From positions 1 through 64,000 of the forward strand of contig CABYZT010000002.1 in the NCBI GenBank assembly GCA_902523515.1: a stretch of 64,000 nucleotides of DNA. The letters are read 5' to 3'. Below the pieces are notes generated by a model. That model made no database searches. It had not been told where the DNA came from and worked only from the letters and a program-made list of their open reading frames with translations. Shown here in pieces: positions 1-64,000 of this stretch. The translations under genes and the position numbers were made by a program. Within the stretch, counting starts at the first letter, position 1. Every line of letters begins with the position of its first letter. Source of the DNA: an uncultured Pelagibacteraceae bacterium. GTDB lineage: Bacteria; Pseudomonadota; Alphaproteobacteria; Pelagibacterales; Pelagibacteraceae.

Positions 1-653
1 TTTTCTAAGAATAATTTTTTTGCAATATAAACAGCAATTAACATACCAATTAATTCAGCAGCTATATAAAAAGGAGTGTTTAAATAACTTATACCAGTAA
101 AAGATTCTGTGAATGTTCTTGCTATTGCAACAGCAGGATTCGCAAAAGATGTTGATGAAGTAAACCAATAACCAGCTGTAATATATAACCCAACAGATGC
201 AGCTACGGTAATTTTACCTGACTTCATGGATCCAAAAATAATGATTATTAGTCCTAATGTAGCAACAATTTCTGATACAAAAATATAGATACCATCTCTT
301 GATTTTGTCGATAATTCAAAAATTTGATGTTCAAAAAAGAAATTAGCTAAAGCTACACCCAACAAACATCCAAGGATCTGAGCTGAAATATAAAAGGGTA
401 GAAGACGTTTTTTTAACTTTCCTGTAATTGTCATAGCAATACTTACAAATGGATTGAAATGAGCTCCAGATACATCCGCAAAAACAGTTATTAACACAAA
501 CAATCCAGCTCCAGTTGCTATAGTATTTGCAATTAACATTACAGCTGTATCATCGGTAAGATTTTCTGCCATTAAACCTGATCCAACTATGATCATTACT
601 AGAAAACAACTTCCAATAAATTCTGAAAGAAAATATCTAACTTTATTTTTCAT
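1..653 (-). CDS. Aquaporin-like MIP family channel (3' end outside window)
   Basis: A membrane channel of the aquaporin/glycerol facilitator family, read leftward and running off the window edge after about 217 residues. The two pore boxes of the family are visible: the first reads HFNPF (NPF instead of NPA), the second FANPAVAIAR. Several hydrophobic segments surround them. The ATG at 653 lies inside the end of arsC (11-base overlap), so the two are translationally linked. In some alphaproteobacteria an aquaporin (AqpS) in an ars operon lets arsenite flow out after ArsC reduces arsenate; that role is inferred here from the neighbour. Water or glycerol transport is the alternative. The family is clear, the substrate is not. 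Confidence 0.85.
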   Translation of the reverse strand, partial: MKNKVRYFLSEFIGSCFLVMIIVGSGLMAENLTDDTAVMLIANTIATGAGLFVLITVFADVSGAHFNPFVSIAMTITGKLKKRLLPFYISAQILGCLLGVALANFFFEHQIFELSTKSRDGIYIFVSEIVATLGLIIIIFGSMKSGKITVAASVGLYITAGYWFTSSTSFANPAVAIARTFTESFTGISYLNTPFYIAAELIGMLIAVYIAKKLFLE

Positions 654-1074
654 GTAGCCATTCTTTAATTTTATTACTTATAACATTGAAAGTGTTTCTA
701 ATGATTATTTGCTTTTCTTCATCATTTGCATTCTTAAGTTTTGTTACTGGATCATCTATATCCCAATGAATAATTTGGTTTTTATCAGGCCAAATAGGAC
801 ATACCTCATTATTTGCGTTATTACATACTGTTATTACATGATCCATTTTTATTTCATTTTCGATAAACTTTTTAAAGTTTTTAGAACTATAATTAGTTAG
901 ATCATAATTTTTATTTTTTTCTAAAAAACTTCTAATATCAACATTGATTTTTCCAGATGGATTGCTACCAGCACTGAAAGCTTTAAATTTATTTGAGTAT
1001 TCATTATTGATAATACTCTCAGCTATAATGCTTCTTGCTGAATTTCCTGTGCATACAAATAAAATATTTTTCAT
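643..1074 (-). CDS. arsC: Arsenate reductase, low-molecular-weight phosphatase type
   Basis: 143 residues. It reduces arsenate to arsenite in the cytoplasm. The phosphatase-like P-loop CTGNSARS begins at Cys8. Cys84 and Cys92 sit where the thioredoxin-coupled Staphylococcus pI258 type has its second and third redox cysteines, so thioredoxin rather than glutaredoxin is the likely electron donor. The DP loop (DDP near residue 107) supplies the general acid. Its stop overlaps the aquaporin start, and its start lies at the stop of the small membrane protein upstream, so the three form one operon. No ArsR repressor and no ArsB/Acr3 pump are in view. Confidence 0.9.
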   Translation of the reverse strand: MKNILFVCTGNSARSIIAESIINNEYSNKFKAFSAGSNPSGKINVDIRSFLEKNKNYDLTNYSSKNFKKFIENEIKMDHVITVCNNANNEVCPIWPDKNQIIHWDIDDPVTKLKNANDEEKQIIIRNTFNVISNKIKEWLHEK

Positions 1075-1298
1075 TAAAAAATAATTTTATAAATACCGAT
1101 TACAAATAATGGAATTTGTAATCCAAAATTTGTTAAAATGGCCTTATCCTTTAATAATAATCCTGAAATTGTCCACCCAACAACACCAAGTCCATGAAAA
1201 TATATATTCAGCGGGTAAATATTAAGATTTGTAAGTAAAATACCAGTTAACACTAAGAGTGTACTGATCCATTTGAGATATTTTTTTAAAAATGACAT
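1074..1298 (-). CDS. Small membrane protein, first gene of the arsenic-type operon
   Basis: 74 residues with a basic N-terminus (MSFLKKYLKW) and three short hydrophobic stretches at roughly 11-28, 33-48 and 58-73, suggesting two or three membrane passes. I do not recognise a characterised family. Its stop codon shares a base with the arsC start, so it is probably co-transcribed with arsC and the channel. It could assist the channel or be unrelated; nothing in the sequence decides. It reads as a real gene because its composition is membrane-like and it is packed tightly against arsC. Confidence 0.65.
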   Translation of the reverse strand: MSFLKKYLKWISTLLVLTGILLTNLNIYPLNIYFHGLGVVGWTISGLLLKDKAILTNFGLQIPLFVIGIYKIIF

Positions 1299-1354
1299 TC
1301 AAAACTTATATGAATGTTATGTTAAAGATTTGTTACAATAGACTTTTATGTTAT

Positions 1355-2236
1355 TTAATTTTTTTGAAGTTCATAGATGGAAACGTAATGTTTCTTCTTA
1401 GGCAGTGGGATTATGGTTGGAACTTTAGTCAATCTTGGTTTTATTGATTTATTTCCTACAATAATATTTTTGTCATAATTATCTAAATTAACCTCAGGAT
1501 GAGGGTTTCCATCATTGATTAATGGCCACGCATCACAAGCTCTATATCCAAATAAAATTAACGGTCTTGAGTTATTCATTTGATTGTGTCCAGACCCATG
1601 AACTGATCTACAATGAAAAAATACTACTGTTCCAGCCGTTCCAGTTATAGAAACACTATCTTTAGTTCCTATTTTATTTTTCTTAGTGTCTATTTTTCCA
1701 ACAAAATAATTTTCTTTGCTGTGGTGGCTGTACAATTTCTTTTTGTGTGATTTTTTTATTATTTTAAGTGGCCCATTTTTTTCATAACAATCATCTAAAT
1801 ATATACCAACTGTAATTAAATCATCGTTTGTATGAGGGTAAAAAGCCCAATCTTGATGCCATCCAATTTCACTACCTTTTTTCTTATTTGGAAGCTTGAA
1901 ATTTAATTTACCTAGATGAAATCTAACTGTTCCACCTAATAATTTTTTAGCTATAGATATAATCTTTTTATCTCTAGACAATTCATAGAAAACTTTATGT
2001 CTGTTCTGAGGATTATTTAGTCTTAAAATTTCTTTATTTTTTGAAGAATCTGAATTGTAGACAAAATGGTAATTATCATAGGACTGAGTTCCATTTGCAC
2101 CATTACTTTTTTTTCTTTTTTTTTCTTTTGAAATTACTTCATTAACAATTTTATTTATTTTATTTATCTTTGTTTGAGAAATTAGATTTTCTTTAACAAG
2201 AAAGCCATTTTTTTTAAATAAATTTAAATCATTCAT
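1355..2236 (-). CDS. Phytanoyl-CoA dioxygenase (PhyH) family Fe(II)/2-oxoglutarate oxygenase
   Basis: 293 residues. Members use Fe(II), oxygen and 2-oxoglutarate to hydroxylate small molecules. The iron triad is visible: H127 and D129 in IGWHQDW, and H213 in CRSVHGSGHN. R224 (NSRPLILFGYR) is placed to bind 2-oxoglutarate. The N-terminal half is lysine- and asparagine-rich and less conserved. The gene stands alone between the ars-type operon and znuA, so context gives no substrate. In marine bacteria the family acts on varied compounds such as compatible solutes and alkyl chains, so only the reaction class can be called. Confidence 0.85.
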   Translation of the reverse strand: MNDLNLFKKNGFLVKENLISQTKINKINKIVNEVISKEKKRKKSNGANGTQSYDNYHFVYNSDSSKNKEILRLNNPQNRHKVFYELSRDKKIISIAKKLLGGTVRFHLGKLNFKLPNKKKGSEIGWHQDWAFYPHTNDDLITVGIYLDDCYEKNGPLKIIKKSHKKKLYSHHSKENYFVGKIDTKKNKIGTKDSVSITGTAGTVVFFHCRSVHGSGHNQMNNSRPLILFGYRACDAWPLINDGNPHPEVNLDNYDKNIIVGNKSIKPRLTKVPTIIPLPKKKHYVSIYELQKN

Positions 2237-2321
2237 AAAGTTAGATTATGAAAGAAAATAAATCTTCTTTAAAATAAATACAATGTTTTTTGTGAGATTA
2301 AATAACAGTAATAATTATTTG

Positions 2322-2355
2322 TTAATCCGAGAATTTAAAAAAATTCCCGGATTAA
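2322..2355 (-). terminator. Probable terminator hairpin downstream of znuA
   Basis: An inverted repeat with 15-base arms (2322-2336 and 2341-2355) and one internal mismatch, around a four-base loop. It lies 12 bases past the znuA stop on the minus strand. It is the strongest hairpin in the 131-base gap between znuA and the dioxygenase. The arms contain a GC core (CCGGG). The following U-tract is weak, so the call as a terminator is moderate; 3'-end protection is an alternative. Confidence 0.5.
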
Positions 2356-2367
2356 ACCTAATTTTAA

Positions 2368-3387
2368 TTAACAACCTTTGAAGGATGCAGACATATTTCT
2401 AATTAAATTGAAATATAAGTCTTTACCTGGATCTAATGTTGCACCTAGAGGATCAACAACACCAGTTTTAATCTTCATATCTTTTCCAACTGCATTGATA
2501 ATATCAGGATTAAACTGAGGCTCTGAGAATACACAAGCTACTTTATCATGCTCAATTATTTCTCTAATTTCAGCTAGTTGTTCTGCACCTGGCATAACAT
2601 CGGTATTGACTGTAAATGCACCCAAAATATTTACATTATATCTTTCTTCAAAATATTGGTAAGCATCGTGAAATACTATAGAAGCAGTACTCTTACTTAA
2701 TTCAGCTTTAACATCTTTATTAAGTTTATCGATTTCTTTAAGTGCTTTTTTTAAGTTGCTTTTATATTTAGATGCGTTTTTAGCATCGTTTTCTATTAAA
2801 TGCTCAACCATTTCATTTAAGATTACTTTAGCATTCATTGGATCCAACCATATGTGTGGATCAAATTCACCGTGTGCATGACCTTCGTGTCCATCGTGAT
2901 CATCATGGTCATCGTGACCATCCTTTTTACCGTGATCATCATGGTCATGATCGTCGTGGTCATCTTCTTTTTTACCGTGATCATCATGGTCATCGTGACC
3001 GTGATCATCATGATCATCAAAAATATTTCTTTCTCTAAACTTTAATACATTTAATCCTTTAATTTCCATCAATTCGATTTTTTCAGCTTTTTTAGCAATT
3101 GAACTCAATGGTTTTTCTAAAAAACTTTCTAGATCTTCACCAACCCAAAATATTAAGTCAGCATTTTGAAGCATTTTTGCATGTGAAGGTTTCATTGCAA
3201 ATCCGTGTGGAGAAGCATATCCATCAACTATTAAATCAGGTTTAGCAATACCATCCATTAAGTAACTAGCTAATGAATGAATTGGTTTAATAGAAGCAAC
3301 TACTTTTATTTCGGCATTTGCTGGTGTAAAGAATGTTAGAATTGATAATATTGAGAATATAAGTGGTATTTTTTTAATATTTTTCAT
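2368..3387 (-). CDS. znuA: Zinc ABC transporter, periplasmic zinc-binding protein
   Basis: 339 residues. This periplasmic protein captures Zn2+ and delivers it to ZnuB. The signal peptide ends at about residue 25 (TPANA). Predicted zinc ligands are H61 (SPHGF), H178 (DPHIWLDP) and H240 (VFHDAYQ), with D312 (VVDPLG) at the usual acidic position. A histidine/aspartate-rich loop fills about residues 124-173, typical of ZnuA rather than manganese-binding homologues. C285 and the C-terminal C339 could form the disulfide seen in E. coli ZnuA. It is divergent from znuC-znuB-zur across a 71-base region that holds two Zur-like palindromes. Confidence 0.95.
   Translation of the reverse strand: MKNIKKIPLIFSILSILTFFTPANAEIKVVASIKPIHSLASYLMDGIAKPDLIVDGYASPHGFAMKPSHAKMLQNADLIFWVGEDLESFLEKPLSSIAKKAEKIELMEIKGLNVLKFRERNIFDDHDDHGHDDHDDHGKKEDDHDDHDHDDHGKKDGHDDHDDHDGHEGHAHGEFDPHIWLDPMNAKVILNEMVEHLIENDAKNASKYKSNLKKALKEIDKLNKDVKAELSKSTASIVFHDAYQYFEERYNVNILGAFTVNTDVMPGAEQLAEIREIIEHDKVACVFSEPQFNPDIINAVGKDMKIKTGVVDPLGATLDPGKDLYFNLIRNMSASFKGC
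2869..3018 (-). repeat. His/Asp-codon repeat inside znuA
   Basis: The metal-binding loop of znuA is encoded by imperfect tandem repeats of GAT/GAC and CAT/CAC codons, including a near-exact 45-base direct repeat. The segment around 2929 recurs around 2974, giving the HGKK motif twice, 15 residues apart. Because GATCATGATC-like stretches are self-complementary, long open frames appear in other frames and on the other strand here; they are shadows. Confidence 0.85.
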
Positions 3388-3405
3388 AATAAGTAATTTA
3401 ATTGG

Positions 3406-3422
3406 TTGTTATAATATAACGT
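3406..3422. promoter_or_regulatory. Zur-like operator 1 (znuA / znuCB-zur)
   Basis: A 17-base imperfect palindrome with core GTTATAATATAAC, matching the AT-rich GTTATA-N-TATAAC pattern of proteobacterial Zur boxes. Six of eight half-site positions pair symmetrically. It overlaps a TATAAT hexamer (3410-3415) that could be the -10 of the rightward znuC promoter, so Zur binding there would block RNA polymerase. The site assignment comes from pattern and context, not from a matrix search. Confidence 0.65.
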
Positions 3423-3423
3423 T

Positions 3424-3440
3424 ATGTAATAATATAACAT
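3424..3440. promoter_or_regulatory. Zur-like operator 2 (znuA / znuCB-zur)
   Basis: A second 17-base palindrome, ATGTAATA-A-TATAACAT, with seven of eight half-site positions symmetric. Its centre (3432) is 18 bases from that of operator 1 (3414), so two Zur dimers could bind side by side. It lies 19 bases before the znuC start. Confidence 0.65.
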
Positions 3441-3458
3441 TTATAAGTCAAGCAATAT

Positions 3459-4205
3459 ATGAGCTCAGAAAATAATACATTAGTAAAATTAAATAACGCT
3501 GGTTTTAAACAAAATGATAAGTGGCTAGTGGAAGGTGTTTCATTAACTGTTGAAAAAGGAAAGATTGTTACCCTTATTGGACCTAATGGATCTGGAAAAA
3601 GTACTACCGCAAAAATTGCATTAGGAATTTACAAAAATATAGAAGGAAGTGTTGAGAAATACACAAATAAAGTTGGATATGTTCCTCAAAAAATATCTAT
3701 TGATTGGACTTTACCGTTAAGAGTTTATGACTTTATGCTTCTAACAGAAAATATTAAAGAAGAGGCAATTGATGAAGCACTTACATTAACAGGCGTTATC
3801 CATCTTAAGAATAAAAATTTAGGAAATTTATCAGGTGGTGAATTTCAAAGAGTTTTAATTGCAAGAGCTATTTCAAAAAAACCTGAATTATTAGTTCTTG
3901 ATGAACCTGTTCAAGGAGTTGATTATACTGGTGAGATTGCTTTGTATGAATTAATAAAAAGAATTTCTGAAACACTAAATTGTGGAATTCTATTAATCTC
4001 TCATGATCTACATACAGTGATGACCGCAACTGATCATGTGGTGTGTTTGAATGGTCACGTATGTTGCTCTGGATCACCAATGGATGTTGCTAAAAACAAT
4101 GAATATAAAACCTTATTTGGTGAACAAGCATCTCAAATTCTTTCTGTATATGAACATAAACATGATCATGTTCATTCAGACAAAGGTGAAATAAAGAAAA
4201 ATTAA
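3459..4205 (+). CDS. znuC: Zinc ABC transporter, ATP-binding protein
   Basis: 248 residues. The ATPase that drives Zn2+ import through ZnuB. Walker A GPNGSGKST is at 41-49, the signature LSGGE at about 124-128, Walker B LLVLDEP at 144-150, and the switch histidine in ISHDLH. The C-terminus carries a short His cluster (HKHDHVHSD), which suits a zinc-specific system. It is the first gene of znuC-znuB-zur, with one base between its stop and the znuB start. Transcription is probably repressed by Zur at the two upstream palindromes. Confidence 0.95.
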   Translation: MSSENNTLVKLNNAGFKQNDKWLVEGVSLTVEKGKIVTLIGPNGSGKSTTAKIALGIYKNIEGSVEKYTNKVGYVPQKISIDWTLPLRVYDFMLLTENIKEEAIDEALTLTGVIHLKNKNLGNLSGGEFQRVLIARAISKKPELLVLDEPVQGVDYTGEIALYELIKRISETLNCGILLISHDLHTVMTATDHVVCLNGHVCCSGSPMDVAKNNEYKTLFGEQASQILSVYEHKHDHVHSDKGEIKKN

Positions 4206-4206
4206 T

Positions 4207-5010
4207 ATGTTTGATGATTTTTTTATAAGAGCACTAATTGCAGGCTTAGGTATAGCCTTAGTAACTGGACCTCTTGGTTGTTTTGTTGTTTGGAGAAGAT
4301 TATCTTACTTTGGTGATACATTAGCTCACTCTGCTCTACTAGGTGTTACTTTAGCTTACTCGTTTGAATTAAACATTGCTCTTTCAGTATTTATTATTTC
4401 ATCTTTAATTGCTTTAATTTTAATTCAATTACAGAAGAAAACTAATTTACCTGGTGATGCTTTGCTTGGTCTATTAGCTCACTCTTCTTTAGCTGTTGGA
4501 TTAGTAGTAATAGGTTTTTTAACCTTTATTCGTTTTGATATTATGGGACTTTTGTTTGGTGATATATTAGCTGTGACAACTGATGATTTATTAATCATCT
4601 GGACAGGTGGAGCAGTAATTTTATTAGTTCTAAAATTAATTTGGAAACCATTGTTTGCATCTACAGTTAATTACGAATTAGCAGAGGCAGAAGGGTTAAA
4701 CCCTGATAGAGCAAAAGCTATTTTTACAATTCTTATGGCTGCTGTAATAGCCATATCAATTAAAATGGTAGGGTTATTATTGATCACAGGTATGCTTATT
4801 ATTCCAGCTGCGATGGCTAGAAATATTTCTGATAGCCCTCAAAAGATGGTGCTATTTTCAATAATTGGTGGATTGTTGTCAGTATTATTAGGACTATTTT
4901 CATCCCTAGAATTTAATACATCATCTGGGCCTTCAATTATAATGGCTTCTTTGATTTTATTTATATTATCTTTACTTAACATTAAACAATCGATTAAATT
5001 GAAAAACTGA
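4207..5010 (+). CDS. znuB: Zinc ABC transporter, membrane permease
   Basis: 267 residues with about eight hydrophobic segments, an ABC-3 family metal permease. The early segment (GPLGCFVVWRRLSYFGDTLAHSALLG) has the charged, His-containing motif that starts ZnuB proteins. It forms the inner-membrane channel for Zn2+ delivered by ZnuA and is powered by ZnuC. It sits between znuC and zur in the same operon, and its length is normal for the family. Confidence 0.95.
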   Translation: MFDDFFIRALIAGLGIALVTGPLGCFVVWRRLSYFGDTLAHSALLGVTLAYSFELNIALSVFIISSLIALILIQLQKKTNLPGDALLGLLAHSSLAVGLVVIGFLTFIRFDIMGLLFGDILAVTTDDLLIIWTGGAVILLVLKLIWKPLFASTVNYELAEAEGLNPDRAKAIFTILMAAVIAISIKMVGLLLITGMLIIPAAMARNISDSPQKMVLFSIIGGLLSVLLGLFSSLEFNTSSGPSIIMASLILFILSLLNIKQSIKLKN

Positions 5011-5034
5011 TAACTAATTGATAAGAATTTAAAG

Positions 5035-5433
5035 ATGCAAAAAGAACATAACCTTTCCAAAAATCAAAAAATCATTTTTGATCTTATAGATAAATCTGGT
5101 GAACCTATGAAAGCTTATTCAATTTTATTTAATGTCCAAAAAAAGGGAATAAAAGCACCACTACAAGTTTATAGAGCCCTAGATAAGTTGGTTGAAATTG
5201 GAAAAATTCATAAGATTGAAAGTAGAAATGCTTTTATAGCTTGTCAAAATTCAAGCTGTCAGGTTTCCAAAGCCACAGCTTTTTCTATTTGTGAGAGTTG
5301 TGAAAATGTATCAGAAATAAGCAATTCAAAACTTTCAAAATATTTATCTAATTTTTCAGATGACTCTGGAATGAAATATAGCAAATATAATTTAGAATTT
5401 TTTGGTTTATGTAAAAAATGTAAATCAAAATAA
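5035..5433 (+). CDS. zur: Fur-family zinc uptake regulator
   Basis: 132 residues. A winged-helix N-terminus (about 5-65, with QVYRALDKLVEIGKI) is followed by a metal-binding half. Two CxxC pairs, C86/C89 and C126/C129, form the structural zinc site usual in Zur. The histidine-rich hinge found in many Fur proteins is poor here. Placement directly after znuCB and behind Zur-like operators suggests autoregulated control of zinc import. Its stop overlaps the next start by one base (TAATG), so the dehydrogenase downstream may share the transcript. Confidence 0.9.
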   Translation: MQKEHNLSKNQKIIFDLIDKSGEPMKAYSILFNVQKKGIKAPLQVYRALDKLVEIGKIHKIESRNAFIACQNSSCQVSKATAFSICESCENVSEISNSKLSKYLSNFSDDSGMKYSKYNLEFFGLCKKCKSK

Positions 5434-6431
5434 TGAGTACAGTTTTATTAACTTTAGACGAAATATTTGAACTAGCTAAAAAAACTCTTTTAGCTAATGG
5501 TTGTGATGATGAAACAGCATCAATTTTATCTGACTTAATCAGAAACGCTGAAAGAGATGGTTCTGTATCACACGGTTTATTTAGATTGCCAGCTTATGTA
5601 ACAGGTCTTAAAGGTGGAAAGATAAATGGAAAAGGGAAACCTGAAGTAAAAAAAATATCTCCATCTGTTATCAAAGTTGAAGGAAATAATTGTTTAGCAC
5701 CTGTTGTGTTAAATAAAGGATTGCCTGAATTAGCAAAAGCTGCAAAAGAAAATGGTGTAGCTGTGTTAGCAATAAATAACTCACATCATATGGCTGCTAT
5801 GTGGCCTGAAACAGAAAAATTAGCAGAGGAAGGTTTAGTTGCATTTGCATGTACATCTTACAAGCCTGCTGTTGCACCTGCTGGTGCTATAAAACCATTA
5901 TTTGGAACAAATCCAATTTCATTTGCTTGGCCACGTCCAGGTAAAACACCAGTTGTTTATGATATGGCAACTGCTTCAATGGCAATGGGTGAAGTTCAAG
6001 TTGCTAAAAGAGAAGGGCACAAAGTTCCACTTGGAACTGGTTTAACTAAAGATGGTAAAGAAACAACTGATCCAGGGGAAATTGCTGATGGTGGAGTTTT
6101 ATTACCCTTTGGTGGTTACAAAGGATCTGCAATTGCAATGATGGTAGAATTAATGGCAGGCGCATTAGTTGGTGACAATTTTAGTTTTGAAACTGCTGCC
6201 AAAGATAATAATGATGGCGGTCCTCCAAGTGGCGGTGAATTCATACTAGCTATTAACCCAGATAAAACATCAGGTACTAATTGGCAAAAACATGCTGAGG
6301 AATTTTTTGAAAAAATGAAATCAATGGGTGATGTAAGATTACCTGGAGAAAGACGTCACAAGAATAGAATGGATACTGGTCCAAGAAATATTAACGAAGA
6401 ATTAGTAAATAAAATTAAATCTTTAAGCTAA
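5433..6431 (+). CDS. Malate/L-lactate dehydrogenase (Ldh2) family oxidoreductase
   Basis: 332 residues. NAD(P)-dependent reductases of this family act on 2-oxo acids, ureidoglycolate or cyclic imino acids (delta1-piperideine-2-carboxylate). Family marks are NNSHHMAAMWPE with the catalytic His, GTNPISFAWPRPG, and GGYKGSAIAMMVELMAGAL. Length is typical. It follows zur with a one-base overlap but has no obvious zinc role; co-transcription may be incidental. The substrate cannot be set from sequence alone, with imino acid reduction or 2-oxo acid reduction as the main options. Confidence 0.85.
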   Translation: MSTVLLTLDEIFELAKKTLLANGCDDETASILSDLIRNAERDGSVSHGLFRLPAYVTGLKGGKINGKGKPEVKKISPSVIKVEGNNCLAPVVLNKGLPELAKAAKENGVAVLAINNSHHMAAMWPETEKLAEEGLVAFACTSYKPAVAPAGAIKPLFGTNPISFAWPRPGKTPVVYDMATASMAMGEVQVAKREGHKVPLGTGLTKDGKETTDPGEIADGGVLLPFGGYKGSAIAMMVELMAGALVGDNFSFETAAKDNNDGGPPSGGEFILAINPDKTSGTNWQKHAEEFFEKMKSMGDVRLPGERRHKNRMDTGPRNINEELVNKIKSLS

Positions 6432-7199
6432 ATTAATCTCAATTGGTGTGTGATCAGAAGGCTTTTCTCTTCCACGTGGATCTTTATTAATATTAATATC
6501 TTTAATTTGATCAATTATAGAATTTGAAACTAAAAAATGATCAATCCTCATGCCATTATTTTTTTGCCATGCGCCTCTCATATAATCCCAAAATGTGTAT
6601 CCTTCTTTATCTTCATAAAAGTGTCTGTAAACATCACTAAAACCAAGATTAATCATTTCTCTAAATTTTTTTCTTATTTCAAGTCTGTATAAAGCATCGT
6701 CTTCAAAACTTTTAGCATTGTAAACATCTTCAGCTGAAGGGATAATATTGAAATCACCTGCTAGAATAATTTTTGAATTTTTTTTAGATAAAGTTTTTAA
6801 TTGTTTTATTAATTGATCAAGCCAATGTTTTTTATAATCATATTTTTCAGTATCCACAGGATTACCATTAGGGGTATAAATATTTATTAATTGTATATTT
6901 TTTTTCTTATGTTCAAATTCAGCTGAAATTATTCTTGATTGTTTTAACTTATCCTTAATTAAATCTGTTTTGACATTTTTTAATTTATTTTTTGAGATGA
7001 TCGCTACACCATTATAACTTTTTTGACCAAATACATGACTTTCATAGTCCATTGACGAAAAATCATCATATGGAAAATTAACATCTTCAGTTTTGATTTC
7101 CTGCATCATTAAAATATCAGGTTTATATTTTAATAAATAGCTTTTGATATTATCAATTCTTGCTCTTACCGAGTTTACATTCCAAGATGAAATGAGCAT
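6423..7199 (-). CDS. xthA: Exodeoxyribonuclease III / AP endonuclease
   Basis: 258 residues with start at 7199 (MLISSWNVNSVRAR). A longer frame from 7229 would add ten residues that do not fit the family, and the 7199 ATG makes the common TAATG junction with erpA. The endonuclease/exonuclease/phosphatase fold motifs are present: WNVNS, LMMQEIKTED (metal-binding Glu), ILAGDFNI and the terminal PSDHTPI (catalytic Asp-His). It cuts DNA at abasic sites and trims 3' ends. Its 3' end overlaps the convergent dehydrogenase by nine bases. Confidence 0.95.
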   Translation of the reverse strand: MLISSWNVNSVRARIDNIKSYLLKYKPDILMMQEIKTEDVNFPYDDFSSMDYESHVFGQKSYNGVAIISKNKLKNVKTDLIKDKLKQSRIISAEFEHKKKNIQLINIYTPNGNPVDTEKYDYKKHWLDQLIKQLKTLSKKNSKIILAGDFNIIPSAEDVYNAKSFEDDALYRLEIRKKFREMINLGFSDVYRHFYEDKEGYTFWDYMRGAWQKNNGMRIDHFLVSNSIIDQIKDININKDPRGREKPSDHTPIEINLA

Positions 7200-7516
7200 T
7201 AAAGCGAGAAGGACACTCCACAACCACATGAAGATTTGGTTTGTGGATTAGAAATTTTGAATTGTTCACCTATTAGTTCAGACACATAATCAACCTCAGA
7301 TCCTTTAAGCAAATCAGCTGAAGTTTTATCAATTAAAATATTTTGATAATTTAAATCATCATCTTGTTTTGATTTATCAAATGTAAATTCATATTGAAAA
7401 CCAGAACATCCTCCACCTTTGATAGCGATTCTGAAGAATGATCCTTTGTCTTTTTTTGATAACAAATTATCTATTTGTTTTAACGCTTTATCCGTAAATT
7501 TAATTTCTTTAATCAT
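7199..7516 (-). CDS. erpA: Iron-sulfur cluster insertion protein, ErpA/IscA type
   Basis: 105 residues. An A-type carrier that passes Fe-S clusters to apo-proteins. The three ligand cysteines are C37 (GGGCSGF), C97 and C99 (SSCGCG) near the C-terminus. It is followed by xthA with a one-base overlap and is divergent from dgt, as in several alphaproteobacteria. ErpA, IscA and SufA cannot be cleanly separated by eye; the isolated location away from suf genes favours ErpA. Confidence 0.88.
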   Translation of the reverse strand: MIKEIKFTDKALKQIDNLLSKKDKGSFFRIAIKGGGCSGFQYEFTFDKSKQDDDLNYQNILIDKTSADLLKGSEVDYVSELIGEQFKISNPQTKSSCGCGVSFSL

Positions 7517-7538
7517 GTTTGAACACTGATATTACTAA

Positions 7539-7544
7539 TATAAT
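7539..7544 (+). promoter_or_regulatory. Putative -10 element for dgt
   Basis: A perfect TATAAT in the 50-base gap between the divergent erpA and dgt starts. It would place transcription start about 15 bases before the dgt ATG. The nearest -35-like TTGAAC (7519-7524) has only a 14-base spacer, so the -35 is uncertain. Confidence 0.4.
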
Positions 7545-7566
7545 ACTTAATTATTTAAATTAAAGG

Positions 7567-8685
7567 ATGAAAAAAGACACTTTGTTAGGCGTATTTAAAA
7601 GTAAGGGTAGACTTAATAAAGAAGCTAATTCTAAATACAGATCTCCTTTTCAACGCGACAGAGATCGTATAATTCACAGCGCATCATTTAGAAGATTAAA
7701 GCACAAAACCCAAGTATTTGTTAACACAGAAGGGGATCATTTTAGAACAAGGATTACTCATTCAATTGAAGTTGCTCAAATAGCAAGATCAATTGCAAAA
7801 TATCTAAAATTAAATGAAGATTTAGCTGAAACCTTAAGTCTTGCTCATGATTTAGGTCATACCCCATTTGGCCATGCAGGAGAGGATGCTCTAAATGAGT
7901 GTATGGAAAGCTATGGTGGCTTTGATCACAATCTTCAAACACTAAGAATAGTAATGTTTTTAGAAAATAAATATTTCAAATTTGCTGGATTAAATTTAAC
8001 TCTTGAAACTTTAGAGGGACTTTTAAAACATAACGGACCCGTAGAAGATCTAAGCATGATCAACAAACTAATTGGATCAAAAGTTTTCAAAAATAAGATT
8101 AACTTTAATACGTATCCATCTTTAGAAGCTCAAATATCAGCAATATCAGATGATATTGCATATAATAATCATGATATTCAGGATGGAATTAAAGCAAACC
8201 TATTCAAACTTGAGGAATTAGTTGAAATAGATTTTTTTAAAGAAATTTATCAAAAATATAAAAAAAAAATTAATAAAAAAAATTATAAAATTGCGATTTA
8301 CCAAATGATAAGAGACTCGATAGATGTTATGATTAGAGACTTATTAAGGAATACAGAAAAAAATATTAAAAAATTAAAAATTAAATCATTAAAGGATGTG
8401 TCAAAATCAAATCAATTAATAGTCTCCTTTTCAAATAAAATAGAAAATTCAGAACAAGAAATCAGATCTTTTTTAAGACACAGAATGTATGACAATAAAT
8501 CAGTGCTTAATAAGAATCAAAGAGGTAAAATGATAATTAAGAAATTATTTAAAATAATTAAATCAAATCCTAGAAAATTTCTTACTAAAGAGCAATTGAC
8601 TAAAGACAAATATAGAGCTATTTCAGATTTTATATCTGGTATGACAGACAGATACGCAATTAACCTTTATAACGATAATAAATGA
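7567..8685 (+). CDS. dgt: dGTP triphosphohydrolase-like HD-domain protein
   Basis: 372 residues. A deoxynucleoside triphosphate triphosphohydrolase of the dgt family, which removes triphosphate from dNTPs. The HD metal centre is visible: H65 (ITHSIEVA), H94-D95 (LAHDLGHTPFGHAGE) and a distal Asp in ISDDIAYNNHD. The N-terminal RSPFQRDRDRIIHSASFRRLKHKTQV is a strong family signature. The ATGA overlap with argS is the usual alphaproteobacterial arrangement. The last third is lysine-rich and less conserved. Confidence 0.92.
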   Translation: MKKDTLLGVFKSKGRLNKEANSKYRSPFQRDRDRIIHSASFRRLKHKTQVFVNTEGDHFRTRITHSIEVAQIARSIAKYLKLNEDLAETLSLAHDLGHTPFGHAGEDALNECMESYGGFDHNLQTLRIVMFLENKYFKFAGLNLTLETLEGLLKHNGPVEDLSMINKLIGSKVFKNKINFNTYPSLEAQISAISDDIAYNNHDIQDGIKANLFKLEELVEIDFFKEIYQKYKKKINKKNYKIAIYQMIRDSIDVMIRDLLRNTEKNIKKLKIKSLKDVSKSNQLIVSFSNKIENSEQEIRSFLRHRMYDNKSVLNKNQRGKMIIKKLFKIIKSNPRKFLTKEQLTKDKYRAISDFISGMTDRYAINLYNDNK

Positions 8686-10415
8686 ACATTTTTGAATTAT
8701 ATCTAGATAAAATTAAATCTATTATTGTTGAGCTTAGTAAAAAAAATCAACTCATCGTTCCAGAAAATTTCAATGGTATTAATGCGGAAATACCACCTCC
8801 TAAATTTGATTGTGATATTTCCACTAACGTTGCAATGGTTTTATCTAAACTAAATAAAACTTCTCCAATAGAATTGGCTGAAAAACTTGCACCTGAAATA
8901 AAAAATAGTGATGATTTAATAGAAAACATATCAGTTGCTAAACCTGGTTTTATAAATATTAAATTTAAGCCATCTTTTTGGTCAAACTTTATTAAAGAAA
9001 TAATTGATAACGCTGAAAAATTTGGAATTAATGAAAAAGAGAAAAAAAATAATTATTTAGTTGAATTTGTATCAGCTAATCCTACAGGACCTTTGCATGT
9101 TGGTCATTGTAGAGGAGCTATTTTAGGTGACGTCATATCTAATGTTTTAATATTTAATAAACATAAGGTTACAAAAGAGTATTATGTAAATGATTATGGT
9201 AACCAGATTATAAATTTTACAAAATCTGTATATTTTAGAATTAGAGAAGTAAAATTTAACGAAACATTTCCTCAAGATAACCCTGATTTGTACCCAGGAG
9301 ATTACCTTATTGATTTTGCAAAAAATATAATTTCGGATAATTCAGATCTAAATTTTGATGATTATGAGCAAATAAGCGATAAGTTAACAGCTTTATCTAT
9401 AGAACAAGCGCTACTTTTAATTAAAAAAAACCTTAAGAGTTTAGGAATTAACCACGATAATTTTGTTAGTGAAAAAAGCATTGTTTTAAACAATGAAGTA
9501 GAGAGTGTAATAAAATTTTTAGAAAAGAATAAATTTGTATACAAAGGAAAAATTAAAGCTCCAGCTGGTGAAGACGATAAAAACTGGATAGAACGAGAAC
9601 AGTTACTTTTTAAATCTACTGATTTTGGTGACGATAAAGATAGAGCATTGCAAAAATCAGATGGAGCATGGACTTATTTTGCAAGCGATGTTGCTTATCA
9701 TAAAAATAAAGTTGATCGTAAATTTGATTATTTAATAAATATTCTTGGCGCAGACCATGCTGGATATATCAAAAGAATTTCATCTTCAGTTGAAGCTTTG
9801 TCAGGAAAAAAAGATAAATTAATCTGTAAAATTAGTCAGCTTGTAAAATTAATTAAAGATAACAAACCATTTAAGATGTCTAAACGAAAGGGAGACTACA
9901 TCACTGTTGATGATTTAATTGAAGAGGTTGGAAAAGACGCAACTAGATTTATCATGCTTAATAGAAGTAGTGATGTAGAATTAGATTTTGATTTTGATGC
10001 TGTTAAAGAAAAATCAAAAGATAATCCGTTATATTATGTTCAATATTGTTATGCTAGAATTTCATCTGTCTTTAGACATATTGACAAAGATTTAAATACA
10101 AAAATTGAATTAGATGATTTTAGTTTTGAATATTCAAATGATGAGATAAAAATTTTAAAAAAGATTTCAGAATGGCCTAAATGTATCGATGCAGCTAGTT
10201 CAAAATTAGAACCTCATAGAATACCTGTTTATTTATATGATCTTGCCTCAAAATTTCATTCTTATTGGAATCTTGGCAAACAAAACCCAGAAAAAAGATT
10301 TATTAATGACCAAAAAAAAGTTGCACCAGATAAATTAATTTTTTTAAAAGCAATATCTAACGTTATAAAATCAGGAATGGATATAGTTGGTGTTGATACA
10401 CCAGACAAAATGTAA
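8682..10415 (+). CDS. argS: Arginyl-tRNA synthetase
   Basis: 577 residues, class I synthetase that charges tRNA-Arg. The HIGH-type motif is HVGH in ANPTGPLHVGHCRGA (about 135-150). The KMSKS-type motif is KMSKRKGDY, kept in full, unlike many ArgRS proteins where it is degenerate. The anticodon-binding alpha-helical domain fills the last 130 residues and contains the usual YYVQYCYARI. It overlaps dgt by four bases and the next small gene by one (TAATG). Confidence 0.96.
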   Translation: MNIFELYLDKIKSIIVELSKKNQLIVPENFNGINAEIPPPKFDCDISTNVAMVLSKLNKTSPIELAEKLAPEIKNSDDLIENISVAKPGFINIKFKPSFWSNFIKEIIDNAEKFGINEKEKKNNYLVEFVSANPTGPLHVGHCRGAILGDVISNVLIFNKHKVTKEYYVNDYGNQIINFTKSVYFRIREVKFNETFPQDNPDLYPGDYLIDFAKNIISDNSDLNFDDYEQISDKLTALSIEQALLLIKKNLKSLGINHDNFVSEKSIVLNNEVESVIKFLEKNKFVYKGKIKAPAGEDDKNWIEREQLLFKSTDFGDDKDRALQKSDGAWTYFASDVAYHKNKVDRKFDYLINILGADHAGYIKRISSSVEALSGKKDKLICKISQLVKLIKDNKPFKMSKRKGDYITVDDLIEEVGKDATRFIMLNRSSDVELDFDFDAVKEKSKDNPLYYVQYCYARISSVFRHIDKDLNTKIELDDFSFEYSNDEIKILKKISEWPKCIDAASSKLEPHRIPVYLYDLASKFHSYWNLGKQNPEKRFINDQKKVAPDKLIFLKAISNVIKSGMDIVGVDTPDKM

Positions 10416-10675
10416 TGCTAAAAGAAATTAAGTATTTAATCTTTATTGTTGTAATTGCTTTATTTATTTTTTTAACTGGTAGATATTATTTTTCAGATGA
10501 AAATAAGAAGAAATCATACAGATCTTATAAAAATAACGATGAAAAAATTAAATTATATTCAAAAAACTTACCTGTTTTGGAAAACGATACACAAAATGTA
10601 ATAGAATACGTTAAGCAAACAAACAAAAAAAAGAAAAAAAAGTTTAATTTTTGGAAACTTTTAGAGAATGATTAA
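10415..10675 (+). CDS. Small single-pass membrane protein between argS and nagZ
   Basis: 86 residues: a short cytoplasmic start, one membrane helix at about 7-26 (YLIFIVVIALFIFLTG), then a charged, lysine-rich tail of about 60 residues. It overlaps argS by one base and nagZ by eight, so it is translated in the operon. In other alphaproteobacteria a SPOR-domain cell-division protein often sits in this exact slot. No SPOR domain is recognisable here, so this may be a shortened remnant keeping only the anchor. Function unknown. Confidence 0.7.
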   Translation: MLKEIKYLIFIVVIALFIFLTGRYYFSDENKKKSYRSYKNNDEKIKLYSKNLPVLENDTQNVIEYVKQTNKKKKKKFNFWKLLEND

Positions 10676-11618
10676 GAATAGAAGAGCTTTTATTGTTGGT
10701 TTAAAATCATCAACATTATCAAACAAAGAGATTGCTTTTTTAAAGAAATATAAACCATGGGGAGTTATTTTATTTTCAAGAAACATAAGTTCAATTGAAC
10801 AAACTAAAAAATTAACTGATAAAATAAAAAAGATATTCAAAGATAAGAAATACCCAATATTAATTGATCAAGAAGGTGGAAGAGTAAATCGATTAAGTAA
10901 AATTATCTCATTTAATAATTTGACTTCTGAATATTTTGGTAATTTATTCAAAAAAGATAAGAAAAAATTTAATATTATTTATAAATTATTTATCGATAAA
11001 ACTTCTTATTTGCTTAAATCAATCGGTGTTAATATAAATACTGTTCCTGTTCTAGATCTTCGAGTTAAAGGAGCTAGCAACATTATTGGTGATAGGTCTT
11101 TTTCAAAAAATAAAAAAAATATCTCTAAAATTGGAGATATTTGTATTGATTATTTTCATGAAAATTCCATTGGTACTGTGATGAAACACATACCAGGACA
11201 TGGATTAGCTAAGGTAGATAGTCATAAATTTACTCCTGTGGTTACAAAAAACTTAAATTATTTGAATAAAAATGATTTTTTTCCATTCAAGAAAAAACAA
11301 AGCTATTTTGCAATGACAGCGCATGTAATATATCGAAGTATTGATAGAATAAATACAGCTACACATTCTAAAAAAATTATAAATTTAATTAGAAATAAAA
11401 TTGGCTTTAAAAACATTTTAATTTCAGATGATTTATCAATGAAAAGTTTAAAAGATGATTTAAAAACTAATACGATTAAAACATTTAGTGCAGGTTGTAA
11501 TCTTGCTCTTCATTGCAATGGCAAATTGTCTGAAATGAAGGTAGTTGGTGATAATTCACCAAAGGTCAATAATTTTATTATAAAAAAAACATCGTTATTT
11601 TATAAAATTTTAAGTTAA
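10668..11618 (+). CDS. nagZ: Beta-N-acetylglucosaminidase, glycoside hydrolase family 3
   Basis: 316 residues. It removes N-acetylglucosamine from anhydro-muropeptides during cell wall recycling in the cytoplasm. The family motif KHIPGHG-6-SHK (KHFPGHG-DSH type) gives the catalytic His/Asp pair, and ISDDLSMKSL contains the nucleophile Asp. PILIDQEGGRVNRL binds substrate. The position between argS and scpA matches other alphaproteobacteria. Confidence 0.92.
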   Translation: MIKNRRAFIVGLKSSTLSNKEIAFLKKYKPWGVILFSRNISSIEQTKKLTDKIKKIFKDKKYPILIDQEGGRVNRLSKIISFNNLTSEYFGNLFKKDKKKFNIIYKLFIDKTSYLLKSIGVNINTVPVLDLRVKGASNIIGDRSFSKNKKNISKIGDICIDYFHENSIGTVMKHIPGHGLAKVDSHKFTPVVTKNLNYLNKNDFFPFKKKQSYFAMTAHVIYRSIDRINTATHSKKIINLIRNKIGFKNILISDDLSMKSLKDDLKTNTIKTFSAGCNLALHCNGKLSEMKVVGDNSPKVNNFIIKKTSLFYKILS

Positions 11619-11627
11619 TATCTGAGC

Positions 11628-12371
11628 ATGACTGTTTCTGATTCTGCATTATTTAATGTTGATATTAATAACTATAATGGCCCTCTAGATGTACTTTTAG
11701 ATTTAGCTAAAGCTCAAAAGGTAGATCTTGAAGAGATATCAATTACCAAGTTAGCAGATCAATTTCATGATTATATTACAAAAGAAAAAAATTTAAATTT
11801 AGAAATTGCTTCTGAATATTTATTGATGGCAACTTGGTTAGCATATTTAAAATCTAAATTGTTACTTCCAGGAACACCAGAAGAAGAATTTAAAGTTCAA
11901 GAAGTTGCAGAAAAATTAAAATTACAACTTAAAAAATTAGAATTAATAAGATTGCTTTCCGAACAAATGCTCAAAAGAAAAAGATTAGGAAGAGAAATTC
12001 GATCAAGAGGAATGAAGGGAAATATAAGATCTATTTATAGTACTGAGTATAATTTAAGTTTATTTGAACTTCTTAAGTCATATTCAACAATTATTATGAC
12101 CAAGGACTTTCAAAAAATGAACATTCCCAAATTACCAGTATTTACTGCTGAAGATGGAATTAAAACAATAAGAGAGTTTTTTGGTAAATTAATCGAGTGG
12201 AAAAAATTAGATGATTTAATTCCTAAAAATTTTAAAAACGGATCAAAATATAAACGTACTGGTAAAGCAGGAATATTTGCTGGTTCTTTAGAATTGGTTA
12301 AAGAGGGAAATTTGACCATGAAACAGGATAAGTTGTTTGATGATATTTATGTTAAGGAAAATAATGATTAA
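11628..12371 (+). CDS. scpA: Segregation and condensation protein A
   Basis: 247 residues. The kleisin subunit that bridges SMC heads in the chromosome condensation complex with ScpB. The N-terminal signature YNGPLDVLLDLAKAQKVDLEEISI and the EYLLMATWLAYLKSKLLLP stretch are diagnostic. The C-terminal winged helix is at about 165-235. It overlaps scpB by eight bases and lies nine bases after nagZ. Confidence 0.95.
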   Translation: MTVSDSALFNVDINNYNGPLDVLLDLAKAQKVDLEEISITKLADQFHDYITKEKNLNLEIASEYLLMATWLAYLKSKLLLPGTPEEEFKVQEVAEKLKLQLKKLELIRLLSEQMLKRKRLGREIRSRGMKGNIRSIYSTEYNLSLFELLKSYSTIIMTKDFQKMNIPKLPVFTAEDGIKTIREFFGKLIEWKKLDDLIPKNFKNGSKYKRTGKAGIFAGSLELVKEGNLTMKQDKLFDDIYVKENND

Positions 12372-13065
12372 AAAAGAAAAAATTCCAAAAGATAATATTG
12401 TTAAATTTCCATCTAAATTATCAGATTTAGAAAAAGAAATTGAAGCAGTTATTTTTGCTGCTGCTGAACCATTAGATGTTGATACAATTGAAAGCAAAAT
12501 TACTAAAAAAGGTAACGTCTCTAAATCATTAGAAAAGTTGCAGCAAGAATACTCTAAACGTGGAATTAATCTGGTTTGTATAAAAGAAAAGTGGTCCTTT
12601 AGAACTTCTCCTAACTTGTCAAACATCATGTTGCAAGAAAGAACGGTTGAAAAAAAACTTTCTAGAGCTGCGGTGGAGACCTTAGCGATAATTGTTTATC
12701 ACCAACCTGTTACTAGAGCAGAGATTGAGGAGATAAGAGGAGTTGCATTTGGAACGAATACTCTTGAAATATTGATGGAACTCAACTGGGTGAAACCAGG
12801 TGGTCGTAAAGATGTACCGGGTAGACCAATTCAGTATGTTACAACTGATGAATTTTTAAGTCATTTTAATCTTCAAAAATTATCTGATTTACCAACAATT
12901 GATGAACTAGGTGCCGCTGGTTTAATTGATAGTTCTAGTATTGATAATGCAATTTTTGGAACAGGAAAATTCTATAAAGAAAAACAAGAAGAAAAAAAAG
13001 AGGATATTTATTCCAATATTGATGAGATGTTAAATAGCACTCTTGATACAGAAGAGAAAGATTAA
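12364..13065 (+). CDS. scpB: Segregation and condensation protein B
   Basis: 233 residues from the ATG at 12364, which gives the operon's usual ATGATTAA overlap with scpA; an upstream TTG frame adds nine unlikely residues. Tandem winged helices are marked by LEKEIEAVIFAAAEPLD, AALETLAIIVYHQPVTRAEIE-type text (AAVETLAIIVYHQPVTR) and GRPIQYVTTDEFL. It forms the ScpAB subcomplex that regulates SMC. The acidic and lysine-rich tail after about 195 is variable in the family. Confidence 0.94.
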   Translation: MIKKEKIPKDNIVKFPSKLSDLEKEIEAVIFAAAEPLDVDTIESKITKKGNVSKSLEKLQQEYSKRGINLVCIKEKWSFRTSPNLSNIMLQERTVEKKLSRAAVETLAIIVYHQPVTRAEIEEIRGVAFGTNTLEILMELNWVKPGGRKDVPGRPIQYVTTDEFLSHFNLQKLSDLPTIDELGAAGLIDSSSIDNAIFGTGKFYKEKQEEKKEDIYSNIDEMLNSTLDTEEKD

Positions 13066-13112
13066 CAAAAAAGTAACTTTTAAATTAACCATAAAAAGGT
13101 TATAAGTTTTTT

Positions 13113-13313
13113 ATGAGTATAGGAATTTGGCAAATAGCAATCGTAGTTATATTAGTAGTCTTATTATTTGGACGAGGTAAAATCTCTAGTCTAATGGGTG
13201 ATGTAGCTAAGGGAATTAAAAGTTTCAAAAAAGGAATGGCGTCAGATGTTACTGACGATACAGAGCCAAAAAATATATCCGACGAAAATAAAGACTCAGA
13301 AAACAAAGATTAA
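13113..13313 (+). CDS. tatA: Twin-arginine translocase subunit TatA
   Basis: 66 residues: one N-terminal membrane helix ([16 protein letters not shown]), a short hinge, then an amphipathic helix ([14 protein letters not shown]) and an acidic tail. TatA multimers form the pore for folded proteins. The first gene of tatABC-serS, 47 bases after scpB. The M48 lipoprotein at 27396-28223 carries a Tat-like signal and is a candidate substrate in this window. Confidence 0.95.
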
Positions 13314-13318
13314 ATCAC

Positions 13319-13540
13319 ATGCCTACTATTGGTTGGTTTGAGATATTAATTGTTGTTGGTATTGCAATTGTTGTTCTTGGTCCAAAAGATTTTCCAATCA
13401 TGTTAAAAAAAGCAGGTTCTTGGATAGGAACTGCAAAAAGATATGTGAGCAACATTCAAAATGAAGTTTCTAATTTAGAAATTGATGAAGAAAAAATTGA
13501 TAATGAAATAAAAAAAGAAACAAAAAAAGATGAGCAATGA
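13319..13540 (+). CDS. tatB: Twin-arginine translocase subunit TatB, short form
   Basis: 73 residues. The membrane helix starts with the conserved Glu (GWFEILIVVGIAIVVLGP) that separates TatB from TatA, and is followed by KDFPIMLKKAGSWIGTAKRYVSNIQNEV, the TatB amphipathic helix. TatB binds signal peptides with TatC. It is much shorter than E. coli TatB (171 residues), lacking almost the whole C-terminal region. It sits six bases after tatA and overlaps tatC by eleven. Confidence 0.92.
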   Translation: MPTIGWFEILIVVGIAIVVLGPKDFPIMLKKAGSWIGTAKRYVSNIQNEVSNLEIDEEKIDNEIKKETKKDEQ

Positions 13541-14300
13541 AGAAAATGAAGGTGGATTTGTTAGCCATCTAACAGAACTAAGAAAAAGATTAATACATAG
13601 TTTTATATTTCTAATAATCTTTTTTGTTATTTGTTATATATTTGCAGAACATATCTATGGTTTTTTAGTTGATCCATTTGCTCAAGCTGTAAAAGATGAT
13701 GGATCTGACAGAAGGCTTATTTTTACAGCCTTACAAGAAACTTTTTTAACTTATATTAAGGTATCTTTTTTCACAGCTTTTTTTGTAACCTGTCCATTTA
13801 TTCTAATGCAAATATGGAAATTTATTGCACCAGGGTTATATAAACATGAAAAAGTTGCCATACTTCCATATCTTGTACTAACACCAATCCTTTTCTTTTT
13901 GGGAGGTATGCTTGTTTACTATTTGATAATGCCTCTAGCTATTAAATTCTTTTTATCATTTGAAAGTACAGGGATGTCTACAAGTTTACCAATTCAATTA
14001 GAAGCCAAAGTAAATGAATACTTATCACTTGTTATGAAGTTAATTTTTGCATTTGGAATAAGTTTCCAATTACCTATAGTTTTAAGTTTATTAGCAAGAA
14101 TAGGTGTCGTTGACAGTGAATTTTTAAAAGAAAGAAGAAAGTATGTAGTAATAATTATATTTGCTGCAGCAGCATTACTTACACCACCAGATCCAATTAC
14201 TCAAATAGGTTTAGCTATACCTTTATTAATTTTATATGAATTATCAATATTTTCAGTAAAATTTATAGAAAAGAAAAATTTAGAAAAAACTGATGCATAA
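13530..14300 (+). CDS. tatC: Twin-arginine translocase subunit TatC
   Basis: 256 residues with six hydrophobic helices. The signature FVSHLTELRKRLIHS at the N-terminus binds the twin-arginine signal, and LTPPDPITQIGLAIPLLILYELSIF is the conserved C-terminal part. It is the membrane receptor core of the Tat system with TatB. It overlaps tatB and serS (eight bases) in the same operon. Confidence 0.97.
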   Translation: MSNEENEGGFVSHLTELRKRLIHSFIFLIIFFVICYIFAEHIYGFLVDPFAQAVKDDGSDRRLIFTALQETFLTYIKVSFFTAFFVTCPFILMQIWKFIAPGLYKHEKVAILPYLVLTPILFFLGGMLVYYLIMPLAIKFFLSFESTGMSTSLPIQLEAKVNEYLSLVMKLIFAFGISFQLPIVLSLLARIGVVDSEFLKERRKYVVIIIFAAAALLTPPDPITQIGLAIPLLILYELSIFSVKFIEKKNLEKTDA

Positions 14301-15552
14301 TTTAAAAGAAATTAGAAAAGACTTTTCAAAATTTGAAAAAGATCTTGAAAAACGTTCAGTTAAAATTGATTTTAATAATTTAAAAAAACTTGATGAGTTA
14401 AATAGAGATTTAATTCAAAAGAAAGAAAATTTAGAAAAAGAAAAAAAAGATATTTCAAAATCTAAAGATGAAAGTTTATTTAAAAAATCTAAAGAAATAT
14501 CAGCGGAATTAGAAAAAATTACTGAGCAACAAAAAAATACTAAAACTGAATTAGATAATATTTTATCAAGTCTACCAAATATACCTCATAAAGATGTTCC
14601 AAATGGCAAAGATGAAAATGATAATGTAGAAGTTTTAAAAGCTGGAAAAGTTCCTGAGTTTGATTTTAAACCTAAATCACATTATGAACTTGGTGAAAAT
14701 TTAGGCATGCTTGATTTCGATCTTGCAACAAAAACAACCGGATCAAGATTTGTATTTGTTAAAAAAGAGTTAGCATTACTAGAACGAGCTTTATCTAACT
14801 TTATGTTAGATAATCATATTGTTCAAAATGGCTATCAAGAGATTTCACCTCCATTGATTGCCTCTGATAATACAATGTATGGAACAGGCCAATTACCAAA
14901 ATTTGAAAACGATCAATTTGAAATAAAATTTGATCAAGGATCTGATAGAAAATTTTTAATTCCAACTGCTGAAGTAATTTTAACAAATATTGTTAAAGAT
15001 AAAATTGTAGATCAAAAAGATTTACCAATGAGATTTGTTGCTTCAACCCCATGTTTTAGAAAGGAAGCAGGTAGTTATGGAAAAGATACCAAAGGAATGA
15101 TTAGACAACATCAATTTTATAAAGTTGAGATGGTTAGTATTGTTGAAAAAGAAAATTGTTTAGATGAATTAGAGCGAATGACAAATTGTGCAACAGATAT
15201 ACTGGATAAATTGGAATTACCTTATAGAAAAGTAATTTTATGTTCAGGTGATATGGGTTTTAGTGCAGAAAAAACTTATGATATTGAAGTGTGGTTACCA
15301 TCAGAAAATAAGTATCGTGAAATATCATCATGCTCTTCTTGTTCAACATTTCAGGCACAAAGAATGAAATCAAGATATAAAAATAAAAGCAAGGAAACTG
15401 TTTTTGTTGGAACATTAAATGGAAGTGGTTTAGCTGTGGGTAGAACTTTAATTGCTGTATTAGAAAACTATCAACAAAAAGATGGTTCGATTATTGTTCC
15501 TAAGGTACTGCGACCGTATATGAATAATTTGGAATTGATTTCAGCTAAATAA
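14293..15552 (+). CDS. serS: Seryl-tRNA synthetase
   Basis: 419 residues, class II synthetase. The N-terminal 100 residues form the long coiled-coil arm that holds the extra arm of tRNA-Ser. Motif 2 is CFRKEAGSYGKDTKGMIRQHQF and motif 3 is NGSGLAVGRTLIAVLENYQ. Its tRNA-Ser(UGA) substrate is encoded at 31291-31380. It overlaps tatC by eight bases, the usual alphaproteobacterial order. Confidence 0.97.
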   Translation: MHNLKEIRKDFSKFEKDLEKRSVKIDFNNLKKLDELNRDLIQKKENLEKEKKDISKSKDESLFKKSKEISAELEKITEQQKNTKTELDNILSSLPNIPHKDVPNGKDENDNVEVLKAGKVPEFDFKPKSHYELGENLGMLDFDLATKTTGSRFVFVKKELALLERALSNFMLDNHIVQNGYQEISPPLIASDNTMYGTGQLPKFENDQFEIKFDQGSDRKFLIPTAEVILTNIVKDKIVDQKDLPMRFVASTPCFRKEAGSYGKDTKGMIRQHQFYKVEMVSIVEKENCLDELERMTNCATDILDKLELPYRKVILCSGDMGFSAEKTYDIEVWLPSENKYREISSCSSCSTFQAQRMKSRYKNKSKETVFVGTLNGSGLAVGRTLIAVLENYQQKDGSIIVPKVLRPYMNNLELISAK

Positions 15553-15607
15553 AGTTGTTTTAATTACACAGATAGTATAAATATTCACATAATTTATAAG
15601 GAGATTT

Positions 15608-15901
15608 ATGGAAGGTTCAGGAATAGGACAATTTATACCGTTAATTTTAATTTTTGTTATTTTTTATTTTTTCTTAATCAGACCACAGCAAAAAAAAGTT
15701 AAAGAGCACAAAGCAATGGTTGAAAGCCTTAAGAGAGGTGACAAGGTTGTTACTTCTGGTGGAATTACAGGAACTGTGGAGAGACTTATAGACAATGATA
15801 AAGTTGAAGTAGAAATTGCTGAAAACGTTAAAGTTGAGATAGTAAAATCAACTGGTATCCAAAGTCTTGTTAATACAAATACACAAGAAGTTAAAAAATA
15901 A
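15608..15901 (+). CDS. yajC: Preprotein translocase subunit YajC
   Basis: 97 residues: one membrane helix (PLILIFVIFYFFLIRPQQKK) followed by a small soluble domain with the motif GDKVVTSGGITGTV. It associates with SecDF and the SecYEG translocon. A strong Shine-Dalgarno AAGGAG (15598-15603) lies five bases before the ATG, one of few clear ribosome sites here, after a 55-base gap that may hold the promoter of yajC-secD-secF. Confidence 0.95.
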   Translation: MEGSGIGQFIPLILIFVIFYFFLIRPQQKKVKEHKAMVESLKRGDKVVTSGGITGTVERLIDNDKVEVEIAENVKVEIVKSTGIQSLVNTNTQEVKK

Positions 15902-15915
15902 TTATTTTTAGTTAA

Positions 15916-17469
15916 GTGCTTTATTTCTCTAAGTTAAGAATTTTATTTATAACTCTTTTTTCAGTTTTATTTATTTTAATTGCTTCATCAAATCTTTTTA
16001 AATTTGATGATGATTTTTTTGATAAAAAAATTAATCTAGGATTGGACCTTCAGGGTGGATCATATCTATTACTTGAAATTGATAATAAACCTGTAATTGA
16101 ACAAAAATTACAAAACCTAACAACAACAATTAGAAATTACTTCAAAGAAAAAAATATTAAAATCAACAATATTAAAATAGATAATCAGAACATTTTTTTT
16201 AATGTAACAAATAATGATAAGCAATTTGTCTTAGATGTTTTTCAGGACGAAAATAGTGACCTTAACCCTTATTACCCAAGATTTAAATCACATCAGTTAG
16301 AAATTGAAGATACAGGGTTAAATTTAAAAGTTAATTTTTCAAGACAGGGTTTAATTAAACTTAAAACTTCTTCTCAAGATCAAGCTATAGAAATAGTACG
16401 AAGAAGGGTAGATGAGGTTGGAACTAATGAACCCAACATACTTAAAAGAGGAAATAACAGAATTTTAGTAGAGCTTCCTGGATTAGATGATCCAATGAGA
16501 ATAAAATCATTACTTGGTAAAACTGCAAACCTTACTTTTCGTTTTGTAACAAATGATGAAAATGATCGTTTTGGTGTTGAAAAGTTAAAATTTGAAAATG
16601 GCCTAGAAGAAGCCACAGTTAGTAAAAGAATTATAATTAGTGGTGAAAATTTACTCGATGCACAACCAAAAATGGATACTCAAGCTAACCAAACAATTGT
16701 TTCATTTACTTTAGATAGGGTAGGTGCAAAGAGGTTTGGTAAGGCAACATCAACTGGTATTGGAAAACAATTAGCAATTATTTTAGATGGTAAAATTATT
16801 AGTGCACCTGTAGTTAGAGATACGATTGCTAGTGGTTCTGGTCAGATAAGTGGTGGATTTACTTTTCAAACAGCAACTGATCTAGCCTTATTATTAAGAT
16901 CAGGAGCGTTACCAGCACCATTAGAAATTATTGAAGAAAGAACGGTTGGACCTGATCTTGGACAAGACTCAATTAATGCAGGAATGATTGCTTTGGCAAT
17001 AGGTTTTATATTGGTGATAATTTTTATGTTAGTTAAATATAAAATTTTTGGATTAATTACCAATATAACATTAATAGTTAATTTGTTTATTCTTTTAGGT
17101 GTTTTAACTTTATTCGAGGCCACTTTAACATTACCTGGTATTGCGGGAATTATTTTAACTGTAGGTATGGCTGTTGATGCAAATGTTCTAATTTTTGAGA
17201 GAATTAAAGAAGAATTAAAAGACGAGACTAATAGTATTTTGGCTTTTGACGGCGGATATACTAAATCAAGAACAGCAATTTTAGATGCTAATATTACTAC
17301 TTTATTAGCAGCAATTGTTTTGTTTTTCATGGGTTCAGGTCCAGTGAAAGGTTTTGCTGTAACTTTAGGTGTTGGAATATTTACAACTCTATTTTCAGTC
17401 TATTTTATAGCAAGATTGTTCACTAGTATTTATGTATCAAGAAATAAAGATAAGGAAAAATTAATTTAA
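15916..17469 (+). CDS. secD: Protein translocase subunit SecD
   Basis: 517 residues beginning with GTG. An N-terminal membrane helix precedes a large periplasmic region (about 35-345, with IGLDLQGGSYLLLEID-type text and RRRVDEVGTNEPNI), then five more helices. It pulls preproteins through the Sec channel using the proton gradient. The final helices carry GIAGIILTVGMAVDANVLIFERIKEE, the proton-path signature. No ATG lies near the natural start, so GTG at 15916 is the likely initiation codon. It joins secF by TAATG. Confidence 0.96.
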   Translation: MLYFSKLRILFITLFSVLFILIASSNLFKFDDDFFDKKINLGLDLQGGSYLLLEIDNKPVIEQKLQNLTTTIRNYFKEKNIKINNIKIDNQNIFFNVTNNDKQFVLDVFQDENSDLNPYYPRFKSHQLEIEDTGLNLKVNFSRQGLIKLKTSSQDQAIEIVRRRVDEVGTNEPNILKRGNNRILVELPGLDDPMRIKSLLGKTANLTFRFVTNDENDRFGVEKLKFENGLEEATVSKRIIISGENLLDAQPKMDTQANQTIVSFTLDRVGAKRFGKATSTGIGKQLAIILDGKIISAPVVRDTIASGSGQISGGFTFQTATDLALLLRSGALPAPLEIIEERTVGPDLGQDSINAGMIALAIGFILVIIFMLVKYKIFGLITNITLIVNLFILLGVLTLFEATLTLPGIAGIILTVGMAVDANVLIFERIKEELKDETNSILAFDGGYTKSRTAILDANITTLLAAIVLFFMGSGPVKGFAVTLGVGIFTTLFSVYFIARLFTSIYVSRNKDKEKLI

Positions 17470-18359
17470 TGATTGCTTTTAACAAATATTATAATCACTT
17501 TAATTTACTCTCATCATTTTTAATTATTGTTTCATTACTATTGTTAATTTTTAAAGGTCTTAATTTTGGTATAGACTTTAAAGGTGGTACATTAATTGAA
17601 TTAAGAGCTTCAGATTCAAAAATAAATGTTAGTTCATTAAGAGATAGATTTAATCAAATGGATCTAGGAGACGTTTCAGTTAAAAAATTTGGTAATGATA
17701 CTGATTTTTTAGTAAAATTTGAAAATAAAGATAATAAAAAAAACATCATTGAAGAAATTAAAGTTAATTTGGATAAATCTTTTGGAAACAATTATGATTT
17801 TAGAAGAGTTGAAAATGTTGGTCCAAAAGTTAGTGATGAATTATTAAAATCAGGTGTAATAGCAATATCTTTGTCTTTAGCATTAATGCTGATTTACATT
17901 TGGATTAGATTTGAATGGCAGTTTAGTCTAGGTGCTATTTTTGCTTTATTCCATGATGTAATAGTAACTCTAGGAGTTTTTTCACTATTTAGTTTAGAAA
18001 TCAATTTATCAATTATAGCAGCAGTGTTAACAATAGTTGGATACTCAATGAATGATACTGTTGTAATTTTTGACCGTGTTAGAGAAAATCTTCGAAAATA
18101 TTCTGATATTAAGATTTTTGAATTAACAAATATTTCGATTAATGAAACTTTATCAAGAACTATAATAACATCTGCAACTACTTTACTTGCTTTATTAGCA
18201 ATTTATTTTTTTGGTGGTGAGATATTAAAAGGGTTTTCATTAGCAATGATACTTGGTGTTGTTTTTGGAACTTATTCCTCAATTTATATAGCTAATACTG
18301 TTTTGGTTAGACTAAGAGTTTCTCAAAAAACTGTTCTTAGAGAAAATGAAAAAAAATAA
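17469..18359 (+). CDS. secF: Protein translocase subunit SecF
   Basis: 296 residues, partner of SecD. Six membrane helices and a periplasmic domain with NFGIDFKGGTLIELR. The conserved VLTIVGYSMNDTVVIFDRVRENLRK corresponds to the SecD motif and contributes to proton transport. It overlaps secD by one base and ends two bases from the convergent puuD-like gene. Confidence 0.96.
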   Translation: MIAFNKYYNHFNLLSSFLIIVSLLLLIFKGLNFGIDFKGGTLIELRASDSKINVSSLRDRFNQMDLGDVSVKKFGNDTDFLVKFENKDNKKNIIEEIKVNLDKSFGNNYDFRRVENVGPKVSDELLKSGVIAISLSLALMLIYIWIRFEWQFSLGAIFALFHDVIVTLGVFSLFSLEINLSIIAAVLTIVGYSMNDTVVIFDRVRENLRKYSDIKIFELTNISINETLSRTIITSATTLLALLAIYFFGGEILKGFSLAMILGVVFGTYSSIYIANTVLVRLRVSQKTVLRENEKK

Positions 18360-18360
18360 T

Positions 18361-18963
18361 TTAATATAAGTTTTGAGCTATAACCATTGTTAGCAACATT
18401 GGTAATGATAATAGGGTATTTGTTCTCGAGAATAGCATTGCAGTTTTAGCTGATTTTGCCTTAGTCTCTGGATCAGTTTCAACTATTCCTAAAGCTCTTT
18501 TTTGATTTGGCCAAATAACAAACCATACGTTAAATGCCATTATAATTCCCAGCCACATCCCAATTCCGATTGCAGTATGTTTTGGTACACCTGAACCTAT
18601 ACTTAAAGCCATTGCATCATGAAGATATCCATTGAGATAAGCAAGAATCAAACCTGAAAGAACAGTTATCGCTGCAGCCCATCTAAAATAAAATAATGCA
18701 GCAGGAGCTATCACTTTGCCTATGGCTGGTTTTTGTTCATCAGGAATTTTTCCCATATTAGGTATCTGAACAAAATTAAAATACCATAATAATCCAATCC
18801 ACATAATTGCGACAATTACATGTATATATCTAAACAGCCAGCTCCAGAATAATGTATCAAAAGCTATCCCACCATTTAAATAAAATAATCCTAAAAACAG
18901 TACAATTGCTAAAACTATCGATGTATGAATAGTTTTTGATAATGAGGATAATAGATTACTCAT
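18361..18963 (-). CDS. Urate-oxidase-like (PuuD N-terminal type) integral membrane protein
   Basis: 200 residues with about five membrane helices. FRYIHVIVAIMWIGLLWYFNFVQIPNM and the later GMWLGIIMAFNVWFVIWPNQKR are characteristic of the membrane domain found in bacterial urate hydroxylase PuuD. Full-length PuuD carries a C-terminal cytochrome c domain, which is absent, and no purine degradation genes are nearby. It may act in another redox role or simply be annotated after the domain. Conserved histidines in the helices could bind haem. Family moderately sure, function unsure. Confidence 0.7.
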   Translation of the reverse strand: MSNLLSSLSKTIHTSIVLAIVLFLGLFYLNGGIAFDTLFWSWLFRYIHVIVAIMWIGLLWYFNFVQIPNMGKIPDEQKPAIGKVIAPAALFYFRWAAAITVLSGLILAYLNGYLHDAMALSIGSGVPKHTAIGIGMWLGIIMAFNVWFVIWPNQKRALGIVETDPETKAKSAKTAMLFSRTNTLLSLPMLLTMVIAQNLY

Positions 18964-19012
18964 GATTCTTAATAACTATACACTAATTTTAAAAAAATTT
19001 AAGTTCTTAAAT

Positions 19013-21865
19013 CTAAGCTAAAAGAGGTTTTAAAAATTGACCGGTATAACTTTCTTTTACTTTGCTTACTTCTTCAGGTTTTCCTTCGGCGACAATATTA
19101 CCACCCTTCACACCACCTTCAGGACCCATATCCACAATATAATCTGCTGTTTTTATTACATCTAAATTATGTTCAATGACAACTACTGTATTACCAAGTT
19201 TTACAAATGTATGAAGTATCTCTAAAAGTTTTTTAATATCATGTTGATGCAAACCTGTAGTTGGTTCATCCAATATATACATTGTTCTTCCTGTCGATCT
19301 TTTTGAAAGTTCTTTAGCAAGCTTAATTCGCTGTGCTTCACCTCCTGATAAGGTAGTTGCTTGCTGACCAATTTTTATATAACCCAATCCAACTTTTTTA
19401 AGAGTTAGTAATTTAGTTTTTATATTAGATATATTTTCAAAATATTCACATCCTTCATCAACCGACATATCTAAAACATCTGCAATACTTTTACCTTTAA
19501 ATTTGATTTCCAAAGTCTCTCTATTATACCTTGTTCCTTTACATTCATCACACTGAATATAAACATCAGGTAAAAAATGCATTTCATATGTGATTACACC
19601 ATCACCTTCACAAGCTTCACATCTACCTCCTTTAACATTAAAAGAAAATCTTCCTGGTTTATATCCCCTTGTTTTTGACTCTGGTAGGCTTGTAAACCAA
19701 TCTCTAATAGGCCCAAAGGCTCCTGTATAAGTTGCTGGATTTGATCTAGGGGTTCTGCCAATAGGAGATTGATCAATATCAATTATTTTATCAATTAATT
19801 CTACACCCTTATAACCTTTAAATGATTTTGGTGTTTTTCGTGCTTTATTATTTAAAGTTAAATTTAAGGCATGAAATAGAGTTTGTAATATTAGAGTAGA
19901 TTTACCACTACCTGAGACACCAGTAACACAAGTAAATGTTCCAGTCGGAATTTTAAGATTAACATTATTTAAATTATTTCCGCTTGCACCATTGATTTCT
20001 ACAAACCTTCCATTTTTAGCTAAACGTCGTGTTTTTGGAATTTCAATTGTTTTTTTATTAGCAAGATACTGTCCAGTAATACTATTTTTATCTTTTTTAA
20101 TTTCTTCATATGATCCTTGCGCTGTTATTTCGCCACCATTACTTCCAGCTTCAGGCCCAAGATCAATAATATGATCTGCATTTTCCATCGTCTCAGTGTC
20201 ATGCTCAACAACAATAACAGTATTACCAAGATCTCGTAATCTTTTTAATGCATTAATAAGCTTAACATTATCTTTTTGATGTAAACCAATTGAAGGTTCA
20301 TCCAACACATATAATACACCTGTTAAACCAGATCCGATTTGTGATGCTAATCTTATTCTTTGTGCTTCACCACCTGATAATGTTCCAGATTCTCTAGATA
20401 ATGTTAAATAATCTAAACCAACGTTTAAAAGAAAATTTAATCTTTCATTAATTTCTTTTAAAACATGTTCAGCAATTTTAAATTGTCTTTTATCAAGGTT
20501 ATTTTCTAAATTTTTAAACCATTCCGCTGCATCTAAAATAGATTTTTTTGTTACTTCACTAATATTAAGATCATTAATTTTTACACATAAAGCTTCCTCT
20601 TTTAATCTGTCACCATTACATGCTTCACATGCTGTATCAGATTGATATTCAGCAATAGCTTCTCTTTTCCATTCGCTATCAGACTCTAAAAATCTTCTTT
20701 CAAGATTATTAATTACACCTTCAAAAGTTTTTTTATAAGAATATTTCTCGTAACCATCATCATAATTAAATTTGATTTCATCTTCATCAGAACCATAAAG
20801 AATAATATCTTTAATTTTTTTTGGTAATTTTTTCCATTTTTCATCTAAAGAAAAACCATAATGTTTTGCTAAAGATGCTAAAGTTTGAGCGTAATATAAT
20901 GTGGTTGATTTTGACCAAGGTTCAATTGCTCCATCTGCTAAACTTTTTCTTTCATCAGGAACGACTAAATTTGGATCAACATTTAATTTCATTCCAATTC
21001 CCTCACACTCTTCACAAGCTCCATAGGGACTGTTAAATGAAAAAAGTCTTGGTTCAATTTCCTCAATTGTAAAGCCACTCTCAGGACAAGCAAATTTGGT
21101 GGAGTAAATTAATTTTTCAAGTTTTCTAAATTTTTGAGGAAGTGTTTCATCTTCATATTCAACAAATACTAAACCGTTGGCTAAATTTACAGCTGTTTCA
21201 ATACTTTCAGCTAACCTATTACCAAGTTTTGAATTTAAAACTATTCTATCGACTAAGACCGAAATATCGTGTTTAAGCTTTTTATCTAGATTAGGTGATT
21301 TTTCTATATCATATAAAACATTATCAATTTTAATTTTTCTAAAACCTCTTCTTTTGTAACTTAAAATATCTTTTTTATATTCACCCTTACGACCTCTTAC
21401 TACTGGAGCATAAATATATATTGTTGATTTTTTTGGTAGTTTTTTAACCAAATCTACTATTTGTGTAATTGTTTGAGAGGTTATTGGTTTACCTGTAAAC
21501 GGTGAATAGGGAATACCTGCTCTTGCATATAACACTCTCATGTAATCATAAATTTCTGTTACAGTTGCAACAGTAGATCTTGGATTTTTTGATGTATTTT
21601 TTTGTTCTATTGCAATAGCTGGACTTAACCCTTCAATTAAATCAACATTTGGTTTTTTCATTTTATCTAAAAATTGACGAGCATAGGCAGACAAACTCTC
21701 TACATACCTTCTCTGACCCTCTGCATAGATTGTATCAAAAGCTAAAGATGATTTTCCTGACCCTGATAAACCCGTTATGACCACAAATTTGTCTTTGGGA
21801 ATCTCTACAGTAACATTCTTCAAATTATGTTCTTTAGCACCCTTAATAACTATCTTTTTCATCAT
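19013..21865 (-). CDS. uvrA: Excinuclease ABC subunit A
   Basis: 950 residues. The damage-recognition ATPase of nucleotide excision repair. Two ABC cassettes are seen: Walker [10 protein letters not shown] (about 33-41) and GVSGSGKST (about 640-650), each with an LSGGEAQRI signature. The second zinc finger keeps CEAC...CDEC-type cysteines; the first has CPES...CEEC with one Cys replaced by Ser, common in alphaproteobacterial UvrA. The ATG may be 21865 or 21862. It is divergent from ssb, as in E. coli. Confidence 0.97.
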
Positions 21866-21911
21866 AATTTTAGTTGCTTTGAGTTAATAAAATTAATATT
21901 CAGAAGAATTG

Positions 21912-21920
21912 TGATATAAT
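21912..21920 (+). promoter_or_regulatory. Extended -10 promoter for ssb
   Basis: TGATATAAT, a perfect extended -10 (TGnTATAAT), 33 bases before the ssb ATG. The -35 region at the right distance (21892-21897) is poor, which an extended -10 can offset. It lies in the uvrA-ssb divergent region. No LexA-like operator is visible here. Confidence 0.55.
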
Positions 21921-21953
21921 TCTAATTAACAAATTTAACAAATATTAAATATT

Positions 21954-22403
21954 ATGGCTGGAAGTTTAAATAAAGTATTATTAATTGGTCGTTTGGGCGC
22001 AGATCCTGAAATTAAGCAAATGGTAAATGGTAAAAGTGTAGCCAGATTAAGTCTTGCAACAAGTCAATCCTGGAAAGATAAAAACACAGGTGAAAGAAAA
22101 GAAAAAACTGAATGGCACCGTGTAGTTGTATTTAATGAGGGTTTAGTAAATGTTGTTCAACAATATTTAAAAAAAGGTGCTCAAGTTTATGTAGAGGGAC
22201 AACTTACGACAAGAAAATGGAAAGATGAACAATCGGGACAAGACAAATACTCAACTGAAATAGTTATACAAGGATATAATTCTTCACTCACAATGTTGGG
22301 AGGAGGTAATTCTGGTGGCGGAATTCAAAATGACACAACTCAACAAAATAATATTGAGGATTCTTCACAAGTGTCAGATATGGATGATGAAATTCCATTT
22401 TAG
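21954..22403 (+). CDS. ssb: Single-stranded DNA-binding protein
   Basis: 149 residues. An OB-fold (about 1-110) with [15 protein letters not shown] and the acidic C-terminal tip DMDDEIPF that recruits replication and repair partners. The linker is glycine- and asparagine-rich. It is followed six bases later by gyrA. It coats single-stranded DNA as tetramers in replication, recombination and repair. Confidence 0.97.
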
Positions 22404-22408
22404 TTTCT

Positions 22409-24988
22409 ATGAAAAATATTGAAGAGTTTAAAGATAAAAATATAAAATTAATCTCAATGCATGATGAGATGAGCTCATCATATCTTTCTTATGCAATGAG
22501 CGTAATTGTAAGTCGTGCTCTTCCTGATGTAAGAGATGGATTAAAACCAGTTCATAGAAGAATTTTATATGCAATGTATAAAGGTGGATATGATTGGTCT
22601 AAACAATTTAGAAAATCTGCAAGAATAGTCGGAGATGTTATTGGTAAATATCACCCGCATGGTGATCAATCTGTTTATGATGCTTTAGTAAGAATGGTAC
22701 AAGATTTCTCTATGAGTTTACCGTTAATTCAAGGCCAAGGAAATTTTGGTTCTATTGATGGTGATCCAGCTGCAGCAATGAGATATACCGAAACGCGCTT
22801 GTCAAAAGTTTCTCAATATTTAATTGATGATATTGAAAAAAATACAATTACTTTCAAAAGCAATTATGATGAAACTGAAAAAGAACCTAGCGTTTTACCA
22901 GCACAGTTTCCAAATTTATTAGTAAATGGAGCTGGCGGTATCGCGGTTGGTATGGCAACAAGTATACCTCCACATAATTTAGGTGAAATTATAGATGGCA
23001 CCTTAGCCTTAATAGATAACAAAGATATTAAAATTAAAGAATTAATGAAACATATACCTGGTCCAGATTTTCCAACTGGTGGTGTAATTATAGGTAAAGA
23101 TATAATTAAACAAGGATATAACAATGGCAGAGGGTCTTTTAAGATAAGGGGTGAAATTTCAATTGAGCAACAAAAAAACGGACGTGAAAGACTTGTAATA
23201 ACTTCTATACCTTATCAAGTAAACAAATCTGTTTTAAATGAAAGGATTGCTCAATTAGTAAGAGAAAAAAAGATTGAAGGAATAAGAGATATTAGAGATG
23301 AATCTAACAGAGAAGGTATTAGGGTAGCAATAGATTTAAGAAACGGTGTAGAACCAGAAACTATAAAAAGACAATTATATAAAAACACTCAAATAGAGAG
23401 TTCATTTGGTTTTAATACATTAGCTATTGTTGAAGGAAAACCACAAACTTGCACACTAAAAGATTTTTTATCTAATTTTTTAACTTTTAGAGAAGATGTT
23501 GTAATTAAAAAAACTAAATTTGATCTTCAAAAAGCTGAGGAACGTGCTCATATATTAATAGGATTATCTGTTTCAGTTGAAAATTTAGATAAAATAATAA
23601 AAATTATTCGATCATCTAAAACACCTGATGATGCTAAAATATCAATTCTTAAAACTAAATGGAAAATAAACAAGTCTCAAAAATTAATTTCTTTAGTTGA
23701 GGGAAAAAAAAGTAAAAACCTCTATTCTTTATCTGAACCACAAGTTTTAGCTATTTTAGAATTAAGACTTCAAAAATTAACTGCATTAGGGATAAATGAA
23801 ATTGAAGTTGAAATTAAAAAATTAGCTGAACTAATAACTAAGTATAAAAGGATTATTTCATCAAAAAAAGAACTTTTAAAAGTAATCAGTGAAGAGTTAA
23901 AAAATATTAAAGAGAAATTTGCAATACCAAGAAGAACTAAAATTATAGATGCCGTTTTAAATTATGATATTGAAGAAACCATCCAAAAACAATCAGTAAT
24001 AATTACAGTCACATTACAGGGATACATAAAAAGAGGTTCTTTAGATGGAGTGAAAAAACAAAAAAGAGGTGGCAAAGGAAAATCAGGCATAACAACTAGA
24101 GATCAAGACTCTGTTGTTCAAACATTATCCGTAAATACTCATACTTCAGTTCTCTTCTTTTCTACCGAGGGTTTGGTTTACAAGATCAAAGCATGGAAAA
24201 TCCCTGAAGGTTCATCATCATCTAAAGGTAAATCTTTATTTAATATTTTACCTTTAAAGAGTCACCAAGCAATAAGCTCAATTATGCCAATGCCAGAAGA
24301 TGAAACTGATTTAAAAAATTATCAAATTATATTTGCTACTGCTGAAGGCAAAGTAAGAAAAAATAGTTTAGAAGACTTTTCATCAATTAATGCATCTGGA
24401 AAAATTGCAATGAAATTAGATAATAATGATAAAATCGTAGGTGTTAAAATTTGTAAAGATGATCAGGATGTAATTTTAAGTACAAGATTTGGGAAATGCA
24501 TTAGATTTGAAGTTAAAAAGCTAAGAGTTTTTAAAGGTAGATCTTCTAAAGGAATTAAGGGTATAGAGTTAGCACCAAATGATCAAATAGTATCTTTGTC
24601 AGTTATTGATAATGATAAAATTAATAAAAATGGAAAAAAATCAAAAGACGAAAAAACTGAATTAAAAGCTAAAGAAAAATTTGTTTTATCAATAAGTGAA
24701 AATGGTTATGGTAAAAAGACTTCTCATATAGATTACAGAGTTACTAACAGAGGCGGTAAAGGTATTATTGGGATAGTAAATTCTCCAAGAAATGGAAATA
24801 TAACTTCATCCTTTCCTGTTTTTGAAGGTGATGAAATTTTAATTTCTACGAATAAAGGTAGGGTTATAAGAGTTGCCGTTAAAGAAATTAGAACAGCAGG
24901 CAGAAATACTCAAGGAGTTAGAATAATTAAGTTATCAGGAGAAGAAAAAGTGGTTTCAGCAATTAAAATTGATGATAATTTAATTTAA
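22409..24988 (+). CDS. gyrA: DNA gyrase subunit A
   Basis: 859 residues. It cuts and rejoins DNA with the active-site Tyr126 (AAMRYTETR). The C-terminal wrapping domain begins around 500 and contains the GyrA box ([12 protein letters not shown]), which separates it from ParC. In the quinolone region the sequence is [10 protein letters not shown], so Gln87 replaces the Ser83 of E. coli while the second position (Asp91) is kept. It follows ssb and is joined to coaD by TAATG. No gyrB is in the window. Confidence 0.97.
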
Positions 24989-25482
24989 TGAGTAAAATTG
25001 CAATTTATCCTGGAACATTTGATCCAATCACTTTTGGACATATAGATGTAATAAAAAAATCATTAAAATTGTTTGATAAAATAGTAGTAGGTGTTTCAGA
25101 TGAAAGTAACAAAAGTTATTTATTTAGTACTGAGGAAAGAATAGAAATAGTAAATAAAGCCTTATTTAAAGATCTAAAATTAAATAGAAAAAAAATAAAA
25201 GTAGTTTCATTTGGTTCTTTAACCACCGATTTATGTAAAAAATATAAATCAAATATTATTCTAAGAGGATTAAGAGCAGTATCTGATTTTGAATACGAAT
25301 TTCAATTAGCAGGGATGAATAGAAAATTGAACCAAAATATAGAAACAATTTTTTTAATGTCTGATGTAGAAAATCAAATAATTTCATCAAAATTTGTAAA
25401 AGAAATTGTTAAATTAAAAGGTGATATAAAAAAATTTACTACCAAAAGTACAATCAAGTCTTTAAAAGATAAATATGAGTAA
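24988..25482 (+). CDS. coaD: Phosphopantetheine adenylyltransferase
   Basis: 164 residues. Transfers AMP to 4'-phosphopantetheine in coenzyme A synthesis. The nucleotidyltransferase motif GTFDPITFGHID gives the TxGH signature, and ISSKFVKEIV the C-terminal ISSS-type loop. ILRGLRAVSDFEYEFQLAGMNRKL is diagnostic for CoaD. The order gyrA-coaD-cyclophilin-tgt is conserved in many alphaproteobacteria. It overlaps the next gene by eight bases. Confidence 0.96.
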   Translation: MSKIAIYPGTFDPITFGHIDVIKKSLKLFDKIVVGVSDESNKSYLFSTEERIEIVNKALFKDLKLNRKKIKVVSFGSLTTDLCKKYKSNIILRGLRAVSDFEYEFQLAGMNRKLNQNIETIFLMSDVENQIISSKFVKEIVKLKGDIKKFTTKSTIKSLKDKYE

Positions 25483-26035
25483 AATTTTTTTTAAAATACT
25501 TATTTTGTTTTTTTTTATTACCAATCAATCAATAGCTGAGGAGAATATAATGATATTAAAATTAAAAGATGGTGACGTTAAAATTGAATTATTTGAAGAT
25601 GTTGCACCAAATCATGTTAAAAGAATTAAGGAATTAGCAAATAGTGGTAAATATGATAACGTTGTTTTTCATAGAGTTATTGATGGATTTATGGCTCAAA
25701 CAGGTGATGTAAAATTTGGAAATTCAGAATCTAAAGATTTTGATCTAAGACGAGCAGGAATGGGTGGTTCAGATTTCCCAGATTTAGAACAAGAATTCAA
25801 TAGTCTGCCACATGATAGGGGAACTTTGTCAATGGCTAGAGCTCAAGACCCAAATAGTGCAAACAGTCAATTTTTTATTTGTTTTCAGCCAGCTCCTTTT
25901 TTAGATCGACAATATACAGTTTTTGGAAAAGTAATCGAGGGAATGGAATTTGTTGATAAAATAAAAAGAGGTGATCAAAACAATAACGGTGCTGTAACTG
26001 ATCCAGATAAGATTATTAGTTTTAAATCTCAATAA
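25475..26035 (+). CDS. Periplasmic cyclophilin-type peptidyl-prolyl isomerase
   Basis: 186 residues. A signal peptide (about 1-21, ending SIAEE) is followed by a cyclophilin domain. Active-site text includes VVFHRVIDGFMAQTGD, LSMARAQDPNSANSQFFICF and FLDRQYTVFGKVIEGME. It catalyses proline isomerisation of exported proteins. It overlaps coaD by eight bases and precedes tgt by eight; in relatives the exported and cytoplasmic copies often occur in tandem here, but only one is present. Confidence 0.93.
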   Translation: MSKIFFKILILFFFITNQSIAEENIMILKLKDGDVKIELFEDVAPNHVKRIKELANSGKYDNVVFHRVIDGFMAQTGDVKFGNSESKDFDLRRAGMGGSDFPDLEQEFNSLPHDRGTLSMARAQDPNSANSQFFICFQPAPFLDRQYTVFGKVIEGMEFVDKIKRGDQNNNGAVTDPDKIISFKSQ

Positions 26036-26043
26036 ATTTTTTA

Positions 26044-27156
26044 ATGGCATTAAAAAAATTTGCCTTTAACGTTTTAAAAAAAGATAAATTTGCTAGGTGT
26101 GGTTTAATTGAGACACATCGTGGAAATATACAAACTCCTGCCTTTATGCCTGTTGGAACACAAGCCACAGTAAAAGCATGCACAATAGATGATATTAAAA
26201 AAACTGGTTCTGAAATAATACTTTCAAATACTTATCATTTAATGATACGGCCTGGTGTTGAAAGAATCGAGTCTGCTGGTGGACTTCATAATTTTATGAA
26301 TTGTGATTTACCTATTTTAACTGACTCTGGTGGTTTTCAAGTAATGTCTCTCTCAAAATTGAATAAAATTGATAGAGAGAAGGGTGCTATATTTAACTCT
26401 CATATTGACGGTAAAAAATTTTATTTAAGTCCTGAGGAGAGCATCAGAATACAGTTAGGTTTAAATTCAGACATAGTAATGATTATGGATGAGTGCCCAA
26501 AAAAAACTAATGATTATGATGTTATTCAAAAATCTATGGATCTTTCACTTTATTGGGCCGAAAGATCTAAAGTGGCTTTTGGTAGTAATCCTCATAAGGC
26601 TTTATTTGGAATTGTTCAAGGAGGTCTATTTAAAGATTTAAGACTTAAATCACTGGAAGAATTAATTAAAATTGGTTTTGATGGTTATGCTATTGGAGGA
26701 TTGGCAGTAGGTGAAACACAAAATGAAATGTTTAATGTTTTAGATTATATCAAAGAATGTTTGCCTATAGAAAAACCTCACTATTTAATGGGTGTTGGAA
26801 CACCATCAGATATTTTAGGTGCAGTAAAAAGGGGCATAGATATGTTTGATTGTGTGTTACCTACGAGATCTGGAAGGACAGGTTTAGCTTTCACATGGAA
26901 TGGAAGGGTAAATATTAAAAATAATAAGTATCAAAATGATAATACTCCACTTGATCCTAATTGTGAAAATCTTAACTTAAATAAATATTCAAAAAATTAT
27001 CTAAATCATTTGTTTAATACTAATGAAATATTAGCTTCAATGCTTTTGACCCTTCATAATATTAATTTTTATCAAGAATTAATGTCACAAATTAGAAAAA
27101 ATATTAATTCTGGTACATTTGATGATTTTCATAATAAATACATAGATAAGTTGTAG
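26044..27156 (+). CDS. tgt: tRNA-guanine transglycosylase (queuine/preQ1 insertion)
   Basis: 370 residues. It exchanges guanine-34 of GUN anticodons for preQ1. D94 (LTDSGGFQV), D269 (FDCVLPTRSGRTG) and GIVQGG form the active site. The structural zinc site is damaged: E. coli has CxCxxC plus a His 26 residues further, whereas here only C307 and H338 remain, with N309 and L312 in the other two positions (DPNCENLNLNKYS). The rest of the protein is well conserved, so it is probably still functional. Confidence 0.94.
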   Translation: MALKKFAFNVLKKDKFARCGLIETHRGNIQTPAFMPVGTQATVKACTIDDIKKTGSEIILSNTYHLMIRPGVERIESAGGLHNFMNCDLPILTDSGGFQVMSLSKLNKIDREKGAIFNSHIDGKKFYLSPEESIRIQLGLNSDIVMIMDECPKKTNDYDVIQKSMDLSLYWAERSKVAFGSNPHKALFGIVQGGLFKDLRLKSLEELIKIGFDGYAIGGLAVGETQNEMFNVLDYIKECLPIEKPHYLMGVGTPSDILGAVKRGIDMFDCVLPTRSGRTGLAFTWNGRVNIKNNKYQNDNTPLDPNCENLNLNKYSKNYLNHLFNTNEILASMLLTLHNINFYQELMSQIRKNINSGTFDDFHNKYIDKL

Positions 27157-27246
27157 TTAGAGCAACTGTGCCATTTTGTATGAATAATCATCTCAGATTC
27201 CTTAATTTAACAACCTTAATTAATCAAAACTTTTATATACAACGAA

Positions 27247-27274
27247 TTGAAAAATAAAAATTTATCTGTATACA
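27247..27274 (+). promoter_or_regulatory. Putative promoter of tRNA-Lys
   Basis: TTGAAA (27247-27252), a 16-base spacer and TATACA (27269-27274), 36 bases before the tRNA. The leader between them contains an inverted repeat with 8-base arms (27281-27288 and 27294-27301), possibly a processing signal. Confidence 0.45.
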
Positions 27275-27310
27275 CACAATATTCATTTAAAAAAAATGAA
27301 TCAATTTTGT

Positions 27311-27386
<76 letters not shown>

Positions 27387-27395
27387 TCAATTGAA

Positions 27396-28223
27396 TTAAC
27401 TAATTTCAATTGGTGGATAATCTAAAATTACTCCACCCATCTTTTCATTAAGATCTTTAATTCTATTATCTGATGATGGATGTGTGCTCATAAATTCAGG
27501 TGGCTCTTTACCTTTATTAAGTTCTTTCATTCTTTCCCAAATTTTTACTGTTTCTCTGATATCATAACCTGACAATGATGAAAAAATCATACCTAAATAA
27601 TCAGCTTCACTCTCCTGTTTTCTATTAAAAGGATTTAATAATCCTAGTTGTGTAATCAATCCAACTGTATTTATTCCAGTTGTTCTATTTACTTGAGATA
27701 GTTTTCCACCACTAAAAATATCTATTAATTGTGTCCCAGTATTTACCAATGTAGCTCTACTTGCTCTTTCAACTGAATGTTTTGCTACAGCATGAGCAAT
27801 TTCGTGACCCATCACAGCAGCTAATCCATCTGTATTTTTTGTTGCTTCAAGAATACCAGTGTATACAGCTATTTTGCCACCTGGCATGCACCATGCATTT
27901 CTAACTTTTTTACGATCAATTAGAATATATTCCCAATCAAAGTTAATTGTTGGATCTTCAATTCCTGCTCTATAAAAATATTCAGAAATTGAGTTTTCCA
28001 TTCTTTTTCCAATTTCTTTAATTTCATTAAGAGTTTTGGTGTCATCACTCATTTTTTCTTTTTCTTTTATTTTTTCATAAATCTGAGCAGCTTGAGCATT
28101 TAATTTAGCTTCAGAGACAATTTTTAATTGTTTTCTTTCAGTAATTGGCGCTGAAGTACAGGATGATAATAATAAACTCCCACATCCGCAGCCCATATAA
28201 GATAAGAATTTTCTTCTATTCAT
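27396..28223 (-). CDS. M48-family zinc metalloprotease, Tat-type lipoprotein
   Basis: 275 residues. The N-terminus MNRRKFLSY carries a twin-arginine motif, followed by a short hydrophobic part and a lipobox (LLSSC, Cys22), so it is probably exported by Tat and lipid-anchored. The zinc site is HEIAH at 140-144 with E205 (ESEADYLG) as third ligand. It resembles BepA/LoiP-type proteases that degrade or help fold envelope proteins. It stands alone after tRNA-Lys; tatABC is at 13113-14300. Confidence 0.9.
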   Translation of the reverse strand: MNRRKFLSYMGCGCGSLLLSSCTSAPITERKQLKIVSEAKLNAQAAQIYEKIKEKEKMSDDTKTLNEIKEIGKRMENSISEYFYRAGIEDPTINFDWEYILIDRKKVRNAWCMPGGKIAVYTGILEATKNTDGLAAVMGHEIAHAVAKHSVERASRATLVNTGTQLIDIFSGGKLSQVNRTTGINTVGLITQLGLLNPFNRKQESEADYLGMIFSSLSGYDIRETVKIWERMKELNKGKEPPEFMSTHPSSDNRIKDLNEKMGGVILDYPPIEIS

Positions 28224-28253
28224 AATTAAAAAATTTGATATTACTAGATTAGC

Positions 28254-28331
28254 ATGAATCTTAATAATAAAATATTAATAGTATTATTTATTATTTCAAT
28301 ATTATTTGTTATTTACGCAAGTTACAGTTAA
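28254..28331 (+). CDS. Possible 25-residue membrane peptide
   Basis: A short frame with an ATG start encoding a single strongly hydrophobic stretch (KILIVLFIISILFVIYA) and ending five bases before the ATG of the DUF502 gene. No ribosome site is clear. In this AT-rich sequence hydrophobic frames arise by chance, so this is listed only because of its close coupling to the next gene. Confidence 0.25.
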   Translation: MNLNNKILIVLFIISILFVIYASYS

Positions 28332-28335
28332 TTTT

Positions 28336-28953
28336 ATGGCCAAAAAAAGTAGCAGAAAATCTTTATCTTTAACTCTTAGAAATTATTTCATTACAGGTGT
28401 TGTTGTTTTAATACCGATAGGTTTTACTTTATATTTAACAAAAATTTTAATTGGAATATCTTCAAACTTAATTCCAAAAAATATTAATCCTAATAGTTAT
28501 TTACCTTTCAATATCCCTGGTGTTGAAATTGTAATTTCAATTTTACTTATTACTATTGTTGGTGGCCTGTCTTTATCATTTTTTGGAAGAAGAATTCTAA
28601 AATTAATTGATGATTTATTTAAAAGAATTCCTTTTTTAAGAACTGTTTATTCAGCAATTGTTCAAATGACCGAAACTTTTTCAAAAAAGGATGATGGTAA
28701 AAAGAGTGTTGTTTTAATTGAATATCCCAGAAAAGGAGTCTGGGCAGTGGGATTTGCAACAAAAGAAAATAAGGGAGAGATGGCTGAAAAAACAGGAAAA
28801 AATTTAATTAATGTTTTTGTTCCAACAACACCAAATCCAACCAGTGGTTTTTTATTAATGTTTCCTGTTGAGGATGTTATATATTTAAATATGTCTTTCG
28901 AAGAGGCTTCTAAATTCATTGTATCAGCAGGCACTTCGACTAAAAAATCTTAG
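28336..28953 (+). CDS. DUF502 family membrane protein
   Basis: 205 residues from the ATG at 28336 (MAKKSSRKS); an upstream TTG frame would add ten residues. Two N-terminal membrane helices (about 14-36 and 58-80) precede a soluble domain with RIPFLRTVYSAIVQMTETF and VFVPTTPNPTSGFLLMFP, the DUF502 signature. The family is widespread in bacteria and its function is unknown. It ends four bases inside the convergent recG. Confidence 0.9.
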   Translation: MAKKSSRKSLSLTLRNYFITGVVVLIPIGFTLYLTKILIGISSNLIPKNINPNSYLPFNIPGVEIVISILLITIVGGLSLSFFGRRILKLIDDLFKRIPFLRTVYSAIVQMTETFSKKDDGKKSVVLIEYPRKGVWAVGFATKENKGEMAEKTGKNLINVFVPTTPNPTSGFLLMFPVEDVIYLNMSFEEASKFIVSAGTSTKKS

Positions 28954-31001
28954 GCAATATCATTAATTATATCAGCTCTGTCATACAATTTTAACAAAGG
29001 TTTGAATTTACTTATATCTTCATTTGATTTTTCTATTCTTTTCATTTCTTTTTCGGCTAATAAGAAAAGATCACTATTCTGAATTGGATCTGCTAACTTA
29101 AAATTTTTTACACCACTTTGTTTAAATCCCAAAATATCACCAAACCCTCGTAATTTCATATCTTCCTCGGATATTAAAAAACCATCATTAGTGTCTTTTA
29201 AAATTTTTATTCTCTTTTTTGCATTTTCGCTTAGATTTGATTTAAACATTAATATGCATGTAGAGTTTTTATCTCCACGACCAACTCTACCTCTTAATTG
29301 ATGAAGTTGAGATAAACCAAATTTGTTAGCATTTTCAATTATAATCGTATTTGCATTTGGAAAATCTATCCCAACCTCTATAATCGTTGTAGAAACCAAA
29401 ATCCTAAATTTATTATTTAAAAAATTGTTTAGTATTTTATTTTTTTCATCTACATCAGTTTTTCCGTGAAGCAAACAAACTTGATTTGGAAACTTTCTTT
29501 CTAAATATTCATACTTTTTAACAGCAGATGAGTGATCCAGCTTTTTAGACTCTTCAATCAATGGACAAACCCAAAAAATTTGATTTCCTAAGTTAATTTC
29601 TTTTCTTATAAATTTTAAAACATCTTCAATTTTAACCTCTAATTTACTATATGTTTTAATTGGTTTTCTATTTTTAGGTTTTTCTCTAATTATTGAAATA
29701 TCCATATCACCATAAATTGTCATTGTTAGAGTTCTAGGTATAGGTGTTGCTGTCATTAATAATACGTCACAATTTGATCCACCTTTGTCCGACAATTTTT
29801 TTCTTTGATTCACTCCAAACTTATGTTGTTCATCTATAATTATTAATCCTAATTTTTTGAAAATTATTTTTTTTTGAAAAATAGCATGTGTACCAAAAAT
29901 AATATCAATTTTATTATTTTCTAATCTTTGAAGTATTTCTTTTTTTACCTTGTATTCTGATTTTCCAGAAATAAGAGCTATATTTATGTTTTTAGGAAAT
30001 AATTTTTTTGCTAGATTAAAATGTTGTCTTGCTAGAATTTCCGTAGGAGCCATAAATGCAACCTGGAAACCAGAGTTTATAGTATTAATTGCTGCTAAAA
30101 GAGACACTATTGTTTTTCCACTACCAACGTCTCCTTGTAAAAGTCTAAACATTTTATTTGGTGAACTCAAGTCTTTATTTATTTCGTCAAGTGATTTTTG
30201 TTGATCATTGGTAAGAGAAAAATCTAATTTATGGATTAAAGAATTTTGTTTATTTAAATTAATTATTTTATTTTTTTTCTTAATTCTTTTTATTTTTTTT
30301 CTTATTTCTGAATTAACTAGAAAAGTTGAAAATATTTCATCATAAGCAAGCCTTTGATAAAAATTTGATTTATAATTTCCAATATTTTCAGGTTTGTGCA
30401 GTTCTTTAATTGAGCTATTCCAACTTATATTTTTAAATTTAGATAAAATACTTTTAGAGTGCCATTCATTAAAAACTGGTAAATTATTGATTATTTGATT
30501 TAAAATTTTATTATATATTTTTTCAGAAATACCTTCAGTTAACGAGTATTTATTATGAGTTTGCTTGATTAAAGAAGAATCTTCAGAAACATATTTTGGA
30601 TTTGTAATTTGGTATTTATTCCTAAAATGACCTATTTTACCACTTACTGTAATTTCTTTTCCTAATGGAAGTATTTTTTTTATATATCCTTCATAACTAT
30701 TAAAAAAAACACAATCTATTTCACCTGTCTCATCAGTACACAAAACTCTGTTAGGCAATTTCCTTATACGTGGGAAGTTATACTTTTGTGGAATTATAGT
30801 TACGGTTTGTATTTCACCAATTTTTAAATCTTTTATTTTTGATGATAAGCTTCTATCCGTATAAGATTTTGGAAGTTTCCATAGTAAATCAAATAAATTA
30901 TTAATATTTTTCTTCTTTAATAAATTTTTTGTTTTAGTTCCTACACCTTTTAAAGAACTTAAATCTGATAATAAATATTCATAATTTGTTTTATTATTCA
31001 T
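28950..31001 (-). CDS. recG: ATP-dependent DNA helicase RecG
   Basis: 683 residues from the ATG at 31001; a TTG at 31007 would add two. It rewinds and reverses stalled replication forks. The N-terminal wedge and OB-fold (about 60-150) is followed by helicase motifs I (LLQGDVGSGKT), II (IIDEQHKFG), III (LLMTATPIPRTL) and VI (QLRGRVGRG). Length is typical. It is convergent with the DUF502 gene and divergent from sdhE, with only 25 bases between the two starts. Confidence 0.96.
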   Translation of the reverse strand: MNNKTNYEYLLSDLSSLKGVGTKTKNLLKKKNINNLFDLLWKLPKSYTDRSLSSKIKDLKIGEIQTVTIIPQKYNFPRIRKLPNRVLCTDETGEIDCVFFNSYEGYIKKILPLGKEITVSGKIGHFRNKYQITNPKYVSEDSSLIKQTHNKYSLTEGISEKIYNKILNQIINNLPVFNEWHSKSILSKFKNISWNSSIKELHKPENIGNYKSNFYQRLAYDEIFSTFLVNSEIRKKIKRIKKKNKIINLNKQNSLIHKLDFSLTNDQQKSLDEINKDLSSPNKMFRLLQGDVGSGKTIVSLLAAINTINSGFQVAFMAPTEILARQHFNLAKKLFPKNINIALISGKSEYKVKKEILQRLENNKIDIIFGTHAIFQKKIIFKKLGLIIIDEQHKFGVNQRKKLSDKGGSNCDVLLMTATPIPRTLTMTIYGDMDISIIREKPKNRKPIKTYSKLEVKIEDVLKFIRKEINLGNQIFWVCPLIEESKKLDHSSAVKKYEYLERKFPNQVCLLHGKTDVDEKNKILNNFLNNKFRILVSTTIIEVGIDFPNANTIIIENANKFGLSQLHQLRGRVGRGDKNSTCILMFKSNLSENAKKRIKILKDTNDGFLISEEDMKLRGFGDILGFKQSGVKNFKLADPIQNSDLFLLAEKEMKRIEKSNEDISKFKPLLKLYDRADIINDIA

Positions 31002-31026
31002 TAACAACTAATATATTCCAATTATT

Positions 31027-31290
31027 ATGATCAACATAGATGAATTAAAAAAAAAAATTATTTACCGATCTAATTATAGGGGTACAAAAGAAATGGATAA
31101 TCTTTTAGGTGCATTTACAAAAAAATATATAAATAATTTAAATGAAAATGATCTTCTTGATTTAGAAAAACTTCTTAATATTGATGACACTAATTTGTAC
31201 AATTTTTACAATGGTTTTAAAACCGATTTTGAATTTGAAAATAATAACATCAATTTATTATATAAAAATTTTGAATATTCTAAAAAATGA
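31027..31290 (+). CDS. sdhE: FAD assembly factor SdhE (succinate dehydrogenase assembly factor 2)
   Basis: 87 residues of the SdhE/YgfY fold. The RG-x-x-E motif that supports flavin attachment is visible as RGTKEMDNLLGAF near residues 18-30. It helps attach FAD covalently to succinate dehydrogenase. The recG-sdhE divergent pair is common in alphaproteobacteria. Its stop codon abuts the encoded CCA end of tRNA-Ser on the opposite strand with no spacing. Confidence 0.9.
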   Translation: MINIDELKKKIIYRSNYRGTKEMDNLLGAFTKKYINNLNENDLLDLEKLLNIDDTNLYNFYNGFKTDFEFENNNINLLYKNFEYSKK

Positions 31291-31380
31291 TGGCGGAGAG
31301 ACTGGGATTCGAACCCAGGAAAGAGTTGCCCCTTTGCCGGTTTTCAAGACCGGTGCTTTCAACCGCTCAGCCATCTCTCC
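31291..31380 (-). tRNA. tRNA-Ser (anticodon UGA)
   Basis: 90 bases on the minus strand with the long variable arm of serine tRNAs. The acceptor GGAGAGA pairs with TCTCTCC, followed by G and an encoded CCA. The anticodon stem CCGGT/ACCGG encloses CTTGAAA with anticodon TGA. The T arm contains GGTTCGAATCC. It reads UCA and, by wobble, other UCN codons. Confidence 0.97.
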
Positions 31381-31466
31381 GTGAGTGAGGTTTTATAATT
31401 ATAATTATTTAATTCAACCATAAAATAGTCTAATAAACTTATTAATTACAAGCATCATGGTTTCCT

Positions 31467-32345
31467 ATGAATAAAGAATTTAACAAAGGCTTATTACTTG
31501 CTGGGTTTGGATCTTTTTGGTGGGGATTTTTTGGAGTAATTTATTTTAAATATATTGCTTATATTGGGCATATCGAATTAGTAGTTCACAGATGTTTATG
31601 GACAGCCTTTACTTTAATTATTACTACTTTTTTTTTCTCTAAATGGAGTATTTTTTTTAAAATTGTAAAAAATAAATCAAATTTATTTTATTTATTTATC
31701 TCAGGTTTTTTGATTTTTATAAATTGGGGTGTATGGATTTATGCTATAGCAACAAATAGAATTATAGATGCAAGTTTTGGGTATTTTATAATGCCCATTT
31801 TAAGCGTAATGCTTGGTTATCTTTTTTTTAAAGAAAAACTAAATAAAAAAAGAATTTTTTCAATTCTTTTAGTTATTCTATCAATTCTTTTTTTAATAAT
31901 AGTAAGTATTAAATCATTGCCTTGGGTTGGTTTAATTGTTGCTGTAAGTTGGGGGTTCTACAATCTAGTTAGAAAAAAAATTAATGTTGATACTGATGTA
32001 GGGCTTCTTGTAGAGAGTTTATTTATACTACCATTCGCACTGGTAGCTTTTTATTTGATAGCAAGTAAAGGATATAATGATTTTAAATTATCTGATCCAT
32101 CGATGATGCTATTTATTTATCTTGCTGGACCTATGACGGTTATACCCTTATTTTTATATGTAAGGGGAGTTGAACTATGTGGATTGGGACCTACTGGTAT
32201 GATATTTTATATAACTCCTACATTTCAGTTTTTATTAGGCTACTTTTATTACAACGAGCCTTTTTCAATTACAAAATTAGTTAGTTTTATTTTTATTTGG
32301 ATTGCTGTAATTATATATTTGAATGATTTACATGAAACTAATTAA
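31467..32345 (+). CDS. rarD: RarD-type EamA family transporter
   Basis: 292 residues with ten hydrophobic helices, two EamA halves. The start NKGLLLAGFGSFWWGFFGVIYFKYIAYIGHIELVVHR and the later RKKINVDTDVGLLVESLF mark the RarD subgroup (named chloramphenicol-sensitive protein). It exports or imports small metabolites; the true substrate is unknown. It begins the long envelope/replication operon and overlaps mltB by 14 bases. Confidence 0.88.
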   Translation: MNKEFNKGLLLAGFGSFWWGFFGVIYFKYIAYIGHIELVVHRCLWTAFTLIITTFFFSKWSIFFKIVKNKSNLFYLFISGFLIFINWGVWIYAIATNRIIDASFGYFIMPILSVMLGYLFFKEKLNKKRIFSILLVILSILFLIIVSIKSLPWVGLIVAVSWGFYNLVRKKINVDTDVGLLVESLFILPFALVAFYLIASKGYNDFKLSDPSMMLFIYLAGPMTVIPLFLYVRGVELCGLGPTGMIFYITPTFQFLLGYFYYNEPFSITKLVSFIFIWIAVIIYLNDLHETN

Positions 32346-33333
32346 ATTTTTTTTATTTTTTATTTTTATTTCTATTAATTGCTCATTTGCTGATATCAAT
32401 AAAGAATTTGAAAATTGGAAATTAAATTTTAAAAAAATAGCTTTAAAAAATAATATTTCAGAAAAAACATTTGATAAGGTTATGTCCGATACTAGATTTT
32501 TATCAGATGTAATAAAATATGATAGATATCAACCTGAATTTTATGAAGATACTAAAACTTATATTTCAAAAAGAACATCTTCAAAAAAAGTTTCCTTAGG
32601 TAAAAAATTTTATGAAAAAAATTCAAAGTTAATAAATTCTGTTGAAAACGAATTTAATGTAGATAGAGATTTATTATTAGCTTTAATGGGAATAGAAACT
32701 AATTTTGGAACCTATGTAGGCAAAATGGATATTTTATCTTCTTTAGCAACCTTAAGTTTCGATAAAAGAAGATCAGAATTTTTTACAAATGAATTATTAA
32801 CTCTTTTAAGATTAATTGAAAATGAACAAATAGATTATAGAACATTATATGGATCTTGGGCAGGAGCTTTTGGATTTTTTCAATTTATGCCTTCAACAAT
32901 GAAAAATTACGCAATTGACTATGATGGGAGCGGTTATATAGACTTAAAAAATAATAATGATGCTTATGCTTCAGCATCAAACTATCTAAATCAAATAGGT
33001 TGGAAAAGTGAGAGTCCTTGTTTTTATAGAATTGATTTATCAGAAAATATTCCAAGTAAGTATTTAAACATTTCTGCCAAAAAACTTCATGATAAAAAAA
33101 AATTAAAATATTTTAGAAAATTTATTAAAAATAATGATCAAATAGATAAAAAGTATAATGCTTTAAAGGTAGCCATTATAACTCCAGATAAAGATATCAT
33201 ACCTGATGCTGAAACTTTGAATCCAGCTTATGTTGTATTTGATAACTATGAGATAATATTAAAATGGAATAGGTCATTGCGATTTGCTTTAGCAGTTTGT
33301 ACATTAAAAGATAAATTTAAAAATGAACTTTAA
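32332..33333 (+). CDS. Lytic murein transglycosylase B-like
   Basis: 333 residues from the ATG at 32332; an in-frame ATG at 32323 would add three. A signal peptide (to about SFA) is followed by a transglycosylase domain with catalytic Glu in LMGIETNFGTYVGK and SWAGAFGFFQFMPSTMKNYAIDYDGSGYIDL. It cleaves peptidoglycan glycan strands, forming anhydro-muropeptides that NagZ recycles. It precedes an RlpA-like lipoprotein and dacA, as in other alphaproteobacteria. Confidence 0.92.
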   Translation: MKLIKFFLFFIFISINCSFADINKEFENWKLNFKKIALKNNISEKTFDKVMSDTRFLSDVIKYDRYQPEFYEDTKTYISKRTSSKKVSLGKKFYEKNSKLINSVENEFNVDRDLLLALMGIETNFGTYVGKMDILSSLATLSFDKRRSEFFTNELLTLLRLIENEQIDYRTLYGSWAGAFGFFQFMPSTMKNYAIDYDGSGYIDLKNNNDAYASASNYLNQIGWKSESPCFYRIDLSENIPSKYLNISAKKLHDKKKLKYFRKFIKNNDQIDKKYNALKVAIITPDKDIIPDAETLNPAYVVFDNYEIILKWNRSLRFALAVCTLKDKFKNEL

Positions 33334-34084
33334 AAAACTAATATTTATTATTTCTATACTTTTTTTATCTGCATGTAATCAATTTGATCAAAATAATAAA
33401 AACTTAGTTTATATTAGTGATCAAAAGTATAGTAATACTGGATTTACTTTAATTTATGATGATGAATTAAAAAATGAAAAAAAAATATCTAAAAAAATTG
33501 ATAATAGATCTCTTTTAATTTTTCATAATAAAATTAAAAAAAATTCATTTGTTAAAATCACTAATCCTGTTAATGATAAGTCAATTATAGCTGAAGTAAT
33601 CTCTAATAACGTTAAATTCTCCTCTTTTTACAACTCTGTAATTACGCAACGTATTGCAGATGAGCTATCTCTTGACCCTAAAGAACCTTATATTGATCTT
33701 GTTTTAATATCAAAAAATTCAACATTTATAGCTAAAAAAGCAAAGACTTTTGATGAAGAGAAAAGTGTAGCTGAAAAAGCTCCTGTAGACGGAATTACTA
33801 TAGATAATCTGGGTAAAGAAAAAAATAAAGAAGTTAAAATAAAAAAACGTAAATTTTTATATTCAATAAAGATTGCAGATTTTTATTACCGAGACTCGGC
33901 AGAAAATATGGTTAATAGAATAAAAGATGAGACAAATATAAAAAAATCTGTAATTAGGAAATTATCTAAAACCAAATATAGGGTATTATTAGGTCCATTT
34001 AATGATATAAAAAAACTAGAAAAATCATTTAACGAAATAAAAGTATTAAATTTTGAAAATATAGAGATATTAAAAGATGTTTAG
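33323..34084 (+). CDS. SPOR-domain lipoprotein, diverged RlpA type
   Basis: 253 residues. Signal peptide with lipobox LSAC (Cys18). The C-terminal 75 residues form a SPOR domain (FLYSIKIADFYYRDSAENM... to YRVLLGPFNDIKKLEK) that binds denuded glycan at division sites. The middle (about 85-135) has a weak resemblance to the RlpA double-psi barrel (FVKITNPVNDKSIIAEV, TQRIADELSL) but is much changed. Its slot between mltB and dacA is that of rlpA. It overlaps both neighbours by 8-11 bases. Confidence 0.75.
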   Translation: MNFKKLIFIISILFLSACNQFDQNNKNLVYISDQKYSNTGFTLIYDDELKNEKKISKKIDNRSLLIFHNKIKKNSFVKITNPVNDKSIIAEVISNNVKFSSFYNSVITQRIADELSLDPKEPYIDLVLISKNSTFIAKKAKTFDEEKSVAEKAPVDGITIDNLGKEKNKEVKIKKRKFLYSIKIADFYYRDSAENMVNRIKDETNIKKSVIRKLSKTKYRVLLGPFNDIKKLEKSFNEIKVLNFENIEILKDV

Positions 34085-35228
34085 AATATTATTAATTGTA
34101 ATTTTTTTTAGTTTTTCATTAGCAAGTGTTACAAAAGCTAATTTTGACGTAAAGGCAAGAACTGCAATATTACAAGATTATCATTCTGGAGAAATTCTCT
34201 ATGAAAAAGAGCCAGATATTTCAATTTATCCAGCTTCTATGACAAAAATAATGACAGCAATTATTGCTTTTGATTTAATTAAATCAGGCGATCTTAGTTT
34301 AGATGAAAAATTTATTATATCAGAGAGAGCTTGGAGATTATCTACATCTGGATATTCATCGATGTTTATAATGGTTGGGGATCAAGTCTCTGTAGAAAAT
34401 TTATTAAGAGGTATTATCGTTGCTTCTGGAAATGATGCGTGCATTGCATTAGCTGAAGGCATAGCAGGAACTGAAGAAGAATTTGCAATTTTAATGACTG
34501 CTAAAGCAAAAGAACTAGGCATGGATTATACAAATTTTTCTAATTCATCAGGAATAAATGACACCGACAATTACTCAACTGTTAGAGATATTTTAAAAAT
34601 GTCTAGATATTTAATTAAAGAACACCCTGAATTCTACAAAATGTTTGCTGAAAAAGAATTTACATGGGAGAGAACAGGAGGTGATCCAATAACGCAAGGA
34701 AATAGAAATCCTTTGCTTTATAAAAATCTTGGAGCAGATGGAATAAAAACTGGTTATTTAGCCGTTGAAAAATATTCTTTAGCATCATCAATAGATAGAA
34801 ATGGTAGAAGATTAATTGCTGTTGCAAGTGGGTTTAATTCAAAAAATGCTAGATCTAAAGAGAGCATAAAATTACTTACATTTGGTCTTACCAACTATGA
34901 TCTTGTAGAAATAGCTAAAGCCAATAAACCATTACACAAAATTGATGTTTGGTTAGGAAAAGAAAATAGTGTGGAAGCATACACAAAGGAAGATATTTAT
35001 AAAACAATCAAAAAAGCGAAAAAAAAACTTTTAAAAGTTGCTGTTAAGTATGATGGACCAGTCGAAGCACCGATTAAAAAAGATCAAAAAATAGCTACTC
35101 TAAGAGTTGTTTATGATCAAGAACTTGTTGGTGAGTATGATTTACTTTCATCGAAAGAAATTAAAAAAGTCAATTTTTTTACAAGATTAATAAAATCAAT
35201 AAATTATTTAATTTGGGGTGATGTCTAA
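34077..35228 (+). CDS. dacA: D-alanyl-D-alanine carboxypeptidase (class A PBP5/6 type)
   Basis: 383 residues. Signal peptide, then a serine peptidase domain with S54-x-x-K57 (PASMTKIMT), SGN (IVASGNDACIAL) and KTG (GIKTGYLAVEKYS). The C-terminal beta domain (about 275-365) matches PBP5. It trims the terminal D-Ala from peptidoglycan stems in the periplasm. It overlaps the RlpA-like gene and tmk by eight bases each. Confidence 0.94.
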   Translation: MFRILLIVIFFSFSLASVTKANFDVKARTAILQDYHSGEILYEKEPDISIYPASMTKIMTAIIAFDLIKSGDLSLDEKFIISERAWRLSTSGYSSMFIMVGDQVSVENLLRGIIVASGNDACIALAEGIAGTEEEFAILMTAKAKELGMDYTNFSNSSGINDTDNYSTVRDILKMSRYLIKEHPEFYKMFAEKEFTWERTGGDPITQGNRNPLLYKNLGADGIKTGYLAVEKYSLASSIDRNGRRLIAVASGFNSKNARSKESIKLLTFGLTNYDLVEIAKANKPLHKIDVWLGKENSVEAYTKEDIYKTIKKAKKKLLKVAVKYDGPVEAPIKKDQKIATLRVVYDQELVGEYDLLSSKEIKKVNFFTRLIKSINYLIWGDV

Positions 35229-35835
35229 AAAACCCATCATTGTTTTTGAGGGTATAGAGGGTAGTGGCAAAAGTCATCATATAAATAAAGTATCTAAATA
35301 TTTAGATAAAAAGAAAATTAATTATATAAAGATAAGAGAGCCAGGTGGAAGTCTTAATTCAGAAAAAATAAGAAAATTAATTTTAAATAAAAAATCTAAT
35401 TTTAACATAAATACTGATTTACTTTTATATTTAGCAGCTCGTAGTGAAAACATAAATCTTATAAAAAAATCATACAAAAAAAAAATTATTTTGATTGATA
35501 GGTTCATAGACTCAACAATTGCATATCAGCATTATGGTATGGGTGTTGATTTAAAAATTATAAAAATAATAAATAAATTTCTATTAAAAAACATTAAAGT
35601 AAATTTTACTTTTCTTAATGTTGTAAATAAAAAAAATCTATTTCAAAGATTAAAAAATAGAAAATCTTTAAATAGATATGATCAGTTTGATACAAATTTT
35701 TATAACAAAGTTCAAAAAGGTTTTTTAAAATTAGCTAAATCGAATAAAAAATCATACAAAATAATTGACTCTAATTTGGATATAAAAAAAAATGAAGATT
35801 TAATATTAAATCAAATTAAAAAATTAATTAAATGA
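35221..35835 (+). CDS. tmk: Thymidylate kinase
   Basis: 204 residues from the ATG at 35221 (a GTG lies just before it). P-loop FEGIEGSGKS at the N-terminus, DR motif LIDRFIDSTIAYQHYG and the lid region about 145. It phosphorylates dTMP to dTDP. The order dacA-tmk-holB-metG-tatD is standard in alphaproteobacteria. It overlaps dacA by eight bases and holB by four. Confidence 0.95.
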   Translation: MSKKPIIVFEGIEGSGKSHHINKVSKYLDKKKINYIKIREPGGSLNSEKIRKLILNKKSNFNINTDLLLYLAARSENINLIKKSYKKKIILIDRFIDSTIAYQHYGMGVDLKIIKIINKFLLKNIKVNFTFLNVVNKKNLFQRLKNRKSLNRYDQFDTNFYNKVQKGFLKLAKSNKKSYKIIDSNLDIKKNEDLILNQIKKLIK

Positions 35836-36761
35836 ATTTAAATCCCATAACTCAAATAAATTTATTTGAGCACAAAGAAATTTTTAATCAATTGTATAAA
35901 TTATCTAAAAAAAATATTTTGCCTAATAAAATTCTTTTAACAGGTGAAAAAGGTATTGGAAAATCAACTTTAGCATATCATTTAATTAATTTTGTATTGT
36001 CAGAAAATGAAAAATACCCCTATGATTATGAAAATAATAGAATTAATCCAGATAATAAGTCATATAAACTTATACTTAATAAATCTAACCCAAATTTTTA
36101 TTTAATTGATGTCTTAGAAGAGAAGAAAAATATTGATATAAATCAAATTAGGGAGTTGATAATAAATTTAAACAAATCCACATTTAATAATAAAAAAAGG
36201 TTTGTTTTAATTGATAATATTGAATTATTAAACTTAAATTCTATTAATGCTTTATTAAAAATTTTAGAAGAACCTAATGAAAATATAAATTTTATTTTAA
36301 TTAATAATAATAAAAGGGTGCTTCCAACTCTTAAATCTAGATGCTTATATTTTAAAGTTTTTTTAACAAAAAATCAGTCAATTAAAATTGTTAATAAAAT
36401 ACTAAACAATGATATAAATACCATTATTAATAATAAGTTATTTGATTATTATGCCACTCCTGGAAAATTATTTAAATTAATTAAGTTATCTGAAGAATAT
36501 GACTTAGATCTTGTTAATTTTGATTTAAACACAATACTAAAAACAATAATTAAAGATAAAATTTATAAAAAAGATAAATCAATTATTGAAACCATTTATT
36601 CTTTTATTGAACTTTATTTTAGAAACAATATATCTATAGAAAATATTAGTTTATTAAAGTCATACCATTATTTTTTAGAAAAAATAAACAAAACTAAAAC
36701 TTATAATTTAGATGAGGAATCATTGTTTATGGAATTTGAGGATAAAATACTAAATGAGTAA
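35832..36761 (+). CDS. holB: DNA polymerase III subunit delta' (clamp loader)
   Basis: 309 residues. A clamp-loader AAA+ subunit: Walker A GEKGIGKST, the sensor-1 region with LKILEEPNENINFILINNN and the SRC motif (LKSRCLYF). It helps open the sliding clamp during replication. Protein is very rich in Asn, Ile and Lys, as expected for this base composition. It overlaps tmk by four bases and metG by eight. Confidence 0.93.
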   Translation: MNLNPITQINLFEHKEIFNQLYKLSKKNILPNKILLTGEKGIGKSTLAYHLINFVLSENEKYPYDYENNRINPDNKSYKLILNKSNPNFYLIDVLEEKKNIDINQIRELIINLNKSTFNNKKRFVLIDNIELLNLNSINALLKILEEPNENINFILINNNKRVLPTLKSRCLYFKVFLTKNQSIKIVNKILNNDINTIINNKLFDYYATPGKLFKLIKLSEEYDLDLVNFDLNTILKTIIKDKIYKKDKSIIETIYSFIELYFRNNISIENISLLKSYHYFLEKINKTKTYNLDEESLFMEFEDKILNE

Positions 36762-38295
36762 AACTTATTATATTACTACGCCTATATACTACCCATCAGC
36801 TAAGCCTCATATGGGCCATGCATATTCAAGTATTATTTCAGATTTTTTTGCAAGATTTAAATTAATTGATAATTACCAGGTTCATTTTCTAACTGGTACA
36901 GACGAGCATGGTTTAAAAATTCAAAGATCTGCAGAAAAAGCAGGGAAGGAGCCTCAAATATTTTGTGATCAAATTAGTCAAACATTTAGAAATCTTTCAG
37001 ATACTTTGAATTTATCAAATACTGATTTTATAAGAACTACTGAAACTAGACATAAAAAAACAGTTCAACATCTGTGGAATGAACTTGAGAAAAATGATGA
37101 TATATACTTATCAAATTATTCTGGATGGTACTCAATATCAGATGAAGCTTTTTATAATGAAGATGAAATTGAGGAAATTGATGGAAAAAAAATTGCTTTA
37201 TTGTCAAAATCTCCTGTTGAATGGATTGAAGAAGAGTCCTATTTTTTTAGACTTTCAAAGTGGGAAAAACCGTTATTAGATTATTACGAAGCTAATCCAG
37301 ATTTTATTTATCCAGAATCGAGAAAAAATGAAGTTATTAGTTTTGTTAAAAGTGGACTTAAAGATCTTTCAGTAAGTAGAAAAAGTTTTTCATGGGGAAT
37401 ACCTGTTCCAAATAACAAAAACCATGTAATATATGTTTGGCTAGATGCATTAACAAATTATTTAAGTGCATTAAATTATCCTAACACAGATGATGATTTG
37501 TTTAAAAAATTTTGGCCAGCTTCAATTCATTTGATTGGAAAAGATATACTTAGATTTCATGCTGTTTATTGGCCTGCTTTTTTATTAGCAGCAAAAATTG
37601 ATTTACCAAAGAGAGTCTATGGACATGGATGGATTTTGTCAGGTGAAGAAAAAATGTCTAAATCCAAAGGAAATATACTTGATCCATTAGAGATAATTAA
37701 AGAATATGGTTTAGATCCTTTAAGATATTATTTAATAAAAGAAGTTTCTTTTGGTAATGATGGGAATATATCTCAAGAAAGACTCGAAGATTGCATTAAT
37801 AGTGATTTAGCTAACAATTATGGAAATTTATGTCAGCGTGTAACTGCCTTTGCGATAAAAAATTGCGATGGAAAAATTCCATTAGAAGTTAAATTTAATG
37901 ATGAGGATTTATTAATACTAAATAAGTTTAAAGATAATTTAGATAATATCAGGTCTGAAATTGACAATCAAAATATTAATTTTTATATCGATTATATTGT
38001 TAATTCATTGTTTGAAGCTAACAAATATTTTAATGATCAAGAACCGTGGAAAAAGAAAGATGATATAATTAGATTAAATACTATTGTTTACACTACATTA
38101 GAAATCGTGAGAAAAATAAGTTTTTTGTTGTATCCAATTATTCCCGAATCATCTTTAAAAGCGTTAAAGATTTTTGATATTAAAGAAAAAGATATAAAAT
38201 TAGATGCAGTCTCAAATAATGACTATTTAACAAAAGGTAATAAATTAAATAAAATAGACATACTTTTTAAAAAAATAGAAAAAAAAAATGATTGA
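36754..38295 (+). CDS. metG: Methionyl-tRNA synthetase
   Basis: 513 residues, class I. The HIGH-type motif is HMGH (PSAKPHMGHAYS) and the KMSKS motif is EKMSKSKGN. The connective peptide has no cysteine pair, so this is the zinc-free form with GWYSISDEAFY typical of alphaproteobacteria. No C-terminal tRNA-binding extension is present. It sits between holB and tatD. Confidence 0.96.
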   Translation: MSKTYYITTPIYYPSAKPHMGHAYSSIISDFFARFKLIDNYQVHFLTGTDEHGLKIQRSAEKAGKEPQIFCDQISQTFRNLSDTLNLSNTDFIRTTETRHKKTVQHLWNELEKNDDIYLSNYSGWYSISDEAFYNEDEIEEIDGKKIALLSKSPVEWIEEESYFFRLSKWEKPLLDYYEANPDFIYPESRKNEVISFVKSGLKDLSVSRKSFSWGIPVPNNKNHVIYVWLDALTNYLSALNYPNTDDDLFKKFWPASIHLIGKDILRFHAVYWPAFLLAAKIDLPKRVYGHGWILSGEEKMSKSKGNILDPLEIIKEYGLDPLRYYLIKEVSFGNDGNISQERLEDCINSDLANNYGNLCQRVTAFAIKNCDGKIPLEVKFNDEDLLILNKFKDNLDNIRSEIDNQNINFYIDYIVNSLFEANKYFNDQEPWKKKDDIIRLNTIVYTTLEIVRKISFLLYPIIPESSLKALKIFDIKEKDIKLDAVSNNDYLTKGNKLNKIDILFKKIEKKND

Positions 38296-39049
38296 CTCAC
38301 ATTGCCATCTAGATCACGAACCATTATTAAGTGACCTCTCTAATGTAATAAAAAGATCAAAAGAAGTAGGTATCAAAAAATTATTAACCATATCAACCTC
38401 GTTTGAGAGTTTTTCTAGGGTAAAAGAATTAATTCATAAAGATGAGATGATTTATGGTACAATTGGTATTCATCCACATGAAAGCTCAACAAATATTATC
38501 ACTTCAAAACAAATCATTGAAAGTCTTAACGAAAATTCAAAAATAATTGGAATCGGAGAAACTGGTTTGGATTTTTATTATAATAATAGCGAAAAAGACA
38601 AACAGATATTAAGCTTTAAAGAACATATAGAAGCATCTATTAAAACTAATGTTCCATTGATTGTTCATTCAAGAGATGCCGAAAAAGAGACTTTTGAGAT
38701 ATTAAATGAATATAAAAATGAAAACCTAAAAATTTTAATGCATTGTTTTACTGGATCAAAAGAATTCTCTAAGAAACTAATGACTTTTAATTCATTCTTT
38801 TCAGCCAGTGGTATCATTACTTTTAAAAACTCATTAGATTTACAAGATACTTTCAAATCAATTCCATTGGATAATATTTTAATTGAGACTGATAGTCCTT
38901 TTTTAGCACCTGTTCCTAAAAGAGGAAAAAAAAATGAACCATCTTTTATAGATTTTACTGCTGCAAAATTAGCTGATATTAAAAATGTATCTAAAAATGA
39001 TCTTATAATAAAAACCACAGATAACTTTAATAAACTTTTTTTTAATTGA
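38288..39049 (+). CDS. tatD: TatD family metal-dependent deoxyribonuclease
   Basis: 253 residues. TIM-barrel hydrolase. Metal ligands are visible: HCH at DSHCHLDHE, E in GIGETGLDFYY, H in PLIVHSRDA, H in MHCFTGS, and D in LIETDSPFLAP. Family members act as 3'-5' exonucleases or D-aminoacyl-tRNA related hydrolases. It follows metG with an eight-base overlap. Confidence 0.92.
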   Translation: MIDSHCHLDHEPLLSDLSNVIKRSKEVGIKKLLTISTSFESFSRVKELIHKDEMIYGTIGIHPHESSTNIITSKQIIESLNENSKIIGIGETGLDFYYNNSEKDKQILSFKEHIEASIKTNVPLIVHSRDAEKETFEILNEYKNENLKILMHCFTGSKEFSKKLMTFNSFFSASGIITFKNSLDLQDTFKSIPLDNILIETDSPFLAPVPKRGKKNEPSFIDFTAAKLADIKNVSKNDLIIKTTDNFNKLFFN

Positions 39050-39054
39050 AATTA

Positions 39055-39825
39055 ATGAAATTTATTATTTTAGGATGTGGTAGTTCAATGGGTGTACCAA
39101 GACCAGATGGTTTCTTTGGAAATTGTGATCCCAATAATAAAAAAAATTTTAGGACAAGATGTTCAGCTTTAGTAAAAACCACAGATGAAAATATTCTTAT
39201 AGACACATCACCTGATCTAAGACAACAACTTCTAAAACATAAAGTAAAAAAAATTAATAAAGTATTATATTCTCATATGCATGGTGATCAAACTCATGGA
39301 ATAAATGATTTGAGATCTTTTTACATAAATAGTAGAAAACAAGTTGATGTATATGCTGATAAATATACTTCAAAATATCTAAAAAATACATTTTCTTATA
39401 TATTTAAAAGTAATTCCAAAGAATATCCCGCTACTTTGAAATTAAATAAATTGCCAAATAATGTAGTTACAACAAATAATAAAAAAAAAGTAAGTATTAG
39501 ATCCATTATGGTTGAACATGGAAAGGTAAAATCAAATTGTTTCATTATAAATAAAAAACTAGCCTATATTAGTGATGTAAGTAAAATTTATACCAAAGAT
39601 TTTAAATATTTTAAAAATCTTCAGTATTTAATCATTGATTGCTTGTGGTATGATTTTCATCCATCACATTTTAATTTAGAAACGTCTTTGTCAGTAGTAA
39701 AACAATTTAAACCTAAAAAAGCTATTTTTACAAATTTATCTCCAGTCTTAGATTACGAGGAACTTAAAAAAAAGTTACCTAAAAATGTTATTCCAGCACA
39801 TGATGGTTTAACTATAAATTTATAA
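39055..39825 (+). CDS. Metallo-beta-lactamase fold hydrolase (PhnP-like) with altered metal site
   Basis: 256 residues from the ATG at 39055, five bases after tatD. GCGSSMGVPRPDG and NILIDTSPDLRQQLL mark the subgroup that follows tatD in alphaproteobacteria. The usual HxHxDH motif is H74-M-H76-G-D78-Q79, with Gln instead of the last His. The late TNMH-type motif is TNLS (S229), again lacking the His. Both missing residues normally bind the second metal, so a one-metal or inactive site is possible. Substrate unknown; phosphodiester cleavage is the likely reaction class. Confidence 0.88.
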   Translation: MKFIILGCGSSMGVPRPDGFFGNCDPNNKKNFRTRCSALVKTTDENILIDTSPDLRQQLLKHKVKKINKVLYSHMHGDQTHGINDLRSFYINSRKQVDVYADKYTSKYLKNTFSYIFKSNSKEYPATLKLNKLPNNVVTTNNKKKVSIRSIMVEHGKVKSNCFIINKKLAYISDVSKIYTKDFKYFKNLQYLIIDCLWYDFHPSHFNLETSLSVVKQFKPKKAIFTNLSPVLDYEELKKKLPKNVIPAHDGLTINL

Positions 39826-40362
39826 AATATTTTCTATAGCTTTAATTATCTTTTTTGACATAGGTTTTGTCATTGATGCAAATGTATCTTCTACCTTGCC
39901 TTCTTTGTTGATTAGAATTTTATGAAAATTCCATTTAGGAACAGCTGATTTTCCATGGTTTTTCTTTGCCCATTTGAAAATCTCATGAGCATCGTTACCT
40001 TTTACTTTTGTTATAGTTGTTAAAGGAAAATTAATATTAAAATTTACTTCACAAAATTCTTTTATATCTGTATTGGTCTTTTTCTCTTGATTAAATGAAT
40101 TTGATGGAACTCCAAGAACAATCAAGCCTTTTTCTTTGTATAAATCCCACAATTCCTGTAATTCATCATATTGTTTAGTAAACCCACAATAACTTGCTGT
40201 ATTAACAACTAAAATAACTTTATTTTTGTAATCTTTAAAATTAATTGTCTCACCAGTTATACTCTCTATACTGAGGTCATAAATTTTTTTTTCATAGTTT
40301 GCACTAGCTGAGGTTTTAAAAAAAAACATAATTATAGAAAATAAAAATATTACTTTTCTCAT
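39820..40362 (-). CDS. Glutathione peroxidase, cysteine type, exported
   Basis: 180 residues with a signal peptide (about 1-21, ending SASA). The catalytic residue is Cys59 in VNTASYCGFTKQY, so there is no selenocysteine. Gln in SNSFNQE and Trp-Asn in VPKWNFHKIL complete the tetrad. EFCEVNF may supply the resolving Cys. It reduces hydroperoxides, probably in the periplasm and with thioredoxin-like donors. It overlaps nhaA by four bases, and its end overlaps the convergent hydrolase gene by six. Confidence 0.92.
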   Translation of the reverse strand: MRKVIFLFSIIMFFFKTSASANYEKKIYDLSIESITGETINFKDYKNKVILVVNTASYCGFTKQYDELQELWDLYKEKGLIVLGVPSNSFNQEKKTNTDIKEFCEVNFNINFPLTTITKVKGNDAHEIFKWAKKNHGKSAVPKWNFHKILINKEGKVEDTFASMTKPMSKKIIKAIENIL

Positions 40363-41540
40363 TTACTCGGTTTGTTGGGAGTAAGTAATATCAAAAAATA
40401 ACCAAATAAAGTGGATAACAATGACCCAGTTAATACACCTATTTTTACACCATCCATATATTGCATATTTTCTGCAAAAGCTAAGTTTCCAACAAATAAA
40501 CTCATTGTAAAACCAATCCCAGTAAGTACACCTACACCATAAAAATTGTACCAACTTGTATCATTTGGCATTTGAGCTACTTTTAATTTTATTGACGTAT
40601 AAGAAAATATAAAAACTCCTAGTTGTTTACCAAGGAACAGTCCTAGCACTATACCTAAAGGGACTTTATCTAATAATGACGCAAAAGATAAACCTTCTAA
40701 AGATACTCCCGCGTTAGCAAATGCGAATAATGGCATTATTCCAAAAGCAACATACGGACTAATTGCATGTTCTATTTTAATCAATAGTGAAAAATCTTTT
40801 TCTTTTTTTCTATGAGGAATTGTCATGGCTAACAAGACACCAGCGATAGTAGCGTGTATTCCTGAGTTATGCGTAAAATCCCAAAGGAAAAGACCTACAA
40901 CTAAGTAAGGTAGAAACTTTTTAATATTAAATTTGTTAATTAATAATAAAACAACAAAAGCTAGCAACATTAAGGTTAAATATTTAACACTCAAATCTCC
41001 AGAGTAGAACAGGGCAATAATTACTATTGCTCCTAAATCATCAATTATAGCTAATGCAGTTAAAAATACTTTTAATGATAAAGGAACTCTTTTTCCTAAC
41101 AAAGATAAAACTCCTAATGAAAATGCAATGTCTGTAGCTGATGGAATTGCCCATCCATTTAAAGTTTCGCTATCACCTAAATTTATAAAAACATAAAACA
41201 GTGCAGGAACTAACATTCCTCCTACAGCAGCAATTATAGGCAATAAAGCTTGTTTAATATTAGAAAGTTCACCTTGTAAAAATTCTCTTTTAATTTCTAA
41301 AGTAACAAAGAAAAAGAAAATTGCCATTAATGCATCATTGATCCAATGCAATACTGATAATTTTAATCCAAAGTTATTAATACCTATGAATAAATACTTA
41401 TTTAGAGTAGTAAAATATAAATCTGCTAGTCCAGAATTGCTTATAAATAATGCAATTATTGCAGCAAACAACAATACAAGTCCACTTGCAGCTTCTAATT
41501 TAAAAAACCATCTAAAAGGCTTAGAAATATAATTAATCAT
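40359..41540 (-). CDS. nhaA: Na+/H+ antiporter NhaA
   Basis: 393 residues with about 12 membrane helices. The ion-binding Asp pair is in LTALAIIDDLGAIVIIALFYS, and NGWAIPSATDIAFSLGVLSLLG is the other signature. It exports Na+ in exchange for protons, fitting a marine cell. It lies six bases from the zinc-ribbon protein and overlaps the peroxidase gene. Confidence 0.96.
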   Translation of the reverse strand: MINYISKPFRWFFKLEAASGLVLLFAAIIALFISNSGLADLYFTTLNKYLFIGINNFGLKLSVLHWINDALMAIFFFFVTLEIKREFLQGELSNIKQALLPIIAAVGGMLVPALFYVFINLGDSETLNGWAIPSATDIAFSLGVLSLLGKRVPLSLKVFLTALAIIDDLGAIVIIALFYSGDLSVKYLTLMLLAFVVLLLINKFNIKKFLPYLVVGLFLWDFTHNSGIHATIAGVLLAMTIPHRKKEKDFSLLIKIEHAISPYVAFGIMPLFAFANAGVSLEGLSFASLLDKVPLGIVLGLFLGKQLGVFIFSYTSIKLKVAQMPNDTSWYNFYGVGVLTGIGFTMSLFVGNLAFAENMQYMDGVKIGVLTGSLLSTLFGYFLILLTPNKPSK

Positions 41541-41546
41541 AAAAAA

Positions 41547-42038
41547 TTAAATTAGGTCTATAATAAATAGTTTTATATCTTGCAATGTTTCAAAAAGGTT
41601 AAATAGTATAATTTCTAATCCTGGAAAAACATTAATAAGTGGAGTTTTAAGAGTATCTAGCAAAATAACTAGTGCTACAGATGAAATAATAAATACTATC
41701 AAATAAGAAAAAAATTTAGATCCTTTATTTTCATTTTTTAATTTTTTAACCTTGTTTGGAATTTCTTTTGATGTTTTGTTTTTTTTTTCAGGTTCTATTA
41801 TTTTTTCTTTCTGTAGGTTTTTGCTAAATTCTAAATTTTTGTCATTTGTTTTAATAGCTGGTTCTATTTTGTTTTCAGATATATTTTCATTTAATGTTAA
41901 TGGTGCTTCGATTTCATTTTTTGGTTTGTAAAACCAGACTCTTTCACACGACCCACATTGTAGTTCTCGCCCTTCTTGCGGTATTAATGAACTATCAATT
42001 TTGAATTGTTTCTTTTCGCAAGGGCAAGTAATAATCAT
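41547..42038 (-). CDS. Zinc-ribbon domain membrane protein
   Basis: 163 residues. The N-terminus is an MJ0042-type zinc ribbon, ITCPCEKKQF ... QCGSCERVWFYKP, but the first cysteine pair is spaced CxC rather than CxxC. A long Lys/Glu-rich linker (about 40-105) leads to one membrane helix (about 108-125, FFSYLIVFIISSVALVILL). Such proteins are common in alphaproteobacteria, function unknown. It is read leftward before nhaA. Confidence 0.8.
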   Translation of the reverse strand: MIITCPCEKKQFKIDSSLIPQEGRELQCGSCERVWFYKPKNEIEAPLTLNENISENKIEPAIKTNDKNLEFSKNLQKEKIIEPEKKNKTSKEIPNKVKKLKNENKGSKFFSYLIVFIISSVALVILLDTLKTPLINVFPGLEIILFNLFETLQDIKLFIIDLI

Positions 42039-42095
42039 GCTTCGTTATATAACAGATTTTACTCAAATTTCTTTTAATTTTGCAATCTTTATACA

Positions 42096-42123
42096 TTGAA
42101 ATTATCAATAACTGCTGTATTAG
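42096..42123 (+). promoter_or_regulatory. Putative promoter of tRNA-Pro
   Basis: TTGAAA (42096-42101), a 16-base spacer and TATTAG (42118-42123), ending nine bases before the mature tRNA. The predicted transcript would also cover the NDUFS4-like gene that starts six bases after the tRNA. Confidence 0.4.
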
Positions 42124-42132
42124 TACTCGGAT

Positions 42133-42209
<77 letters not shown>

Positions 42210-42215
42210 TCATTT

Positions 42216-42497
42216 ATGAAAAAAGCTATTATTTACATTCCAAATAAAAATCCAATGCAATCAGGATTAGCAAAAAGTGATAAATGGATTTTAGAATTTA
42301 AAACAAAAGATCCAACAAAAAACCCTTTGATGGGTTGGGAAAGTTCATCTGATACTTATACAGAACTAAAATTAGAATTTTCATCAAAGGAGCTAGCAAT
42401 CAATTACGCAAAGAAGAAAAAAATTGATTTTGAGTTAATTGAACCAAGAAAAAGAAAAACTGTAAAGAAATCATACGCAGATAATTTTTTAAAATAA
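42216..42497 (+). CDS. NDUFS4-like respiratory complex I accessory subunit
   Basis: 93 residues matching the ETC complex I conserved region (mitochondrial NDUFS4, 18 kDa). The core NPMQSGLAKSDKWILEF ... NPLMGWESSSDT is diagnostic, and the basic C-terminus is normal. It is an accessory subunit of the proton-pumping NADH dehydrogenase that alphaproteobacteria share with mitochondria. It follows tRNA-Pro by six bases, so it may be released from a tRNA precursor. Confidence 0.9.
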   Translation: MKKAIIYIPNKNPMQSGLAKSDKWILEFKTKDPTKNPLMGWESSSDTYTELKLEFSSKELAINYAKKKKIDFELIEPRKRKTVKKSYADNFLK

Positions 42498-42500
42498 TAA

Positions 42501-43493
42501 ATGTTTAGATTTTTCACTCAAAAAAGTTGGTTTCTATGGTCATGGATTGGTTCAGCTATCATTTTATCTTCGCTTTGGATTCAAGTTAAAATTGATGTAA
42601 AAATAAATGAATGGTTTGGTGAATTTTATGATATGATCCAAAAAGCCTTAGGTGCTCCAAACTCAATCACTATAGAGGAGTACTGGGCAAGCTTAATATC
42701 ATTTATAACTTTAGCTGCTATGTATGTTGGTGTAGCTGTAGTAGTAAGTTTTTTTACTTCGCATTATTTATTTAGATGGAGAACCGCTATGGTTGAGTGG
42801 TATCACAGTGTTTACGATAAGGCTCGAAAAATTGAAGGTGCAGCGCAAAGAGTTCAAGAGGATACTATTAAGTTTTCTAGAATAATGGAGTCTCTTGGTA
42901 CCAGCCTAATTGAAGCTTTAATGATACTCGTTGAGTTTATGCCTATCTTATTTGGATTAAGTATAGGAATACCAATATTCTTTTTTGGTGATTGGGATTA
43001 CGGTTTAATAGTCGGTGCTTTAATTTGGTCAGTTGGAGGGACAATATTTTTAATTTTACTTGGTTTAATTCTAAGATTAGTAGGTGTTGAATACGATCTA
43101 CAAAAGAAAGAGGCAGCCTATAGAAAGATACTTGTTATTGCAGAAGATGACGGAACTATAAGACCAAAAACGATAGAAGAATTATTTGATGGAGTTAGAA
43201 GCATTCATTTTTTAAGTTATATAAGATATTTGTATTTTAATATTGGAAGAATAGCTTATTTACAGGCTAATGTTTTGTCAGCGTATGTTTTTTTAGCACC
43301 TGCCATAGTAGCTGGTGCAGTGACTCTTGGAGTTATGCAGCAAATCATAAGAGCATTTGGTAGAGTAGAAGGGTCAATGCAATACATATTGAAAGCTTGG
43401 CCAACTATTATAGAACTTGCTAGTGTATATAAACGTTTAAGGGAATTTGAATCTAAAATAAATCAAGAAGATTTAATTGATGAAAAAGTTTAA
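42501..43493 (+). CDS. SbmA/BacA-like peptide transporter
   Basis: 330 residues with six to seven hydrophobic helices. The stretch SHYLFRWRTAMVEWYHSVYDKAR and RIEGAAQRVQEDT-type text (KIEGAAQRVQEDTIKFSRIMESLG) are signatures of SbmA/BacA, proton-driven importers of peptides. It is shorter than E. coli SbmA (about 406) at the C-terminus. It lacks a nucleotide-binding domain. The glpX start overlaps by one base (TAATG). Peptide import is inferred from the family. Confidence 0.85.
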   Translation: MFRFFTQKSWFLWSWIGSAIILSSLWIQVKIDVKINEWFGEFYDMIQKALGAPNSITIEEYWASLISFITLAAMYVGVAVVVSFFTSHYLFRWRTAMVEWYHSVYDKARKIEGAAQRVQEDTIKFSRIMESLGTSLIEALMILVEFMPILFGLSIGIPIFFFGDWDYGLIVGALIWSVGGTIFLILLGLILRLVGVEYDLQKKEAAYRKILVIAEDDGTIRPKTIEELFDGVRSIHFLSYIRYLYFNIGRIAYLQANVLSAYVFLAPAIVAGAVTLGVMQQIIRAFGRVEGSMQYILKAWPTIIELASVYKRLREFESKINQEDLIDEKV

Positions 43494-44440
43494 TGGCAAT
43501 TGATAAAAAATTAATTGATCAATTTATAAATGTTACTTCAAAAGCAGCTTTAGAAGCTTCATATTTAGTCGGAAAAAAAGATAAAATTGCTGCAGATAAA
43601 GCTGCTGTTGACTCCATGAGAAGTGAATTAAATAAAATGAATATTCAAGGCGAGATAGTAATAGGTGAAGGTGAACTAGACGAGGCTCCTATGTTGTATA
43701 TCGGTGAAATATTAGGCAATAATAGCAATGGTCCAGAATTCGATGTAGCTGTTGATCCGTTGGAAGGGACTAATTTTGCAGCTAACGATTTACCTGGTGC
43801 TCTATCTGTAATTGCTATTGCTGAAAAAAATAATTTGTTTAAGGCTCCTGAAACATATATGGAAAAAATCTCTACCAGAGTTAATGAAAAAAATGTTATT
43901 GATTTAGATTATACAGTAAAAAAAAATATTTCTAATTTAAGTGATTATTTAAATAAGAATCCAGAAAATTTAACTGCATGTATTTTAGACAGACCAAGAC
44001 ATAAAGAAATTATAGATGAGTTAAACAAATTAAAAGTAAATCTAAAATTAATTTCTGATGGTGATGTTTCAGGTGCTTTACTAGTTACCGAACAAAAATA
44101 TAATGTTGATATTTTTTTAGGCACTGGAGGTGGTCCAGAAGGTGTTCTTGCTGCAGCTGCTTTGGACGCATTTAATTGTAATTTCCAAGGTAGGTTTTTG
44201 TTTAAAACAGAAAAGGATAAAGCAAGAGCAAAAAAAATGGGAATAAATGATTTAAGAAAAAAATATGAATTAAATGAAATTGTCACAGGTGATTCTATGT
44301 TTTGTGCTACTGGAATTACTTCTGGCGATTTGGTAACTGGTATAGAAATACAAGGTAATGATTTCGTTTCAGAGACATTAGTGACTCATAAATCTTCAGG
44401 TCTTAAAAAGGTAATAAAACTAAAACAAAATTTAAAATGA
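43493..44440 (+). CDS. glpX: Class II fructose-1,6-bisphosphatase
   Basis: 315 residues. It hydrolyses fructose-1,6-bisphosphate in gluconeogenesis. Metal and substrate motifs are visible: VIGEGELDEAPMLYIGE, VDPLEGTNFAANDLPGALSVIA and LGTGGGPEGVLAAAALDA. Length is typical of GlpX. It overlaps the SbmA-like gene by one base and is followed by tRNA-Glu 44 bases later. Confidence 0.95.
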   Translation: MAIDKKLIDQFINVTSKAALEASYLVGKKDKIAADKAAVDSMRSELNKMNIQGEIVIGEGELDEAPMLYIGEILGNNSNGPEFDVAVDPLEGTNFAANDLPGALSVIAIAEKNNLFKAPETYMEKISTRVNEKNVIDLDYTVKKNISNLSDYLNKNPENLTACILDRPRHKEIIDELNKLKVNLKLISDGDVSGALLVTEQKYNVDIFLGTGGGPEGVLAAAALDAFNCNFQGRFLFKTEKDKARAKKMGINDLRKKYELNEIVTGDSMFCATGITSGDLVTGIEIQGNDFVSETLVTHKSSGLKKVIKLKQNLK

Positions 44441-44484
44441 TATGCTTGATTAATTGTTTAATTTACAATAAAAAGCAGCAATTC

Positions 44485-44559
44485 GGTCCCTTCGTCTATC
44501 GGTTAGGACACGTGGTTTTCATCCTCGAAAGAGGGGTTCGATTCCCCTAGGGACCGCCA
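44485..44559 (+). tRNA. tRNA-Glu (anticodon UUC)
   Basis: 75 bases. The acceptor GGTCCCT pairs with AGGGACC, the D arm has the GTC/GAC stem usual in tRNA-Glu, and the loop TTTTCAT gives anticodon TTC. The anticodon stem CGTGG/CCTCG has a T-T mismatch at its middle pair. T arm AGGGG/CCCCT, encoded CCA. Confidence 0.95.
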
Positions 44560-44577
44560 TAAATTAGATAACCTTTC

Positions 44578-44838
44578 ATGGTTTATTACGTATATTTGAT
44601 TAAAACTTTAGATGGCTATTCGGACAAAACATACGTTGGATACACTAATAATTTAAAAAAAAGGTTAAATAAGCATAATTCAAATTTAGGTGCTAAGTCA
44701 ACTAAAGGGTATAAATGGGAAATTATTTACAATAAAAAATTTTACTCAAAATCAAAAGCACTTTCATTTGAATATAAGCTAAAAAAGGATAGAAAAGAAA
44801 GATTGAGATTATTATATGAACATAAAAAAAAATCTTAA
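44578..44838 (+). CDS. Small GIY-YIG domain protein
   Basis: 86 residues, a single GIY-YIG nuclease domain: YYVYLIKTLDG and TYVGYTNNLKKRLNKHN form the two halves, followed by YKWEIIYNKKFYSKSKALSFEYKLKK with the metal-binding Glu. Such small proteins of the UPF0213 type are common in bacteria, and their nuclease role is unproven. It begins 18 bases after tRNA-Glu and overlaps the glycosyltransferase gene by 23 bases. Confidence 0.9.
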   Translation: MVYYVYLIKTLDGYSDKTYVGYTNNLKKRLNKHNSNLGAKSTKGYKWEIIYNKKFYSKSKALSFEYKLKKDRKERLRLLYEHKKKS

Positions 44839-46933
44839 TATAGCAACTATCTTACCTTATAAAGAAAATTATACATTTGCTAAAGCATCTGCTGCTTCTC
44901 TTTGGGTTTCTGAATTTTTCAAAAAATCAAAATACAAAAAAAATAATATTATTTATGGTCATACTAGATCAAAAGATTATTTAAGTAAAAATTATAAAAA
45001 TATAAATTTAAAAAATTTAAAATCAAAATTAAAAAGTACTACTAATGAATACGCGGAAAAATTATTAAAAGAAATTAATAATAATAATTACGATATTATA
45101 GAAGTTCACAATAGACCACTATTACTTTTTAAATTAACAAATAAAGTTAAAAATAAATTTATTTTTTATTTTCATAATGATCCATTATCTATGAAAGGAT
45201 CAAAATCAGTTAAAGAAAGATTGAAAATATTAGAAAGTGTTGAAAAAATTATATTTGTCAGTGAATGGGTAAGGGAAAGATTTTTTCTAGACATAGATCA
45301 AAAATTACAAACTAAAACTGAGGTCGTTTATCCAAGTGTAAATAAACAAAACAAAATAAAAAAAGAAAAGAATATAATTTTTGTAGGAAGATTAAATTAT
45401 TCTAAAGGATATGATATTTTTAAAGATGCTGTAGTAAGAATATTAGATAAATTTCCCAAATGGAATGCTTACTCATTAGGGGACGAAGATAGGAGGGATA
45501 TTTATATTAACCACCCTAGACACAAAGAGCTTGGATTTCTTAATCATAAAAGAACTTTGGATATTTTAAATAGATCTGAAATTGCAGTCGTGCCGTCAAG
45601 ATGGGAAGAGCCATTTGGCAGAACATCATTAGAAGCGTCTTCTAGAGGTTGTGCCACAATAATTAGTAACAGAGGTGGTTTAAAAGAAACTACTAACTCA
45701 GCCATTATCTTAAAAAAACTAGATTCAAATGAACTTTACTTAGAGATTAAAAAATTAATAACAAACAACAAAAAAAGAAAAATCATACAGTCTTTAAGTA
45801 GAAAAAATATTAAACATATAATTGATGAAAATACAAAAATATTAGATCAAATACGAGAAAGCTGTGTCCCTTTTTTTAATATTAACTTCAATAAGAAAAA
45901 ATTAAAAATAATTAATTTATACAATCAAGGTCAGAAATTAAATCATAGATTATATAATATTTCATTGGGTAAAAAATTTACAAATGGTTTTGTAAGAAAT
46001 GGTCATGACGTTCTAGAAATTAGTGATAGAGATTTTTTAAGGAATAATAAATCTTTTAGTTTAATTCCTAATAGAAGCAATTTTCAAACCTTCTTAATTG
46101 ATACTTTCAAAAATTATAATCCAGATATTATTTTTTTTGGACATACAAAAAATCTTGAGCTCAATACCTTAGATGCTTTTAAATCTATTAATAAAAATCT
46201 CATTTTATCTCAGTGGAATGAAGATCCAGTGATGCCTAGTCTCAATTATTCAAAACAAAATATTTCAAATATTAAACTATATTCAGATTTTGTTGATCAT
46301 AACTTTATTACAACAGATCCCTCTATTCTAAGTAAAACCATTAATAAAAATAATTTTAATTTTTTCTTTGTCCCAGTTGATAAAAATATTGAAAGTTTTG
46401 ATGTTTATAAAATGAAACCAAAAAAAGACTTATTTTATGCGATGAGTCATGGTGTAAATAGAGCTACACTTAGAGATGGTGTCGAAGATGAAAGAATTAA
46501 TTTTTTAAATAAATTAGTAAAAAAAATTCCAAATATAAAATATGATTTTTATGGATTTGCGAATAAGCAGCCTATTTGGGGAAATGATTTCAATAATGCA
46601 TTAATTAATTCAAAAATGGGTCTTAACTTAAGTAGAGGTAAACCAACTAAGTTTTACTCTAGTAACAGAATTGCTTCGATAATGGGAAATGGCTTACTTA
46701 CATTTATTGACGAAAATGTTCAAATGAAAGAATTTTTTAACCAAAATGAAATCATTTTTTACAAAAATATTAACGATTTAGCTGATAAAATTAAATTTTA
46801 TTCAAAAAATGATCGTAAAAGAATTAAAATTGCCCGCAAGGGTAAAAAAAAATATTTTAAACTTTTTAATGAAACTAAAATTACAAAATATTTTATAGAT
46901 GTATCTTTGGGTAACAAGGCTACTTTATTATAA
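44816..46933 (+). CDS. Double-domain glycosyltransferase (GT4 plus CgeB-like)
   Basis: 705 residues. The first half (about 1-350) is a GT4 glycosyltransferase: FVGRLNYSKGYDIF and the EX7E motif EPFGRTSLE before ASSRGCATIISNRGGL. The second half (about 355-700) resembles CgeB-type glycosyltransferases: SRGKPTKFYSSNRIASIMGNGLLTFID. One protein could therefore add two sugars, probably to a surface glycan or S-layer-like target; no polysaccharide cluster is nearby. It is very Lys/Asn/Ile-rich. Its end overlaps the convergent recombinase by six bases. Confidence 0.85.
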   Translation: MNIKKNLNIATILPYKENYTFAKASAASLWVSEFFKKSKYKKNNIIYGHTRSKDYLSKNYKNINLKNLKSKLKSTTNEYAEKLLKEINNNNYDIIEVHNRPLLLFKLTNKVKNKFIFYFHNDPLSMKGSKSVKERLKILESVEKIIFVSEWVRERFFLDIDQKLQTKTEVVYPSVNKQNKIKKEKNIIFVGRLNYSKGYDIFKDAVVRILDKFPKWNAYSLGDEDRRDIYINHPRHKELGFLNHKRTLDILNRSEIAVVPSRWEEPFGRTSLEASSRGCATIISNRGGLKETTNSAIILKKLDSNELYLEIKKLITNNKKRKIIQSLSRKNIKHIIDENTKILDQIRESCVPFFNINFNKKKLKIINLYNQGQKLNHRLYNISLGKKFTNGFVRNGHDVLEISDRDFLRNNKSFSLIPNRSNFQTFLIDTFKNYNPDIIFFGHTKNLELNTLDAFKSINKNLILSQWNEDPVMPSLNYSKQNISNIKLYSDFVDHNFITTDPSILSKTINKNNFNFFFVPVDKNIESFDVYKMKPKKDLFYAMSHGVNRATLRDGVEDERINFLNKLVKKIPNIKYDFYGFANKQPIWGNDFNNALINSKMGLNLSRGKPTKFYSSNRIASIMGNGLLTFIDENVQMKEFFNQNEIIFYKNINDLADKIKFYSKNDRKRIKIARKGKKKYFKLFNETKITKYFIDVSLGNKATLL

Positions 46934-47881
46934 TTTTACTTTGTTTAATGCATTATTTTTAAATAAATTTGCCTCTTTTATATACCTCCTTACCATTTGT
47001 GTTGATTTATGACCAGTCATAGCCATTATGCTGCGCTCATCAGCACCAGACTCCGCAGCGACTGTTGCAAAACCTGATCTTAAACTGTGACCAGCAAAAT
47101 TCTTATTTTCGATTCCAGCTAAGCTCAAATATTTTTTCATTAATAAAACTACAGATTGATCAGTTAGTCTTTTGTCAGTTAGTGATAAACCTTTCGAAAA
47201 CCTTCTAAAAATAGGTCCAGATTTAATTTGCGAAATTTCTAACCACTTTTGTAAGTTTTTAACAGGACAGTAACTTTCATTATTGAAATAGGGGAGTCCT
47301 TTAATCATTCCTTCTCCAAATTGATCAGTTTTTGATTTTTTAACAGTGATTTTTAGACCTTCAGGAACAAATTCAAGATTCTCATGATCAATTGATATAA
47401 GTTCAGTTCTTCTAAAACCACCCCCAAAACCAATTAAGATTATTGACTTGTCTCTTAATTTTTTAATTTCTTCAATTTTTTGATGATTTATTGCATTAAT
47501 TATTAATTTTAAATGATTGATTAATATAGGTTTTTTTCCTATTTGAATACTTCCTTTAACTCTTCTTATGCCCATTAAATTTTCTACTATGATTGGGTGT
47601 TTGGTATCTAAATAAAGCCCTTTTAACTTATGAACCATGCTAATTGATACAAGTCTTCTTCTTAAAGTGCTTATTTTTGAATTTTTAGATAGATGAGTTA
47701 TGTACAAAGAAACAATTTTTGGTTCTGATGGTAAAGATTTAAAACCGTGTTTTGAGCAAAAAACTTCAAAATCTTTAAAATCTGATTTATATGCTCTTAA
47801 AGTATTGCTTGCTTTAGAACTTTTGAGGTTATTTATAGTTGCCTCATGTAATGATTTTAAGTCTGTTGTAAGCTCACTCAT
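46928..47881 (-). CDS. Tyrosine recombinase/phage-type integrase
   Basis: 317 residues. An N-terminal SAM-like DNA-binding domain (about 10-100) precedes a catalytic domain with the expected residues: R157/R158 (GFRRTEL), K184 (KKSKTDQ), H265-x-x-R268 (GHSLRSGFA), H291 (TGHKS) and nucleophile Y300 (VRRYIKEA). It looks intact. It could be a chromosomal remnant of an island or a stand-alone recombinase; no excisionase and no att duplication of tRNA-Glu were found. XerC/XerD are possible relatives, but the sequence differs from both. Confidence 0.9.
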   Translation of the reverse strand: MSELTTDLKSLHEATINNLKSSKASNTLRAYKSDFKDFEVFCSKHGFKSLPSEPKIVSLYITHLSKNSKISTLRRRLVSISMVHKLKGLYLDTKHPIIVENLMGIRRVKGSIQIGKKPILINHLKLIINAINHQKIEEIKKLRDKSIILIGFGGGFRRTELISIDHENLEFVPEGLKITVKKSKTDQFGEGMIKGLPYFNNESYCPVKNLQKWLEISQIKSGPIFRRFSKGLSLTDKRLTDQSVVLLMKKYLSLAGIENKNFAGHSLRSGFATVAAESGADERSIMAMTGHKSTQMVRRYIKEANLFKNNALNKVKL

Positions 47882-48017
47882 ATTATTACTATTGATAACA
47901 ATTAATTATCATTAGTAATATATCAAGAGTTTTCTAATGTCAAATAAAATAATTAGTCATTTTTTAGGGACAATTAATGATATTGCGAGCTCAATAATGA
48001 TGAAATATAATTTATAG

Positions 48018-48188
48018 ATGGGTATAGATGGAGTAATTGAACCGATATATTTCTTAATAACATCCTTTGGTTTTGCAATACTAAGCTTTATTAATTATAG
48101 AAAATCTGGAAAAACTCTTGAAACTATTTATCTTTCAATTTTAACTGTTTTCTTTATAGTTTGTTTCATTATTTTAAATTTTTATTGA
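48018..48188 (+). CDS. Small two-helix membrane protein upstream of ogt
   Basis: 56 residues, not long enough for usual ORF cut-offs. Two hydrophobic helices (about 9-25 and 36-55) flank a basic loop NYRKSGKTLE. Its stop codon overlaps the ogt ATG as ATGA, the coupling seen throughout this genome, which supports it as a real gene. No family recognised. Confidence 0.6.
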   Translation: MGIDGVIEPIYFLITSFGFAILSFINYRKSGKTLETIYLSILTVFFIVCFIILNFY

Positions 48189-48457
48189 TGAAAGGTACTA
48201 AATTTCAATTAAAAGTCTGGAATTACCTTAAAACTATACCAAAAGGTACTGTTAAAACTTATAAACAGGTGGCAATAGCTATAAAAAGCCCTAAATCAGT
48301 GCGTGCTGTAGCTAATGCATGTGGAAAAAACCCTTATGCCCCCAAAATACCCTGTCATAGAGTAATTCGGTCCGATGGAGGCCTTGGTGGATACTCAGGG
48401 AGAGGTGGAATTAAGACAAAACTGCGTTTATTAAGATCTGAAAAAGTTGATATTTAG
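48188..48457 (+). CDS. Methylated-DNA cysteine methyltransferase-like protein, C-terminal domain only
   Basis: 89 residues from the ATG at 48188; an upstream extension is out of keeping with the family. The active-site motif IPCHRVIRSDGGLGGYSGG-like text (PCHRVIRSDGGLGGYSGRGG) has the methyl-acceptor Cys, and TVKTYKQVAIAIKSPKSVRAVANACGKNP is the DNA-binding helix-turn-helix. It repairs O6-alkylguanine. The N-terminal Ada/Ogt domain is missing, as in mini-MGMTs. It is coupled to the small membrane protein before it. Confidence 0.9.
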   Translation: MKGTKFQLKVWNYLKTIPKGTVKTYKQVAIAIKSPKSVRAVANACGKNPYAPKIPCHRVIRSDGGLGGYSGRGGIKTKLRLLRSEKVDI

Positions 48458-48461
48458 TGGA

Positions 48462-48489
48462 TTTTTTGGCCTATTTTATGGTCAAAAAA
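48462..48489. repeat. Hairpin just after ogt
   Basis: Ten-base arms TTTTTTGGCC and GGTCAAAAAA (one G-U pair) around an eight-base loop, five bases after the ogt stop. The U-run lies on the 5' side and not after the stem, so it is not a standard intrinsic terminator; it may protect the transcript end. Confidence 0.5.
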
Positions 48490-48891
48490 ATTAGTAAAAT
48501 CAACGTTTTTTTAATATTTAAGCTTATTTTAACATAAATAGTAATATTCACCCTTCAGTTGCACTATATATCGAGATATAACAAAATAAACCACCTCTAT
48601 GGCCGTTTAAAACATATATTCGATAACTGCATTGCTCTAGTTTTCAATGATACCAAGGCTAAATTTAGTATCAATTTTTATAGAATTTTTACAAATTTTT
48701 GTTCCCTGACACACTTATTAAAATAAGAATTTTGAATTTTGTGTTTAATTAGCTAATAAAAACATTGGCATTAAACACTTTTAAGTATTATGGTTTATTT
48801 TCTTTCTTTATCTACTTAAGATAATAGTAATTTATTTGATAATTTGTATTAATTTATCTAAATATTTAATATTAAAAAATATAATAATTAC

Positions 48892-48920
48892 AATAGTTTA
48901 ATAGTATATATTAAACTATT
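48892..48920. repeat. Perfect 12-base inverted repeat
   Basis: AATAGTTTAATA at 48892-48903 and its exact complement at 48909-48920, separated by GTATA. It lies 32 bases past the stop of the leftward EamA gene, so it may act as its 3'-end hairpin. It has only two GC pairs in 12, unlike a normal terminator. Confidence 0.55.
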
Positions 48921-48951
48921 AAATTATATATTAGTAACTATTTATTTACTA

Positions 48952-49803
48952 TTAATTAGAACGATTAATCAAATATTCTCTTCTAGAAATATATAGACCA
49001 CTGAGAACAATGATAAATAAACCTAAATAAGTCCAGTTATCTGGTAATTCATGAAAGAAATAATAACTAATTAATATATTGGTAATTATCTCTGTATAGC
49101 CCAAAGGAGCTAATTTAGAAGCATCAGCGTATTTGAGAGATAATATGAGAAAAAGATGCGCTACAGAGGCTATAAGGCCGATTAAAGCCATTAAAATCCA
49201 CTGATTTGATGTTGGATTAACCCAAACTGAGGGCATAAATAGGCTAATTATAATGGTTCCTATTAAACCCGATAGTAAGAGTGTTAAAAGAGGATTGTCA
49301 GAGGTACTGAGTTTCCTCGTGATAATAAGATAAAACCCATAGCAAATTCCATTACCTAAAGCAGCCATGGTAGCTAAATTAAGTTCTATAAAGCCAGGTC
49401 TGATTACAATTAAAGTTCCAATAAATCCTAATGATACAGCAGTCCACCTCTTCACCCCTACTTTCTCATTTAAAAAAAATGGAGATAAGGCAGTAACACA
49501 AATTGGAGCAACAAAAGCTAAGGTTAAGGCTTTAGGAAGTGAAATTTCCGATATAGCATAAAAGAATAAATAAGTAGAAAAAACAAAAATTAATCCTCTA
49601 ATTAATTGAAGGGCTGGTTTTTTCGTCCAAACTAATGAATGCCTATAAAAGATAAGCATTAGGGATAATGTAAAGACTACAGTAAAAAAATATCTTGCCC
49701 ACGTTATCTGCAAAACATCCATAGATGAGCTTAAATATTTAGCAAAAGCATCCATTACAGGAACAATCATCCAAGCAGATGCATTTAAAATTATAGCCTT
49801 CAT
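48952..49803 (-). CDS. EamA/DMT family transporter
   Basis: 283 residues with ten hydrophobic helices in two EamA repeats (about 5-125 and 140-275). The first repeat shows ITWARYFFTVVFTLSLM and PKALTLAFVAPICVTALSPFFLNEKVG. Drug/metabolite exporters of this type move amino acids or related metabolites; the substrate is unknown. It precedes the gap at 48458-48951 and follows the AEC transporter by 16 bases in the same direction. Confidence 0.88.
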   Translation of the reverse strand: MKAIILNASAWMIVPVMDAFAKYLSSSMDVLQITWARYFFTVVFTLSLMLIFYRHSLVWTKKPALQLIRGLIFVFSTYLFFYAISEISLPKALTLAFVAPICVTALSPFFLNEKVGVKRWTAVSLGFIGTLIVIRPGFIELNLATMAALGNGICYGFYLIITRKLSTSDNPLLTLLLSGLIGTIIISLFMPSVWVNPTSNQWILMALIGLIASVAHLFLILSLKYADASKLAPLGYTEIITNILISYYFFHELPDNWTYLGLFIIVLSGLYISRREYLINRSN

Positions 49804-49819
49804 AAAAGAAGGATATCTC

Positions 49820-50719
49820 TTAATAGAAGTATTTTAAAGCAAAGAATAATGTAATCGGAATAGTGAATAAGGACATGATTGTAGATACTACAATTGTGCT
49901 AGATATATTATCTACAATTTCTTTAGGAGAATACATGTGCGCAATCAAATAGCACAAAATTGCACTAGGCATACAAGACTGAATTAACAGAACACCAGCT
50001 GGTATACCAGATAAATTAAAAAATTTTATAACACCAAATCCTATAATAGGACCTAATATTACTCTTCCAAAAGAAGTTATTAATGCATCTTTAAAAGAAA
50101 AAACTTTCATTTGTGTAAGAGCAACACCTAGCGACATAAGGATCATTACAATCATTCCATAAGCTAAGAGCATTACAGTATTTAATACAAATTGAGGAAA
50201 TGGAATTTCAAAATACAAAAAGAGTACTGTTATTAAAATTGCGTAAAATGATGGACTTTTTAATATTGTTTTAAAATCAAAGGCTCTTTTTGCTAAAAAA
50301 ATATTTAAAGTAAAGTGGAGTAAAACAATAAGAGATGAAATTGCAGCTGCTATACCCATTCCTAATTCACCATAGGCAAATAAACAAATCGGAATACCCA
50401 TATTTCCAGTATTTGGTAAGATAAATGTTGGTAATTCACGAATATAATCTTTCTTCATAAGAATAAGAAAAATTAAACCTACAAGCCCAAATAATGTTAA
50501 TAAGATAATTGCGTAACCAAAATATTCACTAAATAACTCAAAAGTTACTCCACCTGCAGTAATAGCAAAAATAACGAGAGCTGGAGTTCCAAAATTACCA
50601 GCGTATGTAGTTATAAATGATGTATCAAAATCAGGATTTTTTTTACCCAAATGATATCCAAGACCTACTATTAGGAATACAGGAAATAAAACTTCAAAAA
50701 GTTTTAAATAAATTTCCAT
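49820..50719 (-). CDS. AEC (auxin efflux carrier) family transporter
   Basis: 299 residues with about ten membrane helices. FPVFLIVGLGYHLGKKNP and FILPNTGNMGIPICLFAYGELG are characteristic of AEC carriers, whose bacterial members move organic acids such as malate. It joins hom by a one-base overlap, which could mean co-expression with amino-acid synthesis, but this may be only genome packing. Confidence 0.85.
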   Translation of the reverse strand: MEIYLKLFEVLFPVFLIVGLGYHLGKKNPDFDTSFITTYAGNFGTPALVIFAITAGGVTFELFSEYFGYAIILLTLFGLVGLIFLILMKKDYIRELPTFILPNTGNMGIPICLFAYGELGMGIAAAISSLIVLLHFTLNIFLAKRAFDFKTILKSPSFYAILITVLFLYFEIPFPQFVLNTVMLLAYGMIVMILMSLGVALTQMKVFSFKDALITSFGRVILGPIIGFGVIKFFNLSGIPAGVLLIQSCMPSAILCYLIAHMYSPKEIVDNISSTIVVSTIMSLFTIPITLFFALKYFY

Positions 50720-52011
50720 TAACCGAGCAATCTAATTAATGTTGGTGTTTTTAAAATATTTTTATTTTTTTTGAAAATAGACAGGCAATTATGAATATTA
50801 GTTTCAGTTGTTTTATGTGTTATAATAACTATTGTTGCCTTATTATTTTTTTTATCAGGTGTTTGGATTAACCTTTTAACTGAAATTTTGTATTTAGCTA
50901 AACGATTAGTTATTTCAGATAATACACCAGGCTTATCTTTTACCTCAAATCTTAAATATAATGAATTTACGTAATTATTTACATTATATGGCTTTAAAGA
51001 TTTAAGCTTAGAAACGCTAACACCGAAAGGTTTTTTTATATTTCCACGCAAAATTGATAATAAATCAGAAAGTAATGATGAAGAAGTAGGACCTGGACCA
51101 GCTCCCTCCCCTTGCAGTACACTTTCTCCAACAGGTTTACCTTGCAGAATTACTGCATTCATAACACCGTTAACATTACCAATATAAGATTTTTTACTAA
51201 CCAAACATGGATGAACGGTTTCAAAAAGATGATTATTCTTTAACTCAGAAATTCCCAACAGCTTTATTCTTAAATCTAGTTGATTTGCAATTTTAATATC
51301 TTTTAATTCAATTTTTTCTATTCCTTCCATTAAACATTTATGTTTTGAAATTTTACTGTTAAAAGCCAAAGCGGACAAAATTCTAACTTTTGCAAACGCA
51401 TCAAAACCATTTAAGTCTAATTTAGGATTACCAGGTTCGGCATAACCAAGTATCTGAGCTTTTTTTAAAACATCTGCAAAATTCTCATTTGAATTTTCCA
51501 TTTCGGATAAAATGTAATTTGAAGTCCCATTAAGAATTCCATAAACCTTTGATATTTTATTTGTTGCTAATCCTTCTTTAATAGATCTTAATATTGGGAT
51601 ACCTCCAGCAACTGATGCTTCAAATTCCAAATTAACCTTATTTTTTTCTGCAAGTTTTGCTAACTCATTACCGTGTTTTGATATTAAAGCTTTATTAGGT
51701 GTAATAACATGAATTTTATTTTTTAAAGCAGTTTCTACAACCTTTTTAGAAATTCCATCTGATAAACCTATAGCCTCAAACAATATATCAATGTTATTTT
51801 TTTTAAAAATTTCTAAAGGATTTTTGTAAAATATTTTTTTATTAACTTTAAATTTTCGTTTTTTATTAAAACTTCTTGCAGATACAGCAACTACCTTTAT
51901 TTTCTTTCCTGTTTTAAGCTCAATATCTTTCTTTTTTGTATTTAGTTCATTTAGTAAATAATTGCCTACCTGACCAAGTCCTACTACTGCAATATAAATT
52001 AATTTACTCAT
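50719..52011 (-). CDS. hom: Homoserine dehydrogenase
   Basis: 430 residues. It reduces aspartate-semialdehyde to homoserine, the branch point for threonine and methionine. NAD-binding GLGQVGNYLLNEL at the N-terminus, the catalytic region AEPGNPKLDLNGFDAFAK, and a C-terminal ACT domain (about 350-425, LYLRFEVKDKPGVLSEIT) for feedback by threonine. It overlaps the small lipoprotein gene by four bases. MetY, which acts on O-acylhomoserine, is at 54398. Confidence 0.95.
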   Translation of the reverse strand: MSKLIYIAVVGLGQVGNYLLNELNTKKKDIELKTGKKIKVVAVSARSFNKKRKFKVNKKIFYKNPLEIFKKNNIDILFEAIGLSDGISKKVVETALKNKIHVITPNKALISKHGNELAKLAEKNKVNLEFEASVAGGIPILRSIKEGLATNKISKVYGILNGTSNYILSEMENSNENFADVLKKAQILGYAEPGNPKLDLNGFDAFAKVRILSALAFNSKISKHKCLMEGIEKIELKDIKIANQLDLRIKLLGISELKNNHLFETVHPCLVSKKSYIGNVNGVMNAVILQGKPVGESVLQGEGAGPGPTSSSLLSDLLSILRGNIKKPFGVSVSKLKSLKPYNVNNYVNSLYLRFEVKDKPGVLSEITNRLAKYKISVKRLIQTPDKKNNKATIVIITHKTTETNIHNCLSIFKKNKNILKTPTLIRLLG

Positions 52012-52235
52012 TTGCTTATATCTGGATATTTACTTTTTTTTGTATAGTCATCTATATAAATCTCATATTCCTCTAATGTCATTGATGTTATATCGTCTGA
52101 CTTTTTTAATATCTCATTTAATTTTTTTTGACTAGTTTTACTTTCGACAGAATTTTCTGTCCAATATTGAGAATCTTTGTTTAATGAACAATTTGATAAT
52201 ATTAAAGAAAAAAAAATTATTATAAATTTTCTCAT
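52008..52235 (-). CDS. Small lipoprotein of unknown function
   Basis: 75 residues. Signal peptide MRKFIIIFFSLILSNCS with lipobox LSNC (Cys16), then a charged helical region of about 55 residues. It sits between argC and hom, overlapping each by four bases. No family recognised. Co-transcription with amino-acid synthesis genes may be incidental. Confidence 0.65.
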   Translation of the reverse strand: MRKFIIIFFSLILSNCSLNKDSQYWTENSVESKTSQKKLNEILKKSDDITSMTLEEYEIYIDDYTKKSKYPDISK

Positions 52236-53254
52236 TTTAATCCAGTCGTTTCAGAAAAATTAAATTTATTATTTAAATTTTGAACAGCTTGACCTGCTCC
52301 ACCCTTAATCAAATTATCAATAGCAGACAGAATGATTATTTTATTACTATATTTAGATTTGCACACAGAAATATAACAGTTATTAGTATTTATTACTTCA
52401 TTGGTGCTTAACAAAGAGTCGGGCTTTAATATTTTTACAAAACTCTCATTTTTATAAAAATTAGTTAATATTTTTAATACTTTAGCTTGTGAAATATTAT
52501 TTTCTAAATCAACATATATAGTGCTCAAAATACCTCTGAACATTGGTGTTAAGTGAGGAGTAAAACTAAATTGAAATTTTTTCTTAGTAAATTTTCTTAA
52601 CATTTGGTCTATTTCAGAATTATGACGATGAAAACCAACCCCATAAGCACTTAAAGATTCATATAAATTTTTATCTTTATATTTTTTGTGAACTCCTCTG
52701 CCAGCGCCTGAATATCCAGATTTTGAATCAATTATAATATTATTTAATTTAATTAAATTTTTCTTAAATAAAGGAAATAGAGGTAGCAATATTGATGTTG
52801 GATAACATCCTGGACATGAAATAATATTATATTTTTTAATCTCTTTTCTATTTATTTCAGGAAGTAAATAAATACTTTTTTTTATTAAATTAGTTGCTCG
52901 ATGTTTTTGTTTATACCACTTTAAATAATCAGAAGCATTTTCTAATCTAAAATCTGCAGCAAGATCTATTAGAGTATGATTTTTGCTTATATGTTTAGAT
53001 ATATCCTGTGCTTCGCCATTTGGAAGTGCTGTAAAAATAACATGAACGTCTTTTAATAATTTTTTATTAAATTTTAAAATTTTTGGTAATTTATATTTAG
53101 ATAAAGATTTATCGTAGAATTTAACGTGTTTACCCACAGAAGAGTTTCCACAAAGGTATTTAATATTAATATATTTGTGTTTAACTAATAATTTAATTAA
53201 TTGAACACCAATATATCCAGTTGATCCAGCAACTAATGCGTTAAGCTTAGGCAT
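52232..53254 (-). CDS. argC: N-acetyl-gamma-glutamyl-phosphate reductase
   Basis: 340 residues. NADPH-dependent reduction in arginine synthesis. NADP-binding GSTGYIGVQLIKLL at the N-terminus, catalytic Cys in ISCPGCYPTSILLPLFP, and the C-terminal DNLIKGGAGQAVQNLN. The ATG follows rpsI by 33 bases; the other side overlaps the lipoprotein gene. Confidence 0.95.
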   Translation of the reverse strand: MPKLNALVAGSTGYIGVQLIKLLVKHKYINIKYLCGNSSVGKHVKFYDKSLSKYKLPKILKFNKKLLKDVHVIFTALPNGEAQDISKHISKNHTLIDLAADFRLENASDYLKWYKQKHRATNLIKKSIYLLPEINRKEIKKYNIISCPGCYPTSILLPLFPLFKKNLIKLNNIIIDSKSGYSGAGRGVHKKYKDKNLYESLSAYGVGFHRHNSEIDQMLRKFTKKKFQFSFTPHLTPMFRGILSTIYVDLENNISQAKVLKILTNFYKNESFVKILKPDSLLSTNEVINTNNCYISVCKSKYSNKIIILSAIDNLIKGGAGQAVQNLNNKFNFSETTGLK

Positions 53255-53287
53255 TTTTTATTATAACAGTTAAAAATTAAAAAAAAA

Positions 53288-53725
53288 TTATCTTTTAGAG
53301 AATTGGAAGCTTCTTCTAGCTTTTCTTCTACCAGGTTTTTTTCTTTCAACTGCCCTTGAGTCTCTGGTAGTAAGTTTCTCTGTTTTTAAAGTGGCTTTTA
53401 GATTTTCATCAAATAACACTAAAGCTTTTGAAATACCGTGAACCATTGCCCCTGCTTGGCCTGTAGGTCCTCCTCCTTTTACACTGCATCTTACATCATA
53501 ATCAGTAGCCTGATTAATAATCTCAAAAGGTCTTGTAATTTGCATTTTATGAGTTTCATCAGCAAAATAATCACTAAATAATTTACCATTTACATAAATT
53601 TTGCCAGAACCTTTTTTTAACCAAACTTTTGCAATTGATGTTTTTCTTCTACCGGTAGCGTATTTACTATCTTTAAAATCTAATTTTAATTTTGGAGATT
53701 TTGATGCTGATTGAGTATTTTCCAT
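53288..53725 (-). CDS. rpsI: Ribosomal protein S9
   Basis: 145 residues. The N-terminal 17 residues (MENTQSASKSPKLKLDF) are an extension before the core YATGRRKTSIAKVWLKKGSG. The C-terminus GRRKARRSFQFSKR inserts near the P-site tRNA. It lies one base after rplM, the usual L13-S9 pair. Confidence 0.97.
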   Translation of the reverse strand: MENTQSASKSPKLKLDFKDSKYATGRRKTSIAKVWLKKGSGKIYVNGKLFSDYFADETHKMQITRPFEIINQATDYDVRCSVKGGGPTGQAGAMVHGISKALVLFDENLKATLKTEKLTTRDSRAVERKKPGRRKARRSFQFSKR

Positions 53726-53726
53726 C

Positions 53727-54185
53727 TTAGTTTCTAGCTATATTTTTACTATTTAATTTATCTAACTCTATTACAGTCGGATTTTGTGCTGAATGCGGAT
53801 GTTCATTTCCTGCATAAATTTTTAATTTTGTTAATTGTTTTCTTCCCAATACTCCACCAGGTAACATTCTTTTAACTGCCATTTTTAAAGTTTCTCCAGG
53901 TTTTTTTTCATGAAGTTTCTCAGGTGTTGTAACTTTAATTCCACCTGGATGACCAGTATGTCTGTAATATTTTTTATCTTGAAATTTTTTTCCAGTAAAT
54001 TTTGCTTGTTCAATATTTTTAACAACAACAAAGTCACCATCATCCATATGAGGTGTGTATGTAGTTTTGTTCTTGCCTCTTATAATATTGGAAACAACAG
54101 TAGCTAATCTTCCAACTACTGCATTCTTCGCGTCTATTTCATACCAAGATGAATTTAATTGGTCTTTTTTAGTGAATTTTGTCAT
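53727..54185 (-). CDS. rplM: Ribosomal protein L13
   Basis: 152 residues. WYEIDAKNAVVGRLATVVSNIIRGKNKTTYTPHMDDGDFVVV and the PHSAQNPTVIEL C-terminus are diagnostic. It precedes rpsI by one base. A promoter-like sequence ends ten bases from the ATG, so the message may have almost no leader. The region upstream also holds the metY riboswitches on the opposite strand. Confidence 0.97.
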   Translation of the reverse strand: MTKFTKKDQLNSSWYEIDAKNAVVGRLATVVSNIIRGKNKTTYTPHMDDGDFVVVKNIEQAKFTGKKFQDKKYYRHTGHPGGIKVTTPEKLHEKKPGETLKMAVKRMLPGGVLGRKQLTKLKIYAGNEHPHSAQNPTVIELDKLNSKNIARN

Positions 54186-54195
54186 TGTGCGAGGA

Positions 54196-54223
54196 TTAAT
54201 ACTATTAATAATTACAAAGTCAA
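54196..54223 (-). promoter_or_regulatory. Putative rplM promoter
   Basis: On the minus strand TTGACT (54223-54218), a 16-base spacer and TATTAA (54201-54196). Transcription would start about four bases before the rplM ATG, and no Shine-Dalgarno is visible, suggesting near-leaderless translation. Confidence 0.4.
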
Positions 54224-54263
54224 TTTTATATTTAGCTTGAATTATATAGCTTATATGCTAGAA

Positions 54264-54312
54264 ATTAATTGCCGATTTGATCCTATTGCGGGCTTAAAAC
54301 TGCTAAAAAGGA
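54264..54312 (+). ncRNA. SAM-II-type riboswitch
   Basis: Upstream of the SAM-V element and metY. Its segments match the SAM-II pattern: GCC GATTT at 54271-54278, CCTATTGC at 54282-54289, GGGC at 54290-54293, and the conserved 3' GCTAAAAAGG at 54302-54311. It binds S-adenosylmethionine in the loop and pseudoknot. In Pelagibacter such an element precedes a SAM-V element before metY, which matches this layout. The pattern was judged by eye; boundaries are approximate. Confidence 0.75.
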
Positions 54313-54335
54313 AATTTCATAAAATTAATAAAATC

Positions 54336-54393
54336 GGTAGGCATTTGAACTGTATTGTGCGCCTAACATAATGTTGAAGCACTAAAAAAGGAG
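54336..54393 (+). ncRNA. SAM-V riboswitch
   Basis: The second SAM aptamer before metY. P1 is TAGGC (54338-54342) with GCCTA (54361-54365). The pseudoknot is GTGC (54357-54360) with GCAC (54379-54382). The loop carries ATTTGAACTGTATT and the 3' part ACTAAAAAAGGAG. The last bases GGAG (54390-54393) are the ribosome site of metY, five bases before its ATG. When SAM is bound the ribosome site is occluded, so high SAM lowers MetY synthesis. The sequence closely resembles the published metY SAM-V element. Confidence 0.88.
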
Positions 54394-54397
54394 TAAA

Positions 54398-55726
54398 ATG
54401 ACAAAAAGAAGAAATAACCCTGAAACTATAGCTATCCACGGTGGTGACTATAAAAGTGATCCAGCGACAAACGCCGTAGCTGTTCCAATTTATAGGACAA
54501 CATCATACCAATTTAACAACACAGAGCATGCTGCTAACCTTTTTGCCCTTAAAGAATTTGGTAACATCTATACTCGTATAATGAACCCAACAAATGATGT
54601 GTTGGAAAAAAGAGTAGCTGCACTTGAGGGTGGACTTGCATGTCTAACTGTTTCTTCAGGACAAACTGCCTCAACTTTTGCTGTATTAAATGTCGCTCAA
54701 GCAGGAGACAATATAGTTAGTTCAACTGATCTTTATGGTGGTACAGTATCTTTATTCACACATACACTTAGCAAACTTGGGATAGAGATAAGATATGCAG
54801 ATCCAAGTAATCCTGAAAATTTTGAAAAGTTAATAGATGATAAAACTAGAGCTTTTTACGGTGAAACCTTACCAAATCCATATTTAAGAGTGTTTCCAAT
54901 AAAGGAAGTTTCTGACATTGGAAGAAAATATAATATTCCACTAATAATGGATAACACAGCTGCACCAGTAATATGTAGACCAATTGAACATGGAGCTGCA
55001 GTAGTAATTCACTCACTTACAAAATATATAGGTGGACATGGTACAGCAGTTGCAGGAAGTATAGTTGATAGTGGTAACTTTGATTGGACCGCAGATCCTA
55101 AAAGACAACCTTTATTTAATGAACCTGATAATAGTTATGGTGGTGTAATTTGGGGAAAGGCTGTACCAGAACTAACTGGTGCCAATGTACCATTTGCAGT
55201 TAGGGCAAGAGTTTGTTTATTAAGAGATTTGGGATCAGCTCTGGCTCCAGATAATGCTTTTGCAATAATTCAAGGGCTTGAAACAGTTGCTTTAAGAATG
55301 AGACAACATTGTGCTAATGCTGAATATGTAGTTGATTTTCTTAAAAAGCATAAAGAAGTTACAAAGGTTATTTATTCTACTGAACATGATAAACCTATAG
55401 CTGATAGAGCAAAAAAATATCTTCAAGGTGGAAATGGACCAATGGTTGGTATCGAACTTAAAGGTGGTATTGAAGCTGGTAAAAAATTTATTGAGTCTTT
55501 AAAGATGTTCTATCACGTTGCTAATATTGGTGATGCTAGAAGTTTAGCAATTCATCCAGCAAGTACAACTCATAGTCAATTAAATGAGAAAGAACTAGCT
55601 GCATCAGGTGTTACGCAAAGTTATGTGAGACTTTGTATCGGTATTGAACACATCGATGATATTATTGAGGATCTTGATCAAGCATTGAATAAATCATCAA
55701 AAGGTAATTTAAAAGCTGTAAGCTAA
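54398..55726 (+). CDS. metY: O-acetylhomoserine sulfhydrylase
   Basis: 442 residues, PLP-dependent Cys/Met metabolism family. It makes homocysteine from O-acylhomoserine and sulfide. The PLP-binding Lys is in VIHSLTKYIGGHGTAVAG; YTRIMNPTNDVLEKRVAALEGG and RSLAIHPASTTHSQL are family signatures. The length and the insert around 245-265 fit MetY rather than MetB. Expression is predicted to fall with SAM through the tandem riboswitch in its leader. Homoserine comes from hom at 50719-52011. Confidence 0.95.
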   Translation: MTKRRNNPETIAIHGGDYKSDPATNAVAVPIYRTTSYQFNNTEHAANLFALKEFGNIYTRIMNPTNDVLEKRVAALEGGLACLTVSSGQTASTFAVLNVAQAGDNIVSSTDLYGGTVSLFTHTLSKLGIEIRYADPSNPENFEKLIDDKTRAFYGETLPNPYLRVFPIKEVSDIGRKYNIPLIMDNTAAPVICRPIEHGAAVVIHSLTKYIGGHGTAVAGSIVDSGNFDWTADPKRQPLFNEPDNSYGGVIWGKAVPELTGANVPFAVRARVCLLRDLGSALAPDNAFAIIQGLETVALRMRQHCANAEYVVDFLKKHKEVTKVIYSTEHDKPIADRAKKYLQGGNGPMVGIELKGGIEAGKKFIESLKMFYHVANIGDARSLAIHPASTTHSQLNEKELAASGVTQSYVRLCIGIEHIDDIIEDLDQALNKSSKGNLKAVS

Positions 55727-55754
55727 TTTGAATTTTAATGTCTACAAATAGGAA

Positions 55755-56780
55755 CTAATAATTAGACCCTTTATATTTTACAATATAAAGAAAATACAAT
55801 GTTGAAAGTATTATTAAAATAGAATTTATCTGGTGTAGAGATGCATAAATCATTTTTACTCCAGATAAAATTGTAAGAACTCCCAAAACAATTTGAAACA
55901 ATAAAGAAATTCCAATAATGAAGATTGGAATTCTTAAATTTATATTTCCATTTTTTAAAACAAAATAAAACATGTAAAAATATAATATGACAATTAAATA
56001 TGCTAAATTTCTATGAATAAATTGCACAAGTGATTGATCATCAAATACTTTAAGATTAAACAAATCATTAATTACACTGTCATCCGGGAAATATGATGAG
56101 CCCATTAAAGGCCAAGTATTATAAATTTTTCCCGCATCCATCCCAGACACAAATGCTCCAATTATTAATTGTAAAAATAATAATAAAAGAAAGAATTTAA
56201 TTAAGTTTAATTTAATATTAATTTGATTAATTCTTATATTTGTTAGTTTTAAAAACTTCCAGAAAACTAAAGATAAAATAATAAAAGCAATAAATAAATG
56301 TAGTGATAATCTATAATGACTAACATCAACTCTATCTACTAAACCACTTGAAACCATGTACCATCCAATAAATCCTTGAAAACACACTAAGAAAAAAATA
56401 ATTGAATATTCTCTTAAAATCCAAAAACCATTTTTAATTGTAAAATAAATCATTGGTAAAAGAACGGTTAGACCAATTAATCTCCCCAATTGACGATGTG
56501 CCCATTCCCACCAAAAAATTATTTTAAATTCATTTAAAGTCATATTGAAGTTTTGCTCTTTAAATTCAGGTATTGTTTTATAGAGATCAAAATATTCTAT
56601 CCATTTGTCATTTGTTAAAGGGGGCAATGTGCCAACAAAAAGTTCCCAAGTGGTAATTGATAGTCCAGAGTCAGTTAATCTGGTTAAGCCCCCTACTAAA
56701 ATTATTAGAATGATCATCAATAATAAAGTGATCATCCATATTTTTAATTGAGAATTTAAAGAATAATTCTGACTGTACAT
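55755..56780 (-). CDS. ctaA: Heme A synthase (COX15/CtaA)
   Basis: 341 residues with about eight membrane helices. It oxidises haem O to haem A for the aa3 cytochrome oxidase. Signatures: GGLTRLTDSGLSITTWELFVGTLPP, WWEWAHRQLGRLIG and FIHRNLAYLIV, with His haem ligands. This is the long COX15 form of alphaproteobacteria and mitochondria. It is read leftward, convergent with metY, with 28 bases between stops. Confidence 0.95.
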   Translation of the reverse strand: MYSQNYSLNSQLKIWMITLLLMIILIILVGGLTRLTDSGLSITTWELFVGTLPPLTNDKWIEYFDLYKTIPEFKEQNFNMTLNEFKIIFWWEWAHRQLGRLIGLTVLLPMIYFTIKNGFWILREYSIIFFLVCFQGFIGWYMVSSGLVDRVDVSHYRLSLHLFIAFIILSLVFWKFLKLTNIRINQINIKLNLIKFFLLLLFLQLIIGAFVSGMDAGKIYNTWPLMGSSYFPDDSVINDLFNLKVFDDQSLVQFIHRNLAYLIVILYFYMFYFVLKNGNINLRIPIFIIGISLLFQIVLGVLTILSGVKMIYASLHQINSILIILSTLYFLYIVKYKGSNY

Positions 56781-56823
56781 GAATAGATAAATATAATAAT
56801 TATTAATTAAACCAATAAATTAA

Positions 56824-57114
56824 ATGTCGCCTAAAAACAAAAAAAAATTAGAAATAATAAGATCTAAATTAGATAAGTTAGACAATAAATTGTTATCATT
56901 AATTAAATATAGAACAAATCTTGTAAAAGAAGTTTTAAAACTTAAAGAATTTAAAAAAGAAATAGTGGATAAAAAACGTATCAATTTTATTCTTAAAAAA
57001 ATTAACTCTAAATCTAAGAAACTAAAGATTGATCCTAAAATCACTAATCGTATTTGGAAAAATATGATTTTATCTTATATTGATTACGAAAAAAGAAACT
57101 TTAAAAAGAAGTAA
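56824..57114 (+). CDS. Chorismate mutase, AroQ type
   Basis: 96 residues, all helical. It converts chorismate to prephenate for phenylalanine and tyrosine synthesis. IRSKLDKLDNKLLSLIKYRTNLVKEV matches the first long helix of AroQ (Arg11/Arg28-type residues), VDKKRINFILKKI the second and RIWKNMI the third. It lies between ctaA and rpmG, convergent with the latter. Family assignment is by helix pattern, fairly sure. Confidence 0.8.
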   Translation: MSPKNKKKLEIIRSKLDKLDNKLLSLIKYRTNLVKEVLKLKEFKKEIVDKKRINFILKKINSKSKKLKIDPKITNRIWKNMILSYIDYEKRNFKKK

Positions 57115-57306
57115 TTACTTGCTATGTGGTGGAAGCTTCTTTTCCACAAACATTTCATGTTTTCTTGTATCTGGATTGTATTTCTTTGCTGAAAGTTTAA
57201 CTTTGGCTTTTTCACCACCAGCTGGTTTTTTAACGTAATAGAAATAGGGACTATCAGGTTTGGCTTCAGGAACCATTCTTACTTTAACGTGCGTTTTTTT
57301 TGCCAT
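57115..57306 (-). CDS. rpmG: Ribosomal protein L33, cysteine-free
   Basis: 63 residues. VKVRMVPEA, YFYYVKK and KLSAKKYNPDTRKHEMFVEKKLPPHSK match L33. It has none of the four zinc cysteines, so it is the C-minus form. An insert after YYVKK (PAGGEKAKV) is longer than in E. coli. Its start lies inside the merR-like gene (23-base overlap), at the end of the operon. Confidence 0.88.
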   Translation of the reverse strand: MAKKTHVKVRMVPEAKPDSPYFYYVKKPAGGEKAKVKLSAKKYNPDTRKHEMFVEKKLPPHSK

Positions 57307-57667
57307 TTTTTAATTCTTTTAATTTATTAGAAATTTTTAATATCTTATTTCTTAAATTTTCTGTCCTTATAGATTTATCTGCAATTTCGTCAAGCTTTAA
57401 AGAATCTTCATTATTTAATATTTTTTTTACACCCTTTATGGTCATACCTTGATCTTTAAGTAAAAATTTAACTTTTTTAAGAAGATTAATTGTTTTTTCA
57501 TCATAATATCTTCTATTAGAATTTAATATCTTTGGTTTAATTTGTTTAAATTGAGTTTCCCAAAATCTAATGACATGTGTCGGTAAAGCTCCTTTATCAT
57601 TTGATTTAAGATTTAATATTCTAGCTACTTCGCCAATAGTTTTGTAAGCGCTATTTGATTTATCCAT
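57284..57667 (-). CDS. MerR family regulator
   Basis: 127 residues. The winged helix is at about 8-75 (YKTIGEVARILNL, RFWETQF, NRRYYDEKTINLLKKVKFLLKDQGMTIKGVKKIL), followed by a coiled coil and no cysteine sensor. A MerR protein after ihfA is a conserved arrangement in alphaproteobacteria; the effector is unknown. It overlaps ihfA by eight bases and rpmG by 23. Confidence 0.88.
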   Translation of the reverse strand: MDKSNSAYKTIGEVARILNLKSNDKGALPTHVIRFWETQFKQIKPKILNSNRRYYDEKTINLLKKVKFLLKDQGMTIKGVKKILNNEDSLKLDEIADKSIRTENLRNKILKISNKLKELKNGKKNAR

Positions 57668-57959
57668 TATCCTTTAAATTAACAAATTCTTTAAATTCCT
57701 TTGATGGTTTGAACAATACTACATCTCTGCTTGAAATTACTTTTGTTTCTTTAGTTTTAGGGTTTCTTCCAATTCTAGATTTTTTTTGCCTTATAGAAAA
57801 AGTGCCAAATTTAGATAATTTTAATTTTTTTTCATTTTTGATATTAGTAACTATAGTTGATAAAAAATCCTCAATTAAATTTTCTGATATTTGTTTTGAA
57901 AAACCAAGCTGCATATAAACCAAATTAACTAAGTCTTTTTTAGTTAAATTAATTCTCAT
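57660..57959 (-). CDS. ihfA: Integration host factor alpha subunit
   Basis: 99 residues of the HU/IHF fold: LSKFGTFSIRQKKSRIGRNPKTKE is the DNA-bending arm with the conserved Pro, and VLFKPSKEFKEFVN the C-terminus. It binds and bends DNA. The position after plsX and before merR supports IHF-alpha rather than HU. It is one base from plsX. Confidence 0.9.
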   Translation of the reverse strand: MRINLTKKDLVNLVYMQLGFSKQISENLIEDFLSTIVTNIKNEKKLKLSKFGTFSIRQKKSRIGRNPKTKETKVISSRDVVLFKPSKEFKEFVNLKDNG

Positions 57960-57960
57960 A

Positions 57961-58962
57961 TTAAATATTTTGCTTAATCTTTTCTATCAAATTGCCTTTT
58001 ACAATTCTATGACAAACATCTAGAGAGTTTGAAAAGCCAATATGGTCAGTTCCTCCATGACTTTTAACAACTGGAGAGTCTAAACCAATAAAAATTGCTC
58101 CATTATATAGTCTTGGATCTAGTCTTTTCTTAAATTTCGTTAAGTTTGATATATTCAATAAAGATGAAATTTTACCTATTAATGTACCTGTCATCGCATT
58201 TTTTAATTCACTAGTTATAAAATTCGCAGTACCCTCTGCTGTTTTTAATGCAACATTTCCTGTAAAACCGTCTGAAACTATTACATTAACCTCTCCATCC
58301 ATAAGATGATTTCCCTCAATGTAACCAGCAAAGTTATAATTATCTGAATTTTTTTCATTTAATAATTGATAAGTTTCTTTTATAGTCTCATTTCCTTTTA
58401 ATTCTTCTGAACCGATATTTAATAATGCTACGTTTGGTTTGTCATTCGGATAAAGTGAAGTATACAAAGAAGCTCCCATAATTGAAAAGTCTGATAAATT
58501 TTTAGAACTACATTCAATGTTGGCACCTAAATCTAATACAACACTCATACCCTTTTTATTTGGCCATAAAGCAGATAAAGCTGGTTTGTCTATATTTTCT
58601 ATCATTTTTAAATTCAATTTCGATACAACTAACAATGCACCTGTATTACCTGCTGATATAACTATATCTGCTTCTTTATCTTTAACACTTTGAATCGCAA
58701 GCCACATACTGGTATCTTTCCCTCTTTTTGCACCCTCTAGAGGACTATCAGTGCTTTCAATTTTTTTTTCTGTATGAATTAATTCAAAAAATTCTGCAGA
58801 TATTTTTCCTTTAATTATTGGATCTATTTTATTTTTGTCGCCAAAAATTTTAAAAAAATTATTTTTATTAATAGAATGATTTAAAATAATACCATCTATT
58901 ATTTTCTTTGGTGATCCATCACCACCCATTGCATCTACTGCAATTTTAATCAAATCTGACAT
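57961..58962 (-). CDS. plsX: Phosphate acyltransferase PlsX
   Basis: 333 residues. It converts acyl-ACP to acyl-phosphate for phospholipid synthesis. IAVDAMGGDGSPKKII at the N-terminus and VSDGFTGNVALKTAEGTA near 240 are diagnostic. In most alphaproteobacteria fabH follows plsX; here ihfA comes one base after it, so fabH is absent from the block. rpmF precedes it by 19 bases. Confidence 0.95.
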   Translation of the reverse strand: MSDLIKIAVDAMGGDGSPKKIIDGIILNHSINKNNFFKIFGDKNKIDPIIKGKISAEFFELIHTEKKIESTDSPLEGAKRGKDTSMWLAIQSVKDKEADIVISAGNTGALLVVSKLNLKMIENIDKPALSALWPNKKGMSVVLDLGANIECSSKNLSDFSIMGASLYTSLYPNDKPNVALLNIGSEELKGNETIKETYQLLNEKNSDNYNFAGYIEGNHLMDGEVNVIVSDGFTGNVALKTAEGTANFITSELKNAMTGTLIGKISSLLNISNLTKFKKRLDPRLYNGAIFIGLDSPVVKSHGGTDHIGFSNSLDVCHRIVKGNLIEKIKQNI

Positions 58963-58981
58963 TTTAATAGATTATAATATA

Positions 58982-59164
58982 CTATTCTTTTGGGTCTAAA
59001 ACTTGTCTTCCCTTATACATACCAGTTTTAAGGTCTAAATGATGAGATAACCTGTATTCACCTGATTTTTTATCTTCAACTATATTTTTAGTTGAAAATT
59101 TCATTGTTTGAGCTCTTCTCATCCCTGTTCTGGAAGGGGTTTGTTTTCGTTTTGGTACAGCCAT
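58982..59164 (-). CDS. rpmF: Ribosomal protein L32, cysteine-free
   Basis: 60 residues. [19 protein letters not shown] is diagnostic. The zinc cysteines are missing, as in other C-minus L32 proteins. The order rpmF-plsX is typical. It follows the bc1 chaperone gene by two bases, where relatives have the YceD/DUF177 gene. Confidence 0.96.
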
Positions 59165-59166
59165 AA

Positions 59167-59634
59167 TTATGGGTTACTTACACTTTTTAAATAAGAATTC
59201 AAAGTTTTTTTTGATAAATCATCATTAAAATTGATAAAATACTCCAGTAAAATATCATTATTTTCAAATTCCTCTAAAAAAATAGAAATTTTATCTAATT
59301 TTTCAGATTTTGTTAAATTGTCCCAAAAATGTATTTCGGAAAGCATTGAATGGAATAAATTAATATAATTCTTCATTTTTTTGTTAATTGATTGGTCACC
59401 ATAACCAATTTCCCTAATACTTAACTCAAGCTGTCTGAAGCAAAAATCATAAATTTCTTGTAAAATTTTTTTATTTTCTTCATTTTTAAAGTTTTTTAGA
59501 AAAAAAGAAAAATGTAGTAAAAAAATAGTTAATCGATCTGAAAAATTATCCTCTCTATTTAAATTTTTGTATAAATCTTTATTTCTAGAGTAATTAATCA
59601 AATTGTTATAAACATATAAATAAGTTTTATCCAT
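59167..59634 (-). CDS. Ubiquinol-cytochrome c chaperone-like protein (CBP3 family)
   Basis: 155 residues, all helical. [30 protein letters not shown] is the family core. It helps assemble cytochrome b into the bc1 complex. It is divergent from bamE; the two start codons share the palindrome CATG (59632-59635), so there is no intergenic region between them. rpmF lies two bases downstream. Confidence 0.85.
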
Positions 59635-60118
59635 GAAAAATATATTATATATAATTTTAATTTATTTAATAGTTTCAAATTGTTCTTTTAAACCAGTAAG
59701 AAAACATCATGGAGTATCCTATCTTGAAGAAAAACAAACTTCTCTTATCATAAATAAAAGCAATAAAAATGATATTAAAAAACTTTTAGGTAATCCATCG
59801 ACAAAAAGCAAGTTCGATAATGATATTTGGATTTATATAGAAACTATTCAAACTCAATCAAATCTTAAAAACTTGGGTAAAATGATTATATCAAAAAATG
59901 ATGTCTTAGTTTTAGAAATTGATAATTATGGTATTTTGAAAAAAAAAGATTTTTATAATAAAGAGGATATGGAAAACATAAAACCAATAGAACAAACTAC
60001 AGAAGCAGGATTTAAAAGAACATCATTTATTTATGAATTTATGTCTAGCATGAGACAAAAAATTAATGACCCTCTTAATAAGAGGGCCAAAAATACTAAA
60101 AAAATTACCCAGCGATAA
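59633..60118 (+). CDS. bamE: Outer membrane assembly factor BamE-like lipoprotein (SmpA/OmlA)
   Basis: 161 residues. Signal peptide with lipobox VSNC (Cys17), then a BamE fold: [33 protein letters not shown] is the family core. It is part of the outer-membrane beta-barrel assembly machine. The order bamE / bc1 chaperone is conserved in alphaproteobacteria. It overlaps the convergent hppA by 14 bases. Confidence 0.88.
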
Positions 60119-62210
60119 CAGCTAACAGAAGCAAAGCAACTATATTTGTAATTTTAATCATTGGATTAACCGCTGGTCCTGCTGTGTCTTTATAAGGATC
60201 ACCAACAGTATCACCTGTTACAGCAGCTTTATGTGCTTCGGAACCTTTTCCACCATGATTACCGTCTTCAATATATTTTTTTGCATTATCCCAAGCACCG
60301 CCTCCTGCTGTCATTGATACAGCAACAAATAAACCTGTAATAATTACCCCAAGTAACATTGCACCAACTGCAGCTAAAGCTGCTACCTGACCGCCTATTG
60401 ATAGAATAATGAAGTAAAGAACAACTGGCGACAGAACTGGAAGAAGCGATGGAATTATCATTTCTTTAATTGCTGCTACTGTTAATAAATCTACAAGTTT
60501 AGCATAATCAGGTTTTTGTTTTCTTTTCATTATACCTGGAAATTTTTTAAATTGTCTTCTTACCTCTACAACAACCGCACCGCCTGCTCTCCCAACGGCT
60601 TGCATTCCCATTGAACCGAAAAGATATGGTAGCATTCCACCTATTAACAAACCAACTACTACATAAGGGTTTGATAAATCAAAAGTTACAACGATACCTT
60701 CTAATGCAGATCCTGCTTCTTTTGAAAAATGTTTAATGTCTTCTGTATAAGCTGCAAATAAAACCAATGCTCCTAAACCTGCTGAACCAATTGCGTAACC
60801 CTTTGTTACAGCTTTTGTTGTGTTTCCAACCGCATCTAAAGCGTCAGTTGTCTTTCTGACTTTCTTATCAAGATTAGACATTTCAGCAATACCACCAGCA
60901 TTATCAGTTACTGGTCCATAGGCATCTAAAGCTACAACCATACCAGCTAATGCAAGCATAGTAGTTACAGCAATTGCAATACCAAAAAGTCCAGCAATAG
61001 AATTTGTAATAAGTATACCAGCAACAATTATTAAAGCAGGAATAGCAGTTGCTTCCATAGAAACAGCCAAGCCTTGAATAACGTTAGTACCATGACCAGT
61101 TGTTGATGATAATGCAACAGATTTAACTGGTCTATAACTTGTTCCTGTATAATATTCAGTAATCCAGATTAATAATCCAGTGATAACTAATCCTATTACA
61201 CCACAATAGTATAGATCCATTCCATTAAAGGTTTTATCATTTATCGTATATTCATTTGTAAAACCAATTACATGATCTGTAACAGGCCACAATATTATTA
61301 AAGAAGCTAATGCAGAAACAACAAATCCTTTGTACAAAGCATTCATAACGTTATTACTTTTTCCAAGTTTAACGAAAAATGTTCCTATAATAGATGTTAA
61401 CAAACATGCTGCACCAATAGATAAAGGGTAAATCATCATATTAAGATCACCAACAAAGAAAATTGAAGATAATACCATTGTTGCAACAATTGTTACTGCA
61501 TAAGTTTCAAACAAATCAGCAGCCATACCAGCACAATCTCCTACGTTATCACCAACGTTATCTGCAATTACAGCAGGGTTTCTAGGATCATCTTCTGGAA
61601 TTCCAGCCTCAACTTTTCCAACTAAATCAGCACCAACATCTGCACCTTTTGTAAAAATTCCACCACCTAATCTTGCAAAGATAGAAATTAGGGAAGCACC
61701 AAAACCTAATGCAACTAATGCATTAACTATTTCTCTTTCTTCAACATTAGATTTCAATAATATATAATAATAAACAGCTATAGCTAATAAAGCCAAACCA
61801 GCAACCAACATTCCAGTTACAGCACCAGATTTAAAAGCAACTGAAAGACCTTGAGCTAAACCTTTTCTAGATGCTTCTGCTGTTCTTACGTTAGCTTCTA
61901 CTGAAACCAACATTCCTACGTAACCCGCAATACCTGATAAAGCAGCACCTATTAAATAACCGAGACCTACTAGTGGACTAAATGCAATACTTACGATTAC
62001 TAAAACTACAGCACCAACAATAGCAATAGTTTTATATTGTCTTGCTAAATATGCCTTTGCACCAATTTGAATTGCAGATGCAATATCTTGCATTTTTGCA
62101 TTCCCTGCACTTGAATTAAGAATATTTTTTCCAGTTAAAAATCCATAAACGATAGATAATAAACCAGCTCCAATTGTATATAATAGTATTGTTTCGACTG
62201 TTCCGCTCAT
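60105..62210 (-). CDS. hppA: Proton-translocating membrane pyrophosphatase
   Basis: 701 residues from the ATG at 62210 ([13 protein letters not shown]), which has a good AAGG ribosome site; the longer frame to 62258 adds unrelated residues. About 16 membrane helices. It pumps protons using pyrophosphate hydrolysis. Motifs: [45 protein letters not shown] and [21 protein letters not shown]. Lys in [10 protein letters not shown] marks the K+-independent class. It suits an energy-limited cell. Confidence 0.96.
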
Positions 62211-62287
62211 ATTAACCTTAAGTTGTTGGTTGTTAAATTTTAAGCCCGCACAATACAAAAAAAGATAAAAAAGACAACGATTAACTT

Positions 62288-63247
62288 CTAAAACCGATGA
62301 ATATAACCTTTGGATTTAGCTCGTATTTGCTTGCCTTTTTCATCAAATATCAAAGATCTATCTTTACCAGATACAATTTTACCAATTTTAGTTATTTTAA
62401 TTCCTGATGCTTTAGATGCGTTTTGAATGATTCTAGCATTCTTAATATCTGCAGTAAATAAAACCTGATAATCATCTCCATTAGAAATTAGATTAATTTT
62501 ATTTAATCTTTGTTTTTTAATAAAATTACTCAATTTATTGGAAACAGGTATTTTATTTTCAAATAAGTGAAATGATAAGCTTTGTCTATTTATCATTTTT
62601 GTCAAATCATCAATTAATCCATCTGAAATATCAATAGAGCTATTAGCAAATTTTAATAAATATTTTGTTAAATTTAAAGGTAACTCTGGTTTGTAATACT
62701 TATCTACAAAGAATAATTTGTCTTTATTTTTAAATTTAACTTTATTAGTTAGTGCTTTAAGTCCTAAATAACTATCTCCCAAATTTCCAGTAACATAAAT
62801 GTCATCATTTGATTTAGCTTTATTGCGATAAATTATTTTATTCGAATATCCCAATGTAATGATTGTGAAAGTTAGTTTGTTTGAAAAAGTCGTGTCTCCA
62901 CCACATAAATCAATATTAAATTTGTTTTGTTCTGATTTAAGTGATTTTGAGATTTTATATAAATTATTTTTTGTAAATGTTTTTTTATTACCAGAACCAG
63001 AAATAAAATAAAACTTTGGTTTTACTCCTTTGCAAATTAAATCAGAAATTGATGACCTTAATATTTTTTTAATTACTAGATCTGGAGATTTAAAATCATA
63101 AAAATGTGTTCCAATATTGTAAGTATCAACAGATATAACAACACCTTTTTTTTTATCAAAAAAGACATCATCATTAAGATTAAGAGCAGATTTATTTTTT
63201 TTAGCTATTTTATAAAAATAATTATTTATTATATCAAATTCATGCAT
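62288..63247 (-). CDS. thiL: Thiamine-monophosphate kinase
   Basis: 319 residues. It phosphorylates thiamine monophosphate to thiamine diphosphate. [29 protein letters not shown] (Mg-ADP binding) and [16 protein letters not shown] are family motifs. It overlaps nusB by eight bases. The ribH-nusB-thiL order is common in alphaproteobacteria. An intact gene suggests the cell can activate thiamine phosphates even if it cannot make the pyrimidine part. Confidence 0.93.
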
Positions 63248-63644
63248 TGTTAGATCTTAATTTTTTTCCAACGTTATCTAATAAAGCATTAAGATACTTT
63301 GTTTGTGAATCTTCAAGAAAAAAATTAGATGAATTTAAATATTCTTTAATAATTATGTTTATAGATAAATTTGGCTTATACATAAATTCATAAGTTGCTG
63401 CTTTTAAAATTGTTTGAAAAACTTTGTCTAATTTTTCAAATACAAATTCATCACCTAAACTACTATTTAATTCATCTAAAATAAGATCGTTTCTTTCTAT
63501 CGTTCCTAAAACAATATCTTTAATAAATTTTTTAAATCTATGTTTTGGAAAATCTAAATCATCATCTTCATTATAAAATTTACCATATAATTTCTGAATA
63601 ATTATAACTCTAGGGTTATTTTTTGGATTATAATGAGTTCTCAT
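63240..63644 (-). CDS. nusB: Transcription antitermination factor NusB
   Basis: 134 residues, all helical. It binds boxA RNA with S10 for rRNA antitermination. KAATYEFMYKPNLSINIIIKEYLNSSNFF and KYLNALLDNVGKKLR mark the C-terminal half. It overlaps ribH by four bases (ATGA) and thiL by eight, a conserved order. Confidence 0.92.
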   Translation of the reverse strand: MRTHYNPKNNPRVIIIQKLYGKFYNEDDDLDFPKHRFKKFIKDIVLGTIERNDLILDELNSSLGDEFVFEKLDKVFQTILKAATYEFMYKPNLSINIIIKEYLNSSNFFLEDSQTKYLNALLDNVGKKLRSNNA

Positions 63645-64000
63645 TTTTGAGACAAAACTGAAATGACAGCTTCTGCAGCTTCAGCACCCTTTTTTCTTCT
63701 TGCTTTTGCTTGAGCCATATTTAGACAGGTAATTATTCCATTTCCGATAGGTTTTTTACTATCTATAGATAATTTCATTATGGCATCTGTTGAAGCTTGA
63801 GAAATAAAATCAAAGTGCGGTGTTTGACCTTTAATTACACATCCTAAAGCTAAAAAACCATCAAATTTTTTTAAATTTTTGGAGATTGTAACTGGAATTT
63901 CAAAAGCACCAGGTACTTTAATAATTTTTATAATATTTTTTTTTGGTATTTTTTTTAAAGCACTGCTTATTAAACCATCAGCAATATCTTTATAATAATC
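63641..64000 (-). CDS. ribH: 6,7-dimethyl-8-ribityllumazine synthase (N-terminus outside window)
   Basis: The last 119 residues of lumazine synthase, read leftward from beyond the window. LGCVIKGQTPHFDFISQASTDAIMKLS contains the active-site His, and NGIITCLNMAQAKAR the late substrate-binding part. It makes the penultimate compound in riboflavin synthesis. It overlaps nusB by four bases. Confidence 0.93.
   Translation of the reverse strand, partial: DYYKDIADGLISSALKKIPKKNIIKIIKVPGAFEIPVTISKNLKKFDGFLALGCVIKGQTPHFDFISQASTDAIMKLSIDSKKPIGNGIITCLNMAQAKARRKKGAEAAEAVISVLSQK

Follow-up and report, generated by a model that had tools for sequence, protein, structure and literature searches.

The leader of metY in the window (the whole 64 kb stretch of DNA analysed here) carries a SAM-V riboswitch over the ribosome site and, at its 5' end, a second aptamer-like element. 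Homology of this upstream element to the SAM-IIs of SAR11 bacteria is supported by a covariance model of that lineage and by retained binding nucleotides, and it is predicted to bind SAM. The linker between the two contains a short anti-arm which, as both comparison of relatives and computation support, can pair with the P1 strand and the SAM-binding U tract of the upstream element. SAM-V before metY and SAM-II/SAM-V tandems linked by a terminator have already been published; the present pair differs from these in that no terminator was found and in its linker anti-arm.

The metY leader and its SAM-V aptamer

A preliminary description of this DNA had placed two aptamer-like elements in series before metY at 54264-54397, the second over the ribosome site, and covariance searches bear out this layout and correct its coordinates by only a few bases (81.1 bits with RF01826 for the second element, 32.3 bits with the lineage model R1 described below for the first). 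The second element is a SAM-V riboswitch: cmscan of the 64 kb window against Rfam 15 matches RF01826 at 54330-54396 of the forward strand, Shine-Dalgarno included, with E 8.7e-12 and a score well above the cut-off of 41, as expected from that description and from the published SAM-V before metY. The alignment is full-length (model positions 1-66), with the P1/P2 pseudoknot, P3 and the 3' Shine-Dalgarno all present. As read from the forward strand, P1 pairs AGGC (54339-54342) with GCCU (54361-54364), P2 pairs GUGC (54357-54360) with GCAC (54379-54382), and P3 occupies 54366-54374; the P2 pairing is intact, in agreement with the earlier remark that the pseudoknot GTGC/GCAC is still paired. The Shine-Dalgarno reads AAGGAG and the metY ATG lies at 54398. 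At E<=1 this is the sole SAM-V in its genome (G000). Selective SAM binding is reported for the metY SAM-V of HTCC1062 in the available part of PMC6061858, which also gives the crystal structure of this RF01826 RNA from the same gene, and SAM binding is predicted for the present copy. By our own numbering, nucleotide 1 of the crystallised 53-nt metY RNA is the equivalent of A54339, directly 3' of the anti-arm; the crystallised RNA therefore lacks the anti-arm as well as the upstream element.

The reading frame downstream (54398-55726, forward strand) encodes MetY, an O-acetylhomoserine aminocarboxypropyltransferase, which passes NCBIfam TIGR01326 (O-acetylhomoserine aminocarboxypropyltransferase/cysteine synthase) with 576.7 bits against a cut-off of 495.1. 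With the equivalog model 'homocysteine synthase' it reaches 580, short of the required 726. SAR11 MetY is counted among the methionine-producing enzymes in the portion of PMC5069961 at hand. The divergent neighbour is rplM, encoding ribosomal protein L13 (53727-54185, reverse strand; TIGR01066, 178.2 bits), and HTCC1062 shows the same rplM/metY order (PMC2704228, Table 1, as far as available). A possible -10 box, TATGCT at 54254-54259 of the forward strand, would place the transcript start at about 54266, just 5' of the SAM-II P1; we propose it from reading alone, as the hexamer was not picked by the consensus scan.

The upstream SAM-II-type element

The upstream element spans 54263-54316 of the forward strand and appears to be a cryptic SAM-II-type aptamer. 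In a search of the 241-base neighbourhood at E<=10, RF01726 (SAM-II) aligns to 54265-54316 with 17.6 bits (cut-off 44) and RF00521 (SAM_alpha) to 54262-54327 with 15.3 bits (cut-off 36). Both scores fall below the cut-offs, so that Rfam alone supports SAM-V only; a check of the two elements with Rfam models, suggested in the preliminary description, thus succeeded for SAM-V and failed for SAM-II. Rfam also scores poorly the SAR11 SAM-IIs that are linked to a terminator: among 20 loci searched, the terminator-linked SAM-IIs listed with Rfam (L101, L111, L129, L130, L137, L144, L151, L152 and L155) reach 18.6-25.6 bits, under both cut-offs, and the SAM-IIs of L089, L122, L128, L134 and L150 (the bhmT leader of HTCC1062) have no Rfam listing at E<=5. 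Annotation by Rfam will therefore undercount them. Because of this poor performance we built the lineage model R1 from 14 terminator-linked SAR11 SAM-IIs, with no terminator-less leader included. R1 matches 54263-54315 with E 3.6e-6, the runner-up in the window scoring 14.9 bits. In the whole genome the element ranks second (E 6.7e-5), with the third match at 18.5 bits (E 0.27). The top match in the genome, at G000:C5:16340-16398 on the reverse strand (L232), is an ordinary SAM-II of the GCGC-P1 type with 49.8 bits, close 5' of an ORF read as metX. At E<=0.01, and among the 70 loci supplied to it, R1 recovered 20 of 21 terminator-less metY leaders (L088 was missed) and all four mmuM leaders; it matched none of the 35 leaders assigned to the class without either element and none of the four with SAM-V only.

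The element shares with SAM-II (RF01726 and RF00521) the core motifs, the layout of the P1/P2 pseudoknot and the lack of P3; it differs in its sub-cut-off scores, its short P1, its lack of a terminator and its position away from the ribosome site. According to the available part of PMC6061858, the SAM contacts in the metY SAM-V crystal include U8, U9, A18, U20, G21, U47, A48 and A50, the cores of SAM-II and SAM-V are closely similar, and the P3 hairpin is absent in SAM-II. In our own mapping onto these contacts the upstream element retains equivalents in UUU, AUUG and CUAAA: UUU at 54276-54278, within the motif AUUUGA, would correspond to U8-U10 of the SAM-binding third strand, and CUAAA at 54303-54307 to C46-A50. 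Sequence reading revealed no P3 hairpin in the element. Its P1 consists of three pairs only, between GCC (54271-54273) and GGC (54291-54293), and P2/P2a (54282-54311) joins CC 54282-54283 to GG 54310-54311 and GC 54288-54289 to GC 54302-54303. The outer pair of P1 is G-C in 89 of 89 distinct metY leaders and in 20 of 22 distinct mmuM leaders, with a compensated A-U in the other two. Nested folding gives the P2/P2a pairs a probability of 0.96-1.0 and P1 one of 0.0 at every transcript length, P1 being missing from such folds because it forms a pseudoknot with P2. The earlier identification of the first element as SAM-II thus stands on the SAR11 model and the retained binding nucleotides, and finds no backing in Rfam's own models.

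Terminator-less leaders and the linker anti-arm

A consensus scan of 54150-54450 found no terminator-like site, and the hallmark of the published tandems, an intrinsic terminator after SAM-II, was accordingly not found in that interval. In the accessible text of PMC9481103, SAM-II always lies 5' of an intrinsic terminator in the original 120 tandems, and in the published form of two-level control, as far as the sources go, SAM-II terminates transcription and SAM-V blocks translation. Stacked SAM-II/SAM-V elements are indeed known from Pelagibacter, as had been noted, but those described in the available sources are of the terminator type. With no terminator found between the aptamers, the proposal of two-level SAM control in the published sense is not supported.

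The distribution of this arrangement was surveyed in 297 genomes drawn from the family, in 190 of which SAM-V occurs at E<=0.001. The metY leaders were sampled by the MetY protein, independently of the RNA; MetY was matched in 255 of the 297 genomes, and 110 leaders were read, namely the 30 best loci and 80 picked down the MetY list, among the matches listed. A terminator-less pair of SAM-II-type element and SAM-V is present in 51 of the 110 (50 distinct sequences), and SAM-II, terminator and SAM-V in 18, of which 11 were recognised by script and seven by reading (L089, L130, L134, L142, L144, L145 and L147; R1 matched all three of those given to it). The rest comprise four leaders with SAM-V only (L099, L117, L118 and L121), two with SAM-II only and 35 with neither, one of which (L098) ends at a contig edge after 154 bases. 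In this classification 'no terminator' denotes a short linker by script together with no run of seven T in 111 distinct linkers; linkers of terminator-less leaders measure 17-27 nt, and a few, such as those of L081 and L087, contain six consecutive T. All 51 terminator-less metY tandems belong to the genus of the window; the terminator type occurs in genera g2, g3, g4 and g6, with one case (L089) in the window's genus. In the alignment of the 51 leaders TATTGC, GGC and GCTAAA, which lie outside the helix P0 described below, show a conservation of at least 97%, as does the arm, although the script used to select the 51 demanded these motifs in part (a looser script gave the same 51). Likewise, the invariance of the core across the 111 distinct leaders stems in part from the search patterns themselves, and for the MetY-sampled set the sampling is independent of the core patterns and the classing script is not.

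The SAM-V of L117, L118 and L121 is a variant whose third strand contains GTTTAAAC or GTTTGAAC, and these leaders lack both SAM-II and the anti-arm. L131 and L135 (genus g9) have a SAM-II-type element (R1, 33.6 and 31.1 bits) with no SAM-V seen. L151, L152, L155 and L158 are terminator-type SAM-II/SAM-V tandems from the window's genus, for which the script found no reading frame directly after SAM-V in the fetched stretch.

A pattern of the element core matched 54 of 141 genomes of the genus, and the reversed control pattern none of the 141. Most readable copies precede metY and a second group precedes mmuM, where leaders show the same layout with weaker linker pairing; a search for mmuM loci with organism names yielded seven loci only. 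In genome G026 the intergenic coordinates of metY, mmuM and bhmT match those published for HTCC1062 (PMC2704228, Table 1, as available), and its metY (L081) and mmuM (L149) leaders both carry the upstream element. The accessible parts of PMC2704228 and PMC5069961 give HTCC1062 metY and mmuM as SAM-V genes only, the latter naming SAM-II at bhmT and metX, and the available part of PMC6429828 holds nothing on the upstream element. More generally, we found no terminator-less pair and no SAM-II at metY or mmuM in the partial texts of the SAM-II/SAM-V literature. For bhmT of Ca. Pelagibacter ubique the SAM-II/SAM-V tandem is reportedly treated in Poiata 2009, where an earlier mention of the upstream element at metY or mmuM is possible.

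The anti-arm AAAUCGGU lies at 54331-54338 of the forward strand, flush against SAM-V P1, and is complementary to GCCGAUUU at 54271-54278, with which it forms a predicted helix, P0, whose 5' end is the GCC of SAM-II P1. This assignment draws on the minimum-energy fold, RNAduplex and conservation. The minimum-energy fold of the leader pairs 54269-54278 with 54331-54340, with GCCGAUUU/AAAUCGGU as core, and nested folding gives P0 a pairing of 0.97-1.0 as soon as transcription has passed 54338. Taken whole, the leader folds no better than shuffled sequence (z -0.91, with 39 of 200 shuffles equalling or exceeding its stability). The motif UYGGY stands flush 5' of SAM-V P1 in all 51 terminator-less metY tandems, that of the window included, and in none of the 22 other SAM-V leaders, the terminator-less class having been defined blind to the linker end. 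In RNAduplex the native linker pairs better than its own mononucleotide shuffles (p<0.05) in all 86 distinct metY leaders, in 3 of 3 unassigned ones and in 10 of 22 mmuM leaders; the other 12 fail to do so (L156, p=0.44). The probability that the arm's two C are paired to the end of the linker averages 0.87 against 0.03 in shuffles for metY (89 leaders including the three unassigned; lowest 0.02) and 0.34 against 0.01 for mmuM (22 leaders; lowest 0.00). Since the leaders share ancestry, which the shuffles do not take into account, these counts are not independent.

The mmuM linkers are complementary through unlike sequences (AAUUGGU, AUCAAUCUGC and AUCAAAUAAGC), and in L149, L221 and L226 (L225 repeats L221) ACC replaces GCC, with GGU in the P1 partner and likewise in the linker. 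A P0-like complement, 0-2 nt from SAM-V P1, is also found in 5 of the 18 terminator-type leaders (L101, L111, L122, L128 and L129), that of L101 pairing GCCA with UUGGC; the GCGC-P1 terminator type is without one. These metY tandems of other SAR11 genera (L101, L111, L122, L128, L129, L137 and others) share the gene and the order of aptamers with the window's leader, and differ in keeping the terminator. The 5' arm being nearly invariant, covariation in P0 is thin and involves few events: in a search of the genus, of low power and with HTCC1062 outside the draw, variant arms were found in 1 of 399 genomes for ACC and in 0 of 399 for CCAATTTG, and exchanging arms between leaders costs little energy (-8.55 kcal/mol when matched, -8.28 when swapped). 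By reading, the distance from the end of P0 to SAM-V P1 is 0-2 nt in terminator-less leaders despite linkers of 17-27 nt, and P0 overlaps SAM-V P1 by no more than 1-2 pairs, without conservation of the overlap.

Possible coupling of the two aptamers

We propose that the metY leader would operate with a SAM-II-type aptamer at its 5' end, SAM-V over the ribosome site and no intrinsic terminator between them, P0 serving as a latch that competes with SAM on the SAM-II and is relayed to SAM-V; we consider this explanation evenly poised between right and wrong. P0 and the SAM-bound SAM-II fold would be mutually exclusive because both need GCCGAUUU, and co-transcriptional SAM binding by SAM-II would be possible only before the anti-arm emerges. 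With plentiful SAM, SAM-II would keep its strand and leave the anti-arm free; with scarce SAM, P0 would form and lock SAM-II off. Given that P0 ends where SAM-V P1 begins, stacking on that P1, or a slight overlap with it, could relay the choice to SAM-V. As to the sign, it would make most sense for P0 to disfavour the SAM-V OFF fold, occupancy of SAM-II then helping SAM-V to close the ribosome site. This relay from P0 to SAM-V and translation, together with its sign, is the weakest step of the explanation, and folding gave it no support. In nested folding, which is blind to pseudoknots, accessibility of the Shine-Dalgarno is 0.51 with the SAM-II strands held out and 0.50 without, and SAM-V P1 in the full leader is hardly altered (0.02 and 0.0); with both nearly unchanged, no route from P0 to the output is shown. 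A more ambitious form of the proposal, which we advance tentatively and regard as somewhat doubtful, is a cooperative hetero-tandem in which a SAM-II-type aptamer without an expression platform of its own would set SAM-V folding via a conserved latch stacked on SAM-V P1, two classes with one ligand forming one device, at metY as well as mmuM, across many species of the genus to which the window belongs.

The main rival is simple masking, in which the aptamers are independent and each able to respond to SAM, the linker pairing is non-regulatory and masks SAM-II post-transcription, and SAM-V does all the work. It derives its weight from the bhmT tandem of Ca. Pelagibacter ubique, which resembles the window's leader in having a SAM-II-type element followed by SAM-V, a linker that can mask SAM-II and a sulfur amino acid gene 3'. 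There, as reported in the available part of PMC11508383 (Feng 2024), the linker masks SAM-II in the full-length RNA and SAM-V is still SAM-responsive in vitro, the masking being left unexplained. The bhmT linker differs in bearing a terminator hairpin and U run, and the bhmT SAM-II in its longer P1, whereas the window's leader has no terminator found, a 3-pair P1 and a short anti-arm flush to SAM-V P1. The lack of a predicted effect on the Shine-Dalgarno in nested folding also agrees with independence. However, a SAM-II without output should decay, and the 55 MetY-sampled terminator-less SAM-V leaders consist of 51 with a full SAM-II core and four without SAM-II, with no half-decayed form seen; moreover, the anti-arm is kept beside SAM-V P1, which masking alone does not need. 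We regard independence as unlikely.

Decay itself would be the history under another rival, according to which the upstream element is what remains of a decaying SAM-II of the terminator type, or is conserved merely as the 5' strand of P0. The reduction of P1 to three pairs and the sub-cut-off Rfam scores would fit a relic, but Rfam also misses terminator-linked SAR11 SAM-IIs, including that of HTCC1062 bhmT, and the conservation of TATTGC, GGC and GCTAAA, parts outside P0, equals that of the arm with the reservation on the script given above; we hold this reading to be very improbable. Scarcely less improbable, in our judgement, is continued control of transcription by SAM-II via Rho or pausing without an intrinsic terminator, with P0 as an anti-terminator-like partner. 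The majority of SAM-IIs are transcriptional according to the accessible text of PMC6061858, and the 18 terminator-type relatives keep a terminator at the same place, five of them with a P0-like complement; yet the scan of 54150-54450 offers no terminator-like site, and there would be little space for a Rho site in linkers of 17-27 nt.

SAR11 bacteria rank with the most numerous cells of the ocean. Regulation of methionine-making enzymes by SAM riboswitches in Ca. Pelagibacter ubique is described in the available part of PMC5069961, and if the cryptic SAM-II works at metY and mmuM, binding data on the metY SAM-V aptamer alone would cover only part of the leader. The proposed latch would also give a concrete, mutable explanation of the puzzling masking of SAM-II by the linker seen at bhmT in the accessible text of PMC11508383. 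A natural test case for SAM-V-independent output might be found in the mmuM leader L211 (G337:C1:14652-15032), which has a SAM-II-type element and no SAM-V in the 155 bases read.
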